In this document: positions 1 through 64,000 of the stretch, in pieces
Numbering within the stretch: position 1 is the stretch's first letter
Layout of the letters: each line of letters begins with the position of its first letter
Position numbers and translations under genes: made by a program
Source: Halorubrum hochsteinianum
GTDB lineage: Archaea > Halobacteriota > Halobacteria > Halobacteriales > Haloferacaceae
Direction of reading: 5' to 3'
NCBI RefSeq assembly: GCF_023702125.1
Contig: NZ_CP098415.1
Location: forward strand, 992,001 to 1,056,000
Length of the DNA stretch: 64,000 nucleotides
Notes under the pieces: model-generated
What the model saw: the letters and a program-made list of their open reading frames with translations, nothing else
Databases searched by the model: none
What the model was told of the DNA's origin: nothing

Positions 1-1297
1 GCGCGACCTCGGCGATCAGCTCCGAGGCCTCCCCCCCGACGATCTGTCCGCCCAGCACGAAGCCGGTCTCGTCGTCGGCGACGATCCGGACGAACCCCTC
101 CGTGTGGCCGGTCGTCATCGCCCGGCCGGAGGCGTTGAAGGGCATCTCGCCGACGACCGGGTCGAAGCCGGCGTCGTCCGCTTCCGCCTCGGTCATCCCC
201 ACCGTGCCGATTTCGGGGTCGGTGAAGACGGCCGCCGGGACCGCCTGCCGGTCGAGCGCAGCGGGCTCGCCCGCGATCACCTCGGCGGCGACGATACCCT
301 CGTTGGAGGCCGCGTGCGCGAGCATCGGGTCGCCGGCGACGTCGCCGACGGCGTGGATTCCCTCGACCGCGGTGCGAGTGCGATCGTCCGTCTCGACGAA
401 GCCGCGGTCGTCCGTCTCGATCCCGGCGTTCCCGACGCCGAGCCCGTCGGTGACGGGCTGGCGACCCACCGCGACGAGGATTTTATCGACGCCGTACGAC
501 GACTCCTCGCCCTCCTCCGTCTCCGTGTGGAGGAGGTAGCCCCCGTCGGGTGCCTCCGACCACTCGCTCGCCCCCTCGCCGAAGTGGAACTCGACGCCCA
601 GCTCCTCGGCGCGCTTGCGGACGATCCGCTTCACGTCGTCCTCGTAGGGGTCGAGAATGTCGTCGAGCATCTCGATCACGGTCACGTCGGCACCGAGCTT
701 GGCGTACGTCGTCGCCAGCTCCATGCCGATGTAGCCGCCGCCGACGACGCCGAGCCGGTCCGGGACGGTGTCGGCGTCGAGCGCGTCCGCGGAGCTCCAG
801 ACGTGGTCTTCCGCGAACTCGAAACCGGGGATCTGGATCGGCCGCGAGCCGGTGGCGATCACCGCGTGCTCGAACGAGAGCGTCTCGGAGCCCTGTCCCT
901 CTCCGCCGTGCGCGACCCGGACGGTGTCCTCGTCGACGAACGACGCCTCCCCCTCGATCAGGTTCACGCCGTTCGCCTTACAGAGCTTCTCGACGCCGCT
1001 CGTCAGGCGGTCGACGACGCCGTCCTTCCACTCGATCATCTTCCCCATGTCGACGGCGGGGTCCGCGTGGACGCCCATGAACTCCGCGTTGCCCGCCTCG
1101 TGGGCGAGGCCGCTGCCCGTGATGAGCGCCTTCGAGGGGATACAGCCGCGGTTGAGACACGCGCCCCCGTAGGCGTCCTTCTCGACCAGCGTCGTGTCCA
1201 GCCCCTCCTGTGCGGCTCGGATGGCGGCGACGTAGCCGCCCGGCCCCGCGCCGATGACCAGTACCTCCGTTCCCGTGGTGACGTCTCCGACGACCAT
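1..1297 (-). CDS. lpdA: Dihydrolipoamide dehydrogenase (E3), C-terminus cut by window edge
   Basis: FAD/NAD flavoprotein that reoxidises the dihydrolipoyl arm of the E2 subunit encoded just upstream and passes electrons to NAD+. The ATG at 1297 overlaps the E2 stop by one base (TAATG), so translation is probably coupled. Visible landmarks are the FAD-binding GAGPGG at residues 16-21 and the redox-active disulfide motif GGACLNRGCIPSK (Cys47 and Cys52). A second Rossmann motif (VVGGGYIGMELA) for NAD follows, then the ASNEGIVAAE segment of the FAD domain. The frame is open for 432 codons to base 1. The family is usually about 470-480 residues, so the last part of the dimerisation domain, with its His-Glu pair, lies outside the window. 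Confidence 0.96.
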   Translation of the reverse strand, partial: MVVGDVTTGTEVLVIGAGPGGYVAAIRAAQEGLDTTLVEKDAYGGACLNRGCIPSKALITGSGLAHEAGNAEFMGVHADPAVDMGKMIEWKDGVVDRLTSGVEKLCKANGVNLIEGEASFVDEDTVRVAHGGEGQGSETLSFEHAVIATGSRPIQIPGFEFAEDHVWSSADALDADTVPDRLGVVGGGYIGMELATTYAKLGADVTVIEMLDDILDPYEDDVKRIVRKRAEELGVEFHFGEGASEWSEAPDGGYLLHTETEEGEESSYGVDKILVAVGRQPVTDGLGVGNAGIETDDRGFVETDDRTRTAVEGIHAVGDVAGDPMLAHAASNEGIVAAEVIAGEPAALDRQAVPAAVFTDPEIGTVGMTEAEADDAGFDPVVGEMPFNASGRAMTTGHTEGFVRIVADDETGFVLGGQIVGGEASELIAEVA

Positions 1298-2928
1298 TAT
1301 TCGTTGAGTAGCAGCAGCGGGTTTTCTAAGTGTTCCATGACGGTGTTGGCGAACTCGGCCGCGATCGCGCCGTCGACGACCCGGTGGTCGATCGACAGCG
1401 ACAGCGGGAGCGTCGGCGCGGGGACGGCCTCGCCGTCCCGGACGACGGGGCGCTCCTCGATGGCACCCAGGCCGAGGATCGCGGTCTCGGGGTAGTTGAT
1501 GATCGGGGTGGCGTACTCGCCGCCGATGGCTCCGAAGTTGGTGATGGTGAACGTGCCGCCCTTCATCTCGGCCGGCTTGAGCTTCCGCTCGCGGGCGCGG
1601 GCGGCGAGGTCGTTCACCTCCTCGGCGAGTTCGAAGAGCCCCTTCTCGTCGACGCTCTCGACGACCGGGACCATCAGTCCCGCGTCGGTCGCGACCGCGA
1701 TGCCGAGGTTGTACTCGCCTTTCAACACGATCTCCTCGTCGTCCTCGCGGAGCTCGCTGTTGAGGTACGGGTGGCGCTTCAGGCCGGCGACGATGGCCTT
1801 CATCACGAACGGCATGTACGTGAGCTTCACGTCTTCGGCCTCGGCCGTCGGCTTCAGCTCCTCGCGCGCCTCGACGAGGGAGTCGACCTCGGCGGTGTCG
1901 TGGTGGGTGACGTGCGGCGCGGTGAACTTCGACCGCTCCATCTGCTTCCCGATCGTCCGCCGGACGCCCCGGTAGGGGACGGTCTCGTCGCCCGACGCGG
2001 TCGTCGCCTCCGTCGCGCCGCCCGTGGGGGTCGGGTCCGCCGGTTCCGGGTCGGTCGTGTTGGAGTCGCTCGCGGCGGGTTCGGCCGGCTCGGACTCGGC
2101 CGCCTCCAGCGCGTCCGCGTACGCCCGCACGCGGTCGGCCGTGACGAACGCCTCGCCGTCGCGGGTCTCGTCGGTCGGCACGTCGTCGAGGTCGACGCCG
2201 CGGTCGCGCGCGACCTTCCGCGTCGCGGGCGTCGCGAGCGTCGTCTCCCGCCCCGCCGGCTCGGGACCGGCCGCGGCCGTCCCGGAGGACGCCGCGGATC
2301 CGTCGGCGTCGCGCTTGCTGACCGCGGACTTCCGCCCGTCCGAACCGGTGTCGGTCGGAGCGGGTCGCGGTTCGGGGGCGTCGGCGTCGTCCGCGCCGGC
2401 GGACCCGGCGTCGCCCTCGGCGTGGGCCCGCACGTCGGCCTCGCTCACGCGACCGCCGGGACCGCTCCCGTCGACGGCCGCGACGTCGACGCCGAGTTCG
2501 CGGGCGAGCCGCCTCGCCGACGGCGGCGCGAAGGTCCGACCCGACGGCGTGTCGGGCTCGGCGTCGGCTCCGCCGTCCTCGGCTTGGCCGGCGTCCGACT
2601 CCGCCGCCGGACCGTCGGACGGTGCGGATTCGGACTCGGTGCCGGCCGACTCCTCGTCGGGCGTTTCCGCGTCGCCCGCGCCCTCCTCGTCGACGCGGAA
2701 CGAGATGATCACGTCGCCGACGGGGACCATCTGCCCCTCCTCGGCGAACAGCTCCTCGACGACGCCGTCGTAGCTCGACGGGACCTCGACGAGCGCCTTG
2801 TCGGTCTCGACCTCGGCGACGGGCTGGTCCTCCTTGACGCGGTCACCGGGCGCGACCAGCCACGAGACCAGTTCGCCCTCCGCGACGCCCTCGCCGACGT
2901 CCGGCAGCTTGAACTCCTTGATCGTCAC
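1297..2928 (-). CDS. Dihydrolipoyl acyltransferase (E2) of a 2-oxoacid dehydrogenase complex
   Basis: Core transacylase that accepts the acyl group from E1 and gives it to CoA. The order of domains is: lipoyl domain at residues 1-78 with the lipoylated Lys44 in ETDKALVEV; acidic Ala/Pro-rich linker; a peripheral-subunit-binding motif at about 132-168 (PPSARRLARELGV, GSGPGGRVSEADV); a second, weaker one at about 231-272 (ATPATRKVARDRGVDLDDV); and the catalytic domain from about 317 to 543 with the active-site DHRVVDG (His515, Asp519). The start is GTG at 2928, overlapping the stop of a 22-codon ORF by GTGA. The second binding-like motif is unusual compared with bacterial E2. Substrate cannot be told from sequence; branched-chain oxoacids or pyruvate are both possible. 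Confidence 0.95.
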   Translation of the reverse strand: MTIKEFKLPDVGEGVAEGELVSWLVAPGDRVKEDQPVAEVETDKALVEVPSSYDGVVEELFAEEGQMVPVGDVIISFRVDEEGAGDAETPDEESAGTESESAPSDGPAAESDAGQAEDGGADAEPDTPSGRTFAPPSARRLARELGVDVAAVDGSGPGGRVSEADVRAHAEGDAGSAGADDADAPEPRPAPTDTGSDGRKSAVSKRDADGSAASSGTAAAGPEPAGRETTLATPATRKVARDRGVDLDDVPTDETRDGEAFVTADRVRAYADALEAAESEPAEPAASDSNTTDPEPADPTPTGGATEATTASGDETVPYRGVRRTIGKQMERSKFTAPHVTHHDTAEVDSLVEAREELKPTAEAEDVKLTYMPFVMKAIVAGLKRHPYLNSELREDDEEIVLKGEYNLGIAVATDAGLMVPVVESVDEKGLFELAEEVNDLAARARERKLKPAEMKGGTFTITNFGAIGGEYATPIINYPETAILGLGAIEERPVVRDGEAVPAPTLPLSLSIDHRVVDGAIAAEFANTVMEHLENPLLLLNE

Positions 2929-2993
2929 GCCTCAACCACCTCGGCAGCCGCGGTGACCCCCTCGGCGGTCGCGCGTCGACGGTCGACTGTCAT
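2925..2993 (-). CDS. 22-codon ORF coupled to E2 start
   Basis: ATG at 2993 reads MTVDRRRATAEGVTAAAEVVEA and stops at 2925-2927, overlapping the GTG start of E2 in a GTGA junction. It is in a different frame from E2, so it is not an N-terminal extension. A GGAG lies about 10 nt upstream of its ATG (GTTGGAGATACACCC), whereas the E2 GTG has no well-spaced Shine-Dalgarno sequence. This arrangement suggests that ribosomes load at the small ORF and re-initiate at E2. Nothing shows that the peptide itself has a function. Coding status rests only on the start, the ribosome-binding site and the overlap. Confidence 0.45.
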   Translation of the reverse strand: MTVDRRRATAEGVTAAAEVVEA

Positions 2994-3015
2994 GGGTGTA
3001 TCTCCAACGGTCATC

Positions 3016-4002
3016 TTAAAATTCGACCGCCTCTAAGATTCCCTCCTCGATGCGCGCCGCGGACGGGAGGTAGTAGTCCTCCAAGGCGTACAGCGGGTAC
3101 GGCACGTCGAACCCGGCGACGCGGCCGATCGGTGCCTCCTGGTGTAACAGCGCCTCCTCCTGCAGGATCGCCGTGATCTCGCCGCCGAGACCGCCGGTCT
3201 TGGGTGCCTCGTGGACGACGACCGCGCGGCCGGTCTTCTCGAACGCCTCGACGATCGCCTCCCGGTCGAGCGGCGAGACCGTGCGGAGGTCGACGACCTC
3301 GCACTCGATCCCCTCCTTGCCGAGCGTCTCGGCGGCCTCCAGCGTGGGGCGCGTCATCGCGCCGTAGGTGAACACGGCAACGTCGTCGCCCTCGCGGCGC
3401 GTGGCCGCCTCGCCGATCGGCACCGTGTACGGCTCGTCGGGCACCGCCTCGCGGAACGCCCGGTAGATCAGCTTCGGTTCGAGGAAGACCACCGGGTCGG
3501 GGTCGCGGATCGACGCCGCGAGCAGCCCCTTCGCCTCGTACGGGGTCGAGGGGACCACCACCTTCAGCCCGGCCTCGTGGGCGTAGAACGCCTCCTTCGA
3601 CTCCGAGTGGTGTTCCGGCGCGCGGATGCCGCCGCCGTAGGGGGCGCGCAGCGTCATCGGGAGCGTGAACCGCCCGCGGCTCCGGGTGCGGAACCGCGCC
3701 ATGTGCGAGACGACCTGATCGAAGCCGGGGTACATGAACCCCGAGAACTGGATCTCGGGGACCGGCCGCATCCCCATCGCGGACATCCCAACCGCGGTGC
3801 CGATGATCCCCGACTCGGCGAGCGGCGTGTCGATCACGCGGTCGCCGCCGAACTCGTCGAACAGTCCCTCCGTCGCGCGGAAGACGCCACCGTTCTTCCC
3901 GACGTCTTGGCCCATCACGACCACGTCGTCGTCCTCGCGCAGTTCGGTGTGCAGTCCGTCCCGTACCGCCTGTACCAGCGTGAGATTCTGTGTGTCGGTC
4001 AT
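3016..4002 (-). CDS. 2-oxoacid dehydrogenase E1 component, beta subunit
   Basis: Beta half of the alpha2beta2 thiamin-diphosphate decarboxylase that starts the complex's reaction. The 328 residues have the usual length. Family landmarks are GQDVGKNGGVFRAT near residue 31, DTPLAESGIIGTAVG near 60, the pyrimidine-site region PVPEIQFSGF, RAPYGGGIRAPEHHS, and a transketolase C-terminal domain (VVDLRTVSPLD, VVVHEAPKTGGLGGEI). The start ATG follows the E1-alpha stop directly (TGAATG), so the two subunits should be made in equal amounts. It sits second in the four-gene operon. Confidence 0.95.
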   Translation of the reverse strand: MTDTQNLTLVQAVRDGLHTELREDDDVVVMGQDVGKNGGVFRATEGLFDEFGGDRVIDTPLAESGIIGTAVGMSAMGMRPVPEIQFSGFMYPGFDQVVSHMARFRTRSRGRFTLPMTLRAPYGGGIRAPEHHSESKEAFYAHEAGLKVVVPSTPYEAKGLLAASIRDPDPVVFLEPKLIYRAFREAVPDEPYTVPIGEAATRREGDDVAVFTYGAMTRPTLEAAETLGKEGIECEVVDLRTVSPLDREAIVEAFEKTGRAVVVHEAPKTGGLGGEITAILQEEALLHQEAPIGRVAGFDVPYPLYALEDYYLPSAARIEEGILEAVEF

Positions 4003-5118
4003 TCAGTCCTCCAGGAACGCCGCGTCGCCGCGGTCGTCGCGGAGCGCGGCGAGCGCCTCGTACTGTCGCTCCAGTTCGGGCGGGAGCTCCGCGTAGGCGT
4101 GTTCGAACAGCTCCCGCAGGTCGGGCCGCGCCATCGACTCCGCCTCGTCGATGGCGTCGGCGACTCGCGCCTCGACCGACGACTCGATTTCCGCGACGCG
4201 CTCGTCGTCGAGGACGCCCTCGTCGCGGAGGTACGACTCCAGCCGGTCGATCGGGTCCTTCCGCTTCCAGCGCTCCACCTCGTCGTCGTCGCGGTAGACG
4301 GTGGGGTCGTCCGCGGTCGTGTGCGCGCCGAAGCGGTACTGGACCGCCTCGATGAGCGTCGGGCGCGGCCGATCGCTGTCGGGGTCGCGCGCCTTCTTTA
4401 GGGCGGCCTTCGTGACGCTGTACACCGCGAGCGGGTCCATCCCGTCGACCTGAACGCCGTCGATGCCGTACGCCTCCGCCTTCTGCGCCAGCGTCGCGCT
4501 CCGGGTCTGCCGCTCGCGGGGGACGGAGATCGCCCACTGGTTGTTGTTACAGAAGAAGACGGTCGGCGTGTCGAACACGCCGGCGAAGTTGACCCCCTCG
4601 TGGAAGTCGCCCTCGCTCGTCGCGCCGTCGCCGAAGTAGCAGATGAACGCGTCGTTCTCGCCGCGGAGCTTCGAGGCCCACGCGGCCCCCGTGGCGTGGG
4701 GGACCTGCGACGCGATGGGGACGGCGACGGGGAAGACGTTGACGTCCGGCGGCGCGTTGTTGCCGTCCTCGTGTCCCATCCAGTAGAGCAGCGTCTGTTT
4801 CAGCGGGAGCCCGTGGACCAGCGCGGCCCCGTGTTCGCGGTACGACGGGACCATCCAGTCGTCGTCGTCGAGCGCGTACGCCGAGCCGATCTGCGCGCCC
4901 TCCTGCCCGGAGAGCGGGGGGTACGTCCCCATCCGGCCCTGCCGCTGGAGGCTCACCGCGCGGCCGTCGAAGTGACGCGCCAACCGCATGTGCCTGTACA
5001 TCTCGACGAGCGAGTCGTCGTCGAGGTCGGGTACGTCGCCGACGACCTCCCCGTCCTCGTCGAGGACGCGAACGGTGTCGTCGTACGCCCTGTCGAACAC
5101 GGTCACGGTCGAACCCAC
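4003..5118 (-). CDS. 2-oxoacid dehydrogenase E1 component, alpha subunit
   Basis: Thiamin-diphosphate-binding alpha subunit, 371 residues, first gene of the operon. The ThDP motif is complete: GDGATSEGDFHEG followed by FFCNNNQWAIS (GDG-X~27-NN). An RYRxHGA-like segment is present as PSYREHGAALVHGL, and the phosphorylation-loop-like region reads YRFGAHTTADDP. The start chosen is GTG at 5118 (MGSTVTVFDRAYDD); GTG at 5106 is an alternative. The upstream DNA turns AT-rich at 5145-5200 and holds a plausible TATA element near 5165. That fits a promoter for the whole E1-alpha to E3 unit. Confidence 0.95.
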   Translation of the reverse strand: MGSTVTVFDRAYDDTVRVLDEDGEVVGDVPDLDDDSLVEMYRHMRLARHFDGRAVSLQRQGRMGTYPPLSGQEGAQIGSAYALDDDDWMVPSYREHGAALVHGLPLKQTLLYWMGHEDGNNAPPDVNVFPVAVPIASQVPHATGAAWASKLRGENDAFICYFGDGATSEGDFHEGVNFAGVFDTPTVFFCNNNQWAISVPRERQTRSATLAQKAEAYGIDGVQVDGMDPLAVYSVTKAALKKARDPDSDRPRPTLIEAVQYRFGAHTTADDPTVYRDDDEVERWKRKDPIDRLESYLRDEGVLDDERVAEIESSVEARVADAIDEAESMARPDLRELFEHAYAELPPELERQYEALAALRDDRGDAAFLED

Positions 5119-5474
5119 CTTCGCATGTCCGATATGTTCACCGCCCGGGTAATATCGTTTTCGTAAATAATTTAGTATAATCAGAAATAGCGGCTTCGGG
5201 ATGAGAAACCGTCCATCAGACGGGGAGAGAATCGGACGTTTCTGAACAAACTACGAGCCATTTGGCAATATTTTCGCCAACATGTGCGTTTCGCAGGTCA
5301 GTAACGGACGAACAGGAAGGTTTTCGCGACCGGTCGCCCGCGAACGGGAAGGCCGGAGTCGCGGCACCGCGGCTCGACGGTTCGGGGGCGGACCGGGAAA
5401 ACGGGCAATCGGACCGGGAAAGCGGAGAAACGGACCGGCAAAACGGACTGTCGCGCTGCGGCCGGCGGGCGGCG
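5119..5474. promoter_or_regulatory. 356-bp gap: operon promoter and 21-bp repeats
   Basis: The right flank of the E1-alpha gene (about 5145-5200) is AT-rich and probably carries the leftward promoter of the dehydrogenase operon. The rest is GC-rich. It contains three imperfect 21-bp direct repeats (5391, 5412 and 5433) that begin gaccggg/c-aaa. In one plus-strand frame they would read DRENGQS, DRESGET, DRQNGLS, but no convincing gene is present. No RNA gene was recognised. Confidence 0.5.
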
Positions 5475-5879
5475 CTACCCGAGGCGGAAGGAGGGTTCGT
5501 CCGGCTCGCCGTCGAGGTCCTCCAAGTGGATCACCTCGTCTTCGCCCTCCTCTAGCTGTTCGCGGAGGTAGTTGACGTAGCGCTTGTGCTCGTCGAGCTG
5601 CTCGCGGAGGTGTTCGGCCTCAAGCTCCAGCCGCTCGTGCTCGCGGACGAAGCTCTTCGGGACCTCGACCTTCGGGGGGAACGGCTCGCCGTCGTCGCCC
5701 GCGTCGTCCAGTTCGGACTCGGGTACGACCCGGACCTGACCGTCGTGGGCGACGAGCGCGTCCACGTAGTCCCGGAAGACCGCCGACAGCGAGAGGTCTC
5801 GCTCCTCGGCGATGTCGCGGAGGGACTCGAACGCGCCCTCGTTGACGCGGAACGAGATCGTCTTGTTCTTGTTACCCAT
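5475..5879 (-). CDS. Ribbon-helix-helix (CopG-like) protein with coiled-coil tail
   Basis: 134 residues, starting at ATG 5879 (MGNKNKTISFRVNEG). The N-terminal 45 residues look like a ribbon-helix-helix DNA-binding fold: a short strand TISFRV, then helices around ESLRDIAEERDLS and LSAVFRDYVDALVAH. The rest is acidic. It contains a long predicted coiled coil (about residues 75-118: SFVREHERLELEAEHLREQL and HKRYVNYLREQL), which may mediate oligomerisation. An in-frame GTG further upstream would add 17 residues with no similarity to the fold. The gene stands alone; its operator is unknown. Confidence 0.8.
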   Translation of the reverse strand: MGNKNKTISFRVNEGAFESLRDIAEERDLSLSAVFRDYVDALVAHDGQVRVVPESELDDAGDDGEPFPPKVEVPKSFVREHERLELEAEHLREQLDEHKRYVNYLREQLEEGEDEVIHLEDLDGEPDEPSFRLG

Positions 5880-5970
5880 TGTGGACGAGTCCGTCCGCGT
5901 CTCACTTAATCGTTTGTCAGACGGTGTCACGAGCCGAACGCGACCGGACTGTCGGCGCGCGCCGGCCGTC

Positions 5971-6618
5971 TCAGGGCTCCGGCGCGCCGGCCGGGTCCGT
6001 CTCGTCCGGGGCGGCGTCGTCGGGCGCGGCGTCGCCTGCGAGTTCGTCGCCGCCGTCGAGGTCTTCGAGCGCCGACAGCGCGGCGGCCTTGTACGTCTCG
6101 GGGTCGAGGTCGTACTCCTCGCGCGCCATCCGCGCGTACTCGTTGCCTTCGTCGTCGAACGCGGCGACGCGCTCGACGGTGCGGCGGGCGGTCTCCGCGA
6201 CCCAGCGGTCGCGGGTGGCAGCGTCGACCTCGGTGATCGACTCGGGGCGGACGGAGACCCGGACCGTGCCGTCGTCGGTCTCGTAGGTCCGGGGCTTCCC
6301 CACGACTGCGACGTACGCCGGGGGCTCCAGGTCCCGGAGTTTGGAAGCGGCTTCCGGCTGGTACTGGCCGGCGTACACGAAGAACGTGCCCGTCGGGTCG
6401 ACGATGCGGCCGCGCCAGTACTCGCTGTCGTCGCCGACGTCCTCCTTCTCGGTGAGCGTGCCCACGAAGAACACGCGGTTCGAGGACTCGCCGGTCGGCA
6501 ACAGCGCGTAGACGGGGGCGCGCTCGTCGTCGGACTCGGTGAACGTGTAGCCGGCGTCGTTGAACTCGCTCGCGAACACGCGCCGGGCGACCTCTCGGGT
6601 GGGTGCTGACTGGCTCAT
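5971..6618 (-). CDS. rpap3: RPA-associated protein (Rpap3-type)
   Basis: 215-residue acidic protein whose ATG (6618) directly follows the stop of rpa3, so the two are co-translated. Family knowledge: haloarchaeal rpa1 and rpa3 are each followed by an RPA-associated gene (COG3390), and in Haloferax volcanii RPA and RPAP proteins co-purify. The sequence shows an N-terminal domain (TREVARRVFASEFNDAGYTF), an OB-fold-like centre (NRVFFVGTLTEKED, GRIVDPTGTFFVYAGQYQPEA, YVAVVGKPRTYETDDGTVRV) and an acidic tail rich in Asp/Ala/Pro. It probably stabilises or tunes Rpa3 on single-stranded DNA during replication and repair. Confidence 0.88.
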   Translation of the reverse strand: MSQSAPTREVARRVFASEFNDAGYTFTESDDERAPVYALLPTGESSNRVFFVGTLTEKEDVGDDSEYWRGRIVDPTGTFFVYAGQYQPEAASKLRDLEPPAYVAVVGKPRTYETDDGTVRVSVRPESITEVDAATRDRWVAETARRTVERVAAFDDEGNEYARMAREEYDLDPETYKAAALSALEDLDGGDELAGDAAPDDAAPDETDPAGAPEP

Positions 6619-7545
6619 TTAGATCGACCTCGCTTCGATCAGCGCAGTTTCAACGTCGACGGTGCCGGGGTCCTCCATGTCGTCGACCAGGACGTACCGG
6701 CCGAACGTCGGGCCGGTGACGCGGTAGTAGCGCCCGAGCACGTCCTCGCCCATCTCCTCGGCGACGACGGTGGTGTCGAGCGCGTCCATCGCCATGTCCT
6801 TCGCCTCTTCGAGGGTCATGCCGGTGAGCGCCTCGGTGGCCTCGCGGTCGAAGATGACCTCGGTGACGGTCTCGCCGTCGTCGAGGACGCCCTTGATCCG
6901 GAGGTCGAACTCGCCCTCGACCTGCCCGTGTTCGGAGCAGCGGCCGTTCTGGAGGACGCGCGTACAGTCGTCCTCGGGACAGCGCTTGATCAGCCCGGAG
7001 CCGGACTGGATGTCGACCAAGGCTCCCTCGACGGTGTCGGCGTTGTCGCCGACCTCGATCGCCTCGTCGATCTCGGTGATTCCGGTCGTCCGGTTGAGCT
7101 TCACCGAGTAGCTGCCCTCGTACTCGTCGGTGACGACGTTCGAGAGCTCGTAGGACTGCCCCTCCGTCAGCTCGGGGAGGTCGGAGGTCTCGAAGGCGAC
7201 GAACTTGATCGTGCCCGACTCGTCGCCGAGCAGGCCGACCTGCGAGATGGAGTCGCTGCGCGGCTCCCACAGATCGACCAGCTTCACGCGCAGGTCGACC
7301 CACTGCTCGTCCTCGTCGATGTCGTTGACGAGGACCTCCTCGCTGCCGCCGCGGCCGAGTTCGTCGCGCTCCATCCCGGCGTCTTCGAGGTAGCTGTTAG
7401 TGACGCTCCGGCGCGCCTCGTCGAGGGGCACGCGGTACTCGTCGACGAGCGTCGCCAGCCGTTCCTCGACGTCGTCGGGATCGACGTCTGTGTGGTCCGA
7501 GAACTGTTCCGCTATCGCTTCCGCTTCCTGTCGCAGTTCGCTCAT
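6619..7545 (-). CDS. rpa3: Replication protein A homologue Rpa3 (ssDNA-binding)
   Basis: 308-residue single-strand-binding protein. After an N-terminal helical domain (about 1-60), an OB fold spans about 75-155 (VDLRVKLVDLWEPRSD, VGLLGDESGTIKFVAFETSD). A second OB-like region follows around a zinc finger with the ligand pattern C-x4-C...C-x2-H (RCPEDDCTR ... GRCSEHGQ) near residue 190-210. The C-terminal section (LEEAKDMAMDALDTT, FGRYVLVDDMEDPG) is typical of the haloarchaeal Rpa1/Rpa3 type. The gene heads the rpa3-rpap3 operon. This window also carries rpa2 at 44168. Confidence 0.92.
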   Translation of the reverse strand: MSELRQEAEAIAEQFSDHTDVDPDDVEERLATLVDEYRVPLDEARRSVTNSYLEDAGMERDELGRGGSEEVLVNDIDEDEQWVDLRVKLVDLWEPRSDSISQVGLLGDESGTIKFVAFETSDLPELTEGQSYELSNVVTDEYEGSYSVKLNRTTGITEIDEAIEVGDNADTVEGALVDIQSGSGLIKRCPEDDCTRVLQNGRCSEHGQVEGEFDLRIKGVLDDGETVTEVIFDREATEALTGMTLEEAKDMAMDALDTTVVAEEMGEDVLGRYYRVTGPTFGRYVLVDDMEDPGTVDVETALIEARSI

Positions 7546-7819
7546 GGGGTGTCTCCGCCTCCGGTGTTGTTTCGGTGGGAGGCGTACGAGGGTTGGTTCC
7601 TCACCGTATTAAAACGACGGTGACCGGGGTGAAAGTGAACAGAAAACGCCGTTTGAAGGCGTCTAAACCGACTTCTCTCGATCAGGAGTGATCCGGCGAC
7701 GGGACGACCCCGACCGCGTCAGACGCCCGTCAGCCACGCGCGGGCTTCGTTTCGAGTGGAACGATCACACGGATCGAGGTCACACGGAGCGGGGTTCAGC
7801 GAGCGTGACGGAAGGATGG

Positions 7820-8067
7820 CGGTGGCGCGTGCCTCCGAGCGTGCCGCCGAAGGCGGCCGCGAGGAGCACGCGCGAGGGAGTCGGCGGCGACCACCGGGAG
7901 CCGCCGACGAGGCTGGGGAGGTGTGAGGTGCGGTCGCGGTCGGGTGGGACTCGAAGGGGCAGTCGCGAGGGAGTCAGAGGCGACGCAAGCACCGCAGGAA
8001 CGAGCGGAGCGAGTGACGAGGAGCGCAGCAAGCGTCTGACTCCCTCGCGACTGGGGCTTCGGCGGTC
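7820..8067 (+). repeat. Structured dispersed element, copy A (~248 nt)
   Basis: Noncoding element with three nested hairpin arms and a conserved core, also found at 22111 and 46170. Arm 1: 7825-7832 pairs with 7866-7873 (GCGCGTGC/GCACGCGC) around an inner hairpin 7843-7848/7852-7857. Arm 2: 7880-7888/7900-7908 (GTCGGCGGC/GCCGCCGAC). A conserved single-strand core follows (about 7906-7959, beginning GACGAGGCTGGGGAGG). Arm 3: 7960-7978 pairs perfectly with 8035-8053 (19 bp). It is extended by a symmetric GGG/GGG internal loop and CGAAG/CTTCG (7952-7956/8057-8061). Orientation is arbitrary. No ORF, transposase or target-site duplication is visible. The arms differ from copy C yet remain paired. 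Confidence 0.75.
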
Positions 8068-8175
8068 ACAGTTGTGACCAGATCAGCAGCGTATAGCCGA
8101 GCGACTGGGGCTTCGGCGGTCACAGTTGTGACCAGATCAGCAGCGTATAGCCGAGCGACTGGGGCTTCGGCGGTC
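8047..8175 (+). repeat. 54-bp tandem repeat amplifying the end of copy A
   Basis: The terminal segment of structured copy A (gcgactggggcttcggcg) recurs at 8047, 8101 and 8155. This gives two full 54-bp units and a 21-bp partial third that are essentially identical. Each unit holds a 7-bp palindrome with a 2-nt centre (GGTCACA gt TGTGACC). The unit is 18 codons long, so it stays open in one frame, but no start or gene context supports coding. It lies just downstream of rnz, which is transcribed leftward from 9158 to 8229. Confidence 0.8.
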
Positions 8176-8228
8176 TCGGCCACGGGACCAGCCGTCGAAC
8201 GTCGGTTCTCCCCGACGTAGTCGCCGTC

Positions 8229-9158
8229 TCAGTCCGCGTCGGGGAACGGGACCTCGATCAGATCGCCGTCGTCGGGCAGGAGACACTCGCCGTCGAACGC
8301 CTCGCGGGCCTCGTCGCGGATCGGGCGCGGGTCGGCGGCGTACCGCGAGGAGATGTGGACCAGAGCGAGTCGCTTCGCGTTCGCGCGGGCCGCGATCGAC
8401 CCCGCCTCGCGGCCGGTGGAGTGGGCCGTGTCGCGGGCGCGGTCGGCCATGTCGTCGGCGAAGGTGGCGTCGTGGATCAGCAGGTCGGCGTCCTCGGCGG
8501 CCTCAGCCGTTGATTCACGCGGGCGCGTGTCCGCGGTGTACACCAGCTTACGTCCCGGACGCGGCGGCCCGACCACCTGCGCCGGCTCGACGACCGTGCC
8601 GTCCTCGGCCTCGACCGCCTCGCCCTCGTGGAGCCGACCGAACTTCGGGCCGACCGGGACGCCGAGTTCCTCCGCCTTCGGGCGGTCGAACCGACCGGGG
8701 CGGTCGTCCTCCGCCAGCACGTACCCCTGCGACTTGGTCCGGTGTTCCGTCTCGAAGGCGCGCACGGCGTACTCGTCGGTCTCGTAGGCGACCTCGCCGG
8801 GGGCGACCGGCTCGATCCGGACGGGGAACGCCGGGTCGTGGCCGACCGCGTGGACGAGGTTCCGGAGGTGGTCGGCGGTCCCGGGCGGGCAGTGGACCGT
8901 CAGCGGGTCGGTGCGGTCGTTGAACCCGAGCGTCTGGACGAGGCCGGGGATCCCGAGGACGTGGTCGCCGTGGAGGTGCGAGACGAAGATGCGGTCGACG
9001 GCGAACCCGGTGCCGGCGCGCATCATCTCGCGCTGGGTGCCCTCGCCGCAGTCGAAGAGGAAGCGGTCGCCCTCGCGGTTGACGAAGACGGCGCTCGCCG
9101 CGCGCTCGACGGTCGGGACGGCACCGCCCGTCCCGAGGAACGTGACGCGAAGAGACAT
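8229..9158 (-). CDS. rnz: Ribonuclease Z
   Basis: 309-residue metallo-beta-lactamase endonuclease that trims tRNA 3' trailers. The zinc-binding motif HLHGDH is at residues 61-66, with the supporting FDCGEGTQREM (35-45), PPGT exosite-like stretch, YTADTRP and the late AxDADLLIHDATF and HISSRYA segments. The start chosen is ATG 9158 (MSLRVTFLGTGG) because the family begins at this glycine-rich strand. An in-frame extension of 46 residues upstream is proline/arginine-rich and unlike the family. It is relevant that three tRNA genes with 3'-tail copies occur elsewhere in the window. Confidence 0.95.
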   Translation of the reverse strand: MSLRVTFLGTGGAVPTVERAASAVFVNREGDRFLFDCGEGTQREMMRAGTGFAVDRIFVSHLHGDHVLGIPGLVQTLGFNDRTDPLTVHCPPGTADHLRNLVHAVGHDPAFPVRIEPVAPGEVAYETDEYAVRAFETEHRTKSQGYVLAEDDRPGRFDRPKAEELGVPVGPKFGRLHEGEAVEAEDGTVVEPAQVVGPPRPGRKLVYTADTRPRESTAEAAEDADLLIHDATFADDMADRARDTAHSTGREAGSIAARANAKRLALVHISSRYAADPRPIRDEAREAFDGECLLPDDGDLIEVPFPDAD

Positions 9159-9294
9159 GGCGATCCGTCCGGGCGGCGGTTGTAAACCGGTGTCGATGCG
9201 GACGGACGGGGCGGCCGGATCGCCGGCGAGCGCGTCAACGGGGCCGCCGCGACGCGGCCGACACCCACATGAGGCCGGCGGCCCGAGCGCGGCC

Positions 9295-9573
9295 ATGCGA
9301 GAGCCGATCGCCGCCTTGGTCCGACAGGAGGGGTGGCGCGCCGAGGGCGCGGCCGCCCGCGTCCACTACGAGGGGGCTAGCGAGCAGTTCGCGGTGGAGT
9401 TCTACGCCGAGACGGAGCGCGTCCTCTACTGGTCCGTCCCGACCGAGGAGGCGGAGTCCGGCACGGCCGCGCCGGTCCCGCGCGAGCGCATCCCCGATCC
9501 CCTCAGGCGTCGGGTCCGAGGCGATCTGGAGGCCGCCGACATCGACCCCGGGATCGAGCGCCGGGACCTCTGA
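9295..9573 (+). CDS. Small conserved haloarchaeal protein
   Basis: 92-residue ORF from ATG 9295 (MREPIAALVRQEGWRAEG), divergent from rnz across 136 bp. It is charged, with alternating strand-like segments (AARVHYEGASEQFAVEFY, ERVLYWSVP), and ends DLEAADIDPGIERRDL. There is no signal peptide, membrane segment or known motif. Codon use is typical of the neighbours, which supports coding. Function unknown. Confidence 0.7.
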   Translation: MREPIAALVRQEGWRAEGAAARVHYEGASEQFAVEFYAETERVLYWSVPTEEAESGTAAPVPRERIPDPLRRRVRGDLEAADIDPGIERRDL

Positions 9574-9749
9574 CGCCGCGGGCGGCGAGCGAGCGCCGGG
9601 ACCCCCGACGCCGCGAGCCGCGAGCGACGCCGCTGCGAACAACAGTCGAGTCGAACGGGCCCGGTCGCACGCCCGTTACCGGCGTTTTCTGCCGACGTAT
9701 TTCGGTTCGAAGGAAACCTATTTGCCCGCTTACCTGATAAGAGGATTCG

Positions 9750-11720
9750 ATGAGTGGCGTCGACTGGGAAGAAGACGATCCCTTCGAGGAGCAGCGGGAC
9801 AAGATAGAGAATCCGATGAAGCGGCTGTTCGTCGAGTACGGCCGCGACTACGTCCCGCAGGTGACGGTGGGGATCTTCGCGAGCGTCTTCGCGCGGCTCC
9901 TCGATCTCCTCCCCCCGCTCATGCTCGGGATCGCCGTCGACGCCATCTTCTACACCGACTCGCAGGAGGCTGCCGGCGAGGTCCCCGCGTTCAGCGAGCA
10001 GATCCCGCTCGTCGTCCTCCCCGACGCGTGGCTGCCGACGGCCCAGACGGGGCAGTTCTGGTTCACCATCGCTGTCATCGGCGGGGCGTTCGGGATCGGG
10101 GCGGGGTTCCACTGGATACGCAACTGGGGGTTCAACGCCTTCGCCCAGAACATCCAGCACGACGTGCGGACGGACACCTACGACAAGATGCAGCGGCTGA
10201 ACATGGAGTTCTTCTCGGACAAGCAGACCGGGGAGATGATGTCCATCCTCTCGAACGACGTGAACCGGCTCGAACGGTTCCTCAACGACGGGATGAACTC
10301 CCTGTTCCGGCTGTCGGTGATGGTGATCGGCATCGGGGTCCTCCTGTTCTGGATCAACTGGCAGCTCGCCTTGGTCGCGCTGCTTCCCGTCCCGGTCATC
10401 GGCGGGTTCACGTACCTGTTCATCCGGATCATCCAGCCGAAGTACGCCGAGGTGCGCTCGTCGGTCGGGAAGATGAACTCCCGGCTGGAGAACAACCTCG
10501 GCGGCATTCAGGTGATCAAGTCGTCGAACACCGAACACTACGAGTCCGACCGCGTCGACGACGTCTCGATGGACTACTTCGACGCCAACTGGGACGCGAT
10601 CACGACCCGGATCAAGTTCTTCCCGGCGCTGCGCGTGCTCGCCGGCGTCGGCTTCGTGTTCACGTTCATCGTCGGCGGCCTCTGGGTGTTCCAGGACACG
10701 CCGCCGGGACCGTTCACCGGGGACCTCTCGGTCGGGATGTTCGTCGTGTTCATCCTCTACACCCAGCGGTTCATCTGGCCGATGGCGCAGTTCGGCCAGA
10801 TCATCAACATGTACCAGCGCGCCCGCGCCTCCTCGGCGCGCATATTCGGCCTGATGGACGAGCCGTCGCGGCTCGCCGAGGAGCCGGACGCCGAGGACCT
10901 GGTCGTCGGCGAGGGGGACGTGGTGTACGACGACGTCTCCTTCGGCTACGACGACGAGACGATAATCGAGGACGTCGACTTCTCAGTCGAGGGCGGCGAG
11001 ACGCTCGCCTTAGTGGGTCCGACCGGTGCCGGGAAGTCGACCGTCCTCAAGCTCCTGCTCCGCATGTACGACGTCGACGAGGGAGCGATCGAGATCGACG
11101 GGCAGGACGTCCGCGACGTGACGCTCAAGTCGCTCCGCCGGTCGATCGGCTACGTCGGGCAGTCCTCGTACCTGTTCTACGGCACCGTCCGCGAGAACAT
11201 CACCTACGGGACCTTCGACGCGACCGACGAGGAGGTCGAGGAGGCGGCGCGGGCGGCCGAGGCGCACGACTTCATCGAGAACCTCCCCGACGGCTACGAC
11301 ACGATGGTCGGCGAGCGCGGCGTGAAGCTCTCCGGCGGCCAGCGCCAGCGCGTCACCATCGCCCGCGCGGTCCTCAAGGACCCCGACATCCTCATCCTCG
11401 ACGAGGCGACCTCCGACGTGGACACGGAGACGGAGATGCTGATCCAGCGCTCGCTCGACCGGCTCACCGCCGATCGGACGACGTTCGCGATCGCCCACCG
11501 GCTCTCGACGATCAAGGACGCGGACACCATCCTCGTGCTGGAGGGCGGGAAGATCGCGGAGCGGGGCACCCACGAGGAACTGCTCGACAACGACGGGCTG
11601 TACGCGCACCTCTGGGGCGTTCAGGCGGGCGAGATAGACGAACTGCCACAGGAGTTCATCGACCGGGCACAGGAGCGCACCGCGCGGATCGTCGAGGACG
11701 CCGAGACCGACGACGACTGA
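9750..11720 (+). CDS. ABC transporter, fused membrane and ATPase domains (exporter type)
   Basis: 656-residue half transporter of the MsbA/MDR type. The transmembrane domain (about 45-340) shows the expected helices, with connecting-loop motifs such as MNSRLENNLGGIQVIKS. The ATPase domain has Walker A GPTGAGKST at about 422-430, Q-loop YVGQSSYLFYG, signature LSGGQRQR at about 527, Walker B ILILDEATSDVD and the switch HRLSTIKDAD. The C-terminus is acidic. It would work as a homodimer. The exported substrate (lipid, drug or peptide) cannot be predicted. The preceding 9574-9749 gap becomes AT-rich near 9700 (ATTTCGG, CTTACCTGATAAG), a likely promoter. Confidence 0.93.
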   Translation: MSGVDWEEDDPFEEQRDKIENPMKRLFVEYGRDYVPQVTVGIFASVFARLLDLLPPLMLGIAVDAIFYTDSQEAAGEVPAFSEQIPLVVLPDAWLPTAQTGQFWFTIAVIGGAFGIGAGFHWIRNWGFNAFAQNIQHDVRTDTYDKMQRLNMEFFSDKQTGEMMSILSNDVNRLERFLNDGMNSLFRLSVMVIGIGVLLFWINWQLALVALLPVPVIGGFTYLFIRIIQPKYAEVRSSVGKMNSRLENNLGGIQVIKSSNTEHYESDRVDDVSMDYFDANWDAITTRIKFFPALRVLAGVGFVFTFIVGGLWVFQDTPPGPFTGDLSVGMFVVFILYTQRFIWPMAQFGQIINMYQRARASSARIFGLMDEPSRLAEEPDAEDLVVGEGDVVYDDVSFGYDDETIIEDVDFSVEGGETLALVGPTGAGKSTVLKLLLRMYDVDEGAIEIDGQDVRDVTLKSLRRSIGYVGQSSYLFYGTVRENITYGTFDATDEEVEEAARAAEAHDFIENLPDGYDTMVGERGVKLSGGQRQRVTIARAVLKDPDILILDEATSDVDTETEMLIQRSLDRLTADRTTFAIAHRLSTIKDADTILVLEGGKIAERGTHEELLDNDGLYAHLWGVQAGEIDELPQEFIDRAQERTARIVEDAETDDD

Positions 11721-11781
11721 TCGGGCGGCGCGGGACCGACGACGGCAGCGGAACCGGCGGCGCGGAGGCCCGACCGCGCCG

Positions 11782-12093
11782 TCACCGCGGAAGTCGGGTC
11801 CAGTCCCCCGGCGGCCCCTCCGGGGACGGGTCAGCGTAGCCGAGCGCGTCGAGGACCGCCTTCCGGACGTCCCGCGGCTCCCGGAACTGCGTCTCCTCGC
11901 AGTCTTCGAGCAGGCGGGCGAACCGCTCGGTCGCCGCCGTCGTCTCCAGTTCAGCGCCGCCGTACTGCTCTATCAGTTCCGCGGCCGTCACCGGATACCG
12001 ATGCTCGCGGAGCGCCCGCTTCAGCGGACCGAACGACACGTTCGGATCCCGGTCCGGCCCCTCCGAACCGCGTTCCGTGTTGTCATTGGTCAT
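11782..12093 (-). CDS. Small haloarchaeal protein, DUF5789-like
   Basis: 103 residues. The middle part (SFGPLKRALREHRYPVTAAE, LIEQYGGAELE) resembles the haloarchaeal DUF5789 family, in which a short winged-helix-like unit carries a Tyr-Pro and an E(A/Q)YG pattern. The assignment is from memory of the family, not a search. The gene converges with the ABC transporter (61 bp between stops) and diverges from the creatininase gene. Function unknown. Confidence 0.72.
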   Translation of the reverse strand: MTNDNTERGSEGPDRDPNVSFGPLKRALREHRYPVTAAELIEQYGGAELETTAATERFARLLEDCEETQFREPRDVRKAVLDALGYADPSPEGPPGDWTRLPR

Positions 12094-12212
12094 ACAGCCG
12101 CGATCGACGTGGACCGGGATAATACCGGGGGCCGAGCGCGTCGCGATACCCCCGGGAGCGGCCGGCGAACCCTGACCGTCGGCTATACGGCGGCGGGTGC
12201 CGACGTGTGAGT

Positions 12213-12977
12213 ATGCGCCTCAGCGAGGTCACTTGGACCGACGCCCGCGACGCCGACGTCGACGTCGCGTTCCTCCCGGTCGGCAGCACGGAACAGCACG
12301 GCCCGCACGCGCCGCTCGGCACCGACACGCTGAACGCCGTCGCCGTCGCCGAGGCCGGGGCCGACGCGTACGAGCGGGGCGAGGAGGACACCGGGGCGGC
12401 CGCCGACCGCGGCGAGGTCGCGATCGCGCCGCCGATTCCCGTCGGCGTCGCCGAGGAACACCGCGCGTTCGACGGGACGATGTGGGTCTCGCCGGAGACG
12501 TTCCGCGCGTACGTCCGGGAGTCGGCCGAGTCGCTGGTCGCGCACGGGGTCGACCGCGTCGTGTTCGTCAACGGACACGGCGGGAACGTGGAGGCGCTCG
12601 CGGAGGTCGCCCGCCGGTTCTCGCGGGATCCCGACCACGACGGCTACGGCGTCGCGTTCACGTGGTTCGAGGCTGTCGGCGACCACGCGAGCGACATGGG
12701 CCACGCGGGACCGCTGGAGACGGCGCTGCTGCGCGCGACGAACCCGGACCTGGTCCGCGAGGAGCGCGTCGAGGAGGCGGGCACGGGCGCGGCCGACCGG
12801 TGGGGCGAGTGGGTCTCGGGCGTGAACCTCGCGCACGACTCCGACGAGTTCACCGACAACGGCGTCGTCGGCGACCCGCGGGACGGCGACGCCGAGCGCG
12901 GCGAGGTGCTGCTTGACCGGGCGAGCGACGCGCTCGCGGAGCTGGCGGCGGCGGTCGTCGAGCGAGACGCGGAGTGA
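12213..12977 (+). CDS. Creatininase-family amidohydrolase
   Basis: 254-residue metal-dependent hydrolase. Diagnostic motifs are LPVGSTEQHGPHAPLGTDT (residues about 24-42, metal ligands Glu and His), the HRAFDGTMWVSPE segment, VFVNGHGGNVEAL and GHAGPLETALL. The family contains creatininase, FAPy deformylase (riboflavin/F420 biosynthesis) and MftE. In archaea the 2-amino-5-formylamino deformylase role is a real possibility because F420 and flavins are made here, but the sequence alone does not decide it. ATG 12213 is chosen; GTG 12207 is two codons upstream in frame. Confidence 0.9.
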   Translation: MRLSEVTWTDARDADVDVAFLPVGSTEQHGPHAPLGTDTLNAVAVAEAGADAYERGEEDTGAAADRGEVAIAPPIPVGVAEEHRAFDGTMWVSPETFRAYVRESAESLVAHGVDRVVFVNGHGGNVEALAEVARRFSRDPDHDGYGVAFTWFEAVGDHASDMGHAGPLETALLRATNPDLVREERVEEAGTGAADRWGEWVSGVNLAHDSDEFTDNGVVGDPRDGDAERGEVLLDRASDALAELAAAVVERDAE

Positions 12978-12992
12978 AAAGGCCGGGAAGGG

Positions 12993-13397
12993 CTACTCGT
13001 CGTCCTCGCCGGCCGCGTCCTGAAGCGCGCCGCGGATCGCGGGGACCGTGCCCGTGAGCGAGGCCACCTCGTCGGCGGCGCTCTCGATGTCGCCGACGAG
13101 CGATTCGAGCTCCTCGATCTCGGCTTCGAGATCCTCGGCGTCGTCGAAGGCGTCGGCGCGCTCGCCGAGGACGTACGCCTTCTTCGCCGAGCGCACGCTG
13201 TCTATCGCGTCGCCCGCGTCGAGGGCGGACTTCAGGCCGTTGAGCGCGCCGAGCACGTTGTCCGCGTCCGTCTCCCACACCGCGTCCGGGTCCGGAAGCC
13301 CCTCGCGCGCCGCGGTCAGGTGTTCCTCGACCTCCGCGCGCGTCTCCGCGGCCGCCTCGCCGAACAGGTCGTCGTCGTCGAACGTGGACTGGGCCAT
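12993..13397 (-). CDS. Acidic coiled-coil haloarchaeal protein (DUF5790-like)
   Basis: 134 residues, very acidic. It begins MAQSTFDDDDLFGEAAAE, then has helical segments typical of a coiled coil (TRAEVEEHLTAAREGLPD; LEAEIEELESLVGDIESAAD). A central IDSVRSAKKAYVLGERADAF stretch looks conserved. I recall similar proteins annotated as DUF5790 in haloarchaea, without a known role. It converges with the creatininase gene (15 bp between stops). Confidence 0.75.
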   Translation of the reverse strand: MAQSTFDDDDLFGEAAAETRAEVEEHLTAAREGLPDPDAVWETDADNVLGALNGLKSALDAGDAIDSVRSAKKAYVLGERADAFDDAEDLEAEIEELESLVGDIESAADEVASLTGTVPAIRGALQDAAGEDDE

Positions 13398-13553
13398 GTC
13401 CGGAGTGTCGTGCCCGCACCTTTTAAAAACGCGCCCGGAAGCGGAAGTGAAACCGGCGGGGAGGGCGGGGTTCGTCGCCGGATCGGCAGGGGCGGGCGTT
13501 CAGTTTCGGTCCGCCGACCGACTCGGAGAGGCGGCCGGACCGGGCGGCGGGAC

Positions 13554-13784
13554 TCAGATCCGGACGAGCAGCTCCGCCGCGATCAGCGTCAGGAGGAGAC
13601 CGAGGAACCCGGCGAGGAGGGCGAGCGTCCGGAGCCGCTCGAACACGGTGTCGGGGTCCGGCGTCGCCGCGAGGAGGGCCGGGCGGTCGCGGGAGCCGGA
13701 CTCCCCCTCACGGTCGGCGACGTCGGCCGCGGGGCGGGCGTCGCGGGTCCGGGCGGCGTCGGTGTCGAGGTTCGGGTCCGGCAC
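13554..13784 (-). CDS. Small tail-anchored membrane protein
   Basis: 76 residues from GTG 13784 (MPDPNLDTDAARTRD). A hydrophilic Asp/Arg-rich N-terminus is followed by one C-terminal hydrophobic segment, about residues 54-76 (TLALLAGFLGLLLTLIAAEL), ending VRI. It therefore looks like a single-pass protein held by its tail. A longer in-frame version begins at 13913 but overlaps a likely promoter region (palindromic ATACCGGTAT near 13830). Function unknown. Confidence 0.55.
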   Translation of the reverse strand: MPDPNLDTDAARTRDARPAADVADREGESGSRDRPALLAATPDPDTVFERLRTLALLAGFLGLLLTLIAAELLVRI

Positions 13785-13857
13785 GGTCGACCGTTCGACC
13801 GGGAGACACGTTAAACCGACTATGAGGGCACAATACCGGTATTGAGCGCTCCCGAGG

Positions 13858-14664
13858 TCAGGCCGCGTTCCACGGGGCCTCCTCGAAGTCGACGACGCGT
13901 TCGCCGCGGTCAAGCGCGTCGATCCGGGCGATCTGGTCGGCCGTCAGGTCGATCTCGCGGGCGGCCCAGTTGTCCTCCACGTGCCCGAAGTCGGCCGCCT
14001 TCGGGATCGGCGCGACGCGCTCTTTCGAGAGCAGCCACGCGAGGCTCACCTGCGCCGGGGTCGCGTCGTGGGCGTCGGCGATCTCCCGAAGAACCTCGAC
14101 GTCGGCGACGCGGTTGCGCGCGATCGGCGAGTAGGCGACGAGCCAGTGCCCGTCGTCGACGGCGTACTCGCGGAGCCTCTCCTGCTGGAGGAGCGGGTGA
14201 CACTCCACCTGATGGGCGAACACGTCGTGGTCGAGGCGGTCGATCGCCTCGTCGAGCTGGTCCGGCTCGAAGTTCGAGAGGCCGATCCGGTCTATCACGC
14301 CGTCGTCGACGAGGTCGTCGAGCGCGGGCAGCGTCTCCGCGGGGTCGTAGCTGTTGATCGGCCAGTGGACGTACAGCAGGTCGATCGAGTCGACGCCGAG
14401 CCGGTCGCGGCTGGCGCGCGCGGTCTCGACCGCGTCGTCGTACGAGAGGTTGTCCGTCGAGAGCTTCGTCGCGACGAACAGGTCCTCGCGGTCGACGCCG
14501 CTCCGGTCGATCCCGTCGCCGACCGAGGCCTCGTTGTCGTACCCCTGCGCGGTGTCGACGTGGCGGTAGCCGGTGTCGATCGCGTGAGCGACCCCGTCGG
14601 CGCACTCCTCGCCGGCGGCCAGCTTGTACGTCCCGTAACCGAGCCGGTCGAAGGCGTCTGTCAT
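13858..14664 (-). CDS. Aldo/keto reductase
   Basis: 268-residue NAD(P)H-dependent (alpha/beta)8-barrel oxidoreductase. The catalytic tetrad is visible: Asp (GYRHVDTAQGYDNEASVG), Tyr within that segment, Lys (DLFVATKLS) and His (LLYVHWPINSY). The cofactor-site segments SLAWLLSKERVAPIPKAADF and HVEDNWAA close the barrel. It starts at ATG 14664 (MTDAFDRLGYGTYKL). The physiological carbonyl substrate is unknown. It diverges from the phototaxis transducer, with 187 bp between the starts. Confidence 0.92.
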   Translation of the reverse strand: MTDAFDRLGYGTYKLAAGEECADGVAHAIDTGYRHVDTAQGYDNEASVGDGIDRSGVDREDLFVATKLSTDNLSYDDAVETARASRDRLGVDSIDLLYVHWPINSYDPAETLPALDDLVDDGVIDRIGLSNFEPDQLDEAIDRLDHDVFAHQVECHPLLQQERLREYAVDDGHWLVAYSPIARNRVADVEVLREIADAHDATPAQVSLAWLLSKERVAPIPKAADFGHVEDNWAAREIDLTADQIARIDALDRGERVVDFEEAPWNAA

Positions 14665-14851
14665 GCCCGACCGTTCCCCCGGCAGCCGGAAAATCCGGGC
14701 GTTCCGGCGGTCGACCGCTCGGAGATCCGACCGCGAGGGCGAGCGCACCGCGTCGCGGGCGGCCGGTATTTTTCATTTCCGTGAAGGATATCACGTGTGA
14801 TTTTCGGCGGCGCGTTTTTATCACACTCCGCCGGTTCCGGAGCGGTACAAC

Positions 14852-16507
14852 ATGGACAAGGGACCGGTCGACAGAATTCGGTCCAGCTACGGCACACGGC
14901 TCGCGCTGTCGCTGGTCGCGGTCACGGGGGTTTCGGTGGCGTACGGGGCGGTCGTATATCTCAGGGCGACGGAGCTCGGCCCGGCCGGGGCGGAGGTCCG
15001 CTCGGGGCTCGTCGGCATGTCGCTTCTGACGGTGATCGGGCTGGCGCTCATCGGCGTCACCGTCGTCTCGAACACGGTGATCGCGCTCCGGCAGCTCACC
15101 GGGAAGGCCGAGCGGATGGCCGACGGCGACCTCGCGGTCGAGTTGGAGTCCGGCCGGGCCGACGAGATCGGCCGGCTGTTCGGCGCGTTCGACGAGATGC
15201 GCGGCTCGCTGCGCGCGGAGATCGGCGACGCGGAACGGGCGCGCGAGGAGGCCGAGGAAGCGCGGCGGGAGGCCGACGCGCGCGCCAAGACGGTGGAGCG
15301 GAAGGCGACCGAGTACGAGACCGCGATGCGCGCGGTCGCCGACGGCGACCTGACGCGGCGGGTCGACCCGGAGAGCGACAACGAGGCGATGGCTCGGGTC
15401 GGGACCGCGTTCAACGAGATGGCGGAGGAACTGGAGGGGACCGTCGCCTCGGTCGCGACCGTCGCGGAGGACACCGCCGACGTGGCCGGGCGGGTCGACG
15501 ACCGCACCGACAGCCTGCGGGCGACGACCGGGACCGTGAGCGAGGCGGTCACGGAGATCGCCGAGGGCGCGCGCACCCAGCGCGACGACCTCCGGGCGGC
15601 GACGGACGAGGCCGAGAGCCTCGCCTCCTCCGCCGAGGAGGTGGCCTCGACGGTCACCGACGTCGCGGAGACCGCCGAACACGCGGCCGCGGTCGGCGAC
15701 GAGGGCCGCGAGGCGGCCGAGGAGGCGCTCGACGAGATGGACGCGGTCGAGGAGACGACCGCGGAGACGACCGCGGAGGTCGAGGCGCTGGCCGAGGAGG
15801 TCGAGGAGATCGGCGAGGTGGTCGACACCATCTCGGAGATCGCCGAGCAGACGAACCTGCTGGCGCTGAACGCGTCGATCGAGGCGGCCCGCTCCGGTGC
15901 CGACGGGGCCGGCTTCGCGGTCGTCGCCGAGGAGGTGAAGTCGCTCGCGGAGGAGACCCAGAAGTCCGCGAGCGAGATCGAGGCCCGGATCCACGCGGTC
16001 CAGGAGCGCGCCGAGACCGGCGCGGCCGCGATGGCTCGCACCGAGGAACGGATCTCCGCCGGGGTCGACACCGTCGAGACGTCGATCGACGCGCTCGAAC
16101 GGCTCGCGGAGGCCTCCGAGCGGACCGACAGGAGCATGGCCGAGATCACCGACGCGACCGAGACGCAGGCGGACTCCGTCGACGCGGTCGTCGGCCACGT
16201 CGAGGACGTCTCCGCGATCAGCGCCCAGACGGCGAGCGCGGCGGGCGACGTGACCGGCGCGGTCAACGAACAGGAGGAGACGCTCGGGGCCGTCGAGACC
16301 GCCGCCGGGTCGCTCTCGGAGCGGGCGCGGGCGCTCAGGAGCGCCGTCGACGGGTTCTCGTTCGACGCCGCCGAGGCCGGACTCTCGGGGCCGGGCGACG
16401 GCGACGCCGCGGCCGGGGCCGAGACCGTGGTCTCCGACGGCGGCGAGTTCGACTTCGGCGGCGGCGCGCCGAACGGCGACGACGCCGACGGGGGTGCGTC
16501 GAGATGA
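14852..16507 (+). CDS. htrII: Sensory rhodopsin II transducer (methyl-accepting)
   Basis: 551-residue transducer that relays light signals from the rhodopsin encoded next to it to CheA. Two membrane helices lie at about 17-36 and 52-75 with only a short outer loop. This is the Natronomonas-like form; the Halobacterium salinarum form has a large ligand domain there. HAMP regions follow (about 76-200), then a long coiled-coil signalling domain with the hairpin tip [20 protein letters not shown] near residue 327-346 and [15 protein letters not shown] after it. Glu/Gln-rich heptads on both sides are likely methylation regions. It overlaps sopII by ATGA. Confidence 0.95.
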
Positions 16508-17259
16508 TCGCCGACACCGCCCTCTGGGCGTGGATCGGGGCCGCGGCGATGGGCGCGGGAACCGTGCCCCCGCTGTGGCGCTGGCTCGCGGGGTCGGGAG
16601 ACGGCGACTCCCACGCGCGCCACTACGCCACGCTCGCCGGGGTCACCGGCGTCGCGGCGCTGGCGTACCTAGCGATGGCGCTCGGGTTCGGCGTCGCGTC
16701 GACACCCAGCGGGGACATCGAGGCGGCGCGGTACCTCGACTGGCTGGTGACGACGCCGCTTCTCATCCTGTATCTCGGCCTCCTCGCGCGGCCGCCGCGC
16801 CGGGTGCTCGGCGGGCTGATCGCGGTCGACGTGGTGATCATCGCGGGCGGCGTCGTCGCAGCCGCGACGACCGGAACCGTCTCGTGGGTCGCGTTCGGCG
16901 TCGCCGGCGCGGCCTACGCCGCGCTGGTGTACGGCCTGCTCGTCACGCTCCCGCGGTCGGCGTCGGCGGAGTGCGACCGGGTCCGGGCCGTCTTCGGGAC
17001 GCTCCGGAACATCACCGTGGTCCTGTGGACGCTGTACCCCGTGGTGTGGCTGCTCGCGCCGACCGGGTTCGGAATCCTGACGCCGGCGACGGAGATGCTC
17101 GTGTTCGTCTACCTCGACATCGTCTCCAAGGTCGGGTTCGTCGCGGTCGCCGTCGCGGGCGCGGACGCGCTCGACCGACTCGGGGTCGGCGGGGCGAGCG
17201 ACCCGACGGCGGCGTTCGAGTCGCCGGACGCGGCCGCTGCGGAGCCGAGCGACGACTGA
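16504..17259 (+). CDS. sop2: Sensory rhodopsin II
   Basis: 251-residue seven-helix retinal protein for blue-light avoidance. The Schiff-base lysine is Lys209 ([10 protein letters not shown]). The counterion is Asp79 in [11 protein letters not shown], with Arg76 and Trp80. Asp205 and Tyr178 (LYPVVWLL) match Asp201 and Tyr174 of the Natronomonas protein, with a constant offset of four. Ser208 stands where that protein has Thr204; as I recall, Halobacterium SRII also has Ser there, so this does not imply loss of signalling. The helix-F sequence [18 protein letters not shown] identifies SRII and excludes SRI or a pump. It is translated by overlap with htrII. Confidence 0.96.
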
Positions 17260-17412
17260 ACGGGAACCGCGGCCCGGTTTTTGAGTTCCCCAACGTTGTT
17301 GGTATCCTCAACACCTGATGGTCTCGTAGCCTCTGTCGCTCAATATGCGTTCGACGGACAGGACACAGATACCACGAAATAACCGAACTATGCCGTAACA
17401 TACGAGCCAGAT

Positions 17413-17658
17413 ATGTCAGACAGTACACTTCTATTCCACAAAACTGATTCCGAATCGATCTCTATGCCGTCCATGTCCCGCGAACAGGAGGAGATCATCG
17501 CACACCTCCGTTTCATCAGCATAGCCCTCGTCGCTGTGGCGATCTCCGTTCTCACGGCCGGTTTCATTATTAACGGAGACCGGATAGCGCCCGTGTTCTC
17601 TGTCGTTAGCGTAATCGCTTGTCTGTACGCGTTTGTGACGCCACTCGTCCGCGGGTGA
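17413..17658 (+). CDS. Small two-helix membrane protein
   Basis: 81 residues. A hydrophilic N-terminus (MSDSTLLFHKTDSES) is followed by MSREQEEIIAHLRF. Two hydrophobic segments come next, about 35-53 (ISIALVAVAISVLTAGFII) and 59-77 (VFSVVSVIACLYAFVTPLV). ATG 17464 or the later Met at the SREQ segment are alternative starts. The codon bias is less GC-extreme than the neighbours. A strong hairpin follows the stop directly. Function unknown. Confidence 0.6.
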   Translation: MSDSTLLFHKTDSESISMPSMSREQEEIIAHLRFISIALVAVAISVLTAGFIINGDRIAPVFSVVSVIACLYAFVTPLVRG

Positions 17659-17662
17659 GAGC

Positions 17663-17720
17663 CCCATCCCCAGTCGGGGATGGGTAAGAAACCCGGGAGT
17701 CAGATCGCACTCGCGATCTG
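17663..17720. terminator. Two back-to-back hairpins between convergent genes
   Basis: CCCATCCCC (17663-17671) pairs with GGGGATGGG (17676-17684) across the loop agtc. CAGATCGC (17701-17708) pairs with GCGATCTG (17713-17720) across actc. They sit in the 119-bp space between the rightward small membrane gene and the leftward siroheme-decarboxylase-like gene, and probably end both transcripts. Neither is followed by a clear T-run, so termination is inferred from position. Confidence 0.5.
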
Positions 17721-17777
17721 CCGGCCGTTCCGGGCGGGGAAGTATCCGAAAATGGACTTCAAGGGAACCAGTTTCTC

Positions 17778-18836
17778 CTATTCGGCGTCGGCGACGAGGT
17801 CCTCGTACCGCGCGCCGGTCTGTTTCAGCGTCTCCGTCGAGTAGAGCCGCTCGTGCGAGAACGGGAGGTGGTCGGCCGCCAACTCGTCGATCTTCGCGTC
17901 GACCGCGTCCGCCTCGCGGCCGTGGATCATCGTGAACAGGTTGTACTCCCACTCCTGATCGGGACGGCGGGGACGGTGGTAACAGAGGGTGACGTACGGG
18001 AGGCTCCCGACCGCCTCGCCGCGCGCGTCGAGCTCGTCGTCCGGCACGTCCCAGACCACCATACAGTTGTTCGTGAACCCGGTGACGACGTGGTTGACGA
18101 TACAGCCGATCCGCTTGATACAGCCGTCCGCGAGCAGTCGCTCGACCGCCGCGAGCACGTCGTCGACGTCGGCGTCGATCGCCGCCGCCACGTCGGCGTA
18201 GGGGGTCGCGGACAGCGGGAAGCCGTCCTGAATGGCGAGGAGGAGGTCGGCCTCCAGCGCGCTCAGGTCGCCGCGGGCGTTCTCGGAGATGCGGGTGGCG
18301 GAGACGTCCGTCTCCTCCAGCGACTCCCGCGCGAACCGGTCGCCGTTGACCACGGGGAACTCCAGGTCGATGTAGTAGTCCGTGAGCATCGGGAGCGCCA
18401 GCACCTCGCAGCCGGTGCGCTCCTCGATCTCCGCGAGGATCGCGTCGCGCGTCTCGCGGGAGCCGGCGGTGACGACGAACCACTGGTTCCACTCGTGGTC
18501 GCGGCGGTAGTTGTGGTTCACCTGCCGGTAGCCGTTGATCACTTCGGCGACCTCGTCGAAGCGGTCCTCTGGCGCGCGCACCGCCGCGAGCGTCGAGGAA
18601 CCGATCACGGGCGGGTTCAGCACCGCGCCGAACCGCCGGAACACGCCGCGCTCCCGGAGGTCGCGGACGCGGTCGAGGACGGCGTCGGCGTCGAGGTCGA
18701 CCCCCGTCTCGGCCGCGACCTCGCGGGCGACCCGCTCGAACGGGCGCGACTCGACGGGGAAGCCGCTCTGGTACTCGTCGATGAGGGCCGCGTCGACCGC
18801 GTCGACGTCGGCCCGCCAGTCGGCGTCCAAACTCAT
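17778..18836 (-). CDS. Siroheme decarboxylase-like protein (AhbA/AhbB, Lrp/AsnC-related)
   Basis: 352 residues made of two similar halves, each a winged helix plus an AsnC-like ligand domain. Half 1 has YQSGFPVESRPFERVAREVA and HNYRRDHEWNQWFVV; half 2 has IQDGFPLSATPYADVAAAI and CYHRPRRPDQEWEYNLFTMI. The repeated H-x-RR/P-x4-EW-N pattern is typical of the NirDL/AhbAB decarboxylases, which turn siroheme into didecarboxysiroheme on the alternative haem pathway. Such proteins are often annotated as Lrp-type regulators. The start chosen is ATG 18836. Whether it acts alone or with a second subunit elsewhere in the genome is not visible here. Confidence 0.85.
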   Translation of the reverse strand: MSLDADWRADVDAVDAALIDEYQSGFPVESRPFERVAREVAAETGVDLDADAVLDRVRDLRERGVFRRFGAVLNPPVIGSSTLAAVRAPEDRFDEVAEVINGYRQVNHNYRRDHEWNQWFVVTAGSRETRDAILAEIEERTGCEVLALPMLTDYYIDLEFPVVNGDRFARESLEETDVSATRISENARGDLSALEADLLLAIQDGFPLSATPYADVAAAIDADVDDVLAAVERLLADGCIKRIGCIVNHVVTGFTNNCMVVWDVPDDELDARGEAVGSLPYVTLCYHRPRRPDQEWEYNLFTMIHGREADAVDAKIDELAADHLPFSHERLYSTETLKQTGARYEDLVADAE

Positions 18837-18919
18837 TACGTACCCTTCGGGTCGGGCGTACCTACTGTTTTCGGAGCGGACCGGAGAACGGGGGTCGAGA
18901 GGAGGGCCGAGGCGGGAGG

Positions 18920-19078
18920 TCAGTCGTCCGAAGCGGTCTCGCCCGGCGTCGGCGCGAACGCCCGGGCGCTCTCCTCCAACTGCGCCGCCGAGCAACCGCC
19001 GACGGTCGCGGCCTGTTCGAGGGTCAGTGTGCGGGAACGGTACAGCGTGAGCGCCGTCGACACGGATTTGGACGTCAT
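18920..19078 (-). CDS. Small haloarchaeal HTH-like protein (DUF7317-like)
   Basis: 52 residues from ATG 19078: MTSKSVSTALTLYRSRTLTL then EQAATVGGCSAAQLEESARA. The pattern of two short helices around TLTLEQAATVGGCS resembles a helix-turn-helix of the antitoxin/UPF0175 type. A longer frame upstream lacks this character and runs through AT-rich DNA (19090-19220) that probably contains the promoter. No toxin partner is next to it. Function unknown. Confidence 0.6.
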   Translation of the reverse strand: MTSKSVSTALTLYRSRTLTLEQAATVGGCSAAQLEESARAFAPTPGETASDD

Positions 19079-19299
19079 CGGGTACGAGTGCGTACAGTAT
19101 GGACGTACATATAACTCTGACGCCATTCGAGACCGATTACAGAATACGAAGGCGATAGAGTATCTACAAAACACAAGTATTCTCTCCATAACCACACGTA
19201 CGTCTTTTTCTGTATTGCGAACGGTTACCACGGACGCGGCGAGAACGGCCCCGAAGCCCGGCGCAGTCGCTCGGGCGCGGTGTGCCGAGGGAGCGAGCG

Positions 19300-19791
19300 T
19301 TACGCGTCGCGCTCGTAGCTCGCGACGGTCACTCGGTCCTCGCCGCCGTGGAAACGATGCCGTAGGGAGAGATCCCGGACCGGGAACCCGAACGCGACCT
19401 CGCCCTCGTACTCGACGGCCGCAGGGCCTTTACAGCCGTTTCGGGTCTCCGTGGCCGCGATCTCCACGATGGCAATACCCTCCTCCGGCGACGACGTGAA
19501 CACGGCCGCGTCGAGCGAGACGCAGTCGACCGGCGCGGCGAACCGCCCTTCGATCCGCGCGGTCTCGTCTCCCACCTCGACGCTCCCGTCGTGTTCGGCG
19601 TCGTCGACCCGCTCGGTCGAGCGTACGGAGACCGTCGCCGTCGGGGGATCGTCGCGGAACGCGCCGCCGAGACAGCCCGAGAGTCCGCCCGCGGCGAGCG
19701 CGGAGCCGGCGAGGACGGCGCGTCTCGTCGGTCGGTGCCGCCGCTCGGCCGGGAGGGGTCGACTCCCGGCGCTCGGAGTTCGGTCGCTCAC
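19300..19791 (-). CDS. Tat-exported lipoprotein
   Basis: 163 residues from GTG 19791. The signal peptide has a twin arginine and a lipobox (RPTRRAVLAGSALAAGGLSG then Cys), so the mature protein should be lipid-anchored outside the cell after folding. The mature part is about 120 residues and beta-rich, with cysteines in DCVSLDAAVFTSS and RNGCKGPAAVEY that could form a disulfide. No known domain was recognised. Haloarchaea export most lipoproteins by Tat. Confidence 0.8.
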   Translation of the reverse strand: MSDRTPSAGSRPLPAERRHRPTRRAVLAGSALAAGGLSGCLGGAFRDDPPTATVSVRSTERVDDAEHDGSVEVGDETARIEGRFAAPVDCVSLDAAVFTSSPEEGIAIVEIAATETRNGCKGPAAVEYEGEVAFGFPVRDLSLRHRFHGGEDRVTVASYERDA

Positions 19792-19914
19792 GGTCCGTCC
19801 GGCGTCGGGAGCGGGTAAGTGTCTTCCGCGACACCCGCGTCCGCCCGCTCCTCCCCTTCCCAGCGTTCGGGAGCCGAGCGGGGGACTTTTCGTCGGCAAG
19901 ACCGAACGGAGCGT

Positions 19915-21015
19915 ATGGCTCAGGCGACTCAGGAGTTCGGCGACTGGCCCCTCAAACGGCTGATGACCGAGGTCTGCGGCTCCGGCCACAAGTCGGCCGA
20001 CGACCTCACCCGCGCGCAGGCGACGGAGGCGTTCGAGCGCATCCTCGCGGGCGAGCCGGACCCGACGACGCTCGGGGCGTTCTGGCTCGCGAACCGCTGG
20101 AAGCGGAACACGCCGGAGGAGCTCGGCGCGTACGTCGACGTGATGTGCGACCGCGTCGAGTACGCGGAGCCCGACGCCGACCCCGTCGACTGCGGCGCGA
20201 ACTACGACGGGAAGGGCCGGACCGCGATCCTAGGCGTCGCGGCCGGCGCGGTCGCGGCCGCCGCGGGCACCCCGGTCGTCGTCCACTCGGGCGACCGCGT
20301 CCCGACGCAGAAGCAGGACGCGTACAAGCACGTCCTCGACGAGCTCGGCGTCCACACCGAGCTGACGCCCTCGGACTCCGCCGAGATGGTCGACGAGACC
20401 GGCTTCGGCTTCTACTATCAGCCCGCGTTCAACCCCGCGATCGACGACCTGTTCGAGCGCCGCGACATGATGGGCGTCCGGTCGTTCGTCAACACGGTCG
20501 AGACGCTGGCGAACCCGGCCGGCGCGTCCACGCACCTCGGCTCCTTCTACCACCTCGCGTTCGCGAAGAAGGTGGTCGACACGTTCGTGGAAAGCGAGTT
20601 CCACGACCTCGACCGCGTCCTGATGTTCCAGGGGATGGAGGGGTACGACGACGTGCGCCCCGGCTACACGAAGGTCGCCGAGTGGAACGCGGCGGACGAC
20701 GGTGACGGCGAGGACGCCGGGTCCGAGGGCGCGAGCTTCACCGACTTCGAGATCGAGACCGCGGAGTACGGGATGAACCTCGAAGAGGACGACCTCGCGG
20801 TCGACGACGTCGCCGCGGACTCGGCCGCGATCACCGAGGAGGTGCTGGCCGGCGAGCGCGACGGCGCGTTCGCGGACGCCGTCGCCGTCAACGCCGCGCT
20901 CCGGATCTACGCTGGCGAGGACGCCGACTCCATCGAGGAGGGACTGGAACTGGCCCGCGAGGCGATCGACGACGGCTCGGCGCGCGACGTGCTGGAAGCG
21001 ATGCGCGAGTTCTGA
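19915..21015 (+). CDS. Anthranilate phosphoribosyltransferase-like protein (TrpD family)
   Basis: 366 residues with the glycosyltransferase-3 architecture: N-terminal helical domain (LKRLMTEVCGSGHKSADDLT, FERILAGEPDPTTLGAFWLA) and the alpha/beta domain (RTAILGVAAGAVAAAAGTPV, VHSGDRVPTQKQDAYKHVLD). The PRPP-site signature GTGGD of true TrpD is replaced by GANYDGKGRT. It is therefore probably a paralogue with another substrate, not the tryptophan enzyme. An acidic insert (about 262-275, DDGDGEDAGSEG) is haloadaptive. No trp genes lie nearby. ATG 19915 is the first start that fits the family. Confidence 0.82.
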   Translation: MAQATQEFGDWPLKRLMTEVCGSGHKSADDLTRAQATEAFERILAGEPDPTTLGAFWLANRWKRNTPEELGAYVDVMCDRVEYAEPDADPVDCGANYDGKGRTAILGVAAGAVAAAAGTPVVVHSGDRVPTQKQDAYKHVLDELGVHTELTPSDSAEMVDETGFGFYYQPAFNPAIDDLFERRDMMGVRSFVNTVETLANPAGASTHLGSFYHLAFAKKVVDTFVESEFHDLDRVLMFQGMEGYDDVRPGYTKVAEWNAADDGDGEDAGSEGASFTDFEIETAEYGMNLEEDDLAVDDVAADSAAITEEVLAGERDGAFADAVAVNAALRIYAGEDADSIEEGLELAREAIDDGSARDVLEAMREF

Positions 21016-21170
21016 GAGCCGTCGGGGACCGGAAATTCCGTTCGTATTCGAAAATCCCGCGCTGACACCTCCAAAGCCCCGGCCGCGCGGCTCGCGGCCT
21101 GTCGGCCGCTCGCAGGCACGCGCCACCGCATCAGTTCTTTATGTGTATCCGTCGAGGCGGGGTCGGTGTT

Positions 21171-22010
21171 TTATAAGTCGCGTTCGGGGGCCGGCGGCAT
21201 CGCCCGCTTGTGGGCGCTGCGCTCGTGGAGGTCGACCACGCGGTCGACCGCCTCCTCCGGGACGTCTAGCTCGCGCACCGTCGCCGACCGCGAGAGCCCG
21301 CCGTCGACGTGGACCGCGAGGATGGCGTCGACGGTGTCGTAGTCGAGTCCCATCTCCTCGGCGTCGGTCTGGCCCTCCCACATGCCCGCGGTGGGCTCCT
21401 GCATCACCAGTTCGCGGGGGACCCCGACGTGCGCGGCCAGCTGGCGCACCTGCTGTTTGTAGAGGTTCCCGATCGGGTTACAGTCGACCGCCTGGTCGCC
21501 GTACTTCGTGTAGTAGCCCGTCATCGCCTCGGCGCGGTTCCCGGTCCCGAGGACGACCCGGTCCTCCGAGTTCGCGACGAAGTAGTTCAGCACGGCGCGG
21601 GTGCGGACGTACACGTTGCCCGCGGCGGTGCGGTCGTCGGCCGCCTCCGGGACGGCGTCGAAGAACGCCTCCGCCATCGGCTGGATCTCGACCACGTCGT
21701 ACTCGATGCCGAGGTCGCGGGCGACGCGCTCGGCGTCGCTCATCACGTCCGCGTCGTTCACCGCCGAGGGCATCGTGAGCCCGTGGAGGCCGTCCTCGCC
21801 GAGCGCCTCGACCGCGAGGTGCGCGGTGAGCGTCGAGTCGATACCTCCCGAGAGGCCGAGGACCGCGCCCTTCGCGCCCGCGTCGTCGACCACGTCGCGG
21901 ATGAACGAGACGATGCGCTCGCGGGTCGCCTCCAGTTCCGACTCCGAGAGGCGGAGGTCGAGCGGGGGGTCGTCCGACAGCAACACCGACTGCTCCGAGG
22001 TCTGACTCAT
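21171..22010 (-). CDS. nadE: NAD+ synthetase (ammonia-dependent type)
   Basis: 279 residues. It catalyses ATP-dependent amidation of nicotinate adenine dinucleotide. The PP-loop SGGIDST is at residues 54-60, followed by TMPSAVNDADVMSDA. The deamido-NAD site has NYFVANSEDRVVLGTGNRAE, TKYGDQAVDCNPIGNLYK, and EPTAGMWEGQTDAEEMGLDY. There is no glutaminase domain, so ammonia is the expected donor. It starts at ATG 22010. The upstream gap holds structured repeat copy B. Confidence 0.95.
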   Translation of the reverse strand: MSQTSEQSVLLSDDPPLDLRLSESELEATRERIVSFIRDVVDDAGAKGAVLGLSGGIDSTLTAHLAVEALGEDGLHGLTMPSAVNDADVMSDAERVARDLGIEYDVVEIQPMAEAFFDAVPEAADDRTAAGNVYVRTRAVLNYFVANSEDRVVLGTGNRAEAMTGYYTKYGDQAVDCNPIGNLYKQQVRQLAAHVGVPRELVMQEPTAGMWEGQTDAEEMGLDYDTVDAILAVHVDGGLSRSATVRELDVPEEAVDRVVDLHERSAHKRAMPPAPERDL

Positions 22011-22110
22011 GGGAGTATCAAGGGGCCGAGACGCCTAATTCCTCCCGGTCGACGCGGGGAACTGGACGTTCGTCGGGTTTCGCAGACCGACTGCGACCGA
22101 CCTGCCTGCG

Positions 22111-22313
22111 GTGGCGCGTGCCGACGAGCGCCCTGATAAGGGCGCGAGTCGCACGCGCGAGGGAGTCGCGAGCGGTTGGGCGACCGGAGGGAGCCCAGAG
22201 CGAGCGACAGGGCGAGAGCGGAGCTCTCGCTTGAAACCGGACGTAGTCCGGTGACGAGGCTGGGGAGGCGTGAGGTGCGGTCGCGGTGCGGGGCGGGACT
22301 CGAAGGGACGACC
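22111..22313 (+). repeat. Structured dispersed element, copy B (3' arm missing)
   Basis: Second copy of the element at 7820 and 46170. Arm 1: 22114-22121/22151-22158 with the same outer pairing GCGCGTGC/GCACGCGC. The inner hairpin has a different sequence, GCGCCCT (22128-22134) with AGGGCGC (22139-22145). In place of the simple arm 2 there is a longer branched insertion with two perfect hairpins: GCGAGAGC/GCTCTCGC (22212-22219/22223-22230) and ACCGGAC/GTCCGGT (22236-22242/22246-22252). The conserved core (22253-22307) is intact, but the long arm 3 is absent. The rest of the 22011-22474 gap shows nothing recognisable. Confidence 0.7.
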
Positions 22314-22474
22314 GCGGGGCAGTTTCGTGACGGTCAGTAGCCCACAAACGTTGGCGAAGGCGCGACCGAATTCTCCTCACGGCGTTCGTTCCTCGGCCTC
22401 GAAATCGAATTGACCGTGCGACCCCGTGGACTGCCCGTCGCTAGCTCGGACGGTAGAACCGCATGAAACCGACG

Positions 22475-22882
22475 TTAGCTAAAAACCGACCACCGGGTTC
22501 GATAGACGACGACGTAAGCGGTTAGATACGCGGCGGCCCAGACCGCCGCTTGTGGAGCGGGATTACTGCCGGAAACGGACACTCCCGACGCGAGGAAGGG
22601 GACCATACCGACGAGCCCCCATCCGATTACGGACGCGATAAGGACGAACAGGTACTCCCCCAGCCGTCCGAGTGACCAATCACCCGCGACGACGGGGTAC
22701 GAGCCGCCGAACGCCAGCACGCCGACGATCAGATTCACCGTCGAGGTCGAAACCGGAAACCCGAGAACCGCGTTGCCGAGCGAGACCATCGGGTACCAGA
22801 CGATGGTGAACCCGAGAACGGAGAGGAGGAAATCGAGGGTCGCCGATAGCCACGAGTCGACTCCTCGTTCGACGGTCGACAT
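22475..22882 (-). CDS. Small polytopic membrane protein
   Basis: 135 residues with four hydrophobic segments: about 16-42 (LDFLLSVLGFTIVWYPMVSL), 46-66 (TVNLIVGVLAFGGSYPVV), 74-100 (GEYLFVLIASVIGWGLVGMV) and 110-130 (AAVWAAAYLTAYVVVYRT). The N-terminus MSTVERGVDSWLSA is hydrophilic. No family was recognised and no operon partner is close. The ATG at 22882 is well placed behind a purine-rich stretch. Confidence 0.65.
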   Translation of the reverse strand: MSTVERGVDSWLSATLDFLLSVLGFTIVWYPMVSLGNAVLGFPVSTSTVNLIVGVLAFGGSYPVVAGDWSLGRLGEYLFVLIASVIGWGLVGMVPFLASGVSVSGSNPAPQAAVWAAAYLTAYVVVYRTRWSVFS

Positions 22883-23030
22883 GGCTGCTCTTTCCCCGTG
22901 ATCGCACGAGAGATTTGTGGTCGGATTGAGCGATCTCGATCCGGGCGCGGGAACGCTTCTCTGAAATCCGCAAACGGAAACGGATAGCCGAACGGGGAGG
23001 AACTTGCCAATGCCCCACGCCGTCGTCCGC

Positions 23031-23654
23031 CTACAACAGTCCCTCGCGCTCGGCGAGCAGCAGTCCCTCCAGCGTCGCGTCGTTCGTCGGCGGCTCGCGG
23101 GCGATCTCCAGCGCCTCCTCGACCGGGACCGACCGCGGCGAGAGGAACTCGTTGCTGTCGTGGTCGACGTCGACCGGAGTCAGCCCCTCGGCGAACACGT
23201 AGCCGCGCGTGTGACGCAACACGCCCGTCGAACACCACACCTCCTGAAGCAGCGAGGTCGAGTCCGGCTCGAACCCGGTCTCCTCGGCGAGTTCGCGCGC
23301 GCCCGCTTCGGTGTACGACTCGCCCGATTCGACGATCCCCGCCGGGAGCTCCAGTTGCGTGTTCCGCACCGTCGGGCGGTACTGCTCGACGAACAGCACC
23401 CGGTCGTCGGCGACCGCGACGATCACCGTCGCGGGCGACAGCTCCGCCCAGTAGTACCGCTTCTCGGTCCCGTCGGGCTGCTCGACGCGGTCGTAGCCGC
23501 CGACGAACCAGCCCTCGTCGTACTCGACGACGACCTCCTTCACCGGCCACTCCGGCTCGCCCGGCAGCGAGTGGTTCCGCCCGTCCGAGAACGCGGGGAG
23601 GTCGCGGAGGTCCGTGGCGGCCGACGGGGTGGAGCGGTTGTTTCCGTCCGTCAC
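23031..23654 (-). CDS. NUDIX hydrolase, ADP-ribose pyrophosphatase type
   Basis: 207 residues. The NUDIX box is complete: G-x5-E-x7-REL-x-EE-x-GF, seen as GIVESGESYTEAGARELAEE then TGF. It is followed by a proline/Gly loop, and preceded by FVEQYRPTVRNTQLELPAG, which is typical of ADP-ribose/nucleoside diphosphate sugar hydrolases. The start is GTG 23654, overlapping the upstream gene by GTGA. The N-terminal 30 residues are low-complexity. The exact substrate is not decided by the sequence. Confidence 0.9.
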   Translation of the reverse strand: MTDGNNRSTPSAATDLRDLPAFSDGRNHSLPGEPEWPVKEVVVEYDEGWFVGGYDRVEQPDGTEKRYYWAELSPATVIVAVADDRVLFVEQYRPTVRNTQLELPAGIVESGESYTEAGARELAEETGFEPDSTSLLQEVWCSTGVLRHTRGYVFAEGLTPVDVDHDSNEFLSPRSVPVEEALEIAREPPTNDATLEGLLLAEREGLL

Positions 23655-24034
23655 GGGCGGACCACCTCCGCGTGGTACACCTGTCCGTCGCGACTCACCC
23701 GCACGCCGTTCTCGGTCGCGGCGGTGGGGTTCTGTTTTGTCACGGCGTCGATCTCGTCGAACGGCGTGTGGGTGAACCACTCCTTCATCCCGTAGGGACC
23801 GGTCTGGTAGCCCTCGGACCGCCCGTCGGCGCTCTCTATCGCGCCGACCAGGTACGGATACCGGCGGTCGGAGACGTTGTTCACGTCGGCCACGGTGCCG
23901 TTCGTCTCGATCGGCTCGACGGTGAGGTAGTAGGGGTCGCCGCTCCCGAGGTAGCTCGGCAGCGCGCCGAGCGCGAGCAGCGCGACGACGACCAGGGCGA
24001 TGGCGATGAGGAGATTCCGGGTGACCCGGCGCAT
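23651..24034 (-). CDS. Membrane-anchored protein of unknown function
   Basis: 127 residues. There is one N-terminal membrane segment (about 7-27, NLLIAIALVVVALLALGALP) after a basic MRRVTR, so the C-terminal 100 residues should be outside the cell. The outer part has Tyr/Asp-rich strands (YYLTVEPIETNGTVADVNNV, RRYPYLVGAIES, GMKEWFTHTPFDEID). It overlaps the NUDIX gene by 4 bp and so forms a two-gene operon with it. No family was recognised. Confidence 0.75.
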   Translation of the reverse strand: MRRVTRNLLIAIALVVVALLALGALPSYLGSGDPYYLTVEPIETNGTVADVNNVSDRRYPYLVGAIESADGRSEGYQTGPYGMKEWFTHTPFDEIDAVTKQNPTAATENGVRVSRDGQVYHAEVVRP

Positions 24035-24162
24035 GGTCGTCGTAGGGGCCGGCGGGGAATACCGGTTTCGACCGGGGGCGACGCCGTCCGCCGGGGCGAG
24101 TCAGGGCGGGGGCCGACGGCGACCGCCGACGCGCTTTAGCCCGCCGCGTCCCTTGCCCTCGC

Positions 24163-25119
24163 ATGGAGTACCGGTTCGAGCTGGCGCTGTGCGCCGCGCT
24201 CGAATCCCCCGACCGGGTCGTCGCCCGGCAGCTCGGTGCGGGCGTCGAGACGCCCGGGACCCGCATCGTCGACGTCTGTCTCCTCCGAGCCGGCCCGAAC
24301 TTCGACGACCGCGCCGCGATCGCCGCCGAGCGGATCCCGGACCCCGCCATAGAGGCCGCGGTGGGGCCGGGCGAGGCGGTTCCCGTCGCGGAGGCGTTCG
24401 ACCTCCCGCCGGACCGGGCCGCGGCGGTCGTCGACCGCGCGGTGGAGGTCGGCTACCTCGAACGCGAGCGCCGGGACGGGCGACCGGCGGTGCGCGCGAC
24501 CGCGCGGTATCCGGACGACTGGGTCGACGAGATGGTCGCCGTCGAGAACAAGCCGGACCTCGGGCGGCCGGGCGATCTGGAGGCGCAACTGCGGTACGAC
24601 GCCGCGCTCGGGCTCTTCGACCGCGTCGTCCTCGCGACCGCCTCCTACGTCACCCGCGCGCACCTCAACCGGATCCCGGAGGCGGTCGGGGTCTGGCGGT
24701 TCGACCCCGAGACGGGCGAGCGCGAGGTCGTCCGCGAGGCGAGGCCGCTCGACCCGGACGCGCCGGGGGTCGAGATACGCGACGAGCGCCCCTCGCGCAC
24801 GGACGTCGCGCTCGTCGACCCGGCGGCGAAGGCCCGCAAGCGTCGCCGGATCGCCGAGCGCGCGTACGGGAAGGGGTGGCGACCCGACCCGCCGGCGTGC
24901 GCACACGGGGAGGCGACCGCGGACGGCCGGCCGCGCTGCGCGGAGTTCGGCCGCGTGGTCGACCCCGGCCGCGAGTGCGGGAGCGGCTGTCCCGCCTTCG
25001 AGCCGGCGGACCCGCCGGACGCGGCGCGGGAGCGCCTCCGGGACGAGCGGACCGCGTGGGTCGCCGCCCCCGACGGCGACGGCCCGCGCCGGCAGTCGGG
25101 GCTCTCACGGTTTCTGTGA
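24163..25119 (+). CDS. Haloarchaeal DUF5787-like protein, nuclease-like core
   Basis: 318 residues. An N-terminal winged-helix-like part (PVAEAFDLPPDRAAAVVDRA) is followed by a segment DEMVAVENKPDLGRPGDLEA and QLRYDAALGLFDRVVLATAS. That segment resembles a PD-(D/E)xK nuclease core, with the E-N-K triplet as a candidate metal/catalytic motif. The C-terminus has a cysteine cluster (PACAHGE, RCAEFGRVVDPGRECGSGC) that may bind zinc or an iron-sulfur cluster. Family name from memory; the nuclease idea is inference. Start ATG 24163. Confidence 0.75.
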   Translation: MEYRFELALCAALESPDRVVARQLGAGVETPGTRIVDVCLLRAGPNFDDRAAIAAERIPDPAIEAAVGPGEAVPVAEAFDLPPDRAAAVVDRAVEVGYLERERRDGRPAVRATARYPDDWVDEMVAVENKPDLGRPGDLEAQLRYDAALGLFDRVVLATASYVTRAHLNRIPEAVGVWRFDPETGEREVVREARPLDPDAPGVEIRDERPSRTDVALVDPAAKARKRRRIAERAYGKGWRPDPPACAHGEATADGRPRCAEFGRVVDPGRECGSGCPAFEPADPPDAARERLRDERTAWVAAPDGDGPRRQSGLSRFL

Positions 25120-25154
25120 GAACGCTTATACGGTGAGGACGGGTGGTTTCACGT

Positions 25155-25565
25155 ATGGACGAGATCGAAGACGTCTTCGTGGCGCGACTGATGTCGACGG
25201 ACCTCCACACGGTGACGCCGGACACCTTGGTCGAGGACGCGGCCGCCGTGCTGCTCGAGAACGATATCAGCTCCGTCCTCGTCGTCGACGAGGACGACGG
25301 GTCGCTCGCGGGGATCCTCACCTCGACGGACTTCGTCGACATCGTCGCGAAGAGCCAGCCGAAGGCCGAGACGACGGTCGATCGGTACATGACGGCGGAC
25401 CCGATCACGGCGAGCGCGCAGGACGACGTGTCGGCGGTCGCCGCGACGATGCTCGAACACGGCTTCCACCACGTGCCGGTCGTCGACGGCGACGCGCCCA
25501 TCGGCATCATCACCACCTCCGACTTCGCCGCGTACGTCTCCTCGCCCGAGTCGGCCTCGGCGTAG
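25155..25565 (+). CDS. CBS-domain protein
   Basis: 136 residues made of two CBS motifs and nothing else. Motif 1: VARLMSTDLHTVTPDTLVED ... SSVLVVDEDDGSLAGILTST. Motif 2: RYMTADPITASAQDDVSAVA ... HHVPVVDGDAPIGIITTSDF. Such pairs usually bind adenine nucleotides and regulate a partner, which is not identifiable here. ATG 25155 is chosen; GTG 25143 lies four codons upstream. A TATA-like TTATACGG at about 25125 fits a short or absent leader. Confidence 0.88.
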   Translation: MDEIEDVFVARLMSTDLHTVTPDTLVEDAAAVLLENDISSVLVVDEDDGSLAGILTSTDFVDIVAKSQPKAETTVDRYMTADPITASAQDDVSAVAATMLEHGFHHVPVVDGDAPIGIITTSDFAAYVSSPESASA

Positions 25566-25727
25566 CGCGCTCGGTTTCGCTCCGTCGGCGACCGCCCGCT
25601 GACCGCCCGCGTCCGCGACCGCGCGCCGAGTCCCCCGCGACCCGCGACGACCCCTCCGCGCGGACCGTCCGCGACCGCGACAAGTGACGCCACTTTCTGT
25701 GGTCGTATTACCCCGGAACGCGTACGG

Positions 25728-27098
25728 GTGCCCGTGTCCGATCACCTACATCTCAACCTCTTCACCATGACCTCGGTCGAGCACGTCTCGCCCGGGTCGT
25801 GGCGGTATCCCGGCGACCGGTCGGCGGACTACGCCGACCGCGAGTACTGGACGGAGGTCGCGCGCACCGCCGAGCGGGGCGGCTTCGACGCCGTGTTCTT
25901 CGCGGACGTGCGCGGCATCTACGACGTGTACGGCGACGACCGCGGGACGGCCGTCGAGAAGGCGGTCCAGACGCCCGCGAACGACCCGCAGCTCGTCGTG
26001 CCCGCGATGGCGGAGGTCACCGACGACCTCGGCTTCGCGGTGACGCGCTCGACGACGTACAACCACCCCTACCAGCTCGCGCGGGAGTTCTCGACGCTCG
26101 ATCACCTCACCGACGGGCGGATCGCGATCAACGTGGTCACCTCTTATCTGGAGTCGGCCGCCGAGAACCTCGGGCTCGACGAGCGGATGGACAAGGAGAC
26201 CCGGTACGATCGCGCCGACGAGTTCCTCGACGTCTGCTACAAGCTGTGGGAGGACTCGTGGGAGGACGACGCGGTCGAGGTCGACCGGGAGACCGGGCGG
26301 TACACCGATCCGGAGAAGGTCCACGCGATCGACCACGAGGGCGACCACTTCTCCGTGCCCGGCCCGCACGGCTCCGAGCCGTCGCCCCAGCGCACCCCGG
26401 TCGTCTATCAGGCCGGCTCGTCGGACTACGGTCGCGACTTCGCCGCGCGCAACGCCGAGGCGGTCTTCGCCAGTCAGCCGACCGAGGAGGGCGTCGTCGA
26501 GTACATGGACGACGTGAAGTCGCGGGCGGCCGACGCCGGCCGCGACCCGGAGAGCCTGAAGTTCTTCATCGGCGTCGTGCCGGTCGTCGGCGAGACGGAG
26601 GCGCTCGCGGAGGCGAAGTACGAGGAGTACAAGCGCCACGTCGACGTCGAGGCGACGCTCGCGCTGCTCTCCGGGTTCCTCGACATGGACCTCTCGGAGC
26701 TCGACCCCGACCAGAAGGTCGAACACATCGAGACGGACGCGATCCAGGGGACGATGAACGCGTTCACGAAGGCCCAGCCCGACCGCGAGTGGACGGTCCG
26801 GGAGGTCGCGGAGTTCTGCGGGCTCGGCACGACCTCGCCGAAGGTCGTCGGCACGCCCGAACAGGTGGCCGACGAGCTCCAGCGCTGGCACGAGGCGGTC
26901 GGCGTCCACGGGTTCAACCTCAAGGAGGTCGTCCGCCCCGACTCGCTCGTCGACTTCGTCGACCTCGTCGTCCCGGAACTCCGCGAGCGCGGTCTCGTTC
27001 CCCCGGCGGACGCGGAGCCCGAGGGCGAGACGCTCCGCGAACGGCTCCTCGGCGAGGGGCAGTCGCGGCTCCGGGCGGACCACCCCGCTCGGCAGTAG
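25728..27098 (+). CDS. LLM-class flavin-dependent monooxygenase (NtaA/SnaA/DszA type)
   Basis: 456 residues. This bacterial-luciferase-like TIM-barrel enzyme uses FMNH2 from a separate reductase to oxidise an organic substrate. Family motifs include FADVRGIYDVYGDDRGTAVE, RSTTYNHPYQLAREFSTLDH, GRIAINVVTSYLESAAENLG, RYDRADEFLDVCYKLWEDSW and PVVYQAGSSDYGRDFAARNA with AEAVFASQPT. Homologues act on nitrilotriacetate, dibenzothiophene sulfone or alkanesulfonates. The real substrate here is unknown. GTG 25728 is taken as start; GTG 25734 is equally possible. Confidence 0.9.
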   Translation: MPVSDHLHLNLFTMTSVEHVSPGSWRYPGDRSADYADREYWTEVARTAERGGFDAVFFADVRGIYDVYGDDRGTAVEKAVQTPANDPQLVVPAMAEVTDDLGFAVTRSTTYNHPYQLAREFSTLDHLTDGRIAINVVTSYLESAAENLGLDERMDKETRYDRADEFLDVCYKLWEDSWEDDAVEVDRETGRYTDPEKVHAIDHEGDHFSVPGPHGSEPSPQRTPVVYQAGSSDYGRDFAARNAEAVFASQPTEEGVVEYMDDVKSRAADAGRDPESLKFFIGVVPVVGETEALAEAKYEEYKRHVDVEATLALLSGFLDMDLSELDPDQKVEHIETDAIQGTMNAFTKAQPDREWTVREVAEFCGLGTTSPKVVGTPEQVADELQRWHEAVGVHGFNLKEVVRPDSLVDFVDLVVPELRERGLVPPADAEPEGETLRERLLGEGQSRLRADHPARQ

Positions 27099-27244
27099 CC
27101 GAGCGCGACGCGGACGCCCGCCGGAGGCGCGAGCGGGCCGGCGTTCGGCACCCTGTTAGCGAACTGTTGTGAACGGCTCGCCGTCAGGTAATACGACGGT
27201 GCTGCCGGCCCCGGCACGCTTAAGTGGTTACCGACGCTTGTTTC

Positions 27245-27340
27245 AGGTGACGCTTCGCTTGGAGGGCCGAAGCGTCAGCGGGGACCTACAGAACGGCACG
27301 CCCGTGCCACCTTTTCCCGGCACGGGCGTGCCGTTCGTTC
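27245..27340 (+). ncRNA. Candidate structured small RNA
   Basis: In a gene-free stretch a TATA-like CTTAAG (about 27219-27224) lies some 25 nt before a strong hairpin. AGGT+GACGCTTCG (27245-27257) pairs with CGAAGCGTC (27268-27276) and, after a 7-nt bulge, ACCT (27284-27287). A second hairpin has 18-bp perfect arms, GAACGGCACGCCCGTGCC (27291-27308) and its complement (27319-27336), around accttttccc. Each arm is itself a small palindrome. The spacing of promoter, hairpins and a T-containing end fits a ~95-nt transcript. No known RNA family was recognised, and transcription is inferred. Confidence 0.4.
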
Positions 27341-27479
27341 CTTTACACCCCGAGCGACGCGCTCGCGCAGTTCCGATGCGAGACGTTCCGAGAGGAGTGA
27401 CGTGAGACGCCCGGAGAGAGCGACGGCCGCGCGTCACGGGGGTCGACGGGGAGACGTCAGGCCCGACCGGACGTCGGGC

Positions 27480-27650
27480 GTGCCGCCGTTACAGTTCGCG
27501 ACGACGCTGTCGCCCGGGGAGCGCGAGTCGTTCGTCGCGTTCGTCACCGACCGGTACGTCGAGGAGATGGAGACGTCCCGGGGGCACGTCGCCGTGACGC
27601 TCCCGGAACGCGAGCCGTCGGCGGCGACTGGACGGCCGGAGAGTGAGTCC
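27480..27650 (+). pseudogene. Truncated tautomerase-like gene (5' remnant)
   Basis: From GTG 27480 the frame reads MPPLQFATTLSPGERESFVA, then FVTDRYVEEMETSRGHVAVT and LPERE. This matches my recollection of the N-terminal half of haloarchaeal 4-oxalocrotonate-tautomerase/MIF-like proteins, with proline as the first residue after Met (the catalytic position) and the conserved T-GHVAVT strand. After about residue 56 the resemblance stops, and the frame runs antisense into the dUTPase-family gene. The second half, needed for the fold, is missing. It is probably a decayed or truncated copy. Confidence 0.45.
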
Positions 27651-27671
27651 GATAGGGGCGAGAGGCGACGT

Positions 27672-28148
27672 TCAGAGCCGTTCGCCCTGGTACGAACCGT
27701 CGTAGGTCTCCTCGTGGTCGGCCTCGGCGAGGACGAGTTGGGCGACCCGCGCGCCGCGCTCCAGTTCGACGTCGTGGTGGACTTCGAGCAGTCCCTCTCC
27801 CTTGCCGGTGTAGCCGGCGTCCCAGACGGCGGTGTCGAGCATACAGGAGTTCCGCATGAGCGACGACCGCGGGTAGATGAAGCCGACGTACCCCGGCGGG
27901 ATAGAGATGGTTTCGGCGTACTGGAGGACGTAGCCGCCGGGGGAAAGGGAGACGTACTCGACGTCCTCGCCCGTGGTGTCGGCCCGGACCGGCCGACGGT
28001 CGCCGACGGTCTTGCCGTCGCGGCTGATGCGACCGGGCTCGCGCTGTTCGAGGACGGTCTCGACGGTGAGGTCGACGCCGTTCGGCTGGATCTGTTCGTC
28101 GGTGAGCGGGTCGACGTGGTCGGCAACGAACGCGCCGCTAGCGTACAT
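27672..28148 (-). CDS. dut: dUTPase / dCTP deaminase family protein
   Basis: 158 residues with the trimeric dUTPase fold. Motifs are EQIQPNGVDLTVETVLEQ, IPPGYVGFIYPRSSLMRNSC, LDTAVWDAGYTGKGEGLLEV and the C-terminal QLVLAEADHEETYDGSYQG. Haloarchaeal members of this sequence type are annotated as deoxyuridine 5'-triphosphate nucleotidohydrolase. The relation to dCTP deaminase is close, so bifunctional activity cannot be excluded. Start ATG 28148. It keeps uracil out of DNA. It diverges from the halolysin gene across an AT-rich 159-bp promoter region. Confidence 0.88.
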   Translation of the reverse strand: MYASGAFVADHVDPLTDEQIQPNGVDLTVETVLEQREPGRISRDGKTVGDRRPVRADTTGEDVEYVSLSPGGYVLQYAETISIPPGYVGFIYPRSSLMRNSCMLDTAVWDAGYTGKGEGLLEVHHDVELERGARVAQLVLAEADHEETYDGSYQGERL

Positions 28149-28307
28149 GGCGTGGGTACTCGTCGTCGTCGCGTAACGGTCTGTCGATACGGGGCGTTGC
28201 GCGAATATCGTACTCCCTCCCAAATTAAACTCAAGTTTGGTTGAGACTAATTCCTACAGATACATTTAGAAAAATTTAATTCCAAGAGGGGTGTGTTTGC
28301 GGGTGGT

Positions 28308-29885
28308 ATGCCAAATAATACCAATCTGACGCGTCGCGGCTTCATCGGAGCGACCGCAGCGAGCACGGTAGCGATGGTGGGGGCGGCCTCGGCCGCGCCC
28401 GGGAACGGCGGCGGCCCGGATCGGCGCGAGTACATCGTCGGGGTCTCCGCGACCGAGGACGACCCGAAGGGGTACGTCAAGCAGCACCTGAAGGGCAACG
28501 AGGAGGTCCTGTCTAGCAACGAGACGCTGAACACGACCGTGGTCGGGCTTCCGGAAAACGCCGCGGAGCCCGCCCACGAGAACTTTCGGGAGCGCCAGAA
28601 GCGCGCTGACGCGGTGAAGTACGTCGAGGAGAACGTCCGACTCACCGCACAGCTCGCGCCGAACGACCCCCAGTACGGCGACCAGTACGCGGACCAGCAG
28701 GTGAACGCGCCGGACGCCTGGGAGGAGACGTTCGGCGACGCGAACGTCACCATCGGCGTCGTCGACCAGGGCGTGAAATACGATCACCCGGACCTCGACG
28801 GCAACATGGACGACGCCGTCTCCAACTACGGTCGGGACTTCGTGGACGACGACGGCGACCCCTACCCCGACGCCCTCAGTGACGAATACCACGGCACGCA
28901 CGTCTCGGGCATCGCCGCCGCCGAGACCGACAACGGCGAGGGCGTCACCGGCATCGGGAACTCCAGCGTGCTCTCCGGGCGCGCGCTCTCCGAGCGGGGC
29001 TCGGGATCCACGAGCGATATCGCCGACGCCGTGACGTGGGCGGCCGACCAGGGCGCTGACGTGATCAACCTCTCGCTGGGCGGCGGGGGGTACACCGACA
29101 CGATGAAGAACGCCGTCTCGTACGCCACCGACAAGGGGGCGCTCGTCGTCGCCGCGGCGGGTAACGACGGCCGGAACTCCGTGTCGTACCCCGCGGCGTA
29201 CAGCGAGTGTCTCGGAGTGAGCGCGCTCGACCCCGACGAGACGTTGGCGTCGTACTCGAACTACGGCAACGAGATCGAACTCGCGGCACCCGGGACGAAC
29301 GTCCTCTCGACGTGGACCGACGACGGGTACGAGAAGATCTCGGGGACGTCGATGGCGACGCCCGTCGTCGCCGGGGTCGCGGGGCTGACGCTCGCCCAGT
29401 ACGACCTCACGAACGCGGAACTCCGCGATCACCTGAAGGCCACGGCCGTCGACGTCGGCCTCTCCACCGAGAAGCAGGGGTCCGGCCGCGTCGACGCCGG
29501 CGTCGCCGTCACCACCGACCCGGAGTCCGGCGGCGGGGGCGGCGGAGGCGGCGGAGGCAGCGGCGGGTCCACGTCGACGTCGGTGACCGGCTCGCTGTCC
29601 GACTATTCGGACGGGGATTGCTTGAGGTACGCCTTCGAGTACGGCGACCCGAGCAAGGTCGTCCTCGACCTCGACGGCCCGTCGGACGCCGATTTCGACC
29701 TCTACGCGAACACGGGCGTCGACGCGTGTCCGACGACTTCGGACTACGACTACCGGTCGTGGACGACCGACTCCCAGGAGACCATCAGCATCGACGGCCC
29801 CGACGTCTCGACGGACCTACACGCGCTCGTGGACTCCTACAGCGGGAGCGGCGAGTACACGCTCACGATCACGGAATACGAGTGA
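28308..29885 (+). CDS. Halolysin-type subtilisin protease, Tat-exported
   Basis: 525 residues. A Tat signal (NLTRRGFIGATAASTVAMVG) is followed by a propeptide (REYIVGVSATEDDPKGYVKQ to about residue 110). The S8 domain has triad Asp153 (IGVVDQGVKYDHPDLDG), His195 (YHGTHVSGIAAAE) and Ser348 (GTSMATPVVAG). After a Gly/Ser linker (about 405-425) there is a C-terminal PPC-like beta domain with two Cys (DGDCLRYAFEYGDPSKVVLD ... VDACPTTSDYDY), as in other halolysins. It is secreted folded and matures by cutting off the propeptide. The acidic surface suits high salt. ATG 28308 is chosen over an in-frame GTG five codons upstream. Confidence 0.95.
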   Translation: MPNNTNLTRRGFIGATAASTVAMVGAASAAPGNGGGPDRREYIVGVSATEDDPKGYVKQHLKGNEEVLSSNETLNTTVVGLPENAAEPAHENFRERQKRADAVKYVEENVRLTAQLAPNDPQYGDQYADQQVNAPDAWEETFGDANVTIGVVDQGVKYDHPDLDGNMDDAVSNYGRDFVDDDGDPYPDALSDEYHGTHVSGIAAAETDNGEGVTGIGNSSVLSGRALSERGSGSTSDIADAVTWAADQGADVINLSLGGGGYTDTMKNAVSYATDKGALVVAAAGNDGRNSVSYPAAYSECLGVSALDPDETLASYSNYGNEIELAAPGTNVLSTWTDDGYEKISGTSMATPVVAGVAGLTLAQYDLTNAELRDHLKATAVDVGLSTEKQGSGRVDAGVAVTTDPESGGGGGGGGGGSGGSTSTSVTGSLSDYSDGDCLRYAFEYGDPSKVVLDLDGPSDADFDLYANTGVDACPTTSDYDYRSWTTDSQETISIDGPDVSTDLHALVDSYSGSGEYTLTITEYE

Positions 29886-30104
29886 CAGCGCGCCGCGAGC
29901 GGCAGCGCTGACGCACCGACCGTCCGGATTCCCCGTTCTGCCGTCCCTCCCCGTCGCCGGCCGGGACGGCTCGACCCACCGAACGCCCGCCGTTGTGTGT
30001 TGTGATGGCACGCATCAAATAAGGTCTGAGGGCGCGTATTAGGCGAATCTACCGGTCCAGAAACACGCGGATTTATAATCGTAGAAAGTCCACCTGCGGA
30101 TACT

Positions 30105-32090
30105 ATGGAACAGACTATTACGGAGAAGATCCTCGATGACCATCTCGTCGAGGGCGAGTTGACGCCCGGCGAGGAGATCGGCATCGAGATCGACCAGGTG
30201 CTGACGCAGGACACGACGGGGACGATGGTGTGGCTCCAGTTCGAGGCGCTGGAGATGGACGAGGTCCAGACGGAGCTGGCCGCGCAGTACTGCGACCACC
30301 AGACGTACCAGTTCGACTTCAAGAACACCGACGACCACCGGTTCCTCCGCTCGGCGGCGGGCACGTACGGCGCGTACTTCTCCCGCCCCGGCAACGGGAT
30401 CTGCCACCAGGTCCACAAGGAGAACTTCGCAGCGCCCGGCAAGACGCTGCTCGGCTCCGACTCGCACACGCCGACGCCCGGCGGGCTCGGCCAGCTCGCG
30501 ATCGGCGCGGGCGGCCTCGACATCGCCGTCGCGATGGGCGGCGGCCCCTACTACGTCGAGATGCCTGAGGTCGTCAACGTCCACCTCGAAGGCGAGCTCC
30601 CCGAGTGGGCGACCGCCAAGGACATCGCGCTTCACCTCCTCGGCGAGCTGACCGTCAAGGGCGGCGTGGGCAAGATCTTCGAGTACACCGGACCGGGAGC
30701 CGAGAAGCTCTCGATCCCCGAGCGCACCACGATCACGAACCTCGGCACCGAGCTGGGCGCGACCTCCTCGATCTTCGCGACCGACGAGAAGACGAAAGAC
30801 TGGCTCGCGCGCCAGGACCGCGAGGAGGAGTACGTCGACCTCCAGCCCGACGACGACGCGGAGTACGCCGAGACGGTCGAGGTCGACTTAAGCGAGCTCG
30901 AACCGCTCGTGGCCGCGCCCTCGATGCCCGACAACGTCGCCCCCGTCAGCGAGTACGAGGGAACTGACGTCGAGCAGGTCATCGTCGGCTCCTGTACCAA
31001 CGGTGCCTACGAGGACATCCTCCCCAGCGCGAAGATGCTGGAGGACCGCGAGGTCGCCAAGCAGACCGAGATGATCGTCGCGCCCGGCTCGAAGCAGGCG
31101 TCCGAGATGCTGGCCCGCGAGGGCTGGACCGCGGAGATGATGGCGGCCGGCGTCAACTTCTCCGAGGCGACCTGCGGCGCGTGTATCGGCATCGGTCACG
31201 TGCCCGCCTCCGACTCCGTCTCGCTGCGCACCTTCAACCGCAACTTCGAGGGTCGCTCCGGCATCGAGGACGACTCCGTCTTCCTCTGCTCGCCCGAGGT
31301 CGCCACCGCGGCGGCCATCACCGGCGAGATCGTCGACCCCCGCGACCTCGCGGACGAGCTCGGCGACCTCGAGGCCCCCGGCCTGGAGATGGGGACGAAG
31401 TACGGGCCCGGCATGGGGCAGGACGACTCCGACATCATCTCGCCCGACGAGGCGATCGACGACGGGCTCGTCAAGGGCCCGAACATCGGGGACGTGCCGC
31501 TGAAAGACGGGATCGACGTGGACGGCGGTGAGGCCCTCCTCAAGATGGAGGACAACATCACCACCGACCACATCATCCCGGCGACGGCGGACATCCTGAA
31601 GTTCCGCTCGAACATCGAGAAGCTCTCCGAGTTCACGCTCTCGCGCGTCGACGACACGTTCGCCGAGCGCGCGCTCGCCGCCGACGGCGGCGTCCTCGTG
31701 GCCGGCGAGAACTACGGGCAGGGCTCCTCGCGGGAACACGCCGCCCTCTGTCCGATGTACCTCGGCATCGAGGCGGTGTTCGCGCAGAGCTTCGCCCGCA
31801 TCCACAAGGCGAACCTGTTCAACTTCGGGATCGTCCCGCTGGCGATCGACGAGGAGACGTACGAGCGGATCGACCAGGGCGACGACCTCGCGATCGTCGA
31901 CGACGTGCCCGCGGGCGTCCGCTCCGGGCAGGAGGAGTTCACCGTGAGCGTCAACGGCGAGTGGGAGTTCACCGCCGACCTCGACGCCTCCGAGCGCGAG
32001 CGCGACATCCTCGCGGCCGGCGGCAAGCTCTCGTGGGTCAAACAGCAGCACGCGGACGACGGCTCCGGCGCGGCACCGGCCGACGACTGA
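30105..32090 (+). CDS. acn: Aconitate hydratase
   Basis: 661 residues, citrate-isocitrate isomerase of the citric acid cycle. The [4Fe-4S] ligands are visible as Cys297 (IVGSCTNGAYEDI) and Cys357/Cys360 (EATCGACIGIGHVP). LGSDSHTPTPGGLGQLAIGA and GENYGQGSSREHAALCP carry further active-site residues. The swivelling domain is C-terminal (about 470-650). It is of the shorter mitochondrial/archaeal type. A clear TATA (TTTATAATC near 30070) lies about 26 nt before the ATG region, suggesting a very short leader. Confidence 0.96.
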   Translation: MEQTITEKILDDHLVEGELTPGEEIGIEIDQVLTQDTTGTMVWLQFEALEMDEVQTELAAQYCDHQTYQFDFKNTDDHRFLRSAAGTYGAYFSRPGNGICHQVHKENFAAPGKTLLGSDSHTPTPGGLGQLAIGAGGLDIAVAMGGGPYYVEMPEVVNVHLEGELPEWATAKDIALHLLGELTVKGGVGKIFEYTGPGAEKLSIPERTTITNLGTELGATSSIFATDEKTKDWLARQDREEEYVDLQPDDDAEYAETVEVDLSELEPLVAAPSMPDNVAPVSEYEGTDVEQVIVGSCTNGAYEDILPSAKMLEDREVAKQTEMIVAPGSKQASEMLAREGWTAEMMAAGVNFSEATCGACIGIGHVPASDSVSLRTFNRNFEGRSGIEDDSVFLCSPEVATAAAITGEIVDPRDLADELGDLEAPGLEMGTKYGPGMGQDDSDIISPDEAIDDGLVKGPNIGDVPLKDGIDVDGGEALLKMEDNITTDHIIPATADILKFRSNIEKLSEFTLSRVDDTFAERALAADGGVLVAGENYGQGSSREHAALCPMYLGIEAVFAQSFARIHKANLFNFGIVPLAIDEETYERIDQGDDLAIVDDVPAGVRSGQEEFTVSVNGEWEFTADLDASERERDILAAGGKLSWVKQQHADDGSGAAPADD

Positions 32091-32129
32091 GCACGGCCGA
32101 CGCCGACCGCCCGAGCCGAAAACAGATTT

Positions 32130-32142
32130 TCCCGTTTTTTCA
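32130..32142 (+). terminator. T-rich terminator after acn
   Basis: Forty nucleotides past the acn stop the plus strand reads ttttcccgttttttcag, a T-rich tract of the kind that ends haloarchaeal transcripts. It lies between acn and the convergent rps7 gene. Confidence 0.5.
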
Positions 32143-32271
32143 GTCGTCGCCAGCGGTGACGCCGGGGTCGCCGCTCTCGCCGACCCACGCGCCCCGCGAG
32201 GCGACCGCGACGGACCCGTCGGTGGTCGGTGTAGCGAATCGGAAAGAAACGGCCCGTCGGTCGGTCCGACG

Positions 32272-32925
32272 TCAGCGGGCCGCGGCGGCGACGCGTTCGC
32301 GCTCCTCCTTCTGCGAGATGGAGTAGGAGCCCTCGACGTCGTAGTCGGCGGCGGCGATCAGCTCGTTCGCGAGCGCCTCGGCGGCCGAGGTCGTCGACTT
32401 GTACGTCGCGCTGGCAACGCCGTCGGAGATGAAAAGCAGCGCCTGATCGACGCGGCGCTGGGGCGCGACGTCGACCGCCTTCGGGACGGAGATGCCGCCG
32501 TACTTCAGGCGGACGGTCTCCTCGCGGGGCGCTGCGTTCTCGACGGCCGTCACGAGGATCTGGACCGGGTTCTCCTCGGTCCGATCGTGGACGATGTCGA
32601 AGGCGTCGCGGACGATCCGGGTCGCCTGCTGCTTCTTGCCCGTGTTCTCGTCGGTCTGCATCAGGCGGTTGATCAGCCGCTCGACCAGCGAGATTTCGGA
32701 CTTCTTGAACTGCTTGGACGCGTGGCGGCCCATCGTGTGAGCGATGGGCGTCACCGTCATGTACCGCTTCGTGGACGGATCCTCGTAGGCGATCTCGGTG
32801 ACGTCCCAGACGCCGAACAGCTTGGCGTTCTCGTTTGCGGCCTCGCTGGAGGCGGGCGCGTCCGGGTCCGGCTCGTCGGCGGCGACGTCCTCGTCGGACG
32901 CCGCCTCGGTCTCCTCACCGCTCAT
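32272..32925 (-). CDS. rps7: Ribosomal protein uS7
   Basis: 217 residues. Small-subunit head protein that binds 16S rRNA near the E site. An acidic haloarchaeal N-terminal extension (about 30 residues, [20 protein letters not shown]) precedes the conserved core ([58 protein letters not shown]). Its ATG overlaps the rps12 stop by 4 bp. It is the last gene of the RNA polymerase-ribosomal operon in the window; the usual following fusA is absent, since acn faces it. Confidence 0.97.
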
Positions 32926-33350
32926 CTGACCGGTTTCTCCGCGTTGCCGCGAACCAGTTCGATCATCGACACGCCGTTGACCTTCTCGACCTTGTAGTTG
33001 ACGCCGGAGAGGTCGCCCATCGCGCGACCCTTCGCGCCGCCGATCCCGGCGATCGTGACCTCGTCGTGTTCGTCGATGAACGAGATCGCGCCGTCACCGG
33101 GACAGAACGCGGTGACCTGCTTCCCGTTTTTGATGAGCTGAACCCGGACGCACTTTCGGATCGCCGAGTTCGGCTGCTTTGCCTCGATGCCGACCTTCTC
33201 TAGGACGATGCCGCGCGCCTGCGGGGCACCCTCCAGGGGGTCGGACTTCTTTTTGAGCCCGCGCTCGCGCCGAGCGTACTCGGAGTCGGACCAGCGGCGC
33301 TTCTGCCGGTCCTTTTTGAGCTTACGGGCCGCGTACTTGCCGTTCGCCAT
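32922..33350 (-). CDS. rps12: Ribosomal protein uS12
   Basis: 142 residues. Decoding-centre protein; the conserved loop [20 protein letters not shown] is present, along with [20 protein letters not shown] and [18 protein letters not shown]. The basic N-terminus ([20 protein letters not shown]) is typical. It follows nusA across 267 bp containing a strong inverted repeat, and overlaps rps7 by 4 bp. Confidence 0.97.
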
Positions 33351-33397
33351 CGTACGTCTACTTCCGAACGGAGCTACTTAAGCGTCGTCTTTCTCCG

Positions 33398-33459
33398 CCG
33401 CGAAACGCCCTCAGATCGGCCGAGAGGTACCGCTTGCGGAATCTGAGGGCGTTTCGCGG
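33398..33459. promoter_or_regulatory. 19-bp perfect inverted repeat between nusA and rps12
   Basis: CCGCGAAACGCCCTCAGAT (33398-33416) pairs fully with 33441-33459 across a 24-nt loop. It lies in the 267-bp gap between nusA and rps12, about 50 nt upstream of the rps12 start, inside what should be an operon read leftward. As RNA it would make a very stable stem. It may act as a terminator/attenuator, a processing site, or a protein target that sets ribosomal gene expression apart from the polymerase genes. AT-rich AGCTACTTAAG near 33372-33382 could be a separate rps12 promoter. Confidence 0.6.
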
Positions 33460-33617
33460 ATCGAACGACGGACGCAAAACCACGTTGAGGCGATAAACCG
33501 GCGCGAGATGTCGTCGTTCGTGCGGTTTACTCGTGAAAAGTCGATCCCCGAAAGGTCCGCCGCTGTCGCGGGCGGCGGAGGAACGGGACGCCGGTCGGGT
33601 CAGCCCAACGACGCGCG

Positions 33618-34037
33618 TCAGGTCAACTGGACGTCGTCGACGTCGTAGTGCCGCTCGGCGAGCCGACGGGCGGTCTCGATGTTCGCCCCGTCCGCGCCGA
33701 TGGCGACGCCGCGGTCCGCCTCGGGGACCTCGACGTACGCCACGCGGTCGTTCTGCTCGGAGATGGTGACGGCGTTGACCGCCGCCGGGGCGAGCGTGCT
33801 CGCGACGAACGCCTCGGCCGTGTCCGCGTCCTCGACCAGTTCGATCGACTTCGCGAGTCGGCGTTCGGCCTCCGCGACGGTCTCGCCGCCCTGTCCGATC
33901 GCGGCCGCCATCTCGCCCGCGGGCACCACGAACACGAGGCGGTCGCCCTCCACGAGGCAGTCGGTCGGCGTGACGCCGGTCAGCTCGTCGAACCGACCGA
34001 TGTACCGCCGCGCCTCGTCGGAGAGCTCGACGCGCAT
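33618..34037 (-). CDS. nusA: NusA-like KH-domain transcription factor
   Basis: 139 residues with two KH domains and no S1 or N-terminal domain, as usual in archaea. KH1 is around VFVVPAGEMAAAIGQGGETV and KH2 around GVAIGADGANIETARRLAER. It binds RNA and probably modulates polymerase pausing or termination. The ATG overlaps the rpoA2 stop by one base (TAATG). Confidence 0.95.
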   Translation of the reverse strand: MRVELSDEARRYIGRFDELTGVTPTDCLVEGDRLVFVVPAGEMAAAIGQGGETVAEAERRLAKSIELVEDADTAEAFVASTLAPAAVNAVTISEQNDRVAYVEVPEADRGVAIGADGANIETARRLAERHYDVDDVQLT

Positions 34038-35251
34038 TAGTCGTCGCCCGCGACGCGCGACCCCATCCGGAGGTCGACGTCGCCGGTCCCCATCGAGATG
34101 GGTTTGCCGGCGATGACGTTCTCGATGCCGCCGTCGAGCTCGTCGTACTCGCCGTGGACGGCGGCGTCGAGCAGGTGGTTCACCGTCACCTCGAACGCCG
34201 CCCGCGCGAGCACCGAGTCCTTGTTGCCGGAGATGCCGTGCCGGCCGATCGACTCGATCTCGCCGTTGTTCGTCATGATGTCCGCGACGAGCATCAGGTG
34301 CCGGACGTTCACGTCGTCGAGCCCCTGCTCTTCGAGCGTGTTCTTCGTCTCGTCGATGATCGTCTCCCGGGCCGCCTCGACGCCGAGGTTCCGGTAGATC
34401 TCGTGGATGTTGTTACAGGTCGACCGGGAGGCGTCGACGCCCTCGATCGCGAGGGTGTCGCCGAACGCCGACCCCTCGGTGTAGAGGACGAACTCCTCGT
34501 CGCCGTCGATCTCCTCTTTACGGATGACGACGCGTTCGATCTCCTCGATGCCCTTGAACACGATCTCCCGGAGCCGCTCGACGAGCTGGAGCAGTTCGCG
34601 GTAGCTCGGCTCGTTGGGGCCGAACTCGATCACGGTGCCCGACTGCCGGGCGTCGACGCCGAGCGCGTCCTCGATCGTCTCGGCGATGATCTCCGCGATC
34701 TCGGAGGGGTTCGAGTGGGTGGGCCACCGCTCCAAGAGCGTGTCGTCGTTCAGGTCGATCCGGACCAGCATGTCCGCGACGTTCGTCGACACGTCGCCGA
34801 GCGCGAGGATGCGCGTCGCCTCGATCGACCAGACGACCTCGTGGGCCTTCTCGCGGTCGGTCGCGTACTCGTCTTCGAGGTACACCGTCATCATCGGCGT
34901 GTCCGGCGTCTTCCGGGCGTCCACGAGCTCGATGAGCCGCGGCAGCCCCTGCGTGACGTCGATCTCGGCGACGCCGGCGTAGTGGAACGTGTTCATCGTC
35001 ATCTGCGTCCCGGGCTCGCCGATCGACTGCGCCGAGACCGTCCCGACCGGGTCGAGGGGGTCGACCCGGGTCTGCTCGTAGCGGTTCCGGACGCCCTCGA
35101 CGATGTCGGTCGCCTGCTCGATGGTGACCTCGCCGGTCTCCTCGGCCTTGCGGTCGAGCGCCGCGTACACCTTCTCCTTGAGCCGTCGGGGGAGCTCGGT
35201 CGCCTCGACGACCGCCTCCATGTCGTCGGTGACGTGGTCGTACTCAGTCAT
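34037..35251 (-). CDS. rpoA2: RNA polymerase subunit A'' (Rpo1C)
   Basis: 404 residues, the C-terminal part of the largest subunit (clamp base, trigger loop, jaw). Conserved stretches are [20 protein letters not shown] with [20 protein letters not shown] (trigger-loop region), and [40 protein letters not shown] near the end. Its start overlaps rpoA1 by 8 bp. Confidence 0.97.
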
Positions 35252-38177
35252 CCGACTCCACCTCCAGTTCCGCGGCCTTGTTCAGGCCCGGCCCGGCGTG
35301 CTCCGAGAGGTTCGTCGGCGGCTCGCGCTCGCCGAGGAACCGCTCCTTCTCCTCGCTGGACTCGAACTCGGCGTCGACGACGCGGTCGACGATGCCGTCG
35401 ACGTCGATGCCGTCCTCCTCGCCCGAGGAGACCTTCACCGGCGAAGTGCCGTCCTCGCCGAACTCGAACTGGACGATCCGGCCCGAGGTGTCCCGGACCG
35501 TGCCGTCGTACTGCGCCTCCAGTTCGGAGAGCGCGTTGATGAGCCGGCGCTGGAGGTAGCCGGACTTGGAGGTCCGGACCGCCGTGTCGACGAGCCCCTC
35601 GCGGCCGCCCATCGCGTGGAAGAAGAACTCCTCGGGGGTGAGCCCGCCGCGGTAGGAGTTCTCCACGAAGCCGTGCGCCTCCGAGGAGAGGTCGTTCGGC
35701 CGGTAGTGCGAGAGCGTCCGGTCCTCGTAGCCGCGGTTGATCCGCTCGCCGCGGACCGCCTGCTGGCCGACGGAGCCGGCCATCTGCGTCAGGTTCAGCA
35801 TCGAGCCACGCGCGCCCGAGCGGGCCATCACGACCGCCGGGTTGTCGTCGCCGAAGTGCTGGTCCGCGATCTCACCCGCCGAGTCGCGGGCCTTCCCGAG
35901 CGTCTGCATGATCTTCATCTCCAGCGTCTCGTCGACGCCGCGGCCGGGGAGCGATTCCAGCTCGCCGGCCTCGTAGGTCGCGATCAGCTCCTGAACGCGG
36001 TCGTAAGCGCTCTCGATGGCGTCGTCGACCTGCTCTTCGGCCTCCGGCGGGATCGACTCGTCGTCGATCCCGATCGAGAACCCGAAGTTCATGATCGCGC
36101 GCATCGCCAGCGACGCGATCTCGTTGATGAACACGCGCGAGCGCGTCTCGCCGTACTCCTTCGTGAGCGTGTCGACGACCTCGCCGCCGAACGCGCCGAC
36201 CGCGTCCTCGTCGATGGTCCCCTCGATCAGCTGGCCGTCCTCGATGACGACGCTGTCGCCCGCCGAGGAGGTGAACGAGAGGTCCAGGTCGTCGGGGAGC
36301 AGCTCCGAGAACAGCGTCCGACCGGTCCAGAACTCGCGGCCGTCGTCGTCGACGCCGTCCGCCTCGGGCAGCTCGTCGACGCGGGTCGCGCGCAGCAGGT
36401 CCAGCGCCTGCGTCTCCGAGAACTCGGGGTTCGAATTGGTGAGCAGGTACGTGCCGGAGATGTGGTCCTGGATCGCGCCGATGATGTTCCCGCCGAAGCG
36501 GGGGCTCAGAATCTGTTCCTGTACGCGCATGAGGACGCGCGCCTCGGCGCGGGCCTCCTCGTTCTGGAGCGCGTGCATGTTCATCTCGTCGCCGTCGAAG
36601 TCGGCGTTGTACGGCGGACAGACGACGGTGTTGAGCCGGAACGTCTTGTACGGCATCACCACGACCTCGTGGGCCATGATGGACATCCGGTGCAGCGAGG
36701 GCTGCCGGTTGAAGATCACGATGTCGCCGTCCACGAGGTGGCGATTCACCTCCCAGTCCGGCTCGACCTTCTCGGCGAGCTCCTCGCAGTTCTTCTCGGT
36801 CACCTTCAGCCGGCGACCGTCGGGGCGGCGCACGTAGTTGGCTCCGGGGTGGGCCTCAGGCCCGTTCCGGACGTACTGGCGCGCCTCGTCGACGTTGCGT
36901 TCGGTGACGTTGAGCGTCTGGGTCATCTCCTTGGCGACCCGGTCCGGAACGCCGACCTCGTTCAGCGACAGCGTCGGGTCCGGCGAGATGACGGTCCGGG
37001 CGGAGAAGTTGACGCGCTTGCCGGACAGCGACCCGCGGAAGCGACCCTCCTTGCCCTTCAGCCGCTGGCTGAGGGTCTTGAGGGGACGGCCGGAGCGGTG
37101 TCGCGCCGGCGGGGTCCCGCTGATCTCGTTGTCGACGAACGTGGTGACGTGGTACTGGAGCAGCTCCCAGAGGTCCTCGATGATCAGCTGCGGGGCACCC
37201 GCCTCGCGGTTCTCCATGAACCGCTGGTTGATCCGGATGATGTCGACCAGCTTGTGCGTGAGGTCGTCCTCGGAGCGCTGGCCGTTGTCGAGCGTGATGG
37301 AGGGTCGCGTGGTGACCGGCGGCACCGGAAGGACCGTCAGGATCATCCACTCCGGGCGGGAGTGCTCGGAGTCGATGCCGAGGACTTCCAGGTCCTCGTC
37401 CGGGATGTCCTCGAACCAGTCGCGGATGTCCGAGGGCATCAGCTTGTTCATGTCCTCCTCCGTGAGGTCCACGTCGAGCGCCTTCTCGATGGCGCGGCGG
37501 TCCTCCTTGCGCGGGCGGAACTCGCCGGCCATGATGTCGTTGACCCGGTCGAGGGCGATGTCGGTCTTCTCGGCCAGCTCCTGCGGCGAGGTGCCCGGGT
37601 CGTCCTCCTCCTCGTCGGGCTGCATCGCGGCCGCGATGCGCTCGGAGTAGTCGCCCGAGAGCACGTCCTGGACCTCGTAGTAGGTCGTCGGCTTCTCGTG
37701 TTTGATGTCCGCCTGCGGCTCGCCGCAGAACGGACAGGTCGACGCCTTCCGGGCCTGCCGGACCGCCGCCTTCAGCACGTCGTGTTCGTCGTCGCCGAGC
37801 TCCTTCGCCCGCTCGTAGCGGTCCCGGAACTCGTCGCGCTGCGCGTCGTCCAGAGCCAGTCGGCCGCACTCCCGACACGTCGAGCGGAGCAGCCGGCGGA
37901 TGAGCTTCGTGAAGCCGACGTGGATGACCGGCGCGGCCAGCTCGATGTGGCCGAAGTGGCCGTTACAGGAGCCGGAGTGGGAGCCGCAGGTGCGGCACTC
38001 AAGTCCGGGGTCGATGACGCCCAGTCGCGGGTCCATCAGCCCCATGTCGATCGGATAGCCGTCGTCGTCGTACGTGTCGGCCGTGATCACCTTCGTCGCG
38101 GACATGTCCCGGTACGTCTCCGGGTCCATGAGTCCGAAGTCGATCCCGCCGAGCACTTTCGGTGTTTGCATTGACAT
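35244..38177 (-). CDS. rpoA1: RNA polymerase subunit A' (Rpo1N)
   Basis: 977 residues. Contains the catalytic magnesium loop [20 protein letters not shown], zinc sites near the N-terminus ([30 protein letters not shown] ... [13 protein letters not shown]), and [21 protein letters not shown] non-conserved acidic region (about 185-280, with [18 protein letters not shown]) is typical for haloarchaea. ATG 38177 directly follows the rpoB1 stop; the Met two codons on is an alternative. Confidence 0.97.
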
Positions 38178-40007
38178 CTAAATCGCGTCCTCCAGTTCGA
38201 GTTTCGGTCGGATTCCCAGGGCGATCATCTCGTCGAGCAGCAGCTTGAACGCGTAGCTGACCTCCAGCTCGTGGATGTCGTCCTCGTCGCCAGTCACCGG
38301 GTCGTACACGCGGCGCTGCTCGCGGTCCTCGACGGCGACGAGCCCCGTCTCCGCGGAGACGTGGACCGTCTCGGCGTCCGAGGACTCCAGCAGCCGCTCG
38401 TTGAGGACCATCGACGCGCCGTGGCCGATGATCGTGTCGCGCTCCATCTCCCCGACGCGCAGCCCGCCCTCGCGGGCGCGCCCCTCGGTCGGCTGGCGCG
38501 TGAGCACCTGGACCGGACCGCGCGAGCGGGCGTGGAGCTTGTTCGACACCATGTGGTACAGCTTGTGGTAGAAGATCGTCCCGACGAAGATCTCGGCATC
38601 GATCTTCTCGCCGGTGACGCCGGAGTACATGACCTCCTTGCCGGAGGACTTGAACCCGTGATCCTCCAGTCCGTCACGGAGCTCCTCCTCGTCTTCGCCC
38701 TGGAACGGGGTCCCGTCGACCCGCGAGCCGCGCAGGGAGCCGACCTTCCCGCCGAGCATCTCCAGCACGTGGCCGACCGTCATCCGCGACGGCAGCGCGT
38801 GCGGGTTCATCACGAGGTCGGGGACGACCCCCTCCTCGGTGAAGGGCATGTCCTCTTGGGGCGCGAGGTGGCCCACGACGCCCTTCTGTCCGTGCCGGGA
38901 CGCGAACTTGTCGCCCAGTTCGGGGACGCGCTGGTCGCGCACCTTCACTTTCGAGAGCTTGGAGCCGTCCTCGCCCTCCATCAGCGTCACCGTGTCGACG
39001 ACGCCCGATTCGCCCGAGCGCATCGTCACCGAGGTCTCCCGGCGCTTCTGCGGGGAGAGCCCGCCCATGTCGTCGGGCTCTTCGAGGAAGCGCGGCGGGC
39101 TGGTCTTGCCGAGCAGGACCGACGACTCGTCGACCTTCGTCTCGGGGTTGACGAGCCCGTCCTCGTCGAGGTGGGTGTACGCGTCCTCGCCGCGAGCGCC
39201 GCGCACGTCCTGGTCGGGGATCTCGAATCGGTCCTCCTGTCCGCCGGGGTACCGGCGCTCCTCGCCCTCGTAGGTCCGGAAGAAGTGCGAGCGGGTGAGC
39301 GCGCGGTCGACGGAGCCCTGGTTCATCACCAGCGCGTCCTCGATGTTGAAGCCCTCGTAGGACATCACGGCGACGACGAAGTTCTGCGCCGCCGGCCGCT
39401 TGTCGAAGCTGATCTGGTCGGAGGTCTGCGTCTTCACCATCGCCAACTGCGGGTAGTGGAGGAGGTGCTGACGCGTGTCCGGCCGGATCCGGTAGTTCGC
39501 CGAGGGGAGTCCGAGCGACTGCTTCATCATCCCCGCGCCCATCGTAATGCGGGGAGAGGCGTTGTGCTCGGGGTACGGGATCATCCCCGCGCCGATGCCG
39601 AACACGAGCTGCGGGTCGATCTCGAGGTGCGTGTGGTCCTCGGTCACGTCCTCCTCGTCGACGGCGACGAGGATGTCCTCCTCCTCCTCGGCGTCGATGA
39701 ACTCGACGTAGCCGCGCTCGACGAGGTCCTCGAACTCGACGTCCCCGCGTTCGAGCGCCTCGATCTCCTCGTCGCCGAGGAGCGGTTCACCGTTCTCGAC
39801 GACGATGAGCGGGCGTCGCGCCCGCCCCGCGTCGGCGTTGACGATGACCTCTCGGGTCCGGTCTTTCACCGAGACGTTCACCATCTCGCTCACGTCGCCG
39901 CGGCGGCGCGCCTCTCGGATCTGTTCGGCGAGCTCGTCCGGGTTCTCGTGGGTGCCCACGAGGCTCCCGTTGACGTACACCTTCGCTTCGCGTTCTGCTT
40001 GTGCCAT
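38178..40007 (-). CDS. rpoB1: RNA polymerase subunit B' (Rpo2C)
   Basis: 609 residues, the C-terminal part of the second largest subunit (hybrid-binding and clamp domains). Motifs are [60 protein letters not shown] and [22 protein letters not shown] 40007 ([16 protein letters not shown]) lies one base past the rpoB2 stop. The B''/B' split is the usual haloarchaeal and methanogen arrangement. Confidence 0.97.
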
Positions 40008-40008
40008 G

Positions 40009-41574
40009 TTAGTCGTCCGCCGTCTGTCGTTCGACGCCCTCGATGCCGGGGATCCCCTCGACACCCATCGACGCCAGTTCTCGTTTGAGTCCCTGTTCGT
40101 CCTCGACGGTCTGGGAGAGCTCCATCGCCTGCGCGAAGTTCTTCACCAGCCCGCAGTTCGGTCCCTCCGGGGTCTCGGAGGGGCAGATGCGACCCCACTG
40201 GGTCGCGTGGAGGTCCCGCGCCTCGAAGTGCGGCTGCGACCGCGACAGCGGCGACCGGAGCCGCCGGAGGTGCGAGAGCACGCCCATGTAGTCCGTCCGG
40301 TCGACGAGCTGCGAGACGCCCGAGCGTCCGCCGACCCAGTTCCCCGTCGCGATCGGGTGTTCGAGCCGCTCGGTCAGCACGTCCGAGCGGACAACCGTGT
40401 TGACGGTGAGCTGCCGGTTCCGCATGTTCGCGCGTTCGAGCTGGTACTTCACGTCGCGCGCCAGCTTGTTGAGTGCGGTGCGGAACAGGTCGCGCATCAG
40501 GTCGCCCGAGACCTTCAGGCGCTTGTTCGCGTAGTGGTCCTTGTCGTCGGCCTCGCGGCGGTCCAAGGCGAGCTCGAAGCACGCCTCGGCCATGCGGCAG
40601 AGGTAGTACGCCTTGTTGATCCGCACGTCCTCCTCCTCGACGCCCTCCTCGTGGAGGTGCGGGAGGAGGTAGCGGTCGATGACGTAGTTCGCCCGCTTGA
40701 GCTGGTAGTTCTTCCCCTGTCCGGAGGCGACGCGCTCGCCGAGGGTCTCGATGGCCTCCTCGGTCGTCTGGACCGAGGCCTCCTCTAAGTTCTCCAGCAT
40801 GAACTTCACGATCTCGGGGTCGTCCGAGACGCGGTGGACGATCTCCTCGTCCGACTCCAGTCCGAGCGCGCGGACGAGCGTCACGAAGTCGATCGAGCCC
40901 GAGACGGACGGGAACGACACTTCGAGCAGCCCCTCGCGGTTGCGCTCACAGAGCACCAGCGCGCGGTAGCCGCGGCGCTGAGAGAACGTCTTCGCGACCT
41001 GGATCTCGTCGCCGTACTTCGAGTCGTACTCGGCGAGGATCTTGTTCGGCGCGAGGTCCTCCGAGGTCATCAGCACGCGCTCGGAGCCGTTGACGATGAA
41101 GTAGCCGCCGGGGTCGACGGGGTCCTCGCCGATGTCGATGAGCTCCTCGTCGGAGAAGCCCGCCATGTTACACTTGTTCGAGCCGACCATGATCGGCATC
41201 CGACCGACCTTGGTCTCGGTCGTGTCGACGACCTGTTCCGGCTCGTCCTCGCCGCCGCGCACGATGGACATCTCCATGAACACGGGCGCGGAGTAGGTGA
41301 TGTTCCGCAGGCGGGCCTCCTGCGGGTAGAGCAGCTCCTCGGAGCCGTCGGCCTCGCGGACGCGCGGCGTGACCATCCGGACGTCGCCGAGCTCGACGTA
41401 CACCGGCTCCTGCCCCTCCTTGTCGCCGATGTCCGTCTCGATCGTCTCCTTCTCGTCGACGACCTCCTGCATGCCGCGGTCCAGGAAGTTGTTGAACGAG
41501 CGGAAGTGGTGTTCGGCGAGCCGTTCGTCTGAGAAGTATTCGCGTGAAACCACGCGTCGGTCTTGCCTATTCAT
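40009..41574 (-). CDS. rpoB2: RNA polymerase subunit B'' (Rpo2N)
   Basis: 521 residues, the N-terminal half of the B subunit (protrusion, lobe, fork). Motifs are [60 protein letters not shown] and the end [20 protein letters not shown] then [13 protein letters not shown] 41574 overlaps rpoH by ATGA. The subunit boundary falls just after the fork loop, as expected. Confidence 0.97.
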
Positions 41575-41801
41575 GAGACGACCAGTCGGTACACGACCGC
41601 CTCGTCGGTCGTGCGGGAGTTTCGAACGATTTTCACCACGTCGCCGACCTCGGCCTCGTCGGGGAGCGCGGGATCCGTGCGTTTGATCTTCGGTAAGTCA
41701 GTCTTCTTCACGTCGTACTCCGCCAGGACCTCCTCGACGTCCTCGGGGTCGTCGAGAAGCACGTGGTCCGGGACGAGTTCGTGTTGGCTTACGTCTACCA
41801 T
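41571..41801 (-). CDS. rpoH: RNA polymerase subunit H (Rpo5)
   Basis: 76 residues. First gene of the operon. The conserved [20 protein letters not shown] and [20 protein letters not shown] then [20 protein letters not shown] are diagnostic; it corresponds to the C-terminal domain of eukaryotic Rpb5. The 5' side (41802-41880) reads leftward as GTCTTATGCC (TATA-like, about 41865) roughly 40-65 nt before the ATG, so a short 5' untranslated region is expected. Confidence 0.97.
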
Positions 41802-42068
41802 GGGTGCTGGTGGTGGGGAGAAGCTATCACGAGATACTACAGATACATACTCACGCCAGCGGCATAAGACTTACCAAGCGCCGCTGCGCGCCGCTCACGG
41901 GTCCGGGGCGTTCGACACTCCCACGCACGTGAGGTTCCCACAAAAGGATATCGGACGAAACCCCTCGTTGTCGCCGTCCGCGATCCGAGAGTTCCTGTCA
42001 CTGACCCCCACCCTCGTCGGGGATGACAAGCCTTATTTGCCAGACAGGGGTACGAACTGATGCGACAA
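41802..42068. promoter_or_regulatory. Divergent promoter region: rpo operon (left) and tRNA-Asp (right)
   Basis: Leftward TATA-like GTCTTATGCC near 41865 for rpoH. Rightward GCCTTATTTGCC near 42031-42042 sits about 30 nt before the first tRNA-Asp. Nothing else was recognised in the GC-rich middle. Confidence 0.5.
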
Positions 42069-42141
42069 GCCCGGATGGTGTAGTGGCCCATCATACGACC
42101 CTGTCACGGTCGTGACGCGGGTTCAAATCCCGCTCCGGGCG
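42069..42141 (+). tRNA. tRNA-Asp (GTC)
   Basis: 73-nt cloverleaf. The acceptor GCCCGGA (42069-42075) pairs with TCCGGGC (42134-42140), with discriminator G. The anticodon arm CGACC-CTGTCAC-GGTCG gives GTC. The T arm is GCGGGTTCAAATCCCGC. CCA is not encoded. It is followed by a CCCCGTTTCGGGG hairpin before the second, identical gene. Confidence 0.97.
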
Positions 42142-42170
42142 TCCCCCGTTTCGGGGCGCTGTCGCTGTTT

Positions 42171-42243
42171 GCCCGGATGGTGTAGTGGCCCATCATACGA
42201 CCCTGTCACGGTCGTGACGCGGGTTCAAATCCCGCTCCGGGCG
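42171..42243 (+). tRNA. tRNA-Asp (GTC), second identical copy
   Basis: Same 73-nt sequence as the gene at 42069 and the same GTC anticodon. It lies 29 nt downstream, so both are probably cut from one transcript. Its 3' end is the template for the tail copies at 42365 and 42570. Confidence 0.97.
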
Positions 42244-42249
42244 TTTCTT

Positions 42250-42304
42250 GTCGACGCCGACGACGAGCGAGGAGCGATAGCGACGAGCGAGTTCCGGCGT
42301 CGAC
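42250..42304 (+). repeat. Spacer hairpin directly after tRNA-Asp
   Basis: GTCGACGCCG (42250-42259) pairs with CGGCGTCGAC (42295-42304) around a GAGCGA-rich loop. The left arm with the preceding tRNA tail recurs at 42591-42619, so about 49 bp (42222-42270) is directly repeated at 42570-42619. Confidence 0.7.
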
Positions 42305-42316
42305 GAACCCAGATGA

Positions 42317-42386
42317 GGGATTTGAACCAGAGAGTGAAGCGAGCGTAGCGAGCGAAACGATTGAGGTTCAAATCCCGCTCCGGGCG
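42317..42386 (+). repeat. tRNA-Asp tail palindrome 1
   Basis: GGGATTTGAACC (42317-42328) is the inverse complement of GGTTCAAATCCC (42365-42376). The latter continues as GCTCCGGGCG to 42386, an exact copy of the last 22 nt of tRNA-Asp. The loop is built of gagcg/gaagc words. It cannot be a tRNA, since no 5' half is present. A further hairpin lies at 42394-42452 (GTTCCG..CGACCGG / CCGGTCG..CGGAAC). Confidence 0.75.
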
Positions 42387-42463
42387 TTCGTTCTCGTTCC
42401 GACCGACCGGCGAGCGGTGAGCATCGCGAACCGCGAGTCCGGTCGAAACGGAACCACGCCGAA

Positions 42464-42591
42464 GGGATTTGAATCTGAGGACGAGCGAACGGTGCGAGGC
42501 GCGAGCGAAGCGAGCGCCTCGAAAAGCGAGCGGCGAAGCCGCAAGCCGTGAGCGAGCACGTCCGATTCAGGTTCAAATCCCGCTCCGGGCG
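42464..42591 (+). repeat. tRNA-Asp tail palindrome 2
   Basis: GGGATTTGAATCTGA (42464-42478) pairs with TCAGGTTCAAATCCC (42567-42581) with one mismatch, and GGACG/CGTCC extends the stem. The right arm again runs to the end of the tRNA-Asp tail (42591). The 90-nt interior folds into further hairpins (CGAGGCGC/GCGCCTCG, GCGGC/GCCGC). The spacer sequence after 42591 repeats that after the true tRNA. Confidence 0.75.
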
Positions 42592-42656
42592 TTTCTTGTC
42601 GACGCCGACGACGAGCGAAGAGCGACGGCGACGAGCGGCGATCTGCCGACTCCGAG

Positions 42657-43661
42657 CTACAGGTCCAGTTCCGACCGGAGGTCGTCGACGAGCGCCTCCG
42701 TCTTCTCGTCCGGTTCCTCGTCGGTGTCGACGGGGGTCCGTCCGTCGTACGTCTCGTGGACCATCGAGACGCCCTCGGCGAGCGTGTCGAGTCCGTATCC
42801 GCCTTCGAGGACGTACGCGTCGGCCGCGTCGGCGTCGCTCGCGAGCGTCCGGATCCGGTCGGTCAACAGGGCGTACCCCTCGGAGGAGACGCGCATCCGC
42901 GAGATGGGGTCGTGCCGGTGCGCGTCGAAGCCCGCGGAGACGAGCACCAGATCGGGGTCGAACCGGTCGACGGCCGGGGCGACGGCCTCGTCGACCGCGT
43001 ACAGGTAGTCGGCGTCGCCCGCGCCGGCCGCCAGCGGGAGGTTCGCCGTCGTCCCCTCACCCTCGCCCTCGCCGGTCTCGTCGAGCGCGCCCGTGTCCGG
43101 GTAGAGGCCGTCCTCGTGGATCGAGGCGTAGAACACGTCGCCGCGGTCGTAGAAGATGTCCTGCGTGCCGTTCCCGTGGTGGACATCCCAGTCGAAGATC
43201 GCGACGCGGTCGGCGAGGTCCTCGTCGAGGACGGTCTGGGCCGCGACCGCGGCGTTGTTGAAGAAACAGAAGCCCATCGCGTCGCCGGTGACCGCGTGAT
43301 GGCCCGGGGGGCGACCGATCGCGAACGGCGTCTGCCGTCCGCTCGCCCCGTCTATCGCCTCGCGGGCCGCCCACTGCGCGAGCCCGGCGGAGGTGAGCGC
43401 GGCGTCCCACGTGCCCTCGCTGGCGACGGTGTCGGGGTCCCAGCTCCCGCCGCCGTCGGCCACGAACGACTCCAGTTCGTCGACGTAGCCGGCGTCGTGA
43501 ACGGCCGTGACCGCCGCCTTCTCGGCCGGGTCCGCCTCGACGTACTCGACGCCGTGTCGCTTCGTGAGCCCGCGGCGGATCGCGCGGAGTCGGTCCGGAT
43601 TCTCCGGGTGCCGCTCGCCGGTGTCGTGTTCGAGACACCGCTCGCTGTAGCCGAACCGCAT
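42657..43661 (-). CDS. Histone deacetylase-family protein
   Basis: 334-residue zinc amidohydrolase of the arginase/HDAC fold. Active-site parts are visible: GRPPGHHAVTGDAMGFCFFN (His-His pair), FDWDVHHGNGTQDIFY (Asp and His zinc ligands), SAGFDAHRHDP (second Asp) and LEGGYGLDTLAEGV. The ATG directly follows the stop of the histone gene (TAGATG), so the two are one operon. Class members include acetyl-lysine, acetoin and acetylpolyamine deacetylases. The histone link makes protein deacetylation attractive but unproven. Confidence 0.92.
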   Translation of the reverse strand: MRFGYSERCLEHDTGERHPENPDRLRAIRRGLTKRHGVEYVEADPAEKAAVTAVHDAGYVDELESFVADGGGSWDPDTVASEGTWDAALTSAGLAQWAAREAIDGASGRQTPFAIGRPPGHHAVTGDAMGFCFFNNAAVAAQTVLDEDLADRVAIFDWDVHHGNGTQDIFYDRGDVFYASIHEDGLYPDTGALDETGEGEGEGTTANLPLAAGAGDADYLYAVDEAVAPAVDRFDPDLVLVSAGFDAHRHDPISRMRVSSEGYALLTDRIRTLASDADAADAYVLEGGYGLDTLAEGVSMVHETYDGRTPVDTDEEPDEKTEALVDDLRSELDL

Positions 43662-44093
43662 CTACTCGAACAGCGCGAAGTACGTCTCGATGTCCTCGGC
43701 CTGTACCGTCCGTCGGTCCGCGTGGCGGGCCAGCGTCGCCGCCGCGCTCGCGACGTTGTTCGCGTAGTCCTCTAGGATGTCGGCCAGCGCGATCCGCGCG
43801 TCGACGCCGACGCGATAGCGGTCGTCGATCCGGAGTCGAGCGATCCGATCGATGGGGGCGACCGGCAGCGTGAGGTCCTCGCGGCTGACGACCTGCTCGA
43901 CGCCGAAGTCCGCCGCCATCAGCGTTTTCCGACCGTCCGCGGTCGCGCGCTCGGCCGCGTCGACGGCCAGTTCCGCGCCGTGCGTCTGGATCCGCCGGGC
44001 CAGCTCCTCGGCGGCGTCCGCGCTGACGCGGAGTTCCCCCGCGTTCCGCCGGATTATGCCGTCGACCGGCGCGAACGGCAACTCGACACTCAT
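43662..44093 (-). CDS. hstA: Archaeal histone, two fused histone folds
   Basis: 143 residues. Fold 1: PFAPVDGIIRRNAGELRVSA, AAEELARRIQTHGAEL, TLMAADFGVEQVV. Fold 2: PVAPIDRIARLRIDDRYRVG, ALADILEDYANNVASAAATL, TVQAEDIETYFALFE. Each repeats the P-[FV]-APVD/APID start and the closing Lys/Val-x-AxD helix. The fused form makes a pseudo-dimer in one chain. It is acidic in places where other histones are basic, as in other haloarchaea. ATG 44093 is chosen because residues before it are not histone-like. It is followed at once by the HDAC-like gene. Confidence 0.92.
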   Translation of the reverse strand: MSVELPFAPVDGIIRRNAGELRVSADAAEELARRIQTHGAELAVDAAERATADGRKTLMAADFGVEQVVSREDLTLPVAPIDRIARLRIDDRYRVGVDARIALADILEDYANNVASAAATLARHADRRTVQAEDIETYFALFE

Positions 44094-44167
44094 ACACACA
44101 GACGCGTCCGTGTGTCGTATAACGCTTTCCGTTAGCCGCATCCCCGCCGGATCCCGGGCCGGCGGCG

Positions 44168-45661
44168 TCAGAAGACCTCGTCCGCGTCGATGGTGCCGTC
44201 GCGCTCGGGACCGCGGACCGTTATCTCCTCGCCGAGCCGGAGGCTCGCGTCGGTGTCGACGGTCTTCGTCTGGGTCCCGTCGTCGAGCACGACGGGGTCT
44301 CCCGTCTGGACCACCGTCCCGGTGAACTCGACGTCCGCGGCCGACCGGTCGGTCGTCGCGGCCGCAGCGCCGCCGCTCGCGCCGCTCCCGTCGTCGCCGG
44401 ACTCGCCGGCGACTGCCTCGGCGGCCGCTTTCTGTCCGTCCTCGGCGAAGGCACCGAGCCCGGTCTCGTCCGCGCCGCGACCGTCACCGCCGGCACCGTC
44501 CCCGCCGGCACCGGCCCCCGCCGTCCCGCCTGCGGTGCCGGCGGCCGCCTCGCTCTCGCCGTCGAGGACGGAGACGGTCGAGCGCCAGTTCGCGGACGCC
44601 TCCAGGTCGTCCTGCCAGCCGTCCTGAATCTCGACGTCGGTGAAGACGACGCGATCGGCCAGATCGATGTCGCGGTCGGCCTTGTCGCCCCACAGCGCGA
44701 CGCGGATCTCCCCCGTCTCGTCTTTGATCCGGACGTTGCGGACCTGCCCCTCGCTGCCGTCGTCGCGGTCGAACGTCCGCTTCGGGTCCGTCTCAATGAC
44801 GCCGCCGGCGATGTCGACCGTCTGGTCGATCTCGAGGTCGGCGATGTCGGTCGTCTCCGGGACGTATTCGACGTCCTCGTCGACGCGCTCGACCGTGCCG
44901 CGGTCGCCGACGTGAAGCTCCAAGTCGCCGTCGCGCTCGCGGACGTATCCGTCGCCGACCTCGACGACCTCGCCCGCCTCGAACTCCTCGGCGAGGTCGG
45001 CCTTGCCGTCCCACAGCGTGACGCGGACGCGACCCGTCTCGTCGCCGACGGTGAGGTTGGCGACCCGGCCCTCGCTGCCGTCGTCGCGGTCGAACGTCCG
45101 GATCGAGTCGGTGTCGAGCACCTGTCCGACAAGGTCGACGTCGGACGCGCCGAGCGTGAGGTCCTCGACCTGGTACGTGTCGAGCACCTGTACGTCGACC
45201 TCGGCGTCTTCGTCGGGTTCGACCTTGTCGGCGCTCACCTCGAGGCCGCTGTATCCCTCTTTCGGGCGACCCATCACCCTGAGGACCTGTCCGACTTCCA
45301 GTTCCTCCTCCGCAGCCGCGGCCATGTCGTCCCACAGCGCGACCCGGACGGAGCCGGAGGCGTCCGCCACGTCGACGTTACAGACGCGGCCCTCCTCGGC
45401 CTCCTCGTCGTCGCGCTCGAACGTCCGGACCTCGCCGATGGCGGTCACCTTCCCGAGGAACTTCACCTCGTTCATCCCCGGTTCGATGTCGGCGATGGTG
45501 TCGGCCTCCTCGTCGCGCAGCTCGTGCGCGATGAGCATCGCGGCGGTCTCCTCGTCCGCCAGCCCGCCCATCTGCTCGACTTTGTCCTCGACCGCGGCCT
45601 CGAACTCCTCGAACTCGACGTCGGTGTCGAGGTCCTCGTACACCTCCTCTATGGCTCCCAT
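44168..45661 (-). CDS. rpa2: Replication protein A homologue Rpa2 (four OB folds)
   Basis: 497 residues. An N-terminal helical part (GAIEEVYEDLDTDVEFEEFE) is followed by three clear tandem OB folds. Each carries a variant of the same core: RTFERDDEEAEEGRVCNVDV, RTFDRDDGSEGRVANLTVGD and RTFDRDDGSEGQVRNVRIKD. A Gly/Ala-rich linker (about 395-445) leads to a smaller fourth OB-like end (EFTGTVVQTGDPVVLDDGTQ). It is the essential single-strand-binding type in Haloferax (family knowledge). Start ATG 45661. The histone gene follows 74 bp after its stop. Confidence 0.93.
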   Translation of the reverse strand: MGAIEEVYEDLDTDVEFEEFEAAVEDKVEQMGGLADEETAAMLIAHELRDEEADTIADIEPGMNEVKFLGKVTAIGEVRTFERDDEEAEEGRVCNVDVADASGSVRVALWDDMAAAAEEELEVGQVLRVMGRPKEGYSGLEVSADKVEPDEDAEVDVQVLDTYQVEDLTLGASDVDLVGQVLDTDSIRTFDRDDGSEGRVANLTVGDETGRVRVTLWDGKADLAEEFEAGEVVEVGDGYVRERDGDLELHVGDRGTVERVDEDVEYVPETTDIADLEIDQTVDIAGGVIETDPKRTFDRDDGSEGQVRNVRIKDETGEIRVALWGDKADRDIDLADRVVFTDVEIQDGWQDDLEASANWRSTVSVLDGESEAAAGTAGGTAGAGAGGDGAGGDGRGADETGLGAFAEDGQKAAAEAVAGESGDDGSGASGGAAAATTDRSAADVEFTGTVVQTGDPVVLDDGTQTKTVDTDASLRLGEEITVRGPERDGTIDADEVF

Positions 45662-45911
45662 ACGCGTACCTCCGTGGTCGGCGAGTTCGCGCATAAGCGT
45701 TGCCGTTGGCCGGGGTTCGTGCCGGATCCCGGGCGGCCGGCGGGGCGACCGACGCGGGCGGCGGTCGCGGCTCGAAGGCGTCTCATGGGCGTTCATGGGG
45801 GCCCCTCGATACAAAAGGTGTTCATCCAGCGCCGGGGGATGCGTGCGGACCGGAGGCACGCGGCCGCCGGACCGTAACGGTCTTAAGTTCTACCGCGGTA
45901 CGTAGAGATGA

Positions 45912-45984
45912 GTCCTGATAGGGTAGTGGACTATCCTCTTGGCTTGCGGAGCCAGGGACCGGAGTTCAAATCTCCGTCAGGACG
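45912..45984 (+). tRNA. tRNA-Arg (GCG)
   Basis: 73-nt cloverleaf. GTCCTGA (45912-45918) pairs with TCAGGAC (45977-45983), with discriminator G at 45984. The anticodon arm TTGGC-TTGCGGA-GCCAG gives GCG. The T arm is CGGAGTTCAAATCTCCG. CCA is not encoded. Upstream CTTAAGTTCTACCGCGGTACG holds a TATA-like element at about 45881-45886. Confidence 0.96.
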
Positions 45985-45992
45985 TTCACTTT

Positions 45993-46080
45993 GCGGCTGT
46001 CTCACTCCGTTCGATAGCCGCTGCGTTCAGTCCTGACGTGCCCTGCGCTCGCTTCGCTCGCGCAGGACTCCGTCAGGACG
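45993..46080 (+). repeat. tRNA-Arg tail palindrome with spacer hairpin
   Basis: After the tRNA a hairpin GCGGCT (45993-45998)/AGCCGC (46016-46021) is followed by GTCCTGACG (46030-46038), which is the inverse complement of CGTCAGGAC (46071-46079). The right arm, with ctc in front, is a copy of the tRNA-Arg 3' end (CTCCGTCAGGACG). Inside is CCTGCGC/GCGCAGG with a gctcgcttcgctcgc loop. This is the same plan as at tRNA-Asp, but with this tRNA's own sequence. Confidence 0.7.
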
Positions 46081-46169
46081 TTTTCGGACACACCAGACGA
46101 CGAGCGTAGCGAGGGCTTCCGTGTCGAAAGTGTGGGGAAACTCGGAGCCAGCGCTAGAGGTGTGAGAAT

Positions 46170-46417
46170 CGGTGGCGCGTGCCTGCGAGCGGCCGGCAGG
46201 CCGCGAGTCAGCACGCGCGAGGGAGTCGGCGGCGACCATCGGGAGCCGCCGACGAGGCTGGGGAGGTATGAGGTGCGGTCGCCGTGCGGGGCGGGACTCG
46301 AAGGGGCAGTCGGGAGGCGGACGCGGGGGACGTAAGCACCGCAGCGAGGGAGCGGAAGCGACCGACCGAGGAGCGCAACGAGCGTGCGTCCGCCTCCCGA
46401 CTGGGGCTTCGGCGGTC
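46170..46417 (+). repeat. Structured dispersed element, copy C (~248 nt)
   Basis: Same plan and length as copy A. Arm 1: 46175-46182/46211-46218 (GCGCGTGC/GCACGCGC) with inner hairpin GCGGCC (46189-46194)/GGCCGC (46199-46204). Arm 2: 46225-46233/46245-46253. Conserved core: about 46251-46306. Arm 3: CAGTCGGGAGGCGGACGC (46307-46324) with its perfect complement 46386-46403. GGG/GGG and CGAAG/CTTCG flank it. Arm 3 differs from copy A at several positions on both strands, with pairing kept. It ends 59 bp before the antiporter stop. Confidence 0.75.
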
Positions 46418-46476
46418 TCAGTCGCGAGGTACAGGGGCGTCGGAGCGTCTCCGGATGGGGTCACTCGGTTTCCGAT

Positions 46477-48333
46477 CTAATCGTGCGGGTGGAACCGGTC
46501 CATGGCGCGGCGGACCGCGTCGGTGTCGCCGATAAACGTCACGTGGTCGCCGATTTCGAGGACGCTGTCGGCCGTGGGAACGTGGTTCTCGCCGTCACGG
46601 CTCACGACGGCGACGAACGTGCCGTCGGGGATCTGCGCGTTGAGGTCGCGAATGGTCTTGCCCGCGAGCTTCTGGGAGGTCACCTCGACCTCCTGGACGT
46701 CGTGGTTGTCGCCGAGTTCGTTCATCCAGTGGGTGAGCGCCGGCCGCTCGATCTCGTCGTCGATCGCCACCGCGGTCGCCGTCGAGGCGTCGATGCCCTT
46801 CACGCCCATGCTGTCGAAGGCGTCGACGTTGTCCGGATCGTTCACCCGGGAGTAGACGGATTCGACGTCGAACTTGGTAATAGCGAGCTGACACGTGAGG
46901 AGGTTGATGTCGTCGTCGCTCGTCGTGGTGATGAGCCGCTTCGCGTCCTCGACGTTCGCCTCGCGGAGCGTCTCCGTGTCGCTGCCGTCGCCCTCGTAGA
47001 CGGTGAACCCGTCCGCACGCGCTCGTTCGACGACCTCCGGGTCCGACTCGACGACCACGACGTACTCGCCCCTGTTCTCCAGTCGCGTGGCGAGCGCCTG
47101 GCCGACCCGGCCCCCGCCGATGATTATCGTGCGCATTGGTGACACTCCGAGGTACTCGCCGATCTGCCGCGCGAGCCCCGCCTCGATCAGGACCGTCGCG
47201 AAGATGACCGCGAACACCGTGCCGACGAGCAGTTCGCCGGCCGCGACGCTGCCCGCCAGCTCCAGTTCGATGGCGAACAGCGTCGCCACGCTCGCCGGGA
47301 TGATCCCCCGCGGTCCGACGCTCGCGATGAACAGCCGCTCGGGGCGGGTGAACCGCTCGACGCCGAGGGTCGCGACGAACGCGCCCAGCGGTCGCAGAAC
47401 GAGCATGATGACGGCGACGATCGCGACCACGCCGACGCCGAGCCCGGCGATCGCCTCGACGTCGATCAGGGCGGCCAGCGAGATGAACACGAACGAGAGG
47501 ACGATCGTGGTCGTGTTCTGCGCGAACGACTCGATCTCCTCTCTGTTGTCCAGCCCGAGGTTCCCAAGGAGGATTCCGCTCGTCGCCGCCGCCGCGATGC
47601 CCGCCTCCGCGGCGACGGCCTCTGCGGCCGCGAACGACCCGATCGCGGCCGCCAGCACGAGGAACTGCGACGCCTGAACGTCGCGTTCCGGCACGAGGTC
47701 GCTGTCCAGCAGCACGTAGATGACGACGGTGGCGAGCAGCCCGGCGGCGACCCCCACGCCGAACCGCTGGAGGAAGGACAGCACCGTCGCGGGGACGCCG
47801 AGGTCGTCGAGCAGCAGCGTCTCGAATATCACGACCGCGACGATCGCGGCGGTCACGTCGTTGACGATCCCCTCCGTCTCTAACGCGGTCGCGACGTGGT
47901 CCCGGACCCGGACCACGTTGAGGATCGGGGTGATGACCGTCGGCCCCGTCGCCACGAGCAGCGCGCCGATCAGCAGCGCGACCTCCCACGTGCCGTCGGT
48001 GAACGCCCGGACCGCGGCCGCGGTCCCGAGGAACATCACGATCGCGCTGACCGTCACGAGCCGGAGCGACACCGTCGACGCCCGGCGGATCCGGTCGATC
48101 CGGAGGGCGAACGCCCCCTCGAAGACGATGATCGCGACGCTGAGCCCGACGATGATCTCCAGCCCGTCGCCGAACGTCTCCAGCGTGACGAGCCCCAGCA
48201 CCTCCGGCCCCAACACCACGCCGATCGCGAGGTAGAAGATGACGCTCGGCACCCGCAGCCGGTGAGCGAGGAGCTGTACCGCGAGCCCCGACACGAGTAT
48301 CACCGCGATCACCGGCAGTAGGCTGCTGGACAC
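46477..48333 (-). CDS. Cation/proton antiporter (CPA family) with TrkA domain
   Basis: 618 residues. The N-terminal part (about 1-390) has around 12 membrane segments with family motifs LLAHRLRVPSVIFYLAIGVV, IVFEGAFALRIDRIRR, GALLVATGPTVITPIL (the Thr-Gly-Pro-Thr unwound helix) and ETEGIVNDVTAAIVAVVIFE (Asn-Asp pair). The cytoplasmic C-terminus is a TrkA-N (RCK) Rossmann domain (MRTIIIGGGRVGQALATRLE) plus a TrkA-C domain (VTSQKLAGKTIRDLNAQIPD). It probably exchanges Na+ or K+ for protons under nucleotide control. Start GTG 48333 is set by where the hydrophobic N-terminus begins; an in-frame GTG at 48456 adds a poor 41 residues. Confidence 0.92.
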   Translation of the reverse strand: MSSSLLPVIAVILVSGLAVQLLAHRLRVPSVIFYLAIGVVLGPEVLGLVTLETFGDGLEIIVGLSVAIIVFEGAFALRIDRIRRASTVSLRLVTVSAIVMFLGTAAAVRAFTDGTWEVALLIGALLVATGPTVITPILNVVRVRDHVATALETEGIVNDVTAAIVAVVIFETLLLDDLGVPATVLSFLQRFGVGVAAGLLATVVIYVLLDSDLVPERDVQASQFLVLAAAIGSFAAAEAVAAEAGIAAAATSGILLGNLGLDNREEIESFAQNTTTIVLSFVFISLAALIDVEAIAGLGVGVVAIVAVIMLVLRPLGAFVATLGVERFTRPERLFIASVGPRGIIPASVATLFAIELELAGSVAAGELLVGTVFAVIFATVLIEAGLARQIGEYLGVSPMRTIIIGGGRVGQALATRLENRGEYVVVVESDPEVVERARADGFTVYEGDGSDTETLREANVEDAKRLITTTSDDDINLLTCQLAITKFDVESVYSRVNDPDNVDAFDSMGVKGIDASTATAVAIDDEIERPALTHWMNELGDNHDVQEVEVTSQKLAGKTIRDLNAQIPDGTFVAVVSRDGENHVPTADSVLEIGDHVTFIGDTDAVRRAMDRFHPHD

Positions 48334-48788
48334 GTCTGATACTGGTACAGGCTCGGGCTTCGTTAGTGTACTGGTGCGGTCGGCGGGCCGACGCGACGGC
48401 CCGCTTGCGAGGCGGATCGACGCGATGCACCGCCCACGACATTGATCCGCACACACGAGAAACCATTAATTCGGTTCCGGTTCTCGGTGAACCCACGCCC
48501 GGTCGGTCCCCCACCGCCGGGTCGAACCCATGACCGTCCGCGACCCCATTCCGACGTTCGCCCCCCGCCGGAGCGTCGGGAGACGGGTCCGCGGGACGGT
48601 CGCCGCTCGCCTCGGTGCCGTCGCCGCGTGACCCCCGCGCGGGGACGGCCGGCTCGCCCGCCGAGGCGAGCCCCGTCTTCTGCCTCCCCGACGTCGCTCC
48701 GCCGCCGTGAATCCCGAGAGACCGTTCTCGGCGGCCGAACCGACCCTCTGCGGCGCGACGATCTCGCGCTGCCGATCCACTACCGACG
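48334..48788. other. 455-bp gap, nothing recognised
   Basis: GC-rich DNA between divergent genes. AT-rich patches occur at about 48355-48370 and 48462-48476 (AACCATTAATTCGG), which may be promoters. Several open frames cross it, but all are Arg/Pro-rich artefacts of high GC. No RNA, repeat or mobile element was recognised. Confidence 0.4.
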
Positions 48789-49085
48789 ATGACGACAGAC
48801 CACGACCCCTCCAGACGCACAGCCCGCTCCCCCGGACGCACGGTCCGCTCCCACCCGTACGCGGGCCCGCACCCGGCCACGCCGCTCCCCAGCCCGGGCG
48901 TTGCGGTCGCCTTCGCGGCGCTGCCGGTGTTGACGATCGGGGCGCTCTCGTTCCCGGTCGCGGCCGCGGTCGCGCTCGCGGCGCTGTTCGGCGGCATCGG
49001 CGGCGCGGCGCTCCACCGACGGTACCCGGACGCGGTCGGGCGGACGCTCAGACTGCCCGACGACGCGAGCGCCGGAGAGACCTGA
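48789..49085 (+). CDS. Small membrane protein, unknown
   Basis: 98 residues. An Arg/Pro-rich N-terminus is followed by two short hydrophobic segments at about 37-53 (GVAVAFAALPVLTIGALSF) and 55-75 (VAAAVALAALFGGIGGAALH). The tail is hydrophilic. Third-base GC bias supports coding. No family was recognised. Confidence 0.5.
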   Translation: MTTDHDPSRRTARSPGRTVRSHPYAGPHPATPLPSPGVAVAFAALPVLTIGALSFPVAAAVALAALFGGIGGAALHRRYPDAVGRTLRLPDDASAGET

Positions 49086-49200
49086 CAGTCCGCGCGCCCC
49101 ACCGATCGCCCCGCTGACCCCTCCGCCGGCCCCCGCCGACGCCCGCACCATCCCGCTGACGCCACCTCCACCCCGCTGACGCTCCCTCAACTCCGCTGAC

Positions 49201-49290
49201 GCCTTCGTTCGACTCCACTAACGCCTTCGTTCGACTCTACTAACGCCTTCGTTCGACTCCACTAACGCCTTCGTTCGCTCCGCCGACGCC
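49201..49290. repeat. 22-bp tandem repeat, four units
   Basis: Units beginning gccttcgttcgactc start at 49201, 49223, 49245 and 49267, the last being divergent. Degenerate relatives built on ccgctgacgc extend back to about 49115. The array lies 45-135 bp upstream of the TATA element of the DUF309 gene. No coding frame is supported. It could be a protein-binding array or a slippage product. Confidence 0.75.
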
Positions 49291-49361
49291 TCTTTGCCCC
49301 TCGTTGACTCCCCCACCGGGCGAACTCGCCATTTATGCGTCGCCGCCACCGACCGAGACCC

Positions 49362-50042
49362 GTGACCGATCGCGACGCCGGCAGTCACGACGGGCGAGTT
49401 CGCGACGACACGAATCCGGCCTCTCGACCGACCGCCCCGCCCGCGCTCACCGCCGGGGCCGCGCTGTTCAACGAGGGGAACGTCTCCGCGGCGCGCGACG
49501 TCTGGGAGACGACGGCGGAGTCGGCCGACGAGGAGAGCGGCGAGGACGAGCGACTCCTCCGGGGACTGGCCGCGACCGCGGCGGCGACGCGGCTCGCGGT
49601 CGACGGCGACCCGGAAGCGGTCGAGAGCGCGGAGACCGCCGTCGCCGCGCTGGAGGGCGTCTCCGACCCGCACGGGGCGGCGCTGGATCCGGTCCGGAAA
49701 TGGGCGGAGCGGCTCGCGGCGGACCCGGGAGACGCGGACGCGAGTCGGACGCCGCGGATCCGCGTCGGCGGCGACGCGCCGCGCTTCGACGGGCTGTCGC
49801 TCGCCGGCGCTCGGCTCGCGGCTCCGGCGCTGGCGGGGGCGGGCGAACCCGGCGACCCGGAGGCGCTCGCGGCCGGGGCCGACCTCGCGGAGGCGGAGCG
49901 GGGGACGGGGCGGACCCGCTTCGCGGAGCTCCTGCTCGCGTACCTCCGGACGCCCGACGCGCGGCCGCAGATCGCCGCGCGGCTGGCGGACCACGTCGAG
50001 CGCGAGGAGCGGAAGCGGCGCGACGTCGACGGCCTGTTCTGA
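49362..50042 (+). CDS. DUF309-domain protein
   Basis: 226 residues. The segment ALTAGAALFNEGNVSAARDV then WETT matches the DUF309 pattern (LFN-x-G-x2-x2-A-H/R-x2-WE). Helical repeats follow. GTG 49362 is chosen as start because a TATA-like CATTTATG lies about 28 nt upstream, which fits leaderless transcription. The Met at 49335 would lie inside that promoter. Biochemical role unknown. Confidence 0.75.
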   Translation: MTDRDAGSHDGRVRDDTNPASRPTAPPALTAGAALFNEGNVSAARDVWETTAESADEESGEDERLLRGLAATAAATRLAVDGDPEAVESAETAVAALEGVSDPHGAALDPVRKWAERLAADPGDADASRTPRIRVGGDAPRFDGLSLAGARLAAPALAGAGEPGDPEALAAGADLAEAERGTGRTRFAELLLAYLRTPDARPQIAARLADHVEREERKRRDVDGLF

Positions 50043-50074
50043 GGGGCCGCGTCAGCGGCGGTGTCGCGGTGCGC

Positions 50075-50959
50075 TCAGGCGTCGTCCGGGTCGGCGGGGA
50101 AGTTCGGTTCGGCGGGCGCGTCGTCCGCCGCCACGTCGGGGTCGGCGGCGTACTCCCCGCCGCCGTCCGGGTCGCGGTCCGGCTTGGGCTCGCCCTCGAA
50201 GGTGTAGTCGGCGGAGTTGTCGGCCGGGTCGTAGCCGAGGGCCTCGCGGGCGCGTTCGATCGAGTAGTAGCGGCGGTCGTTGTCCGAGATGCCGTACACG
50301 ACCTCGTAGCCGTAGTCGGCCCGGAGGCAGCGGTCGAACAGGTGCGCGCAGTCGCGGTGCGAGAGCCACATCGCCTGCCCGCGCTCGTACTCGCGCGGCG
50401 GGTGGTCCTTGGTGAGGTTCCCGATGCGGACGCAGACGACGCTCATGCCGTACTCGTCGTGGTAGAAGCGCCCGAGCGACTCGCCGGCCGCCTTCGAGAC
50501 GCCGTAGAGGTTGCCGGGGCGGGGGAGTTCGGTGCCGTCAAGCCGGTAGTCGTCGTCCTCGCGGTAGAGGTCCGGAGTCCGCTCCTCGGTCTCGTAGCCG
50601 CCGACGGCGTGGTTCGAGGAGGCGAACGCGAACCGCTCGACGCCGGCCTCGGCGGCGGCGCGCATCACGACCTGCGCCCCGTCGATGTTGTTCCGGAGGA
50701 CGGAGTCCCACGGGGCGGTCTTCCGGGGGTCGCCCGCGAGGTGGATCACCGCGCCGACGTCGGCGACCGCCTCGCGGACGGCGCGCTCGTCGGTGATGTC
50801 GGCGACGTACCGGTCGGCGTCGGTGATGTCGGCGGGCACCTTCGCGGCCGGGAGCGGTTCCCGGTCGAGGAGCCGCCACTCGTAGTCGTCGCCGATGCCC
50901 CGGAGGATGGCCTGTCCCACCCGTCCGCCGGCACCCGTCAACAGGACCGGCTCGTCCAT
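50075..50959 (-). CDS. azf: NAD-dependent glucose-6-phosphate dehydrogenase (Azf-type) / SDR epimerase family
   Basis: 294 residues, extended short-chain dehydrogenase. It has the N-terminal VLLTGAGGRVGQAILRGIGD nucleotide loop, HLAGDPRKTAPWDSVLRNNI, and FASSNHAVGGYETEERTPDL. The catalytic pattern is Tyr-x3-Lys (GNLYGVSKAAGESLGRFYHD). Later parts (VRIGNLTKDHPPREYERGQA, ADYGYEVVYGISDNDRRYYS) closely resemble Haloferax Azf, the archaeal zwischenferment of the oxidative pentose phosphate route. The C-terminal 40 residues are an acidic extension. Uronate dehydrogenase is the main alternative. Confidence 0.82.
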   Translation of the reverse strand: MDEPVLLTGAGGRVGQAILRGIGDDYEWRLLDREPLPAAKVPADITDADRYVADITDERAVREAVADVGAVIHLAGDPRKTAPWDSVLRNNIDGAQVVMRAAAEAGVERFAFASSNHAVGGYETEERTPDLYREDDDYRLDGTELPRPGNLYGVSKAAGESLGRFYHDEYGMSVVCVRIGNLTKDHPPREYERGQAMWLSHRDCAHLFDRCLRADYGYEVVYGISDNDRRYYSIERAREALGYDPADNSADYTFEGEPKPDRDPDGGGEYAADPDVAADDAPAEPNFPADPDDA

Positions 50960-51101
50960 TCGACTCTACGTGGGCGAGAGAACGGCATATATGACACGGT
51001 TCGGCCGGTGCGCCCGGATCCGACCGGAGAGACGGGGGAGGAGAGAGGAAACGAGACGAGGCGGTCGGACGGGAGAGGAAACGAGACCGTGAGACTGCGG
51101 G

Positions 51102-51452
51102 CTACAGCTTCTGTCGCGAGACCTTGACGCCGGCCGGGGTGACGATGATCTGGTCGTCGCCCTTCTGGACGATGTCGCCGTCGACCTCCTGTACCACCTG
51201 TCGGAGCTCGTCGTAGACGCGTTCTATCGTCCGGTCCGACGTGGAGTGGCGGGTGATGTCGGCGATGACGAAGTCCCCGTCGTAGACGGCGTCTTTGATC
51301 GGGATGACGTCGCTCTGGTCGGCGATTTCGGCGAAGTGTACCTGTGTGCCCGTCTCCGCGTGCGCGTCGGCGAAGTCGTCCGTGTCGAGCTCGACGTAGT
51401 CGTCGACGGAGCGGCTCCCACCCCCGCCGAGGATCTTGCTCATGATGCCCAT
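51102..51452 (-). CDS. sepF: Cell division protein SepF
   Basis: 116 residues from ATG 51452. The short N-terminal amphipathic helix (MGIMSKILGG) is the expected membrane anchor. The SepF core follows: HFAEIADQSDVIPIKDAVYD, GDFVIADITRHSTSDRTIER and VGD-like DGDIVQKGDDQIIVTPAGVK. In haloarchaea SepF tethers FtsZ2 to the division site (family knowledge). A GTG nine bases upstream is in frame but less likely. Confidence 0.93.
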   Translation of the reverse strand: MGIMSKILGGGGSRSVDDYVELDTDDFADAHAETGTQVHFAEIADQSDVIPIKDAVYDGDFVIADITRHSTSDRTIERVYDELRQVVQEVDGDIVQKGDDQIIVTPAGVKVSRQKL

Positions 51453-51529
51453 ACACACCACACGACGAGGTCAGACATTAGTTCTTACGTCAGACGCACT
51501 CCTCGACGCGCTCGCGCCCGGCAGCGGAC

Positions 51530-54337
51530 TCACTCAAGCCGCTCCTGCCACTCCTGAACCCGCGAGAGCAGCTCCACCGGGGCCGTCTCCGCGACGTCGA
51601 CGTCGCTCAGCTCCTCGATCACGGCGCGCGTCTCAGGGTCGAGCCGGTCGCGCTCGGCGGCCGCCGCGGCCTCCGCGACCGCGCCGGCACCGCCCGACGA
51701 CGACTCGGGAGCGGTTCCGTCTCGGTTCGGTCGGGGATCGGACGAGCCGGCGTCCGTCGCCTCGGCGGCGTCGGACGACGGCTCCTCGCCCTCGGAGAAC
51801 GATCCGGACGAGAGGTCGAAGACGACCTGTTGCGTGTCGCCGGGCGGGCCGTCGCTCGCGCTCGTTCCGTCGCCTCCCCGTGACCCGCCCCGGGCCTCGA
51901 TCGCCTTCTCCTCGCGGAGCCGGTCGAGGACCTCGTCCGCCCGGGAGACGACGGGGTCGGGGACCCCCGCGAGGTCGGCGACGTGGACGCCGTACGACCG
52001 GTTCGTCGGGCCGTCGCGGACCGTCCGGAGGAACGTCACCTCGCCGTCGCGCTCGTCGACGGCGACGTGGACGTTCGCGACGCGCGGGAGGTGGTCGGCG
52101 AGCGTCGTCAGCTCGTGGTAGTGCGTGGCGAAGAGCGTCCGCGCGCGCACCTCGTTGTGGAGGTACTCGGTCGCCGCCCACGCGATGGAGATGCCGTCGT
52201 AGGTGGCGGTGCCGCGGCCGACCTCGTCTAAGATCACCAGCGAGTCCTCGGTCGCCGAGTGGAGGATGTTCGACAGCTCCTGCATCTCGACCATGAACGT
52301 CGACCGCCCCTGCGCGAGCTCGTCGAGCGCGCCGACGCGGGTGTAGATGCCGTCGACGAGCCCGACCTCGGCGGCGCGCGCGGGGACGAACGACCCGGCC
52401 TGCGCCAGCAGCTGGATCAGCGCCGCCTGCCGCATGTACGTCGACTTCCCGCTCATGTTCGGCCCGGTGACGATCAGGAACTCGCGGTCCGGGTCGAGCC
52501 GGAGGTCGTTCGGCACGAAGTCGGTCGTCCCCTCGACGACCGGGTGGCGACCGGCCTCGACGTCGAGCCGCCGCTCCTCGGTCAGCTCCGGGCGCGTCCA
52601 GTCGCGGCGGGCGGCGTGGGTCGCGAGCGAGGCGAGCGCGTCGAGTTCGGCGACCGCCCGCCCGGCGTCCTGAAGCAGTTCGGCGCGCTCGGCGACGCGC
52701 TCGCGGAGCGCCTCGAACAGCTCGTACTCCAGCTCGCCGCGGGCCTCCTCCAGCCGGAGGACCTCCCGCTCCTTCTCCGACAGCTCGTCGGTGACGAACC
52801 GCTTCGAGTTCTTCAGCGTCTTGATCTCGCGGTATCCCTCGGGCACCTGATCGGCCACCGACTTGCCGACCTGAATGTAGTAGCCGTCCGTCTTGTTGCG
52901 GTCGACGGTGACGTGGCTGAGCCCGTGCCGGCGCTTCTCGCGCTCCGCGAGGCCGTCGAGCCACGACTTCACCGACTCGTGGCGCTCGATCAGCTCGTCC
53001 AGCTCGTCGTCGTACCCGCGCTTCAACAGCCCGCCGCCGGTCTTCGCCTTCGGCGGGTCCTCGGCGAGCGCCTCGTCGAGTTCCGCGCGGAGGGCGGCCG
53101 CGCGCTCGCGGTCGACGCGGTCGAACACCGCCGCGGCGGGCGAGTCGGCGAGCGGGGACCCCTCGATCGCGTCCGCGAGCGCCGGGAGCAGCGCGAGCGT
53201 GTCGCGGACCGAGAGCAGTTCTCTCGCGCCGGCGCTCCCGCTCGTCGTCCGCGACGCGAGCCGTTCGAGGTCGTACGCGTCGTCAAGCACCTCGCGGACG
53301 CGGTCGCGCGCGAGCGCCGCGGACGACAGCGCCTCCACCGCGTCGAGCCGGTCAGCGAGCGTCCCGCGGTCGCGCCGCGGGCGCGTGAGCCACTCGCGGA
53401 GCAGTCGGCCGCCGGCGGCGGTGACGGTGTGGTCGACGGTGTCGAACAGCGTCCCGTCGGCGTCGCCCCGCATCGTCTCGGTGATCTCCAGGTTGCGCTG
53501 GGTGGTCGCGTCCACGTCGACCCGGTCGTCCGCGCCGTACGCCGTCAGGCGGGTCATCGAGGCTAACACGCCCGCGCCGGTCTCCTCGACGTACGAGAGG
53601 ACCGCGCCCGCGGCCCGGACCGCGAGCTCGGAGTCGAGGCCGACGCTGTCGGTCGTCTCGCGGCCGAACTGCTCGCGGACCGCGTGCTCGGCGCGCCCCG
53701 GCGCGAACGCCTCCGGGTCGAAGGCGGTCACGCGCCCGGAGAGGTCCTCGCGGACCGCCCCGAGCAGGCCGTCGTCGTTGCGCACGGCGGGGCCGGGCAG
53801 CACCTCCGCCGGGTCGAACCGGTAGAGTTCGGCGCGCAGGTCGCCCCCGTCGTCGACGGTCGTGGCGAGGAAGCGCCCGGTGGTCACGTCGGCGAACGCG
53901 ACTCCGTAGGGGCCGCCGGCGTCCGCGGCGTCGCCGGCACCGCCGGCCGCGCTCCTCGCGCCCTCCTCCCGCACCACCGCGGCGAGGTAGCGCGCGTCGT
54001 CGTCGCTCGTCTCCAGGACGGTCCCCGGCGTGACGACGCGGACGATCTCGCGGGCGTGGTCGCCGGAGTCGGTCTCGTACTGGTCGGCGACCGCGACGCG
54101 GTAGCCCCGCTCGACCAAGGCGTTCACGTACGGCGTCAGCTCCGAGAGCGGCACGCCCGCCATCGGGTACGACGAGCCGTGCGAGGACTTCTGCGAGATC
54201 GAGAGGTCCAGTTCGTCGGCGACCAGCTCGGCGTCGTCCGCGAAGAACTCGTAGAAGTCGCCGCACTGCATCGCGAGGACGTCCGCGTCCGTCTCCGCCT
54301 TGAGATCGAGGAACTCCCCGACGATCCCCGTTGGCAT
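51530..54337 (-). CDS. mutS: DNA mismatch repair protein MutS
   Basis: 935 residues. The mismatch-binding Phe-x-Glu is at about 28-30 (GDFYEFF). Connector, lever (about 240-560) and clamp follow. The ATPase domain shows Walker A GPNMSGKSTYMRQAALIQLL near residue 626, VDGIYTRVGALDELAQGRST, DEVGRGTATYDGISIAWAAT and THYHELT. Between the ATPase and the C-terminal helix-turn-helix lies a low-complexity acidic linker (about 800-890). It is longer than the bacterial enzyme (about 850) because of this linker. No mutL is adjacent. Confidence 0.96.
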   Translation of the reverse strand: MPTGIVGEFLDLKAETDADVLAMQCGDFYEFFADDAELVADELDLSISQKSSHGSSYPMAGVPLSELTPYVNALVERGYRVAVADQYETDSGDHAREIVRVVTPGTVLETSDDDARYLAAVVREEGARSAAGGAGDAADAGGPYGVAFADVTTGRFLATTVDDGGDLRAELYRFDPAEVLPGPAVRNDDGLLGAVREDLSGRVTAFDPEAFAPGRAEHAVREQFGRETTDSVGLDSELAVRAAGAVLSYVEETGAGVLASMTRLTAYGADDRVDVDATTQRNLEITETMRGDADGTLFDTVDHTVTAAGGRLLREWLTRPRRDRGTLADRLDAVEALSSAALARDRVREVLDDAYDLERLASRTTSGSAGARELLSVRDTLALLPALADAIEGSPLADSPAAAVFDRVDRERAAALRAELDEALAEDPPKAKTGGGLLKRGYDDELDELIERHESVKSWLDGLAEREKRRHGLSHVTVDRNKTDGYYIQVGKSVADQVPEGYREIKTLKNSKRFVTDELSEKEREVLRLEEARGELEYELFEALRERVAERAELLQDAGRAVAELDALASLATHAARRDWTRPELTEERRLDVEAGRHPVVEGTTDFVPNDLRLDPDREFLIVTGPNMSGKSTYMRQAALIQLLAQAGSFVPARAAEVGLVDGIYTRVGALDELAQGRSTFMVEMQELSNILHSATEDSLVILDEVGRGTATYDGISIAWAATEYLHNEVRARTLFATHYHELTTLADHLPRVANVHVAVDERDGEVTFLRTVRDGPTNRSYGVHVADLAGVPDPVVSRADEVLDRLREEKAIEARGGSRGGDGTSASDGPPGDTQQVVFDLSSGSFSEGEEPSSDAAEATDAGSSDPRPNRDGTAPESSSGGAGAVAEAAAAAERDRLDPETRAVIEELSDVDVAETAPVELLSRVQEWQERLE

Positions 54338-54448
54338 ATGTCCGTACTCCCGCCGTGCGCGGCTAAAACCCTGCGGGTCCGGGACCGAGCGGCGGCGAGG
54401 ACTCGATGACAGGAGCGAAAAGTGTGGGACGCCGGTCGTCGGGTCGCG

Positions 54449-54862
54449 TTACTGCTCGCGAAGCCACGCCCTCGCCTCTTCGACGCTCGGAAACACGCGG
54501 AACTCGTAGTCCGGATGCGCCGAACTCATCGACTCCTCGACCTCTTCCATGTCCATGCTGGCGATCGCGGAGTCAGCGAACACGCCCGCGCCGCGGCGAA
54601 CACCGATGTCGACCAGGTCGGAGACCCACGTCTCGGCGAGCCACCGCTTGTCCTCGTCCTCGTGTGCGGTCACGGCCTCGGTGTTGACTAGGTACTTCTC
54701 GACGCCCCGCTGTTCCATCACCGATTCCCACTGCCGGGCGCTCTCGCGGAACTTCTCGCCCGCGGCGTACTCGTCCCACGAGAACACGGGGACGTCGAGC
54801 TCCTCGTCCCATTCAATGGTGTACACGTCCGCGTCCTCAAGCACAGTCGTTGCGTGCGCCAT
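54449..54862 (-). CDS. STAS/SpoIIAA-like protein, unknown role
   Basis: 137 residues from ATG 54862 (MAHATTVLEDADVYTIEWDE). Alternating strands and helices (KYLVNTEAVTAHEDEDKRWL, VDIGVRRGAGVFADSAIASM, YEFRVFPSVEEARAWLRE) suggest a SpoIIAA/STAS-like fold. The assignment is by pattern only. It diverges from the soluble transducer gene, with a shared 215-bp AT-rich region, so a link with chemotaxis or energy sensing is possible. Confidence 0.65.
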   Translation of the reverse strand: MAHATTVLEDADVYTIEWDEELDVPVFSWDEYAAGEKFRESARQWESVMEQRGVEKYLVNTEAVTAHEDEDKRWLAETWVSDLVDIGVRRGAGVFADSAIASMDMEEVEESMSSAHPDYEFRVFPSVEEARAWLREQ

Positions 54863-55077
54863 GTCCACAGGTGTGTCAGACTGGTGTATAAGCGCACGGC
54901 CCCACGTATCACGAGAGATAATCTCGTCTGACAGAACCGAACATGTTCTCAAGATAAGCGCCATTTCCCGCGTTCTTTTACTGTTAACTCGATTTTTTGA
55001 TCCGACACCCACATCCTGATTATTAGAAGTGGTATTTTCGTCGCCAGTTTAATTTTTCAGTTGTGTGAGTTCTTCAT

Positions 55078-55959
55078 ATGGCAACTCGCTCGGAGGGGTC
55101 CGAAGGAGACGCGTCCGTCGGATCGGACATCGCGGCGGGGATCGACGACACCGTCGAACAGCTTCTGCGGATCTCGAAGATCGTCTCGAAGGGATCGAAC
55201 GAGGTGACCGAGCTGACGGAGGAGCAGTCGGCGTCGATGCGGCGGATCTCCGAGGAGGTGTCGAACCTGTCGGCGACGGTCGAGGAGATCGCCGCGAGCG
55301 CCGAGGAGGTCGAGACGGTGAGCGAGCACGCGCAGGAGCTGACCGAGGAGGGCTGTGCGGTCGCCGAGAACGCGATCGACGCGATGGAGACGGTCGAGTC
55401 GGCCAACGGCGAGGTGTCAGAGACCGTCTCGCGGCTCGAAGACCGGATCGGCCGGATCGACGAGATCGTGGACGTGATCGACGACATCGCCGACCAGACG
55501 AACATGCTGGCGCTGAACGCCTCCATCGAGGCGGCCCGGGCGGGCGAGGCCGGCGACGGCTTCGCGGTCGTCGCCGAAGAGGTAAAGAACCTCGCGGAGG
55601 AGTCACAGCGGAACGCCGAGGACATCGAGGAACTGGTCGACGAGATCAAGGCGGACACCCACGAGACGAGCGACCGGATCGAGAAGGCGAGCGACGAGGT
55701 CCGCACGGGCCTCGACCGCGTCGACGAGACGGTCGACGTGCTCCACGACATCGACGACGCCGTCACCGAGGCCACCGAGGGCGTCGGGGAGGTGGCCGAC
55801 GCGACCGACCAGCAGGCCGCCTCGACCGAGGAGGTGTCGTCGATGATCGACTCGGCGGCCGACACCGCCGACGACGTCGCGGCCGAGGCGGAGCGCATCA
55901 TGGCGGCCAACCAGGAGCAGGCCGAGAAGATCGGCGAGCTGGGCGAGCTCGTCGAGTGA
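55078..55959 (+). CDS. Soluble (cytoplasmic) methyl-accepting transducer
   Basis: 293 residues with no membrane segment and no separate sensor domain. It is almost only the coiled-coil signalling module. The tip is [20 protein letters not shown] at about 140-159, followed by [20 protein letters not shown]. Flanking Glu/Gln-rich heptads are candidate methylation sites. It probably couples another sensor or a metabolic signal to CheA/CheW. AT-rich DNA (54990-55070) before the ATG holds a likely promoter. Confidence 0.9.
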
Positions 55960-56001
55960 GCGGCGGACCGGAGGTCGGGCGGACGGCGGCCCGCGCCGCG
56001 T

Positions 56002-56589
56002 TCACCCCAGCCGATTCCGCTTCGTCGACGCCCGGTGAGCGAGCCCGGACGCGCCGAACGCGAGCGCGAAGAGCGTCGCGTACGCGTACCCGGACACCGC
56101 GGCGAACGGGACGGTCCCGGCCCACGCCGCCGCCGCCAGCAGCCCGCAGGTGATCGCGAGTCCGACGTAGTACTCGCTCCAGAGGATCTCGTTGTCCGAG
56201 ACCACTTCGAGATACACCTCCAGCTTCCGGCTCTCCGCGGTGAGCGAGACGGTTCCCCGGTCGGACTCGTACTCGATGAACCCGCTCGCGGCCAGCTTCG
56301 GGAGGTGCGACTGGTGAAGGGCGGTGTAGACGCGCTTCCGCTGTTTGTACGTCACCTCGTTGATCCCGCGGTCGTTCTCCCACGCCGCCAACTGCTCGGC
56401 GATATCCCTGACGCGGGCGCCGTCACCGTTCCGTTTCAGGTACGTGATCACGTTCCGTCGTCGCCGATTACTCAACGCGGTGAATATCTCGTCGCGGGAC
56501 GGCCCCTCCTCGTCGTTCGGTACCTGCGTCGGCGGCTTGAGTTGCGTCATAGGGGGGCTCATTTGCGGAATTGCTGCGTGGATTGTCAC
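56002..56589 (-). CDS. Winged-helix protein with two membrane helices (DUF7344-like)
   Basis: 195 residues. The winged helix spans about 34-120 (FTALSNRRRRNVITYLKRNG, KQRKRVYTALHQSHLPKLAA, GFIEYESDRGTVSLT). Two membrane segments follow at about 143-165 and 168-188. This looks like a membrane-anchored transcription regulator. A strong TATA (TTTAAATATTATA, minus strand, about 56610-56622) lies about 26 nt before GTG 56589, arguing for a leaderless start there; ATG 56562 is the alternative. A paralogue lies at 57715. Confidence 0.8.
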   Translation of the reverse strand: MTIHAAIPQMSPPMTQLKPPTQVPNDEEGPSRDEIFTALSNRRRRNVITYLKRNGDGARVRDIAEQLAAWENDRGINEVTYKQRKRVYTALHQSHLPKLAASGFIEYESDRGTVSLTAESRKLEVYLEVVSDNEILWSEYYVGLAITCGLLAAAAWAGTVPFAAVSGYAYATLFALAFGASGLAHRASTKRNRLG

Positions 56590-56753
56590 CGAGGGACATA
56601 TCAGTTTCTATAATATTTAAAGAGACGCGTCCGGCGGGAGGGGTCGGAATTCGGGCTCATCGCGAGATGCGAGCCTCCACCGAGCGGTGTCCGCGTCGTT
56701 TGCCGGACGGTAGGGGCCGCATACATACGATCGTTCGGCGCGGACGTCCGACG

Positions 56754-57650
56754 ATGACTACGTCAGACGACACGAGGAGATCGGACCGACCGTCGGAGCG
56801 ATCCGGGCGTCGGCCGCTTGACCGTCTCCGCCGGCCAGAGTACACCGGCGCGAACCGCTGTCTCCCCTGTACGGCGGCCAACGTCGGCGTCTCCGCCGGG
56901 GCGTCGCTCGTCGCCGGCGTGCTGCTCGGTCCCGGCGTCGGCGGGGGAGTCTTCCTCGCCTCGCTCGCGGCGGTCTGGCTCCGCGGCTACCTCGTCCCCG
57001 GAACGCCCGAGCTCACGAAGCGCTACCTCCCGGAGCGCGTCCTCGCGCTGTTCGGCAAGGCCCCCGACGGAGCGGGGCGAGGCGCGCGTCCGGTGGGCGA
57101 CGTCGAACCGGAGGCGTACCTCCTCGACGCCGGGGTCCTCGCCGAGACGCCCGGGGGCGACGACTTCGGGTTCGCGCCCGGCTTCGCCGCGGCGTGGCGG
57201 GCGGCGGTGGAGGCCGACGAGCCGAGCCGCGGCGCGGACCGGACCGACGCCGACGACCTCGCGGCGCTCGCGGCGCTCACCGGGCTCGACCGCGACGCCC
57301 TGTCGATCGACTGGCGCGGCGGCGCGGCGTCCGCGTCCGCCGACGGCGAGCGGATCGGGTACTGGGAGTCGCGCCCGGCGCTCCGGGCGGACGTCGCGGC
57401 CGACCGCGTGCTGACGGCGACCCGGGACGACTGGCCGTCGCTGCCGCTCGCGGACCGGAGCGGGATCCTCGGTGCCCTCCGGCTGTTCGTCGAGGAGTGT
57501 CCCGCCTGTGACGGCAGCGTGGCGCTCGAAGAGCGGGTCGTCGAGTCCTGCTGTTCCAGCTACGACGTGGTCGCCGGGCGCTGTGCGGGCTGCGACGCGC
57601 GGCTGTTCGAACTGCGGCTGCCGGCGTCGCTCGCGTCCGCGAGCGAGTAG
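56754..57650 (+). CDS. Membrane-linked Cys-rich protein of unknown function
   Basis: 298 residues. An Arg/Asp-rich N-terminus leads to a CxxC (Cys36, Cys39 in NRCLPCTAANVGVSA). Hydrophobic helices follow at about 44-76. Next comes a soluble domain (EPEAYLLDAGVLAETPGGDD), and a C-terminal part with Cys249/Cys252 (CPACDGS), Cys266-Cys267 and Cys277/Cys280 (CAGC) that could form a zinc ribbon. The two CxxC pairs bracket a strand-rich stretch. It diverges from the 56002 gene. Not recognised. Confidence 0.7.
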   Translation: MTTSDDTRRSDRPSERSGRRPLDRLRRPEYTGANRCLPCTAANVGVSAGASLVAGVLLGPGVGGGVFLASLAAVWLRGYLVPGTPELTKRYLPERVLALFGKAPDGAGRGARPVGDVEPEAYLLDAGVLAETPGGDDFGFAPGFAAAWRAAVEADEPSRGADRTDADDLAALAALTGLDRDALSIDWRGGAASASADGERIGYWESRPALRADVAADRVLTATRDDWPSLPLADRSGILGALRLFVEECPACDGSVALEERVVESCCSSYDVVAGRCAGCDARLFELRLPASLASASE

Positions 57651-57714
57651 CGACGGAGGACGGACGGAGGGCAGAGCGAACGGGAGCGCGGCGAGGGCTG
57701 TTTTTCGAGCCGGG

Positions 57715-58245
57715 TCACCGGAGTCGCAGCTGGCGCAACACCGAGAGGCGGTTGACCCACAACTGGGCGCTGCTGGCTGCGGCGAAGACGCCGAGCGCGA
57801 GGCTGGTCCAGAGGACGGGGTCGACGGCCGAGACGATCGGGACATCGAGGAGCGCGGCGAGGACGACCAGCAGCGACGCGAGGCCGAGCGCGCGGTACAG
57901 CTCCGACCACGTCGCGCCGCCGGGCGCGAGTATCTCCGTGTACAGCCCCACGTCGCGCGCCCCTTTCGAGAGCTCGATGGTCTGTGATTCGCGGTCGTAC
58001 GCGATCACCCCCGCGTCCGCCAGCTTCGGCAGGTGCGTCTGGACCAGGGACGTGTACACGCTCTCGCGGCAGCGCGTCGGCGGGGGACTCTCTCCGGTCT
58101 CGCGGCCGGCGACGAGCGTCGAGAGCTCGTTGACCGTGACCGTCCCGCCGGTCGACCGGAGCCCGTCGAGCGCGTGGCGACGGCGTTCGTTCGCGAGGAT
58201 CGCGTACACCTGTTCGGCCGGAAGGACGTTTGTACGGAATTTCAT
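57715..58245 (-). CDS. Winged-helix protein with two membrane helices (paralogue of 56002)
   Basis: 176 residues from ATG 58245 (MKFRTNVLPAEQVYAILANE). The same plan as the 56002 protein: winged helix (LANERRRHALDGLRSTGGTV, RESVYTSLVQTHLPKLADAG, VIAYDRESQTIELSKGARDV), then two hydrophobic helices at about 118-140 and 145-165. The shared V-Y-T-[AS]-L-x-Q-[ST]-HLPKLA segment marks them as relatives. GTG 58296 is an alternative leaderless start. It lies next to the TasA/SipW-like cluster and could regulate it; that is inference. Confidence 0.78.
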   Translation of the reverse strand: MKFRTNVLPAEQVYAILANERRRHALDGLRSTGGTVTVNELSTLVAGRETGESPPPTRCRESVYTSLVQTHLPKLADAGVIAYDRESQTIELSKGARDVGLYTEILAPGGATWSELYRALGLASLLVVLAALLDVPIVSAVDPVLWTSLALGVFAAASSAQLWVNRLSVLRQLRLR

Positions 58246-58637
58246 AGACGGATCTGCTGGGCCGCGGCGCTCCGCGATACCCGAGTGCTGCTCCACAGTG
58301 CGCCGGTCGAAGGTATATGTATGAGTCCGCTACCCGCCGGATCGGCCGATCCGATCCCGACGGTACGCGGTTCGTGTCGGATTTTCGAGTGGAAGTACGG
58401 GGTTCATTCCGGATCCGCGGTTGTCGGTACGGGGGCCGTGCGGTCCGGACCCGTCTCGGTAGGGACGCCGGACCACGCGTCAAACCGGACGTTCAATCAG
58501 TTGTTTGAGACGTTCTACGCGATAGAATCGGACGTTCGACGGTGACGTGGCTCCGCGTAACTACGTGGGTATCCCGCAGAGGGGGGAGTAACCGATTCGG
58601 CCGACCGACGACGGCGGAGCGAATCGGAGACAGAACC

Positions 58638-59498
58638 ATGAACCCCGACACCAACGACAAGATCGGACTCTCGCGGCGCAAGATGCTGGCCGGCCTCGGC
58701 GCGATCGGCGTGGCCTCCGCGGGCGCTGGACTCGGTACCACAGCGTACTTCAACGACACGGAGACGTTTGCGGGCAACAGCCTACAGGCGGGCACGCTCG
58801 ACATGACCGTCTCCGCTGACATCGTCGCGGCGGACGAGTACTGGACGAGCCAGGGCGCGGTCATGATGTCCCAGACGGCGGACAGCTCGGGAGTCGTCGC
58901 GGGAATCGACGTCGACGACGTGAAGCCCGGCGACTGGGCGATCATCTGTTTCGACGTCGAGGTCGGCGACAACCCCGGCTACGTGCAGGTGCGCACGGAG
59001 AACTTCGACGAGACCGGCGGCGCGAACCCGGAGCCCGAACAGGAGGTCGAAGGCGACGACGACAACGACGCCGACCTCGGCGAGTTCCTCCTGACGACGG
59101 TGTGGCAGGAGTACGACGAGAGCGGCGACAAGGCCGGACTCTCCACGCTCGATCCCGTGTTCAACAACGCGTCGGACGACCTCGACATCGATTACGCGCC
59201 CTCGAACGTCGACGGCGTCGTCGACGCCGACACGCACTACACGAACGCCCGCGAGGCGGACGGGATCCTCAGCGGCGGCTACCTCATCCGGGACGACAAC
59301 GGCGACCTGCTCCCGATCAACGACGCGGTGAACGAGGGAGTCTACTCGTTCTGTCTCCTGCTCGAGATCCCGTTCGAGGTGGGCAACGTCATCCAGGGCG
59401 ACGGTATCTCGTTCGACCTCGTCTTCGAGACCGAACAGGTCCGTCACAACGACGACCCGTTCAACAACTCGGCCCCGGTCAACTCCACGGGGAACTGA
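58638..59498 (+). CDS. Exported TasA/SipW-type protein 1
   Basis: 286 residues. The N-terminus combines a twin-arginine-like SRRKMLAGLGAIGVASAGAG with the SipW-cognate tail LGTTAYFNDTETFAGNSLQA then GTLDM. The mature protein is acidic and beta-rich. It has a paired-strand motif shared by all proteins of the cluster: GDWAIICFDVEVGDNPGYVQ and, at the end, PFEVGNVIQGDGISFDLVFE with TEQVRHN. Related bacterial TasA and archaeal bundling-pilus subunits assemble into fibres (family knowledge). Start ATG 58638. Confidence 0.85.
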   Translation: MNPDTNDKIGLSRRKMLAGLGAIGVASAGAGLGTTAYFNDTETFAGNSLQAGTLDMTVSADIVAADEYWTSQGAVMMSQTADSSGVVAGIDVDDVKPGDWAIICFDVEVGDNPGYVQVRTENFDETGGANPEPEQEVEGDDDNDADLGEFLLTTVWQEYDESGDKAGLSTLDPVFNNASDDLDIDYAPSNVDGVVDADTHYTNAREADGILSGGYLIRDDNGDLLPINDAVNEGVYSFCLLLEIPFEVGNVIQGDGISFDLVFETEQVRHNDDPFNNSAPVNSTGN

Positions 59499-59591
59499 TC
59501 CCGGCCGGGGCGGCGCGAACAGTCCGCACCGTCCCGCGGTAGTCAAGTGACCTCCGCGGCAGGTGACGAACTTCACACGACATACCCACTC

Positions 59592-61331
59592 ATGACAGAC
59601 AGATCCGACACATTCGACCTCTCGCGGCGCAAGCTGCTGGCCGGCCTCGGCGCGGTCGGCGTGGCCTCCGCGGGAGCCGGACTCGGCACCACGGCGTACT
59701 TCAACGACACGGAGACGTTCGCGGGCAACACCCTCACCGCCGGGGAACTCGACCTATTGGTCGATTGGCAACAGACGTACGACTTCGGCGACGGGAAGGC
59801 GTTCGTCAACGCGCACCCGGACCACGACGGCGACGGCGAACAGTCGATCGCGGCGGACAACCCCGACGGCCAGCTCCGGTACAGCGACTTCCCCGACGAG
59901 GAGGACGAGGACAGCAACGGCGCGAACATACCGGTGCTGGACTGCGAGAACATCCCGCCGCTCTCCGAGGCGGATTTCAGGGAGGACCCCGTCACGGGGG
60001 AGCCGATGGACACGCTCGTCCAGTTCTCCGACGTGAAGCCCGGCGACACTGGCGAGATAACCTTCTCGTTACACCTGTGTGACAACCCCGGCTACGTCTG
60101 GATACAGGCCGGCAACGTCAGCGAGTCGGGCGGCAGCCTCACCGACCCCGAAGCCGTCGTCGACCCCGGAAACGAGGGGAATCTCGCGGAGTTCATCGAC
60201 GCGAAGCTCTGGTACGACGAGGACTGCGACAACGTGTACGACGGCGCGGAGCCGGTGGACATCATGCTCACGCTCGACTTCTCGGGTTCGATGCTGTACG
60301 AGCAGTACGGCGGCGTCGTCAGCAACGACGGGGTCACGATCGAGACCGGCACCTCGTACTCCGAGACGACGAAGATCGACCTCGTCGAGCTCGGCACGCG
60401 GCAGTTCGTCGACTACCTCCAGACGCAGGGCTCCGACGTCCAGGTCGGCGTGGCGTACTTCGACGGCGAGGGCAGCGACGACAACCAACCCCGGACGGGG
60501 ATCCTCCAAGGGCTGACGACCGACCTCAACGTCGTCGACGCGGCGCTGACGGATCTCCGACAGAAGCTCGCGGACGTCGTGACCGGTACCAGCCCCTCGA
60601 CGCCGGGCGACGGCGACGGCGACCCAGACCCGTTCGCGAACGCGAACGGCATCGCGACGGGGACCTACATCGGCGAGGGAGTCGACGACGCACAGAGCGA
60701 GATCGACTCGAACGGCCGCATCGGCGTCGAGTACCGGAACATCGTCCTCTCGGACGGTGAGTCGTTCAACGGGGGCGGCGGCACCTCGTTCTCCTCGCCG
60801 CAGGACGCCGCAGCCAGCGCCCGCGCTGCCCCCGGCGGTGTGGTCGCTCCCTCGCCGCCGTCGCCCGAGACCAGCGTCTACACCATCTCCGTCGGGAGCG
60901 CGAACGACGGCGTGCTTCAGGCGATGGCCGGGCCGGCCGGCGGTTCCGGCGGCGACCCGGCGTTGTTCAACGACGTCGACGACCCGCTCGCAATTCCCTC
61001 GGTGTTCGGTAACCTCGCGGCCCAGACGGCACAGGAGAAGGTCATCATGGAGGACAGCCTCGGCAATGTCCTCGACGCGCTCGCAGACGGGAACGGCGTG
61101 CCGCTCGACGGTAACCGCGCGACGCCGTACGACGAGCTCGACGACCCCGCGGACGACCTCGAGCGGGAACCGTTCGCGGGCGACGGGGTGATGCACTGCG
61201 TCGCGCTCGAGTGGGAGCTCCCGTTCGAGGTGGGGAACGTGGTTCAGGGCGACACGCTCGCCTTCGACCTCGGCTTCTACACCGAGCAGGCGCGCCACAA
61301 CGACGGATCCGGGCCGTCTCAGGCGGCCTGA
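59592..61331 (+). CDS. Exported TasA/SipW-type protein 2 with inserted von Willebrand A domain
   Basis: 579 residues. The same signal as protein 1 (LSRRKLLAGLGAVGVASAGA then LGTTAYFNDTETFAGNTL). The TasA-like scaffold is split: its first part (GDTGEITFSLHLCDNPGYVW) ends at LWYDEDCDNVYDGAEP, and its last strands return as WELPFEVGNVVQGDTLAFDL then GFYTEQARHN. Between them (about 225-525) lies a VWA domain with MIDAS motif DFSGSM near residue 234, a Gly/Ser loop GGGGTSFSS and NIVLSDGES. It could bind ligands or partner fibres through a metal ion. Start ATG 59592. Confidence 0.85.
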   Translation: MTDRSDTFDLSRRKLLAGLGAVGVASAGAGLGTTAYFNDTETFAGNTLTAGELDLLVDWQQTYDFGDGKAFVNAHPDHDGDGEQSIAADNPDGQLRYSDFPDEEDEDSNGANIPVLDCENIPPLSEADFREDPVTGEPMDTLVQFSDVKPGDTGEITFSLHLCDNPGYVWIQAGNVSESGGSLTDPEAVVDPGNEGNLAEFIDAKLWYDEDCDNVYDGAEPVDIMLTLDFSGSMLYEQYGGVVSNDGVTIETGTSYSETTKIDLVELGTRQFVDYLQTQGSDVQVGVAYFDGEGSDDNQPRTGILQGLTTDLNVVDAALTDLRQKLADVVTGTSPSTPGDGDGDPDPFANANGIATGTYIGEGVDDAQSEIDSNGRIGVEYRNIVLSDGESFNGGGGTSFSSPQDAAASARAAPGGVVAPSPPSPETSVYTISVGSANDGVLQAMAGPAGGSGGDPALFNDVDDPLAIPSVFGNLAAQTAQEKVIMEDSLGNVLDALADGNGVPLDGNRATPYDELDDPADDLEREPFAGDGVMHCVALEWELPFEVGNVVQGDTLAFDLGFYTEQARHNDGSGPSQAA

Positions 61332-61546
61332 GTGGCGCTTCGAATCCGCTCCGGTGCCGACGGGCGACCCTCACCGGGCAGCCGGACGATCGGGCGACTG
61401 CGGTCGGGTACGACCGCCGTACCGTTGGGTACGGTCACCGGACCGACCGGGTAGGTCCCACATACATACCACCGCGGTGAGAGTAGAGGAGGCGAGAGGG
61501 GAGCGGAGATCGACGACACGGCCGTCCGGAGCCGCAATGACAAACA

Positions 61547-62314
61547 ATGACACAGAAGGAACCGAAACTCACGCGGCGGGAAGCACTCGCGGGCGTCGGA
61601 GCCGTGGGCTTCGTGACCCTCGGGGCCGCGGCCGGGCGGCCGACGGCCAGCTGGGACGACTATCCGGAGTACACGTACGCGCAGTCCGACAGGCCGTGGA
61701 ACCTGCTCGTCGGCTGGCGGCGTACGGAGAACGGCGCGGCCGTCGGGTCGAGCCCGACCGACGCCGAGACCGACGTCGAGGCGGCGGGGGTACGGCTCGT
61801 CGACACGGACAACGCGCTGCCGGGCGACGAGGGGGCCGCGAGCGTCGGGCTCCGACTCGACGATCCGGCTGACACCGCGGCGAACGGCGTGCGGGTGTGG
61901 CTCCGGGTCGCCCCCGAGTTCGACGACGACGCCGCGAGCCGCGCGCTCGCCGAGCGCGTCCGACTGGGGGTCCGGTACGACACCGGCCTCCTCGGGATCG
62001 GAGCGTGCGCGGGGGCCGAGGGCGACTTCGCCGGCTACGGCGAGCTGATCGCCGCCGGGACGCTCGCGGAGCTGAGCGGCGGCCCGCTGGCGACGGGGGT
62101 CGAACTCGACCCGAGCCTGCTCGGTAACGCCTGTCTCACGACCGACGAGCGCCGCTGCCTGACTTTCGCGTGGGAGTTCGACGCCGAGGGCGGCAACGCC
62201 GGACAGGGCGGTTCCGTCGGCTTCGACGTCGAGTTCGCCGCCGACGACTGTACCGCAGAGGGGAACCCGTTCGACATGAGCGCGGCGAGCGACGCCGCCG
62301 GAGGGAGCGCGTGA
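61547..62314 (+). CDS. Exported TasA/SipW-type protein 3 (divergent)
   Basis: 255 residues. Signal LTRREALAGVGAVGFVTLGA then AAGRPTASW; the FNDTETF signature is lost. The mature part keeps family features: WNLLVGWRRTENG, a long beta-rich middle, and the closing CLTFAWEFDAEGGNAGQGGS then VGFDVEF, which aligns with the WELPFEVGNVVQG ending of protein 2. It overlaps protein 4 by GTGA. The previous 215-bp gap probably holds its promoter. Confidence 0.78.
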   Translation: MTQKEPKLTRREALAGVGAVGFVTLGAAAGRPTASWDDYPEYTYAQSDRPWNLLVGWRRTENGAAVGSSPTDAETDVEAAGVRLVDTDNALPGDEGAASVGLRLDDPADTAANGVRVWLRVAPEFDDDAASRALAERVRLGVRYDTGLLGIGACAGAEGDFAGYGELIAAGTLAELSGGPLATGVELDPSLLGNACLTTDERRCLTFAWEFDAEGGNAGQGGSVGFDVEFAADDCTAEGNPFDMSAASDAAGGSA

Positions 62315-63474
62315 CCCCTGGGGACGACGCGGGAGGACGCCCGAGCGGACTGAGTCGCCGCCGCCTCCTCGCCGGGATCGGCGGCGTCGGCGTCGTCGGG
62401 GCGGCGAGCGGCCTCGGCACGGGCGCGTACCTCTCGAACCGGGAGACGTTCCCGAGCAACGCCTTCGGCGCTGGCGAGGTCGGGCTGACGGTGGACGGCG
62501 AGCCCACGAGCGGGAGCGTCCCCGTCGGGCCGTTCCCGGTCGACCGCACGACGTTCGACGAGCGACCCCGGCCCGAGACGTTCGAGGTGGGCGCGTCCGC
62601 GAACCCCGTGCGGGTGTGGCTCGCGACTCGCTGTCCCAGCGGGGACCCGCTCGGGGACGCCCTCGAGGTCGAGGTCGTCGTCGACGGCGAGTCGGTGACG
62701 GGCGGCTACCGTCCCCTCGCCGCGGTCGAGCGCGACCTCGCGACCGGGATCCGGATCGACGACGGCTGCCTCGACCCCGACGGGGGTCCGATCGTCGTCG
62801 AAGTGGCCCCGTACCTGCCGGCTGGCTCGCCCGACGTGGGCGGGGAGGCGACAGACCTGACGTTCCGGCTGTACGCCGAGCAGTGTCGCCACGTCTCGGA
62901 AGAGCAGGCGAACGCGCCGGGGTCGAACCCCTTTGCGGAAGTCGTTTGCGAGGAGTTCGGCGAAGAGTGCCCGGAGTGCCTCGAACTCGGCAAGGCGGAC
63001 GACATCGAGGCGGCGCTCGCGGTGGGCGACGCGCTCCGGCTTGCGGGCGCGGGATCGTACGAAATCGAGATCACCGAGGTCGAGACGAAGGACGACGGCG
63101 AGGCCGTCGGCGTCGCATTCGTCCTCCGCGGCCCCGACGCGACCGCCGGACCGGCCATGTGTGCGGTCGAGATCAAGGGCGGGCAGGGGACAGAACGCCA
63201 CGAGCTCGACCCGCCAGTCACGGAGACTGGCGAGGTCCTGTTCGCACCGCAGAACCCGGACAAGGGCCAGCGATACGGGATCAGCTATATCGTCTTTTTC
63301 GTCTGTGCCGGCGAAGACCGGCTGAGTGACGAGCGTTCCGGGGACGCCAGCGATCATGAAAGCGTCGACGGGGACAGGGCTGAGGAAAACGGCGGCGAAA
63401 AGCCCGAAAACGGCGGCGAAAAGCCCGAAAACGGCGGCGAAAAGCCCGAAAACGGCAGTACGGAGGGGAACTGA
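62311..63474 (+). CDS. Exported TasA/SipW-type protein 4 with extra C-terminal domain
   Basis: 387 residues from GTG 62311. Signal LSRRRLLAGIGGVGVVGAAS then GLGTGAYLSNRETFPSNAFG. The family ending TDLTFRLYAEQCRHV falls at about residue 190. An additional Cys-containing domain follows (EEFGEECPECLELGKADDIE, SYEIEITEVETKDDGEAVGV, YGISYIVFFVC). The protein ends in a hydrophilic tail with three ENGGEKP repeats. The tail may be a spacer to the cell surface or peptidase. Its stop overlaps the signal peptidase start by one base (TGATG). Confidence 0.8.
   Translation: MTPGDDAGGRPSGLSRRRLLAGIGGVGVVGAASGLGTGAYLSNRETFPSNAFGAGEVGLTVDGEPTSGSVPVGPFPVDRTTFDERPRPETFEVGASANPVRVWLATRCPSGDPLGDALEVEVVVDGESVTGGYRPLAAVERDLATGIRIDDGCLDPDGGPIVVEVAPYLPAGSPDVGGEATDLTFRLYAEQCRHVSEEQANAPGSNPFAEVVCEEFGEECPECLELGKADDIEAALAVGDALRLAGAGSYEIEITEVETKDDGEAVGVAFVLRGPDATAGPAMCAVEIKGGQGTERHELDPPVTETGEVLFAPQNPDKGQRYGISYIVFFVCAGEDRLSDERSGDASDHESVDGDRAEENGGEKPENGGEKPENGGEKPENGSTEGN
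63385..63456 (+). repeat. 21-bp coding tandem repeat (ENGGEKP)
   Basis: Three full units of gaaaacggcggcgaaaagcc-c (starts 63385, 63406, 63427) and a partial fourth at 63448 are identical at the DNA level and keep the reading frame. Such identity suggests recent slippage, so copy number may vary between strains. Confidence 0.9.
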
Positions 63475-64000
63475 TGACAAACCCACTCACAGCACCACGG
63501 ACGAAACGCGCGGCGAACGTACTCGGGATCGTCCTGCTGATCGCGCTCATCGCGCCGTTCGCGGTGTTCGCGGCCCCCGAGATCGTCGGTGCCGACGAGA
63601 GCTTCGTCGTGCTTACGGCGAGCATGACGCCCGCCATCGCGCCGGGCGACGTCGTGATCGTCGCCGATCGCGATCCGACGGCGATCGCGGAGGGCGACGT
63701 GATCACGTTCGTGCGGGGCACCAGCGACGTGCCGGTGACCCACCGCGTGATCGACGTGGTCGACGAAGGGGGCGTCCTCACGTTCGAGACGATGGGCGAC
63801 GCCAACGAAGGGCCGGACCCGGGGCTCGTCCCGGCCGGGAACCTCGTCGGCGTCGTGGCGCTGACGATCCCGTACATCGGGTACGTGATCCAGTTCGCTG
63901 GCACGGACGCGGGGTTCGTCGCGGTCGTCCTGCTCCCCTTCGGACTGCTCGCGGCCACCGAGGTCTGGTCGATCGTCCGCGGTCGCGACGAGCCCGAGGA
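63474..64000 (+). CDS. sipW: Signal peptidase I, SipW-like (C-terminus beyond window)
   Basis: 175 codons visible. A membrane anchor is at about 15-33 (VLGIVLLIALIAPFAVFAA). The catalytic Ser lies in FVVLTASMTPAIAPGDVVIV, and the archaeal/SipW-type catalytic His in VPVTHRVIDVVDEGG (His in place of the Lys of bacterial SPase). MGDANEGPDPGLVPAGNLVG and a second membrane segment (LVGVVALTIPYIGYVIQF) follow. Overlap with the gene before it indicates one operon. It is the likely processing enzyme for the four exported proteins. Confidence 0.9.
   Translation, partial: MTNPLTAPRTKRAANVLGIVLLIALIAPFAVFAAPEIVGADESFVVLTASMTPAIAPGDVVIVADRDPTAIAEGDVITFVRGTSDVPVTHRVIDVVDEGGVLTFETMGDANEGPDPGLVPAGNLVGVVALTIPYIGYVIQFAGTDAGFVAVVLLPFGLLAATEVWSIVRGRDEPE

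Follow-up and report, generated by a model that had tools for sequence, protein, structure and literature searches.

A previously undescribed family of non-coding, self-folding interspersed repeats centred on Halorubrum

We describe a previously undescribed family of non-coding, self-folding interspersed repeats centred on the haloarchaeal genus Halorubrum. The fold is real and maintained, because its stems change sequence from copy to copy yet stay complementary. The explanation that we favour, and to which we give about half of our confidence, is a chromosome-restricted, non-autonomous family of DNA repeats that folds as a single strand, spread long ago and is kept by turnover at the level of whole hairpins.

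Results

The repeat is abundant in Halorubrum and patchy elsewhere

We analysed a 64-kb stretch of the Halorubrum hochsteinianum genome (hereafter the window), which spans positions 992001-1056000 of a 2.96-Mb contig; the genome totals 3.06 Mb and includes a second contig of 101 kb. A sequence-only reading had reported a structured element of about 248 nt occurring three times, as copies A, B and C. Reading the sequence placed all three where that report had put them, and a profile built from 29 copies gave exactly three matches within the window. As a total, three was mistaken: it is the window's share only of about 127 copies in the genome. The core CGAGGCTGGGGAGGNNTGAGG matched the genome 127 times at up to two mismatches (0-1 for the reversed pattern) and 128 times at up to three (1 for the reversed-pattern control), and BLASTN with copy A returned at least 42 matches in the same genome. 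The copy-level analyses below cover about 109 of the roughly 127 own copies.

All 35 sampled Halorubrum genomes contain the repeat, at 16-195 copies each, and core matches occur in 76 of the 292 genomes of the class Halobacteria. Outside Halorubrum the distribution is patchy: two genera of the same family have 58 and 128 matches, one genus from another family has 0-142 core matches, and lone matches in other genomes may be due to chance. Relatives in other genera retain P1, GCGAGGGA, P2 and the core, and carry a different 3' arm. In one haloarchaeal genome (G161), at least six head-to-tail copies of a 16-bp core motif (TGAGGCTGGGGAGGTT) lie at 123162-123262 of contig C3.

As the sequence-only reading had stated, the copies encode no ORF, no transposase adjoins them, and the element is not a recognised RNA family: an Rfam search found no family above the gathering cut-off, and a relaxed E-value added only chance, miRNA-like matches far below it. 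No description of the family was found in the open-access literature, a search mostly outside subscription journals that is not proof of novelty.

Anatomy of the repeat unit

From 5' to 3', the unit consists of a border between GC and GGTGGCGCG, P1, GCGAGGGA, P2, the core GAGGCTGGGGAGGYGTGAGG, a G-rich linker, the arm CGAAG-GGG-P4-GGG-CTTCG and the tail units, and measures about 250 nt plus tail units, or about 400-450 nt altogether. P1 is an outer arm with a variable inner hairpin, and the outer-arm pairs covary (GTGCC/GGCAC versus GCGCC/GGCGC in other copies). P2 is a variable hairpin mostly closed by GTCG/CGAC, with a different closing set in other copies. Per-position conservation over 225 cores revealed an invariant, unpaired and G-rich core; the G tracts are likewise invariant, including GGGG opposite GGG in P4. 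The tail is built of units of 51-63 nt that end in GCCGAGCGACTGGGG and are frequently identical tandem copies inside one locus. An AT-rich box (46-57% AT versus about 32%) lies 8-21 nt upstream of the 5' border, and a second lies about 35 nt inside many tails. Palindromes are present near the termini, and terminal inverted repeats are absent, the 5' border (GC followed by GGTGG) and the tail end not being mutually inverted.

Copy A is a full structured unit, P1-P2-core-P4, on the plus strand at 7821-8062, recovered by sequence, BLASTN, fold and profile search. Its P1 (7825-7873) comprises the outer arm GCGCGTGC/GCACGCGC at 7825-7832/7866-7873 and the inner hairpin GCCGCC GAA GGCGGC at 7843-7857. 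The P2 hairpin GTCGGCGGC..GCCGCCGAC (7880-7908), defined by sequence, fold and covariation, is followed by the conserved, unpaired, G-rich core GAGGCTGGGGAGGTGTGAGG at 7909-7928, identified by genome-wide core matches and per-position conservation. The P4 long arm (7952-8061) contains CGAAG/CTTCG, the GGG/GGG internal loop and a 19-bp perfect stem. The limits proposed earlier (7820-8067 for copy A) were right as to place; they need correction at the start, since the 5' border puts the first base of copy A at 7821, and at the end, since its 3' tail runs on in tandem 54-bp units, CTGGGGCTTCGG..GTATAGCCGAGCGA, at about 8053-8190. This tail is absent at empty sites (see below). Tandem units like those 3' of copy A (8053-8190) measure 51-63 bp at other loci (for example L012, L013, L014 and L020); they are identical within a locus and differ among loci, which suggests local slippage or amplification.

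Copy C (46171-46412, plus strand; sequence, BLASTN, fold) is also a full structured unit and lies between a tRNA-Arg gene and the next gene, with its core GAGGCTGGGGAGGTATGAGG at 46254-46273 (sequence, core search) and a P4 long arm with an 18-bp perfect stem at 46299-46411 (sequence, fold). Copy B (22110-22311, plus strand; sequence, fold, profile search) belongs to the family and has the core GAGGCTGGGGAGGCGTGAGG at 22256-22275 (sequence, core search), but the earlier reading of it needs correction: it is truncated, lacks P4 and has two extra nested perfect hairpins at 22210-22252, GCGAGAGC GGA GCTCTCGC and ACCGGAC GTA GTCCGGT. The outer arm and the inner hairpins are present as claimed and form in the computed folds, as do the perfect stems of A and C with their GGG/GGG loop and CGAAG/CTTCG. 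Compared with dinucleotide shuffles, the folds of A, B and C have z = −6.3, −4.0 and −4.5.

Some copies, copy B included, have extra perfect hairpins nested within P1, P2 or P4, usually two together, and the loops of these hairpins run either way round (GGA/TCC, GAA/TTC). The density of perfect hairpins around copies is six times that of the rest of the DNA covered. Together, the nested modules with inverted loops and this enrichment argue for hairpin turnover at the DNA level. A nested two-hairpin module, CACGAGAGC-NNN-GCTCTCGTG ... CAGAACGC-NNN-GCGTTCTG, was seen at a fixed P4 site in several copies, with another form in copy B and in another genus and with loops both ways round; the loci are window positions 22210-22252, L065, L071, L140, L150, L210, L258 and L042.

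The window also holds tRNA features. Repeated tRNA 3'-end fragments (CTCCGTCAGGACG), of which relatives also have a 23-nt copy, lie at 45912-46080, 3' of the tRNA-Arg gene, and resemble what may be integration-site remnants. Two tandem tRNA-Asp (GTC) genes at 42069-42141 and 42171-42243 have equal Rfam scores, and a tRNA-Val (GAC) called by ARAGORN on the minus strand at 11732-11816, unsupported at the Rfam cut-off, is possibly false.

Stems covary and the plus strand folds better

When partners were swapped between copies, pairing fell from 0.85 to 0.72 in P4 (142 distinct arms, z = 22) and from 0.72 to 0.56 in P2 (125 distinct stretches, z = 18.8). Over the first 13 P4 pairs of 78 distinct arms, 96.4% of the cells were paired versus 80.0% after shuffling, 161 cells versus 52 carried a double compensation, and the covariation score was 0.444 versus 0.139 shuffled and 0.03-0.10 slid; none of 500 shuffles reached any of the three values, although sequence kinship among copies inflates the P4 covariation counts. 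Between sister species, 29 positional ortholog pairs showed 27 double Watson-Crick changes, 10 one-sided wobbles and 7 broken pairs. The proposal that compensatory arm changes reflect a fold that is selected or maintained is strongly supported among paralogs and positional orthologs alike, and covariation among homologues is significant by swap, shuffle and slide controls. That proposal had attributed the changes to selection on folded RNA or DNA. The kept fold stands; selection need not be its sole cause, and palindrome repair by template switching or gene conversion may also preserve complementarity.

In each of 90 copies the plus strand gave the more stable fold (mean −150 kcal/mol, versus −127 kcal/mol for the minus strand). 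In P4, G.T mismatches outnumber A.C mismatches 40:13, in cells that are not independent, an asymmetry suggestive of folding by the plus strand. Strand preference, wobble asymmetry, strong covariation and the conserved unpaired core GAGGCTGGGGAGGYGTGAGG all favour a family of plus-strand structured non-coding RNAs, made as 3' extensions or from their own promoters and acting through the G-rich core. We nevertheless regard such a family as doubtful: only about 2% of P4 cells are wobble pairs, a low share for a structural RNA, Rfam has no match, and copy number varies from 16 to 195 among congeners.

Copies occupy conserved intergenic positions

With genes predicted by a simple codon model, the copies lie in intergenic DNA between 56 co-directional, 29 convergent and 9 divergent gene pairs, and only 3 copies fall inside a predicted ORF. 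In 53 of 94 copies the left gene points into the element, so sense readthrough would yield RNA for about half of the copies; in the other 41 it points away, and the left AT-rich box is unchanged whichever way that gene is directed. No promoter is correctly distanced from the 5' border. The left box, centred at about −15, was rejected as the element's own promoter, since a start directed by it would fall within P1. A minus-strand promoter in the tail, where the box is 35 nt from GGGG and about 26 nt from the edge, fits 16 of 73 copies and was likewise rejected, as it conflicts with the wobble asymmetry. Both the orientation of copies relative to genes and the want of a correctly placed promoter weaken the RNA reading.

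Element positions are conserved between species, which counts in favour of an RNA. At least 55 of the 70 H. tebenquichense copies have a positional ortholog among the about 109 of 127 own copies covered, which is near full sharing. Identity between these orthologous elements is 79-100% (median 89%); about ten pairs reach 95-100%, and most H. tebenquichense orthologs are no closer than some paralog. Most sites are common to both species, with arm sequences swapped in place. In one case, nearly all close species and four more distant ones share an element located after the same gene, with arms that differ from species to species. Many species have the element of the copy C locus flanked by the same tRNA-Arg and the same gene; in the comparison with H. 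tebenquichense, identity is 97.5% for that gene and only 77% for the element. The copy A locus, which adjoins a ribonuclease Z gene, holds the element in six named species and several further strains; in H. ezzemoulense and H. coriense the whole structured unit and its tail are missing, leaving an empty site. No target duplication was found at these two empty sites, which may be losses or sites that were never filled.

Replicon distribution and mobility partners

The 101-kb second contig has no copy of the repeat versus about 4 expected. Only four of 72,556 plasmid records match, from Halorubrum (one record) and Halobaculum, and phage records gave no match. Three Halorubrum plasmids of ~0.71 Mb in all contain one partial match versus ~30 expected at own-chromosome density. 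Copies are spaced slightly more evenly than expected at random (CV 0.78 versus 0.98, p = 0.02), an effect caused in part by the genes. These distributions and the invariant G tracts, with GGGG opposite GGG in P4, are what one would look for in a chromosome-organising DNA element whose G-rich core serves as the binding site for a protein of the nucleoid, of replication or of segregation. The GGG/GGG loop, with GGGG and GGG on its flanks, could conceivably make a G-quadruplex in molar potassium, and on this reading the core possibly does so with P4 as a hairpin loop. We consider such an element unlikely: copy number spans a 12-fold range in the genus, there is no strand bias, the regularity of spacing is weak, and the putative role has no known partner protein.

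Still less likely, to our minds very unlikely, is that the repeat is a palindrome-associated IS200/IS605 derivative (PATE) moved by a Y1 transposase, even though palindromes near the ends, the absence of terminal inverted repeats and target duplications, and many diverged copies all fit (PMC3119063). Y1_Tnp (PF01797) had no match in this genome of 127 copies, while the control, Haloferax volcanii, was positive; Y1 number and repeat copy number were uncorrelated over 35 Halorubrum genomes (rho = −0.14); and no copy lay within about 1.5 kb of the genome's four TnpB genes in the fetched flanks. IS200/IS605 mobilisation was rejected on the first two counts and a TnpB omega-RNA on the third. Three of the four TnpB (PF07282) genes are on the 101-kb contig (C2), which lacks the repeat. 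A MITE fails for want of terminal inverted repeats and of target-site duplications at the empty sites, and a REP/BIME element with its RAYT fails because the genome has no Y1-type gene. The idea that the copies are ends of a known insertion sequence with target duplications is unsupported by all of this.

Discussion

Our preferred reading of the repeat as a DNA family would work as follows. The element would fold as a single strand, with plus-strand P1, P2 and P4 around the G-rich core. Its spread would have occurred long ago, so that sites are now mostly inherited. Hairpins would turn over as whole complementary units, which ectopic gene conversion or template switching would replace, flip or rewrite; the template-switch step is suggested by the pattern, and selection would act against unpaired arms through the pairing of one strand. 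Three parts of this picture are inferences: the folding of DNA rather than RNA, the way in which hairpins are replaced, and the route of past spread. Against this DNA reading, no mobilising enzyme was found, and it is unusual for a mobile element to be all but missing from plasmids and phages. A functional RNA or a protein-binding site would equally be expected to keep its positions and to have an invariant unpaired core, and the plus-strand tolerance of wobble (G.T:A.C) is expected of RNA, with the cells non-independent. A tentative alternative, which we rate clearly below the preferred reading, is a genus-wide family of chromosomal elements with a conserved G-rich core that would work in folded form, as RNA or extruded DNA, and be needed by the cell, while a hairpin-copying process would rewrite their stems fast in place and preserve complementarity.

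The large bacterial RNAs OLE, GOLLD and ROOL share with the repeat a large covarying structure, but they occur at few copies per genome, and the repeat has no Rfam match. Bacterial REP/BIME elements are intergenic palindromes near gene 3' ends with stable positions and concerted evolution, like the Halorubrum repeat. REPs measure 20-40 nt and the repeat about 250 nt with P1, P2, P4 and tail; RAYTs are Y1 proteins, of which this genome has none. REP elements are the subject of a survey (PMC3733652).

The PATEs of Haloquadratum walsbyi (Dyall-Smith et al. 2011, PMC3119063) are likewise non-coding, dispersed, high in copy number and hairpin-bearing near their ends, and both families lack terminal inverted repeats and target duplications. 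PATE ends match IS605-type transposons (PMC3119063), whereas the genome with the Halorubrum repeat lacks a Y1 transposase and no matching IS was found; the repeat further differs in its conserved internal core, its three compensating hairpins and its near lack of plasmid copies. The family is PATE- or BIME-like in appearance, yet on our preferred reading it is not a PATE member, and the Y1-transposase test failed for both. SMR-A and SMR-B of Haloquadratum are also small repeats without transposase or target duplications, with an unexplained mechanism; they have terminal inverted repeats, measure about 80-110 bp, are highly alike mutually and target other mobile elements (PMC3119063), whereas the Halorubrum repeat has neither such ends nor such a length. 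Repeated G-quadruplex motifs in Methanomicrobiaceae are archaeal, intergenic and G-rich beside hairpin potential as well, but differ in sequence and clade, and their survey found abundant repeats of this type in that methanogen family only (PMC8044849).

Neither Rfam nor the literature searched includes this very abundant structured repeat, of which a haloarchaeal genome can have as many as about 195 core copies. Hairpins swapped or rewritten in place at orthologous sites of sister species offer a natural test case for asking if covariation must reflect selection on RNA or if, in polyploid archaea, gene conversion and the repair of palindromes can also produce it. Plasmids almost lack the repeat, which prompts the question whether it has a role on the chromosome; its restriction to one class of replicon and its slightly regular spacing hint at such a role.
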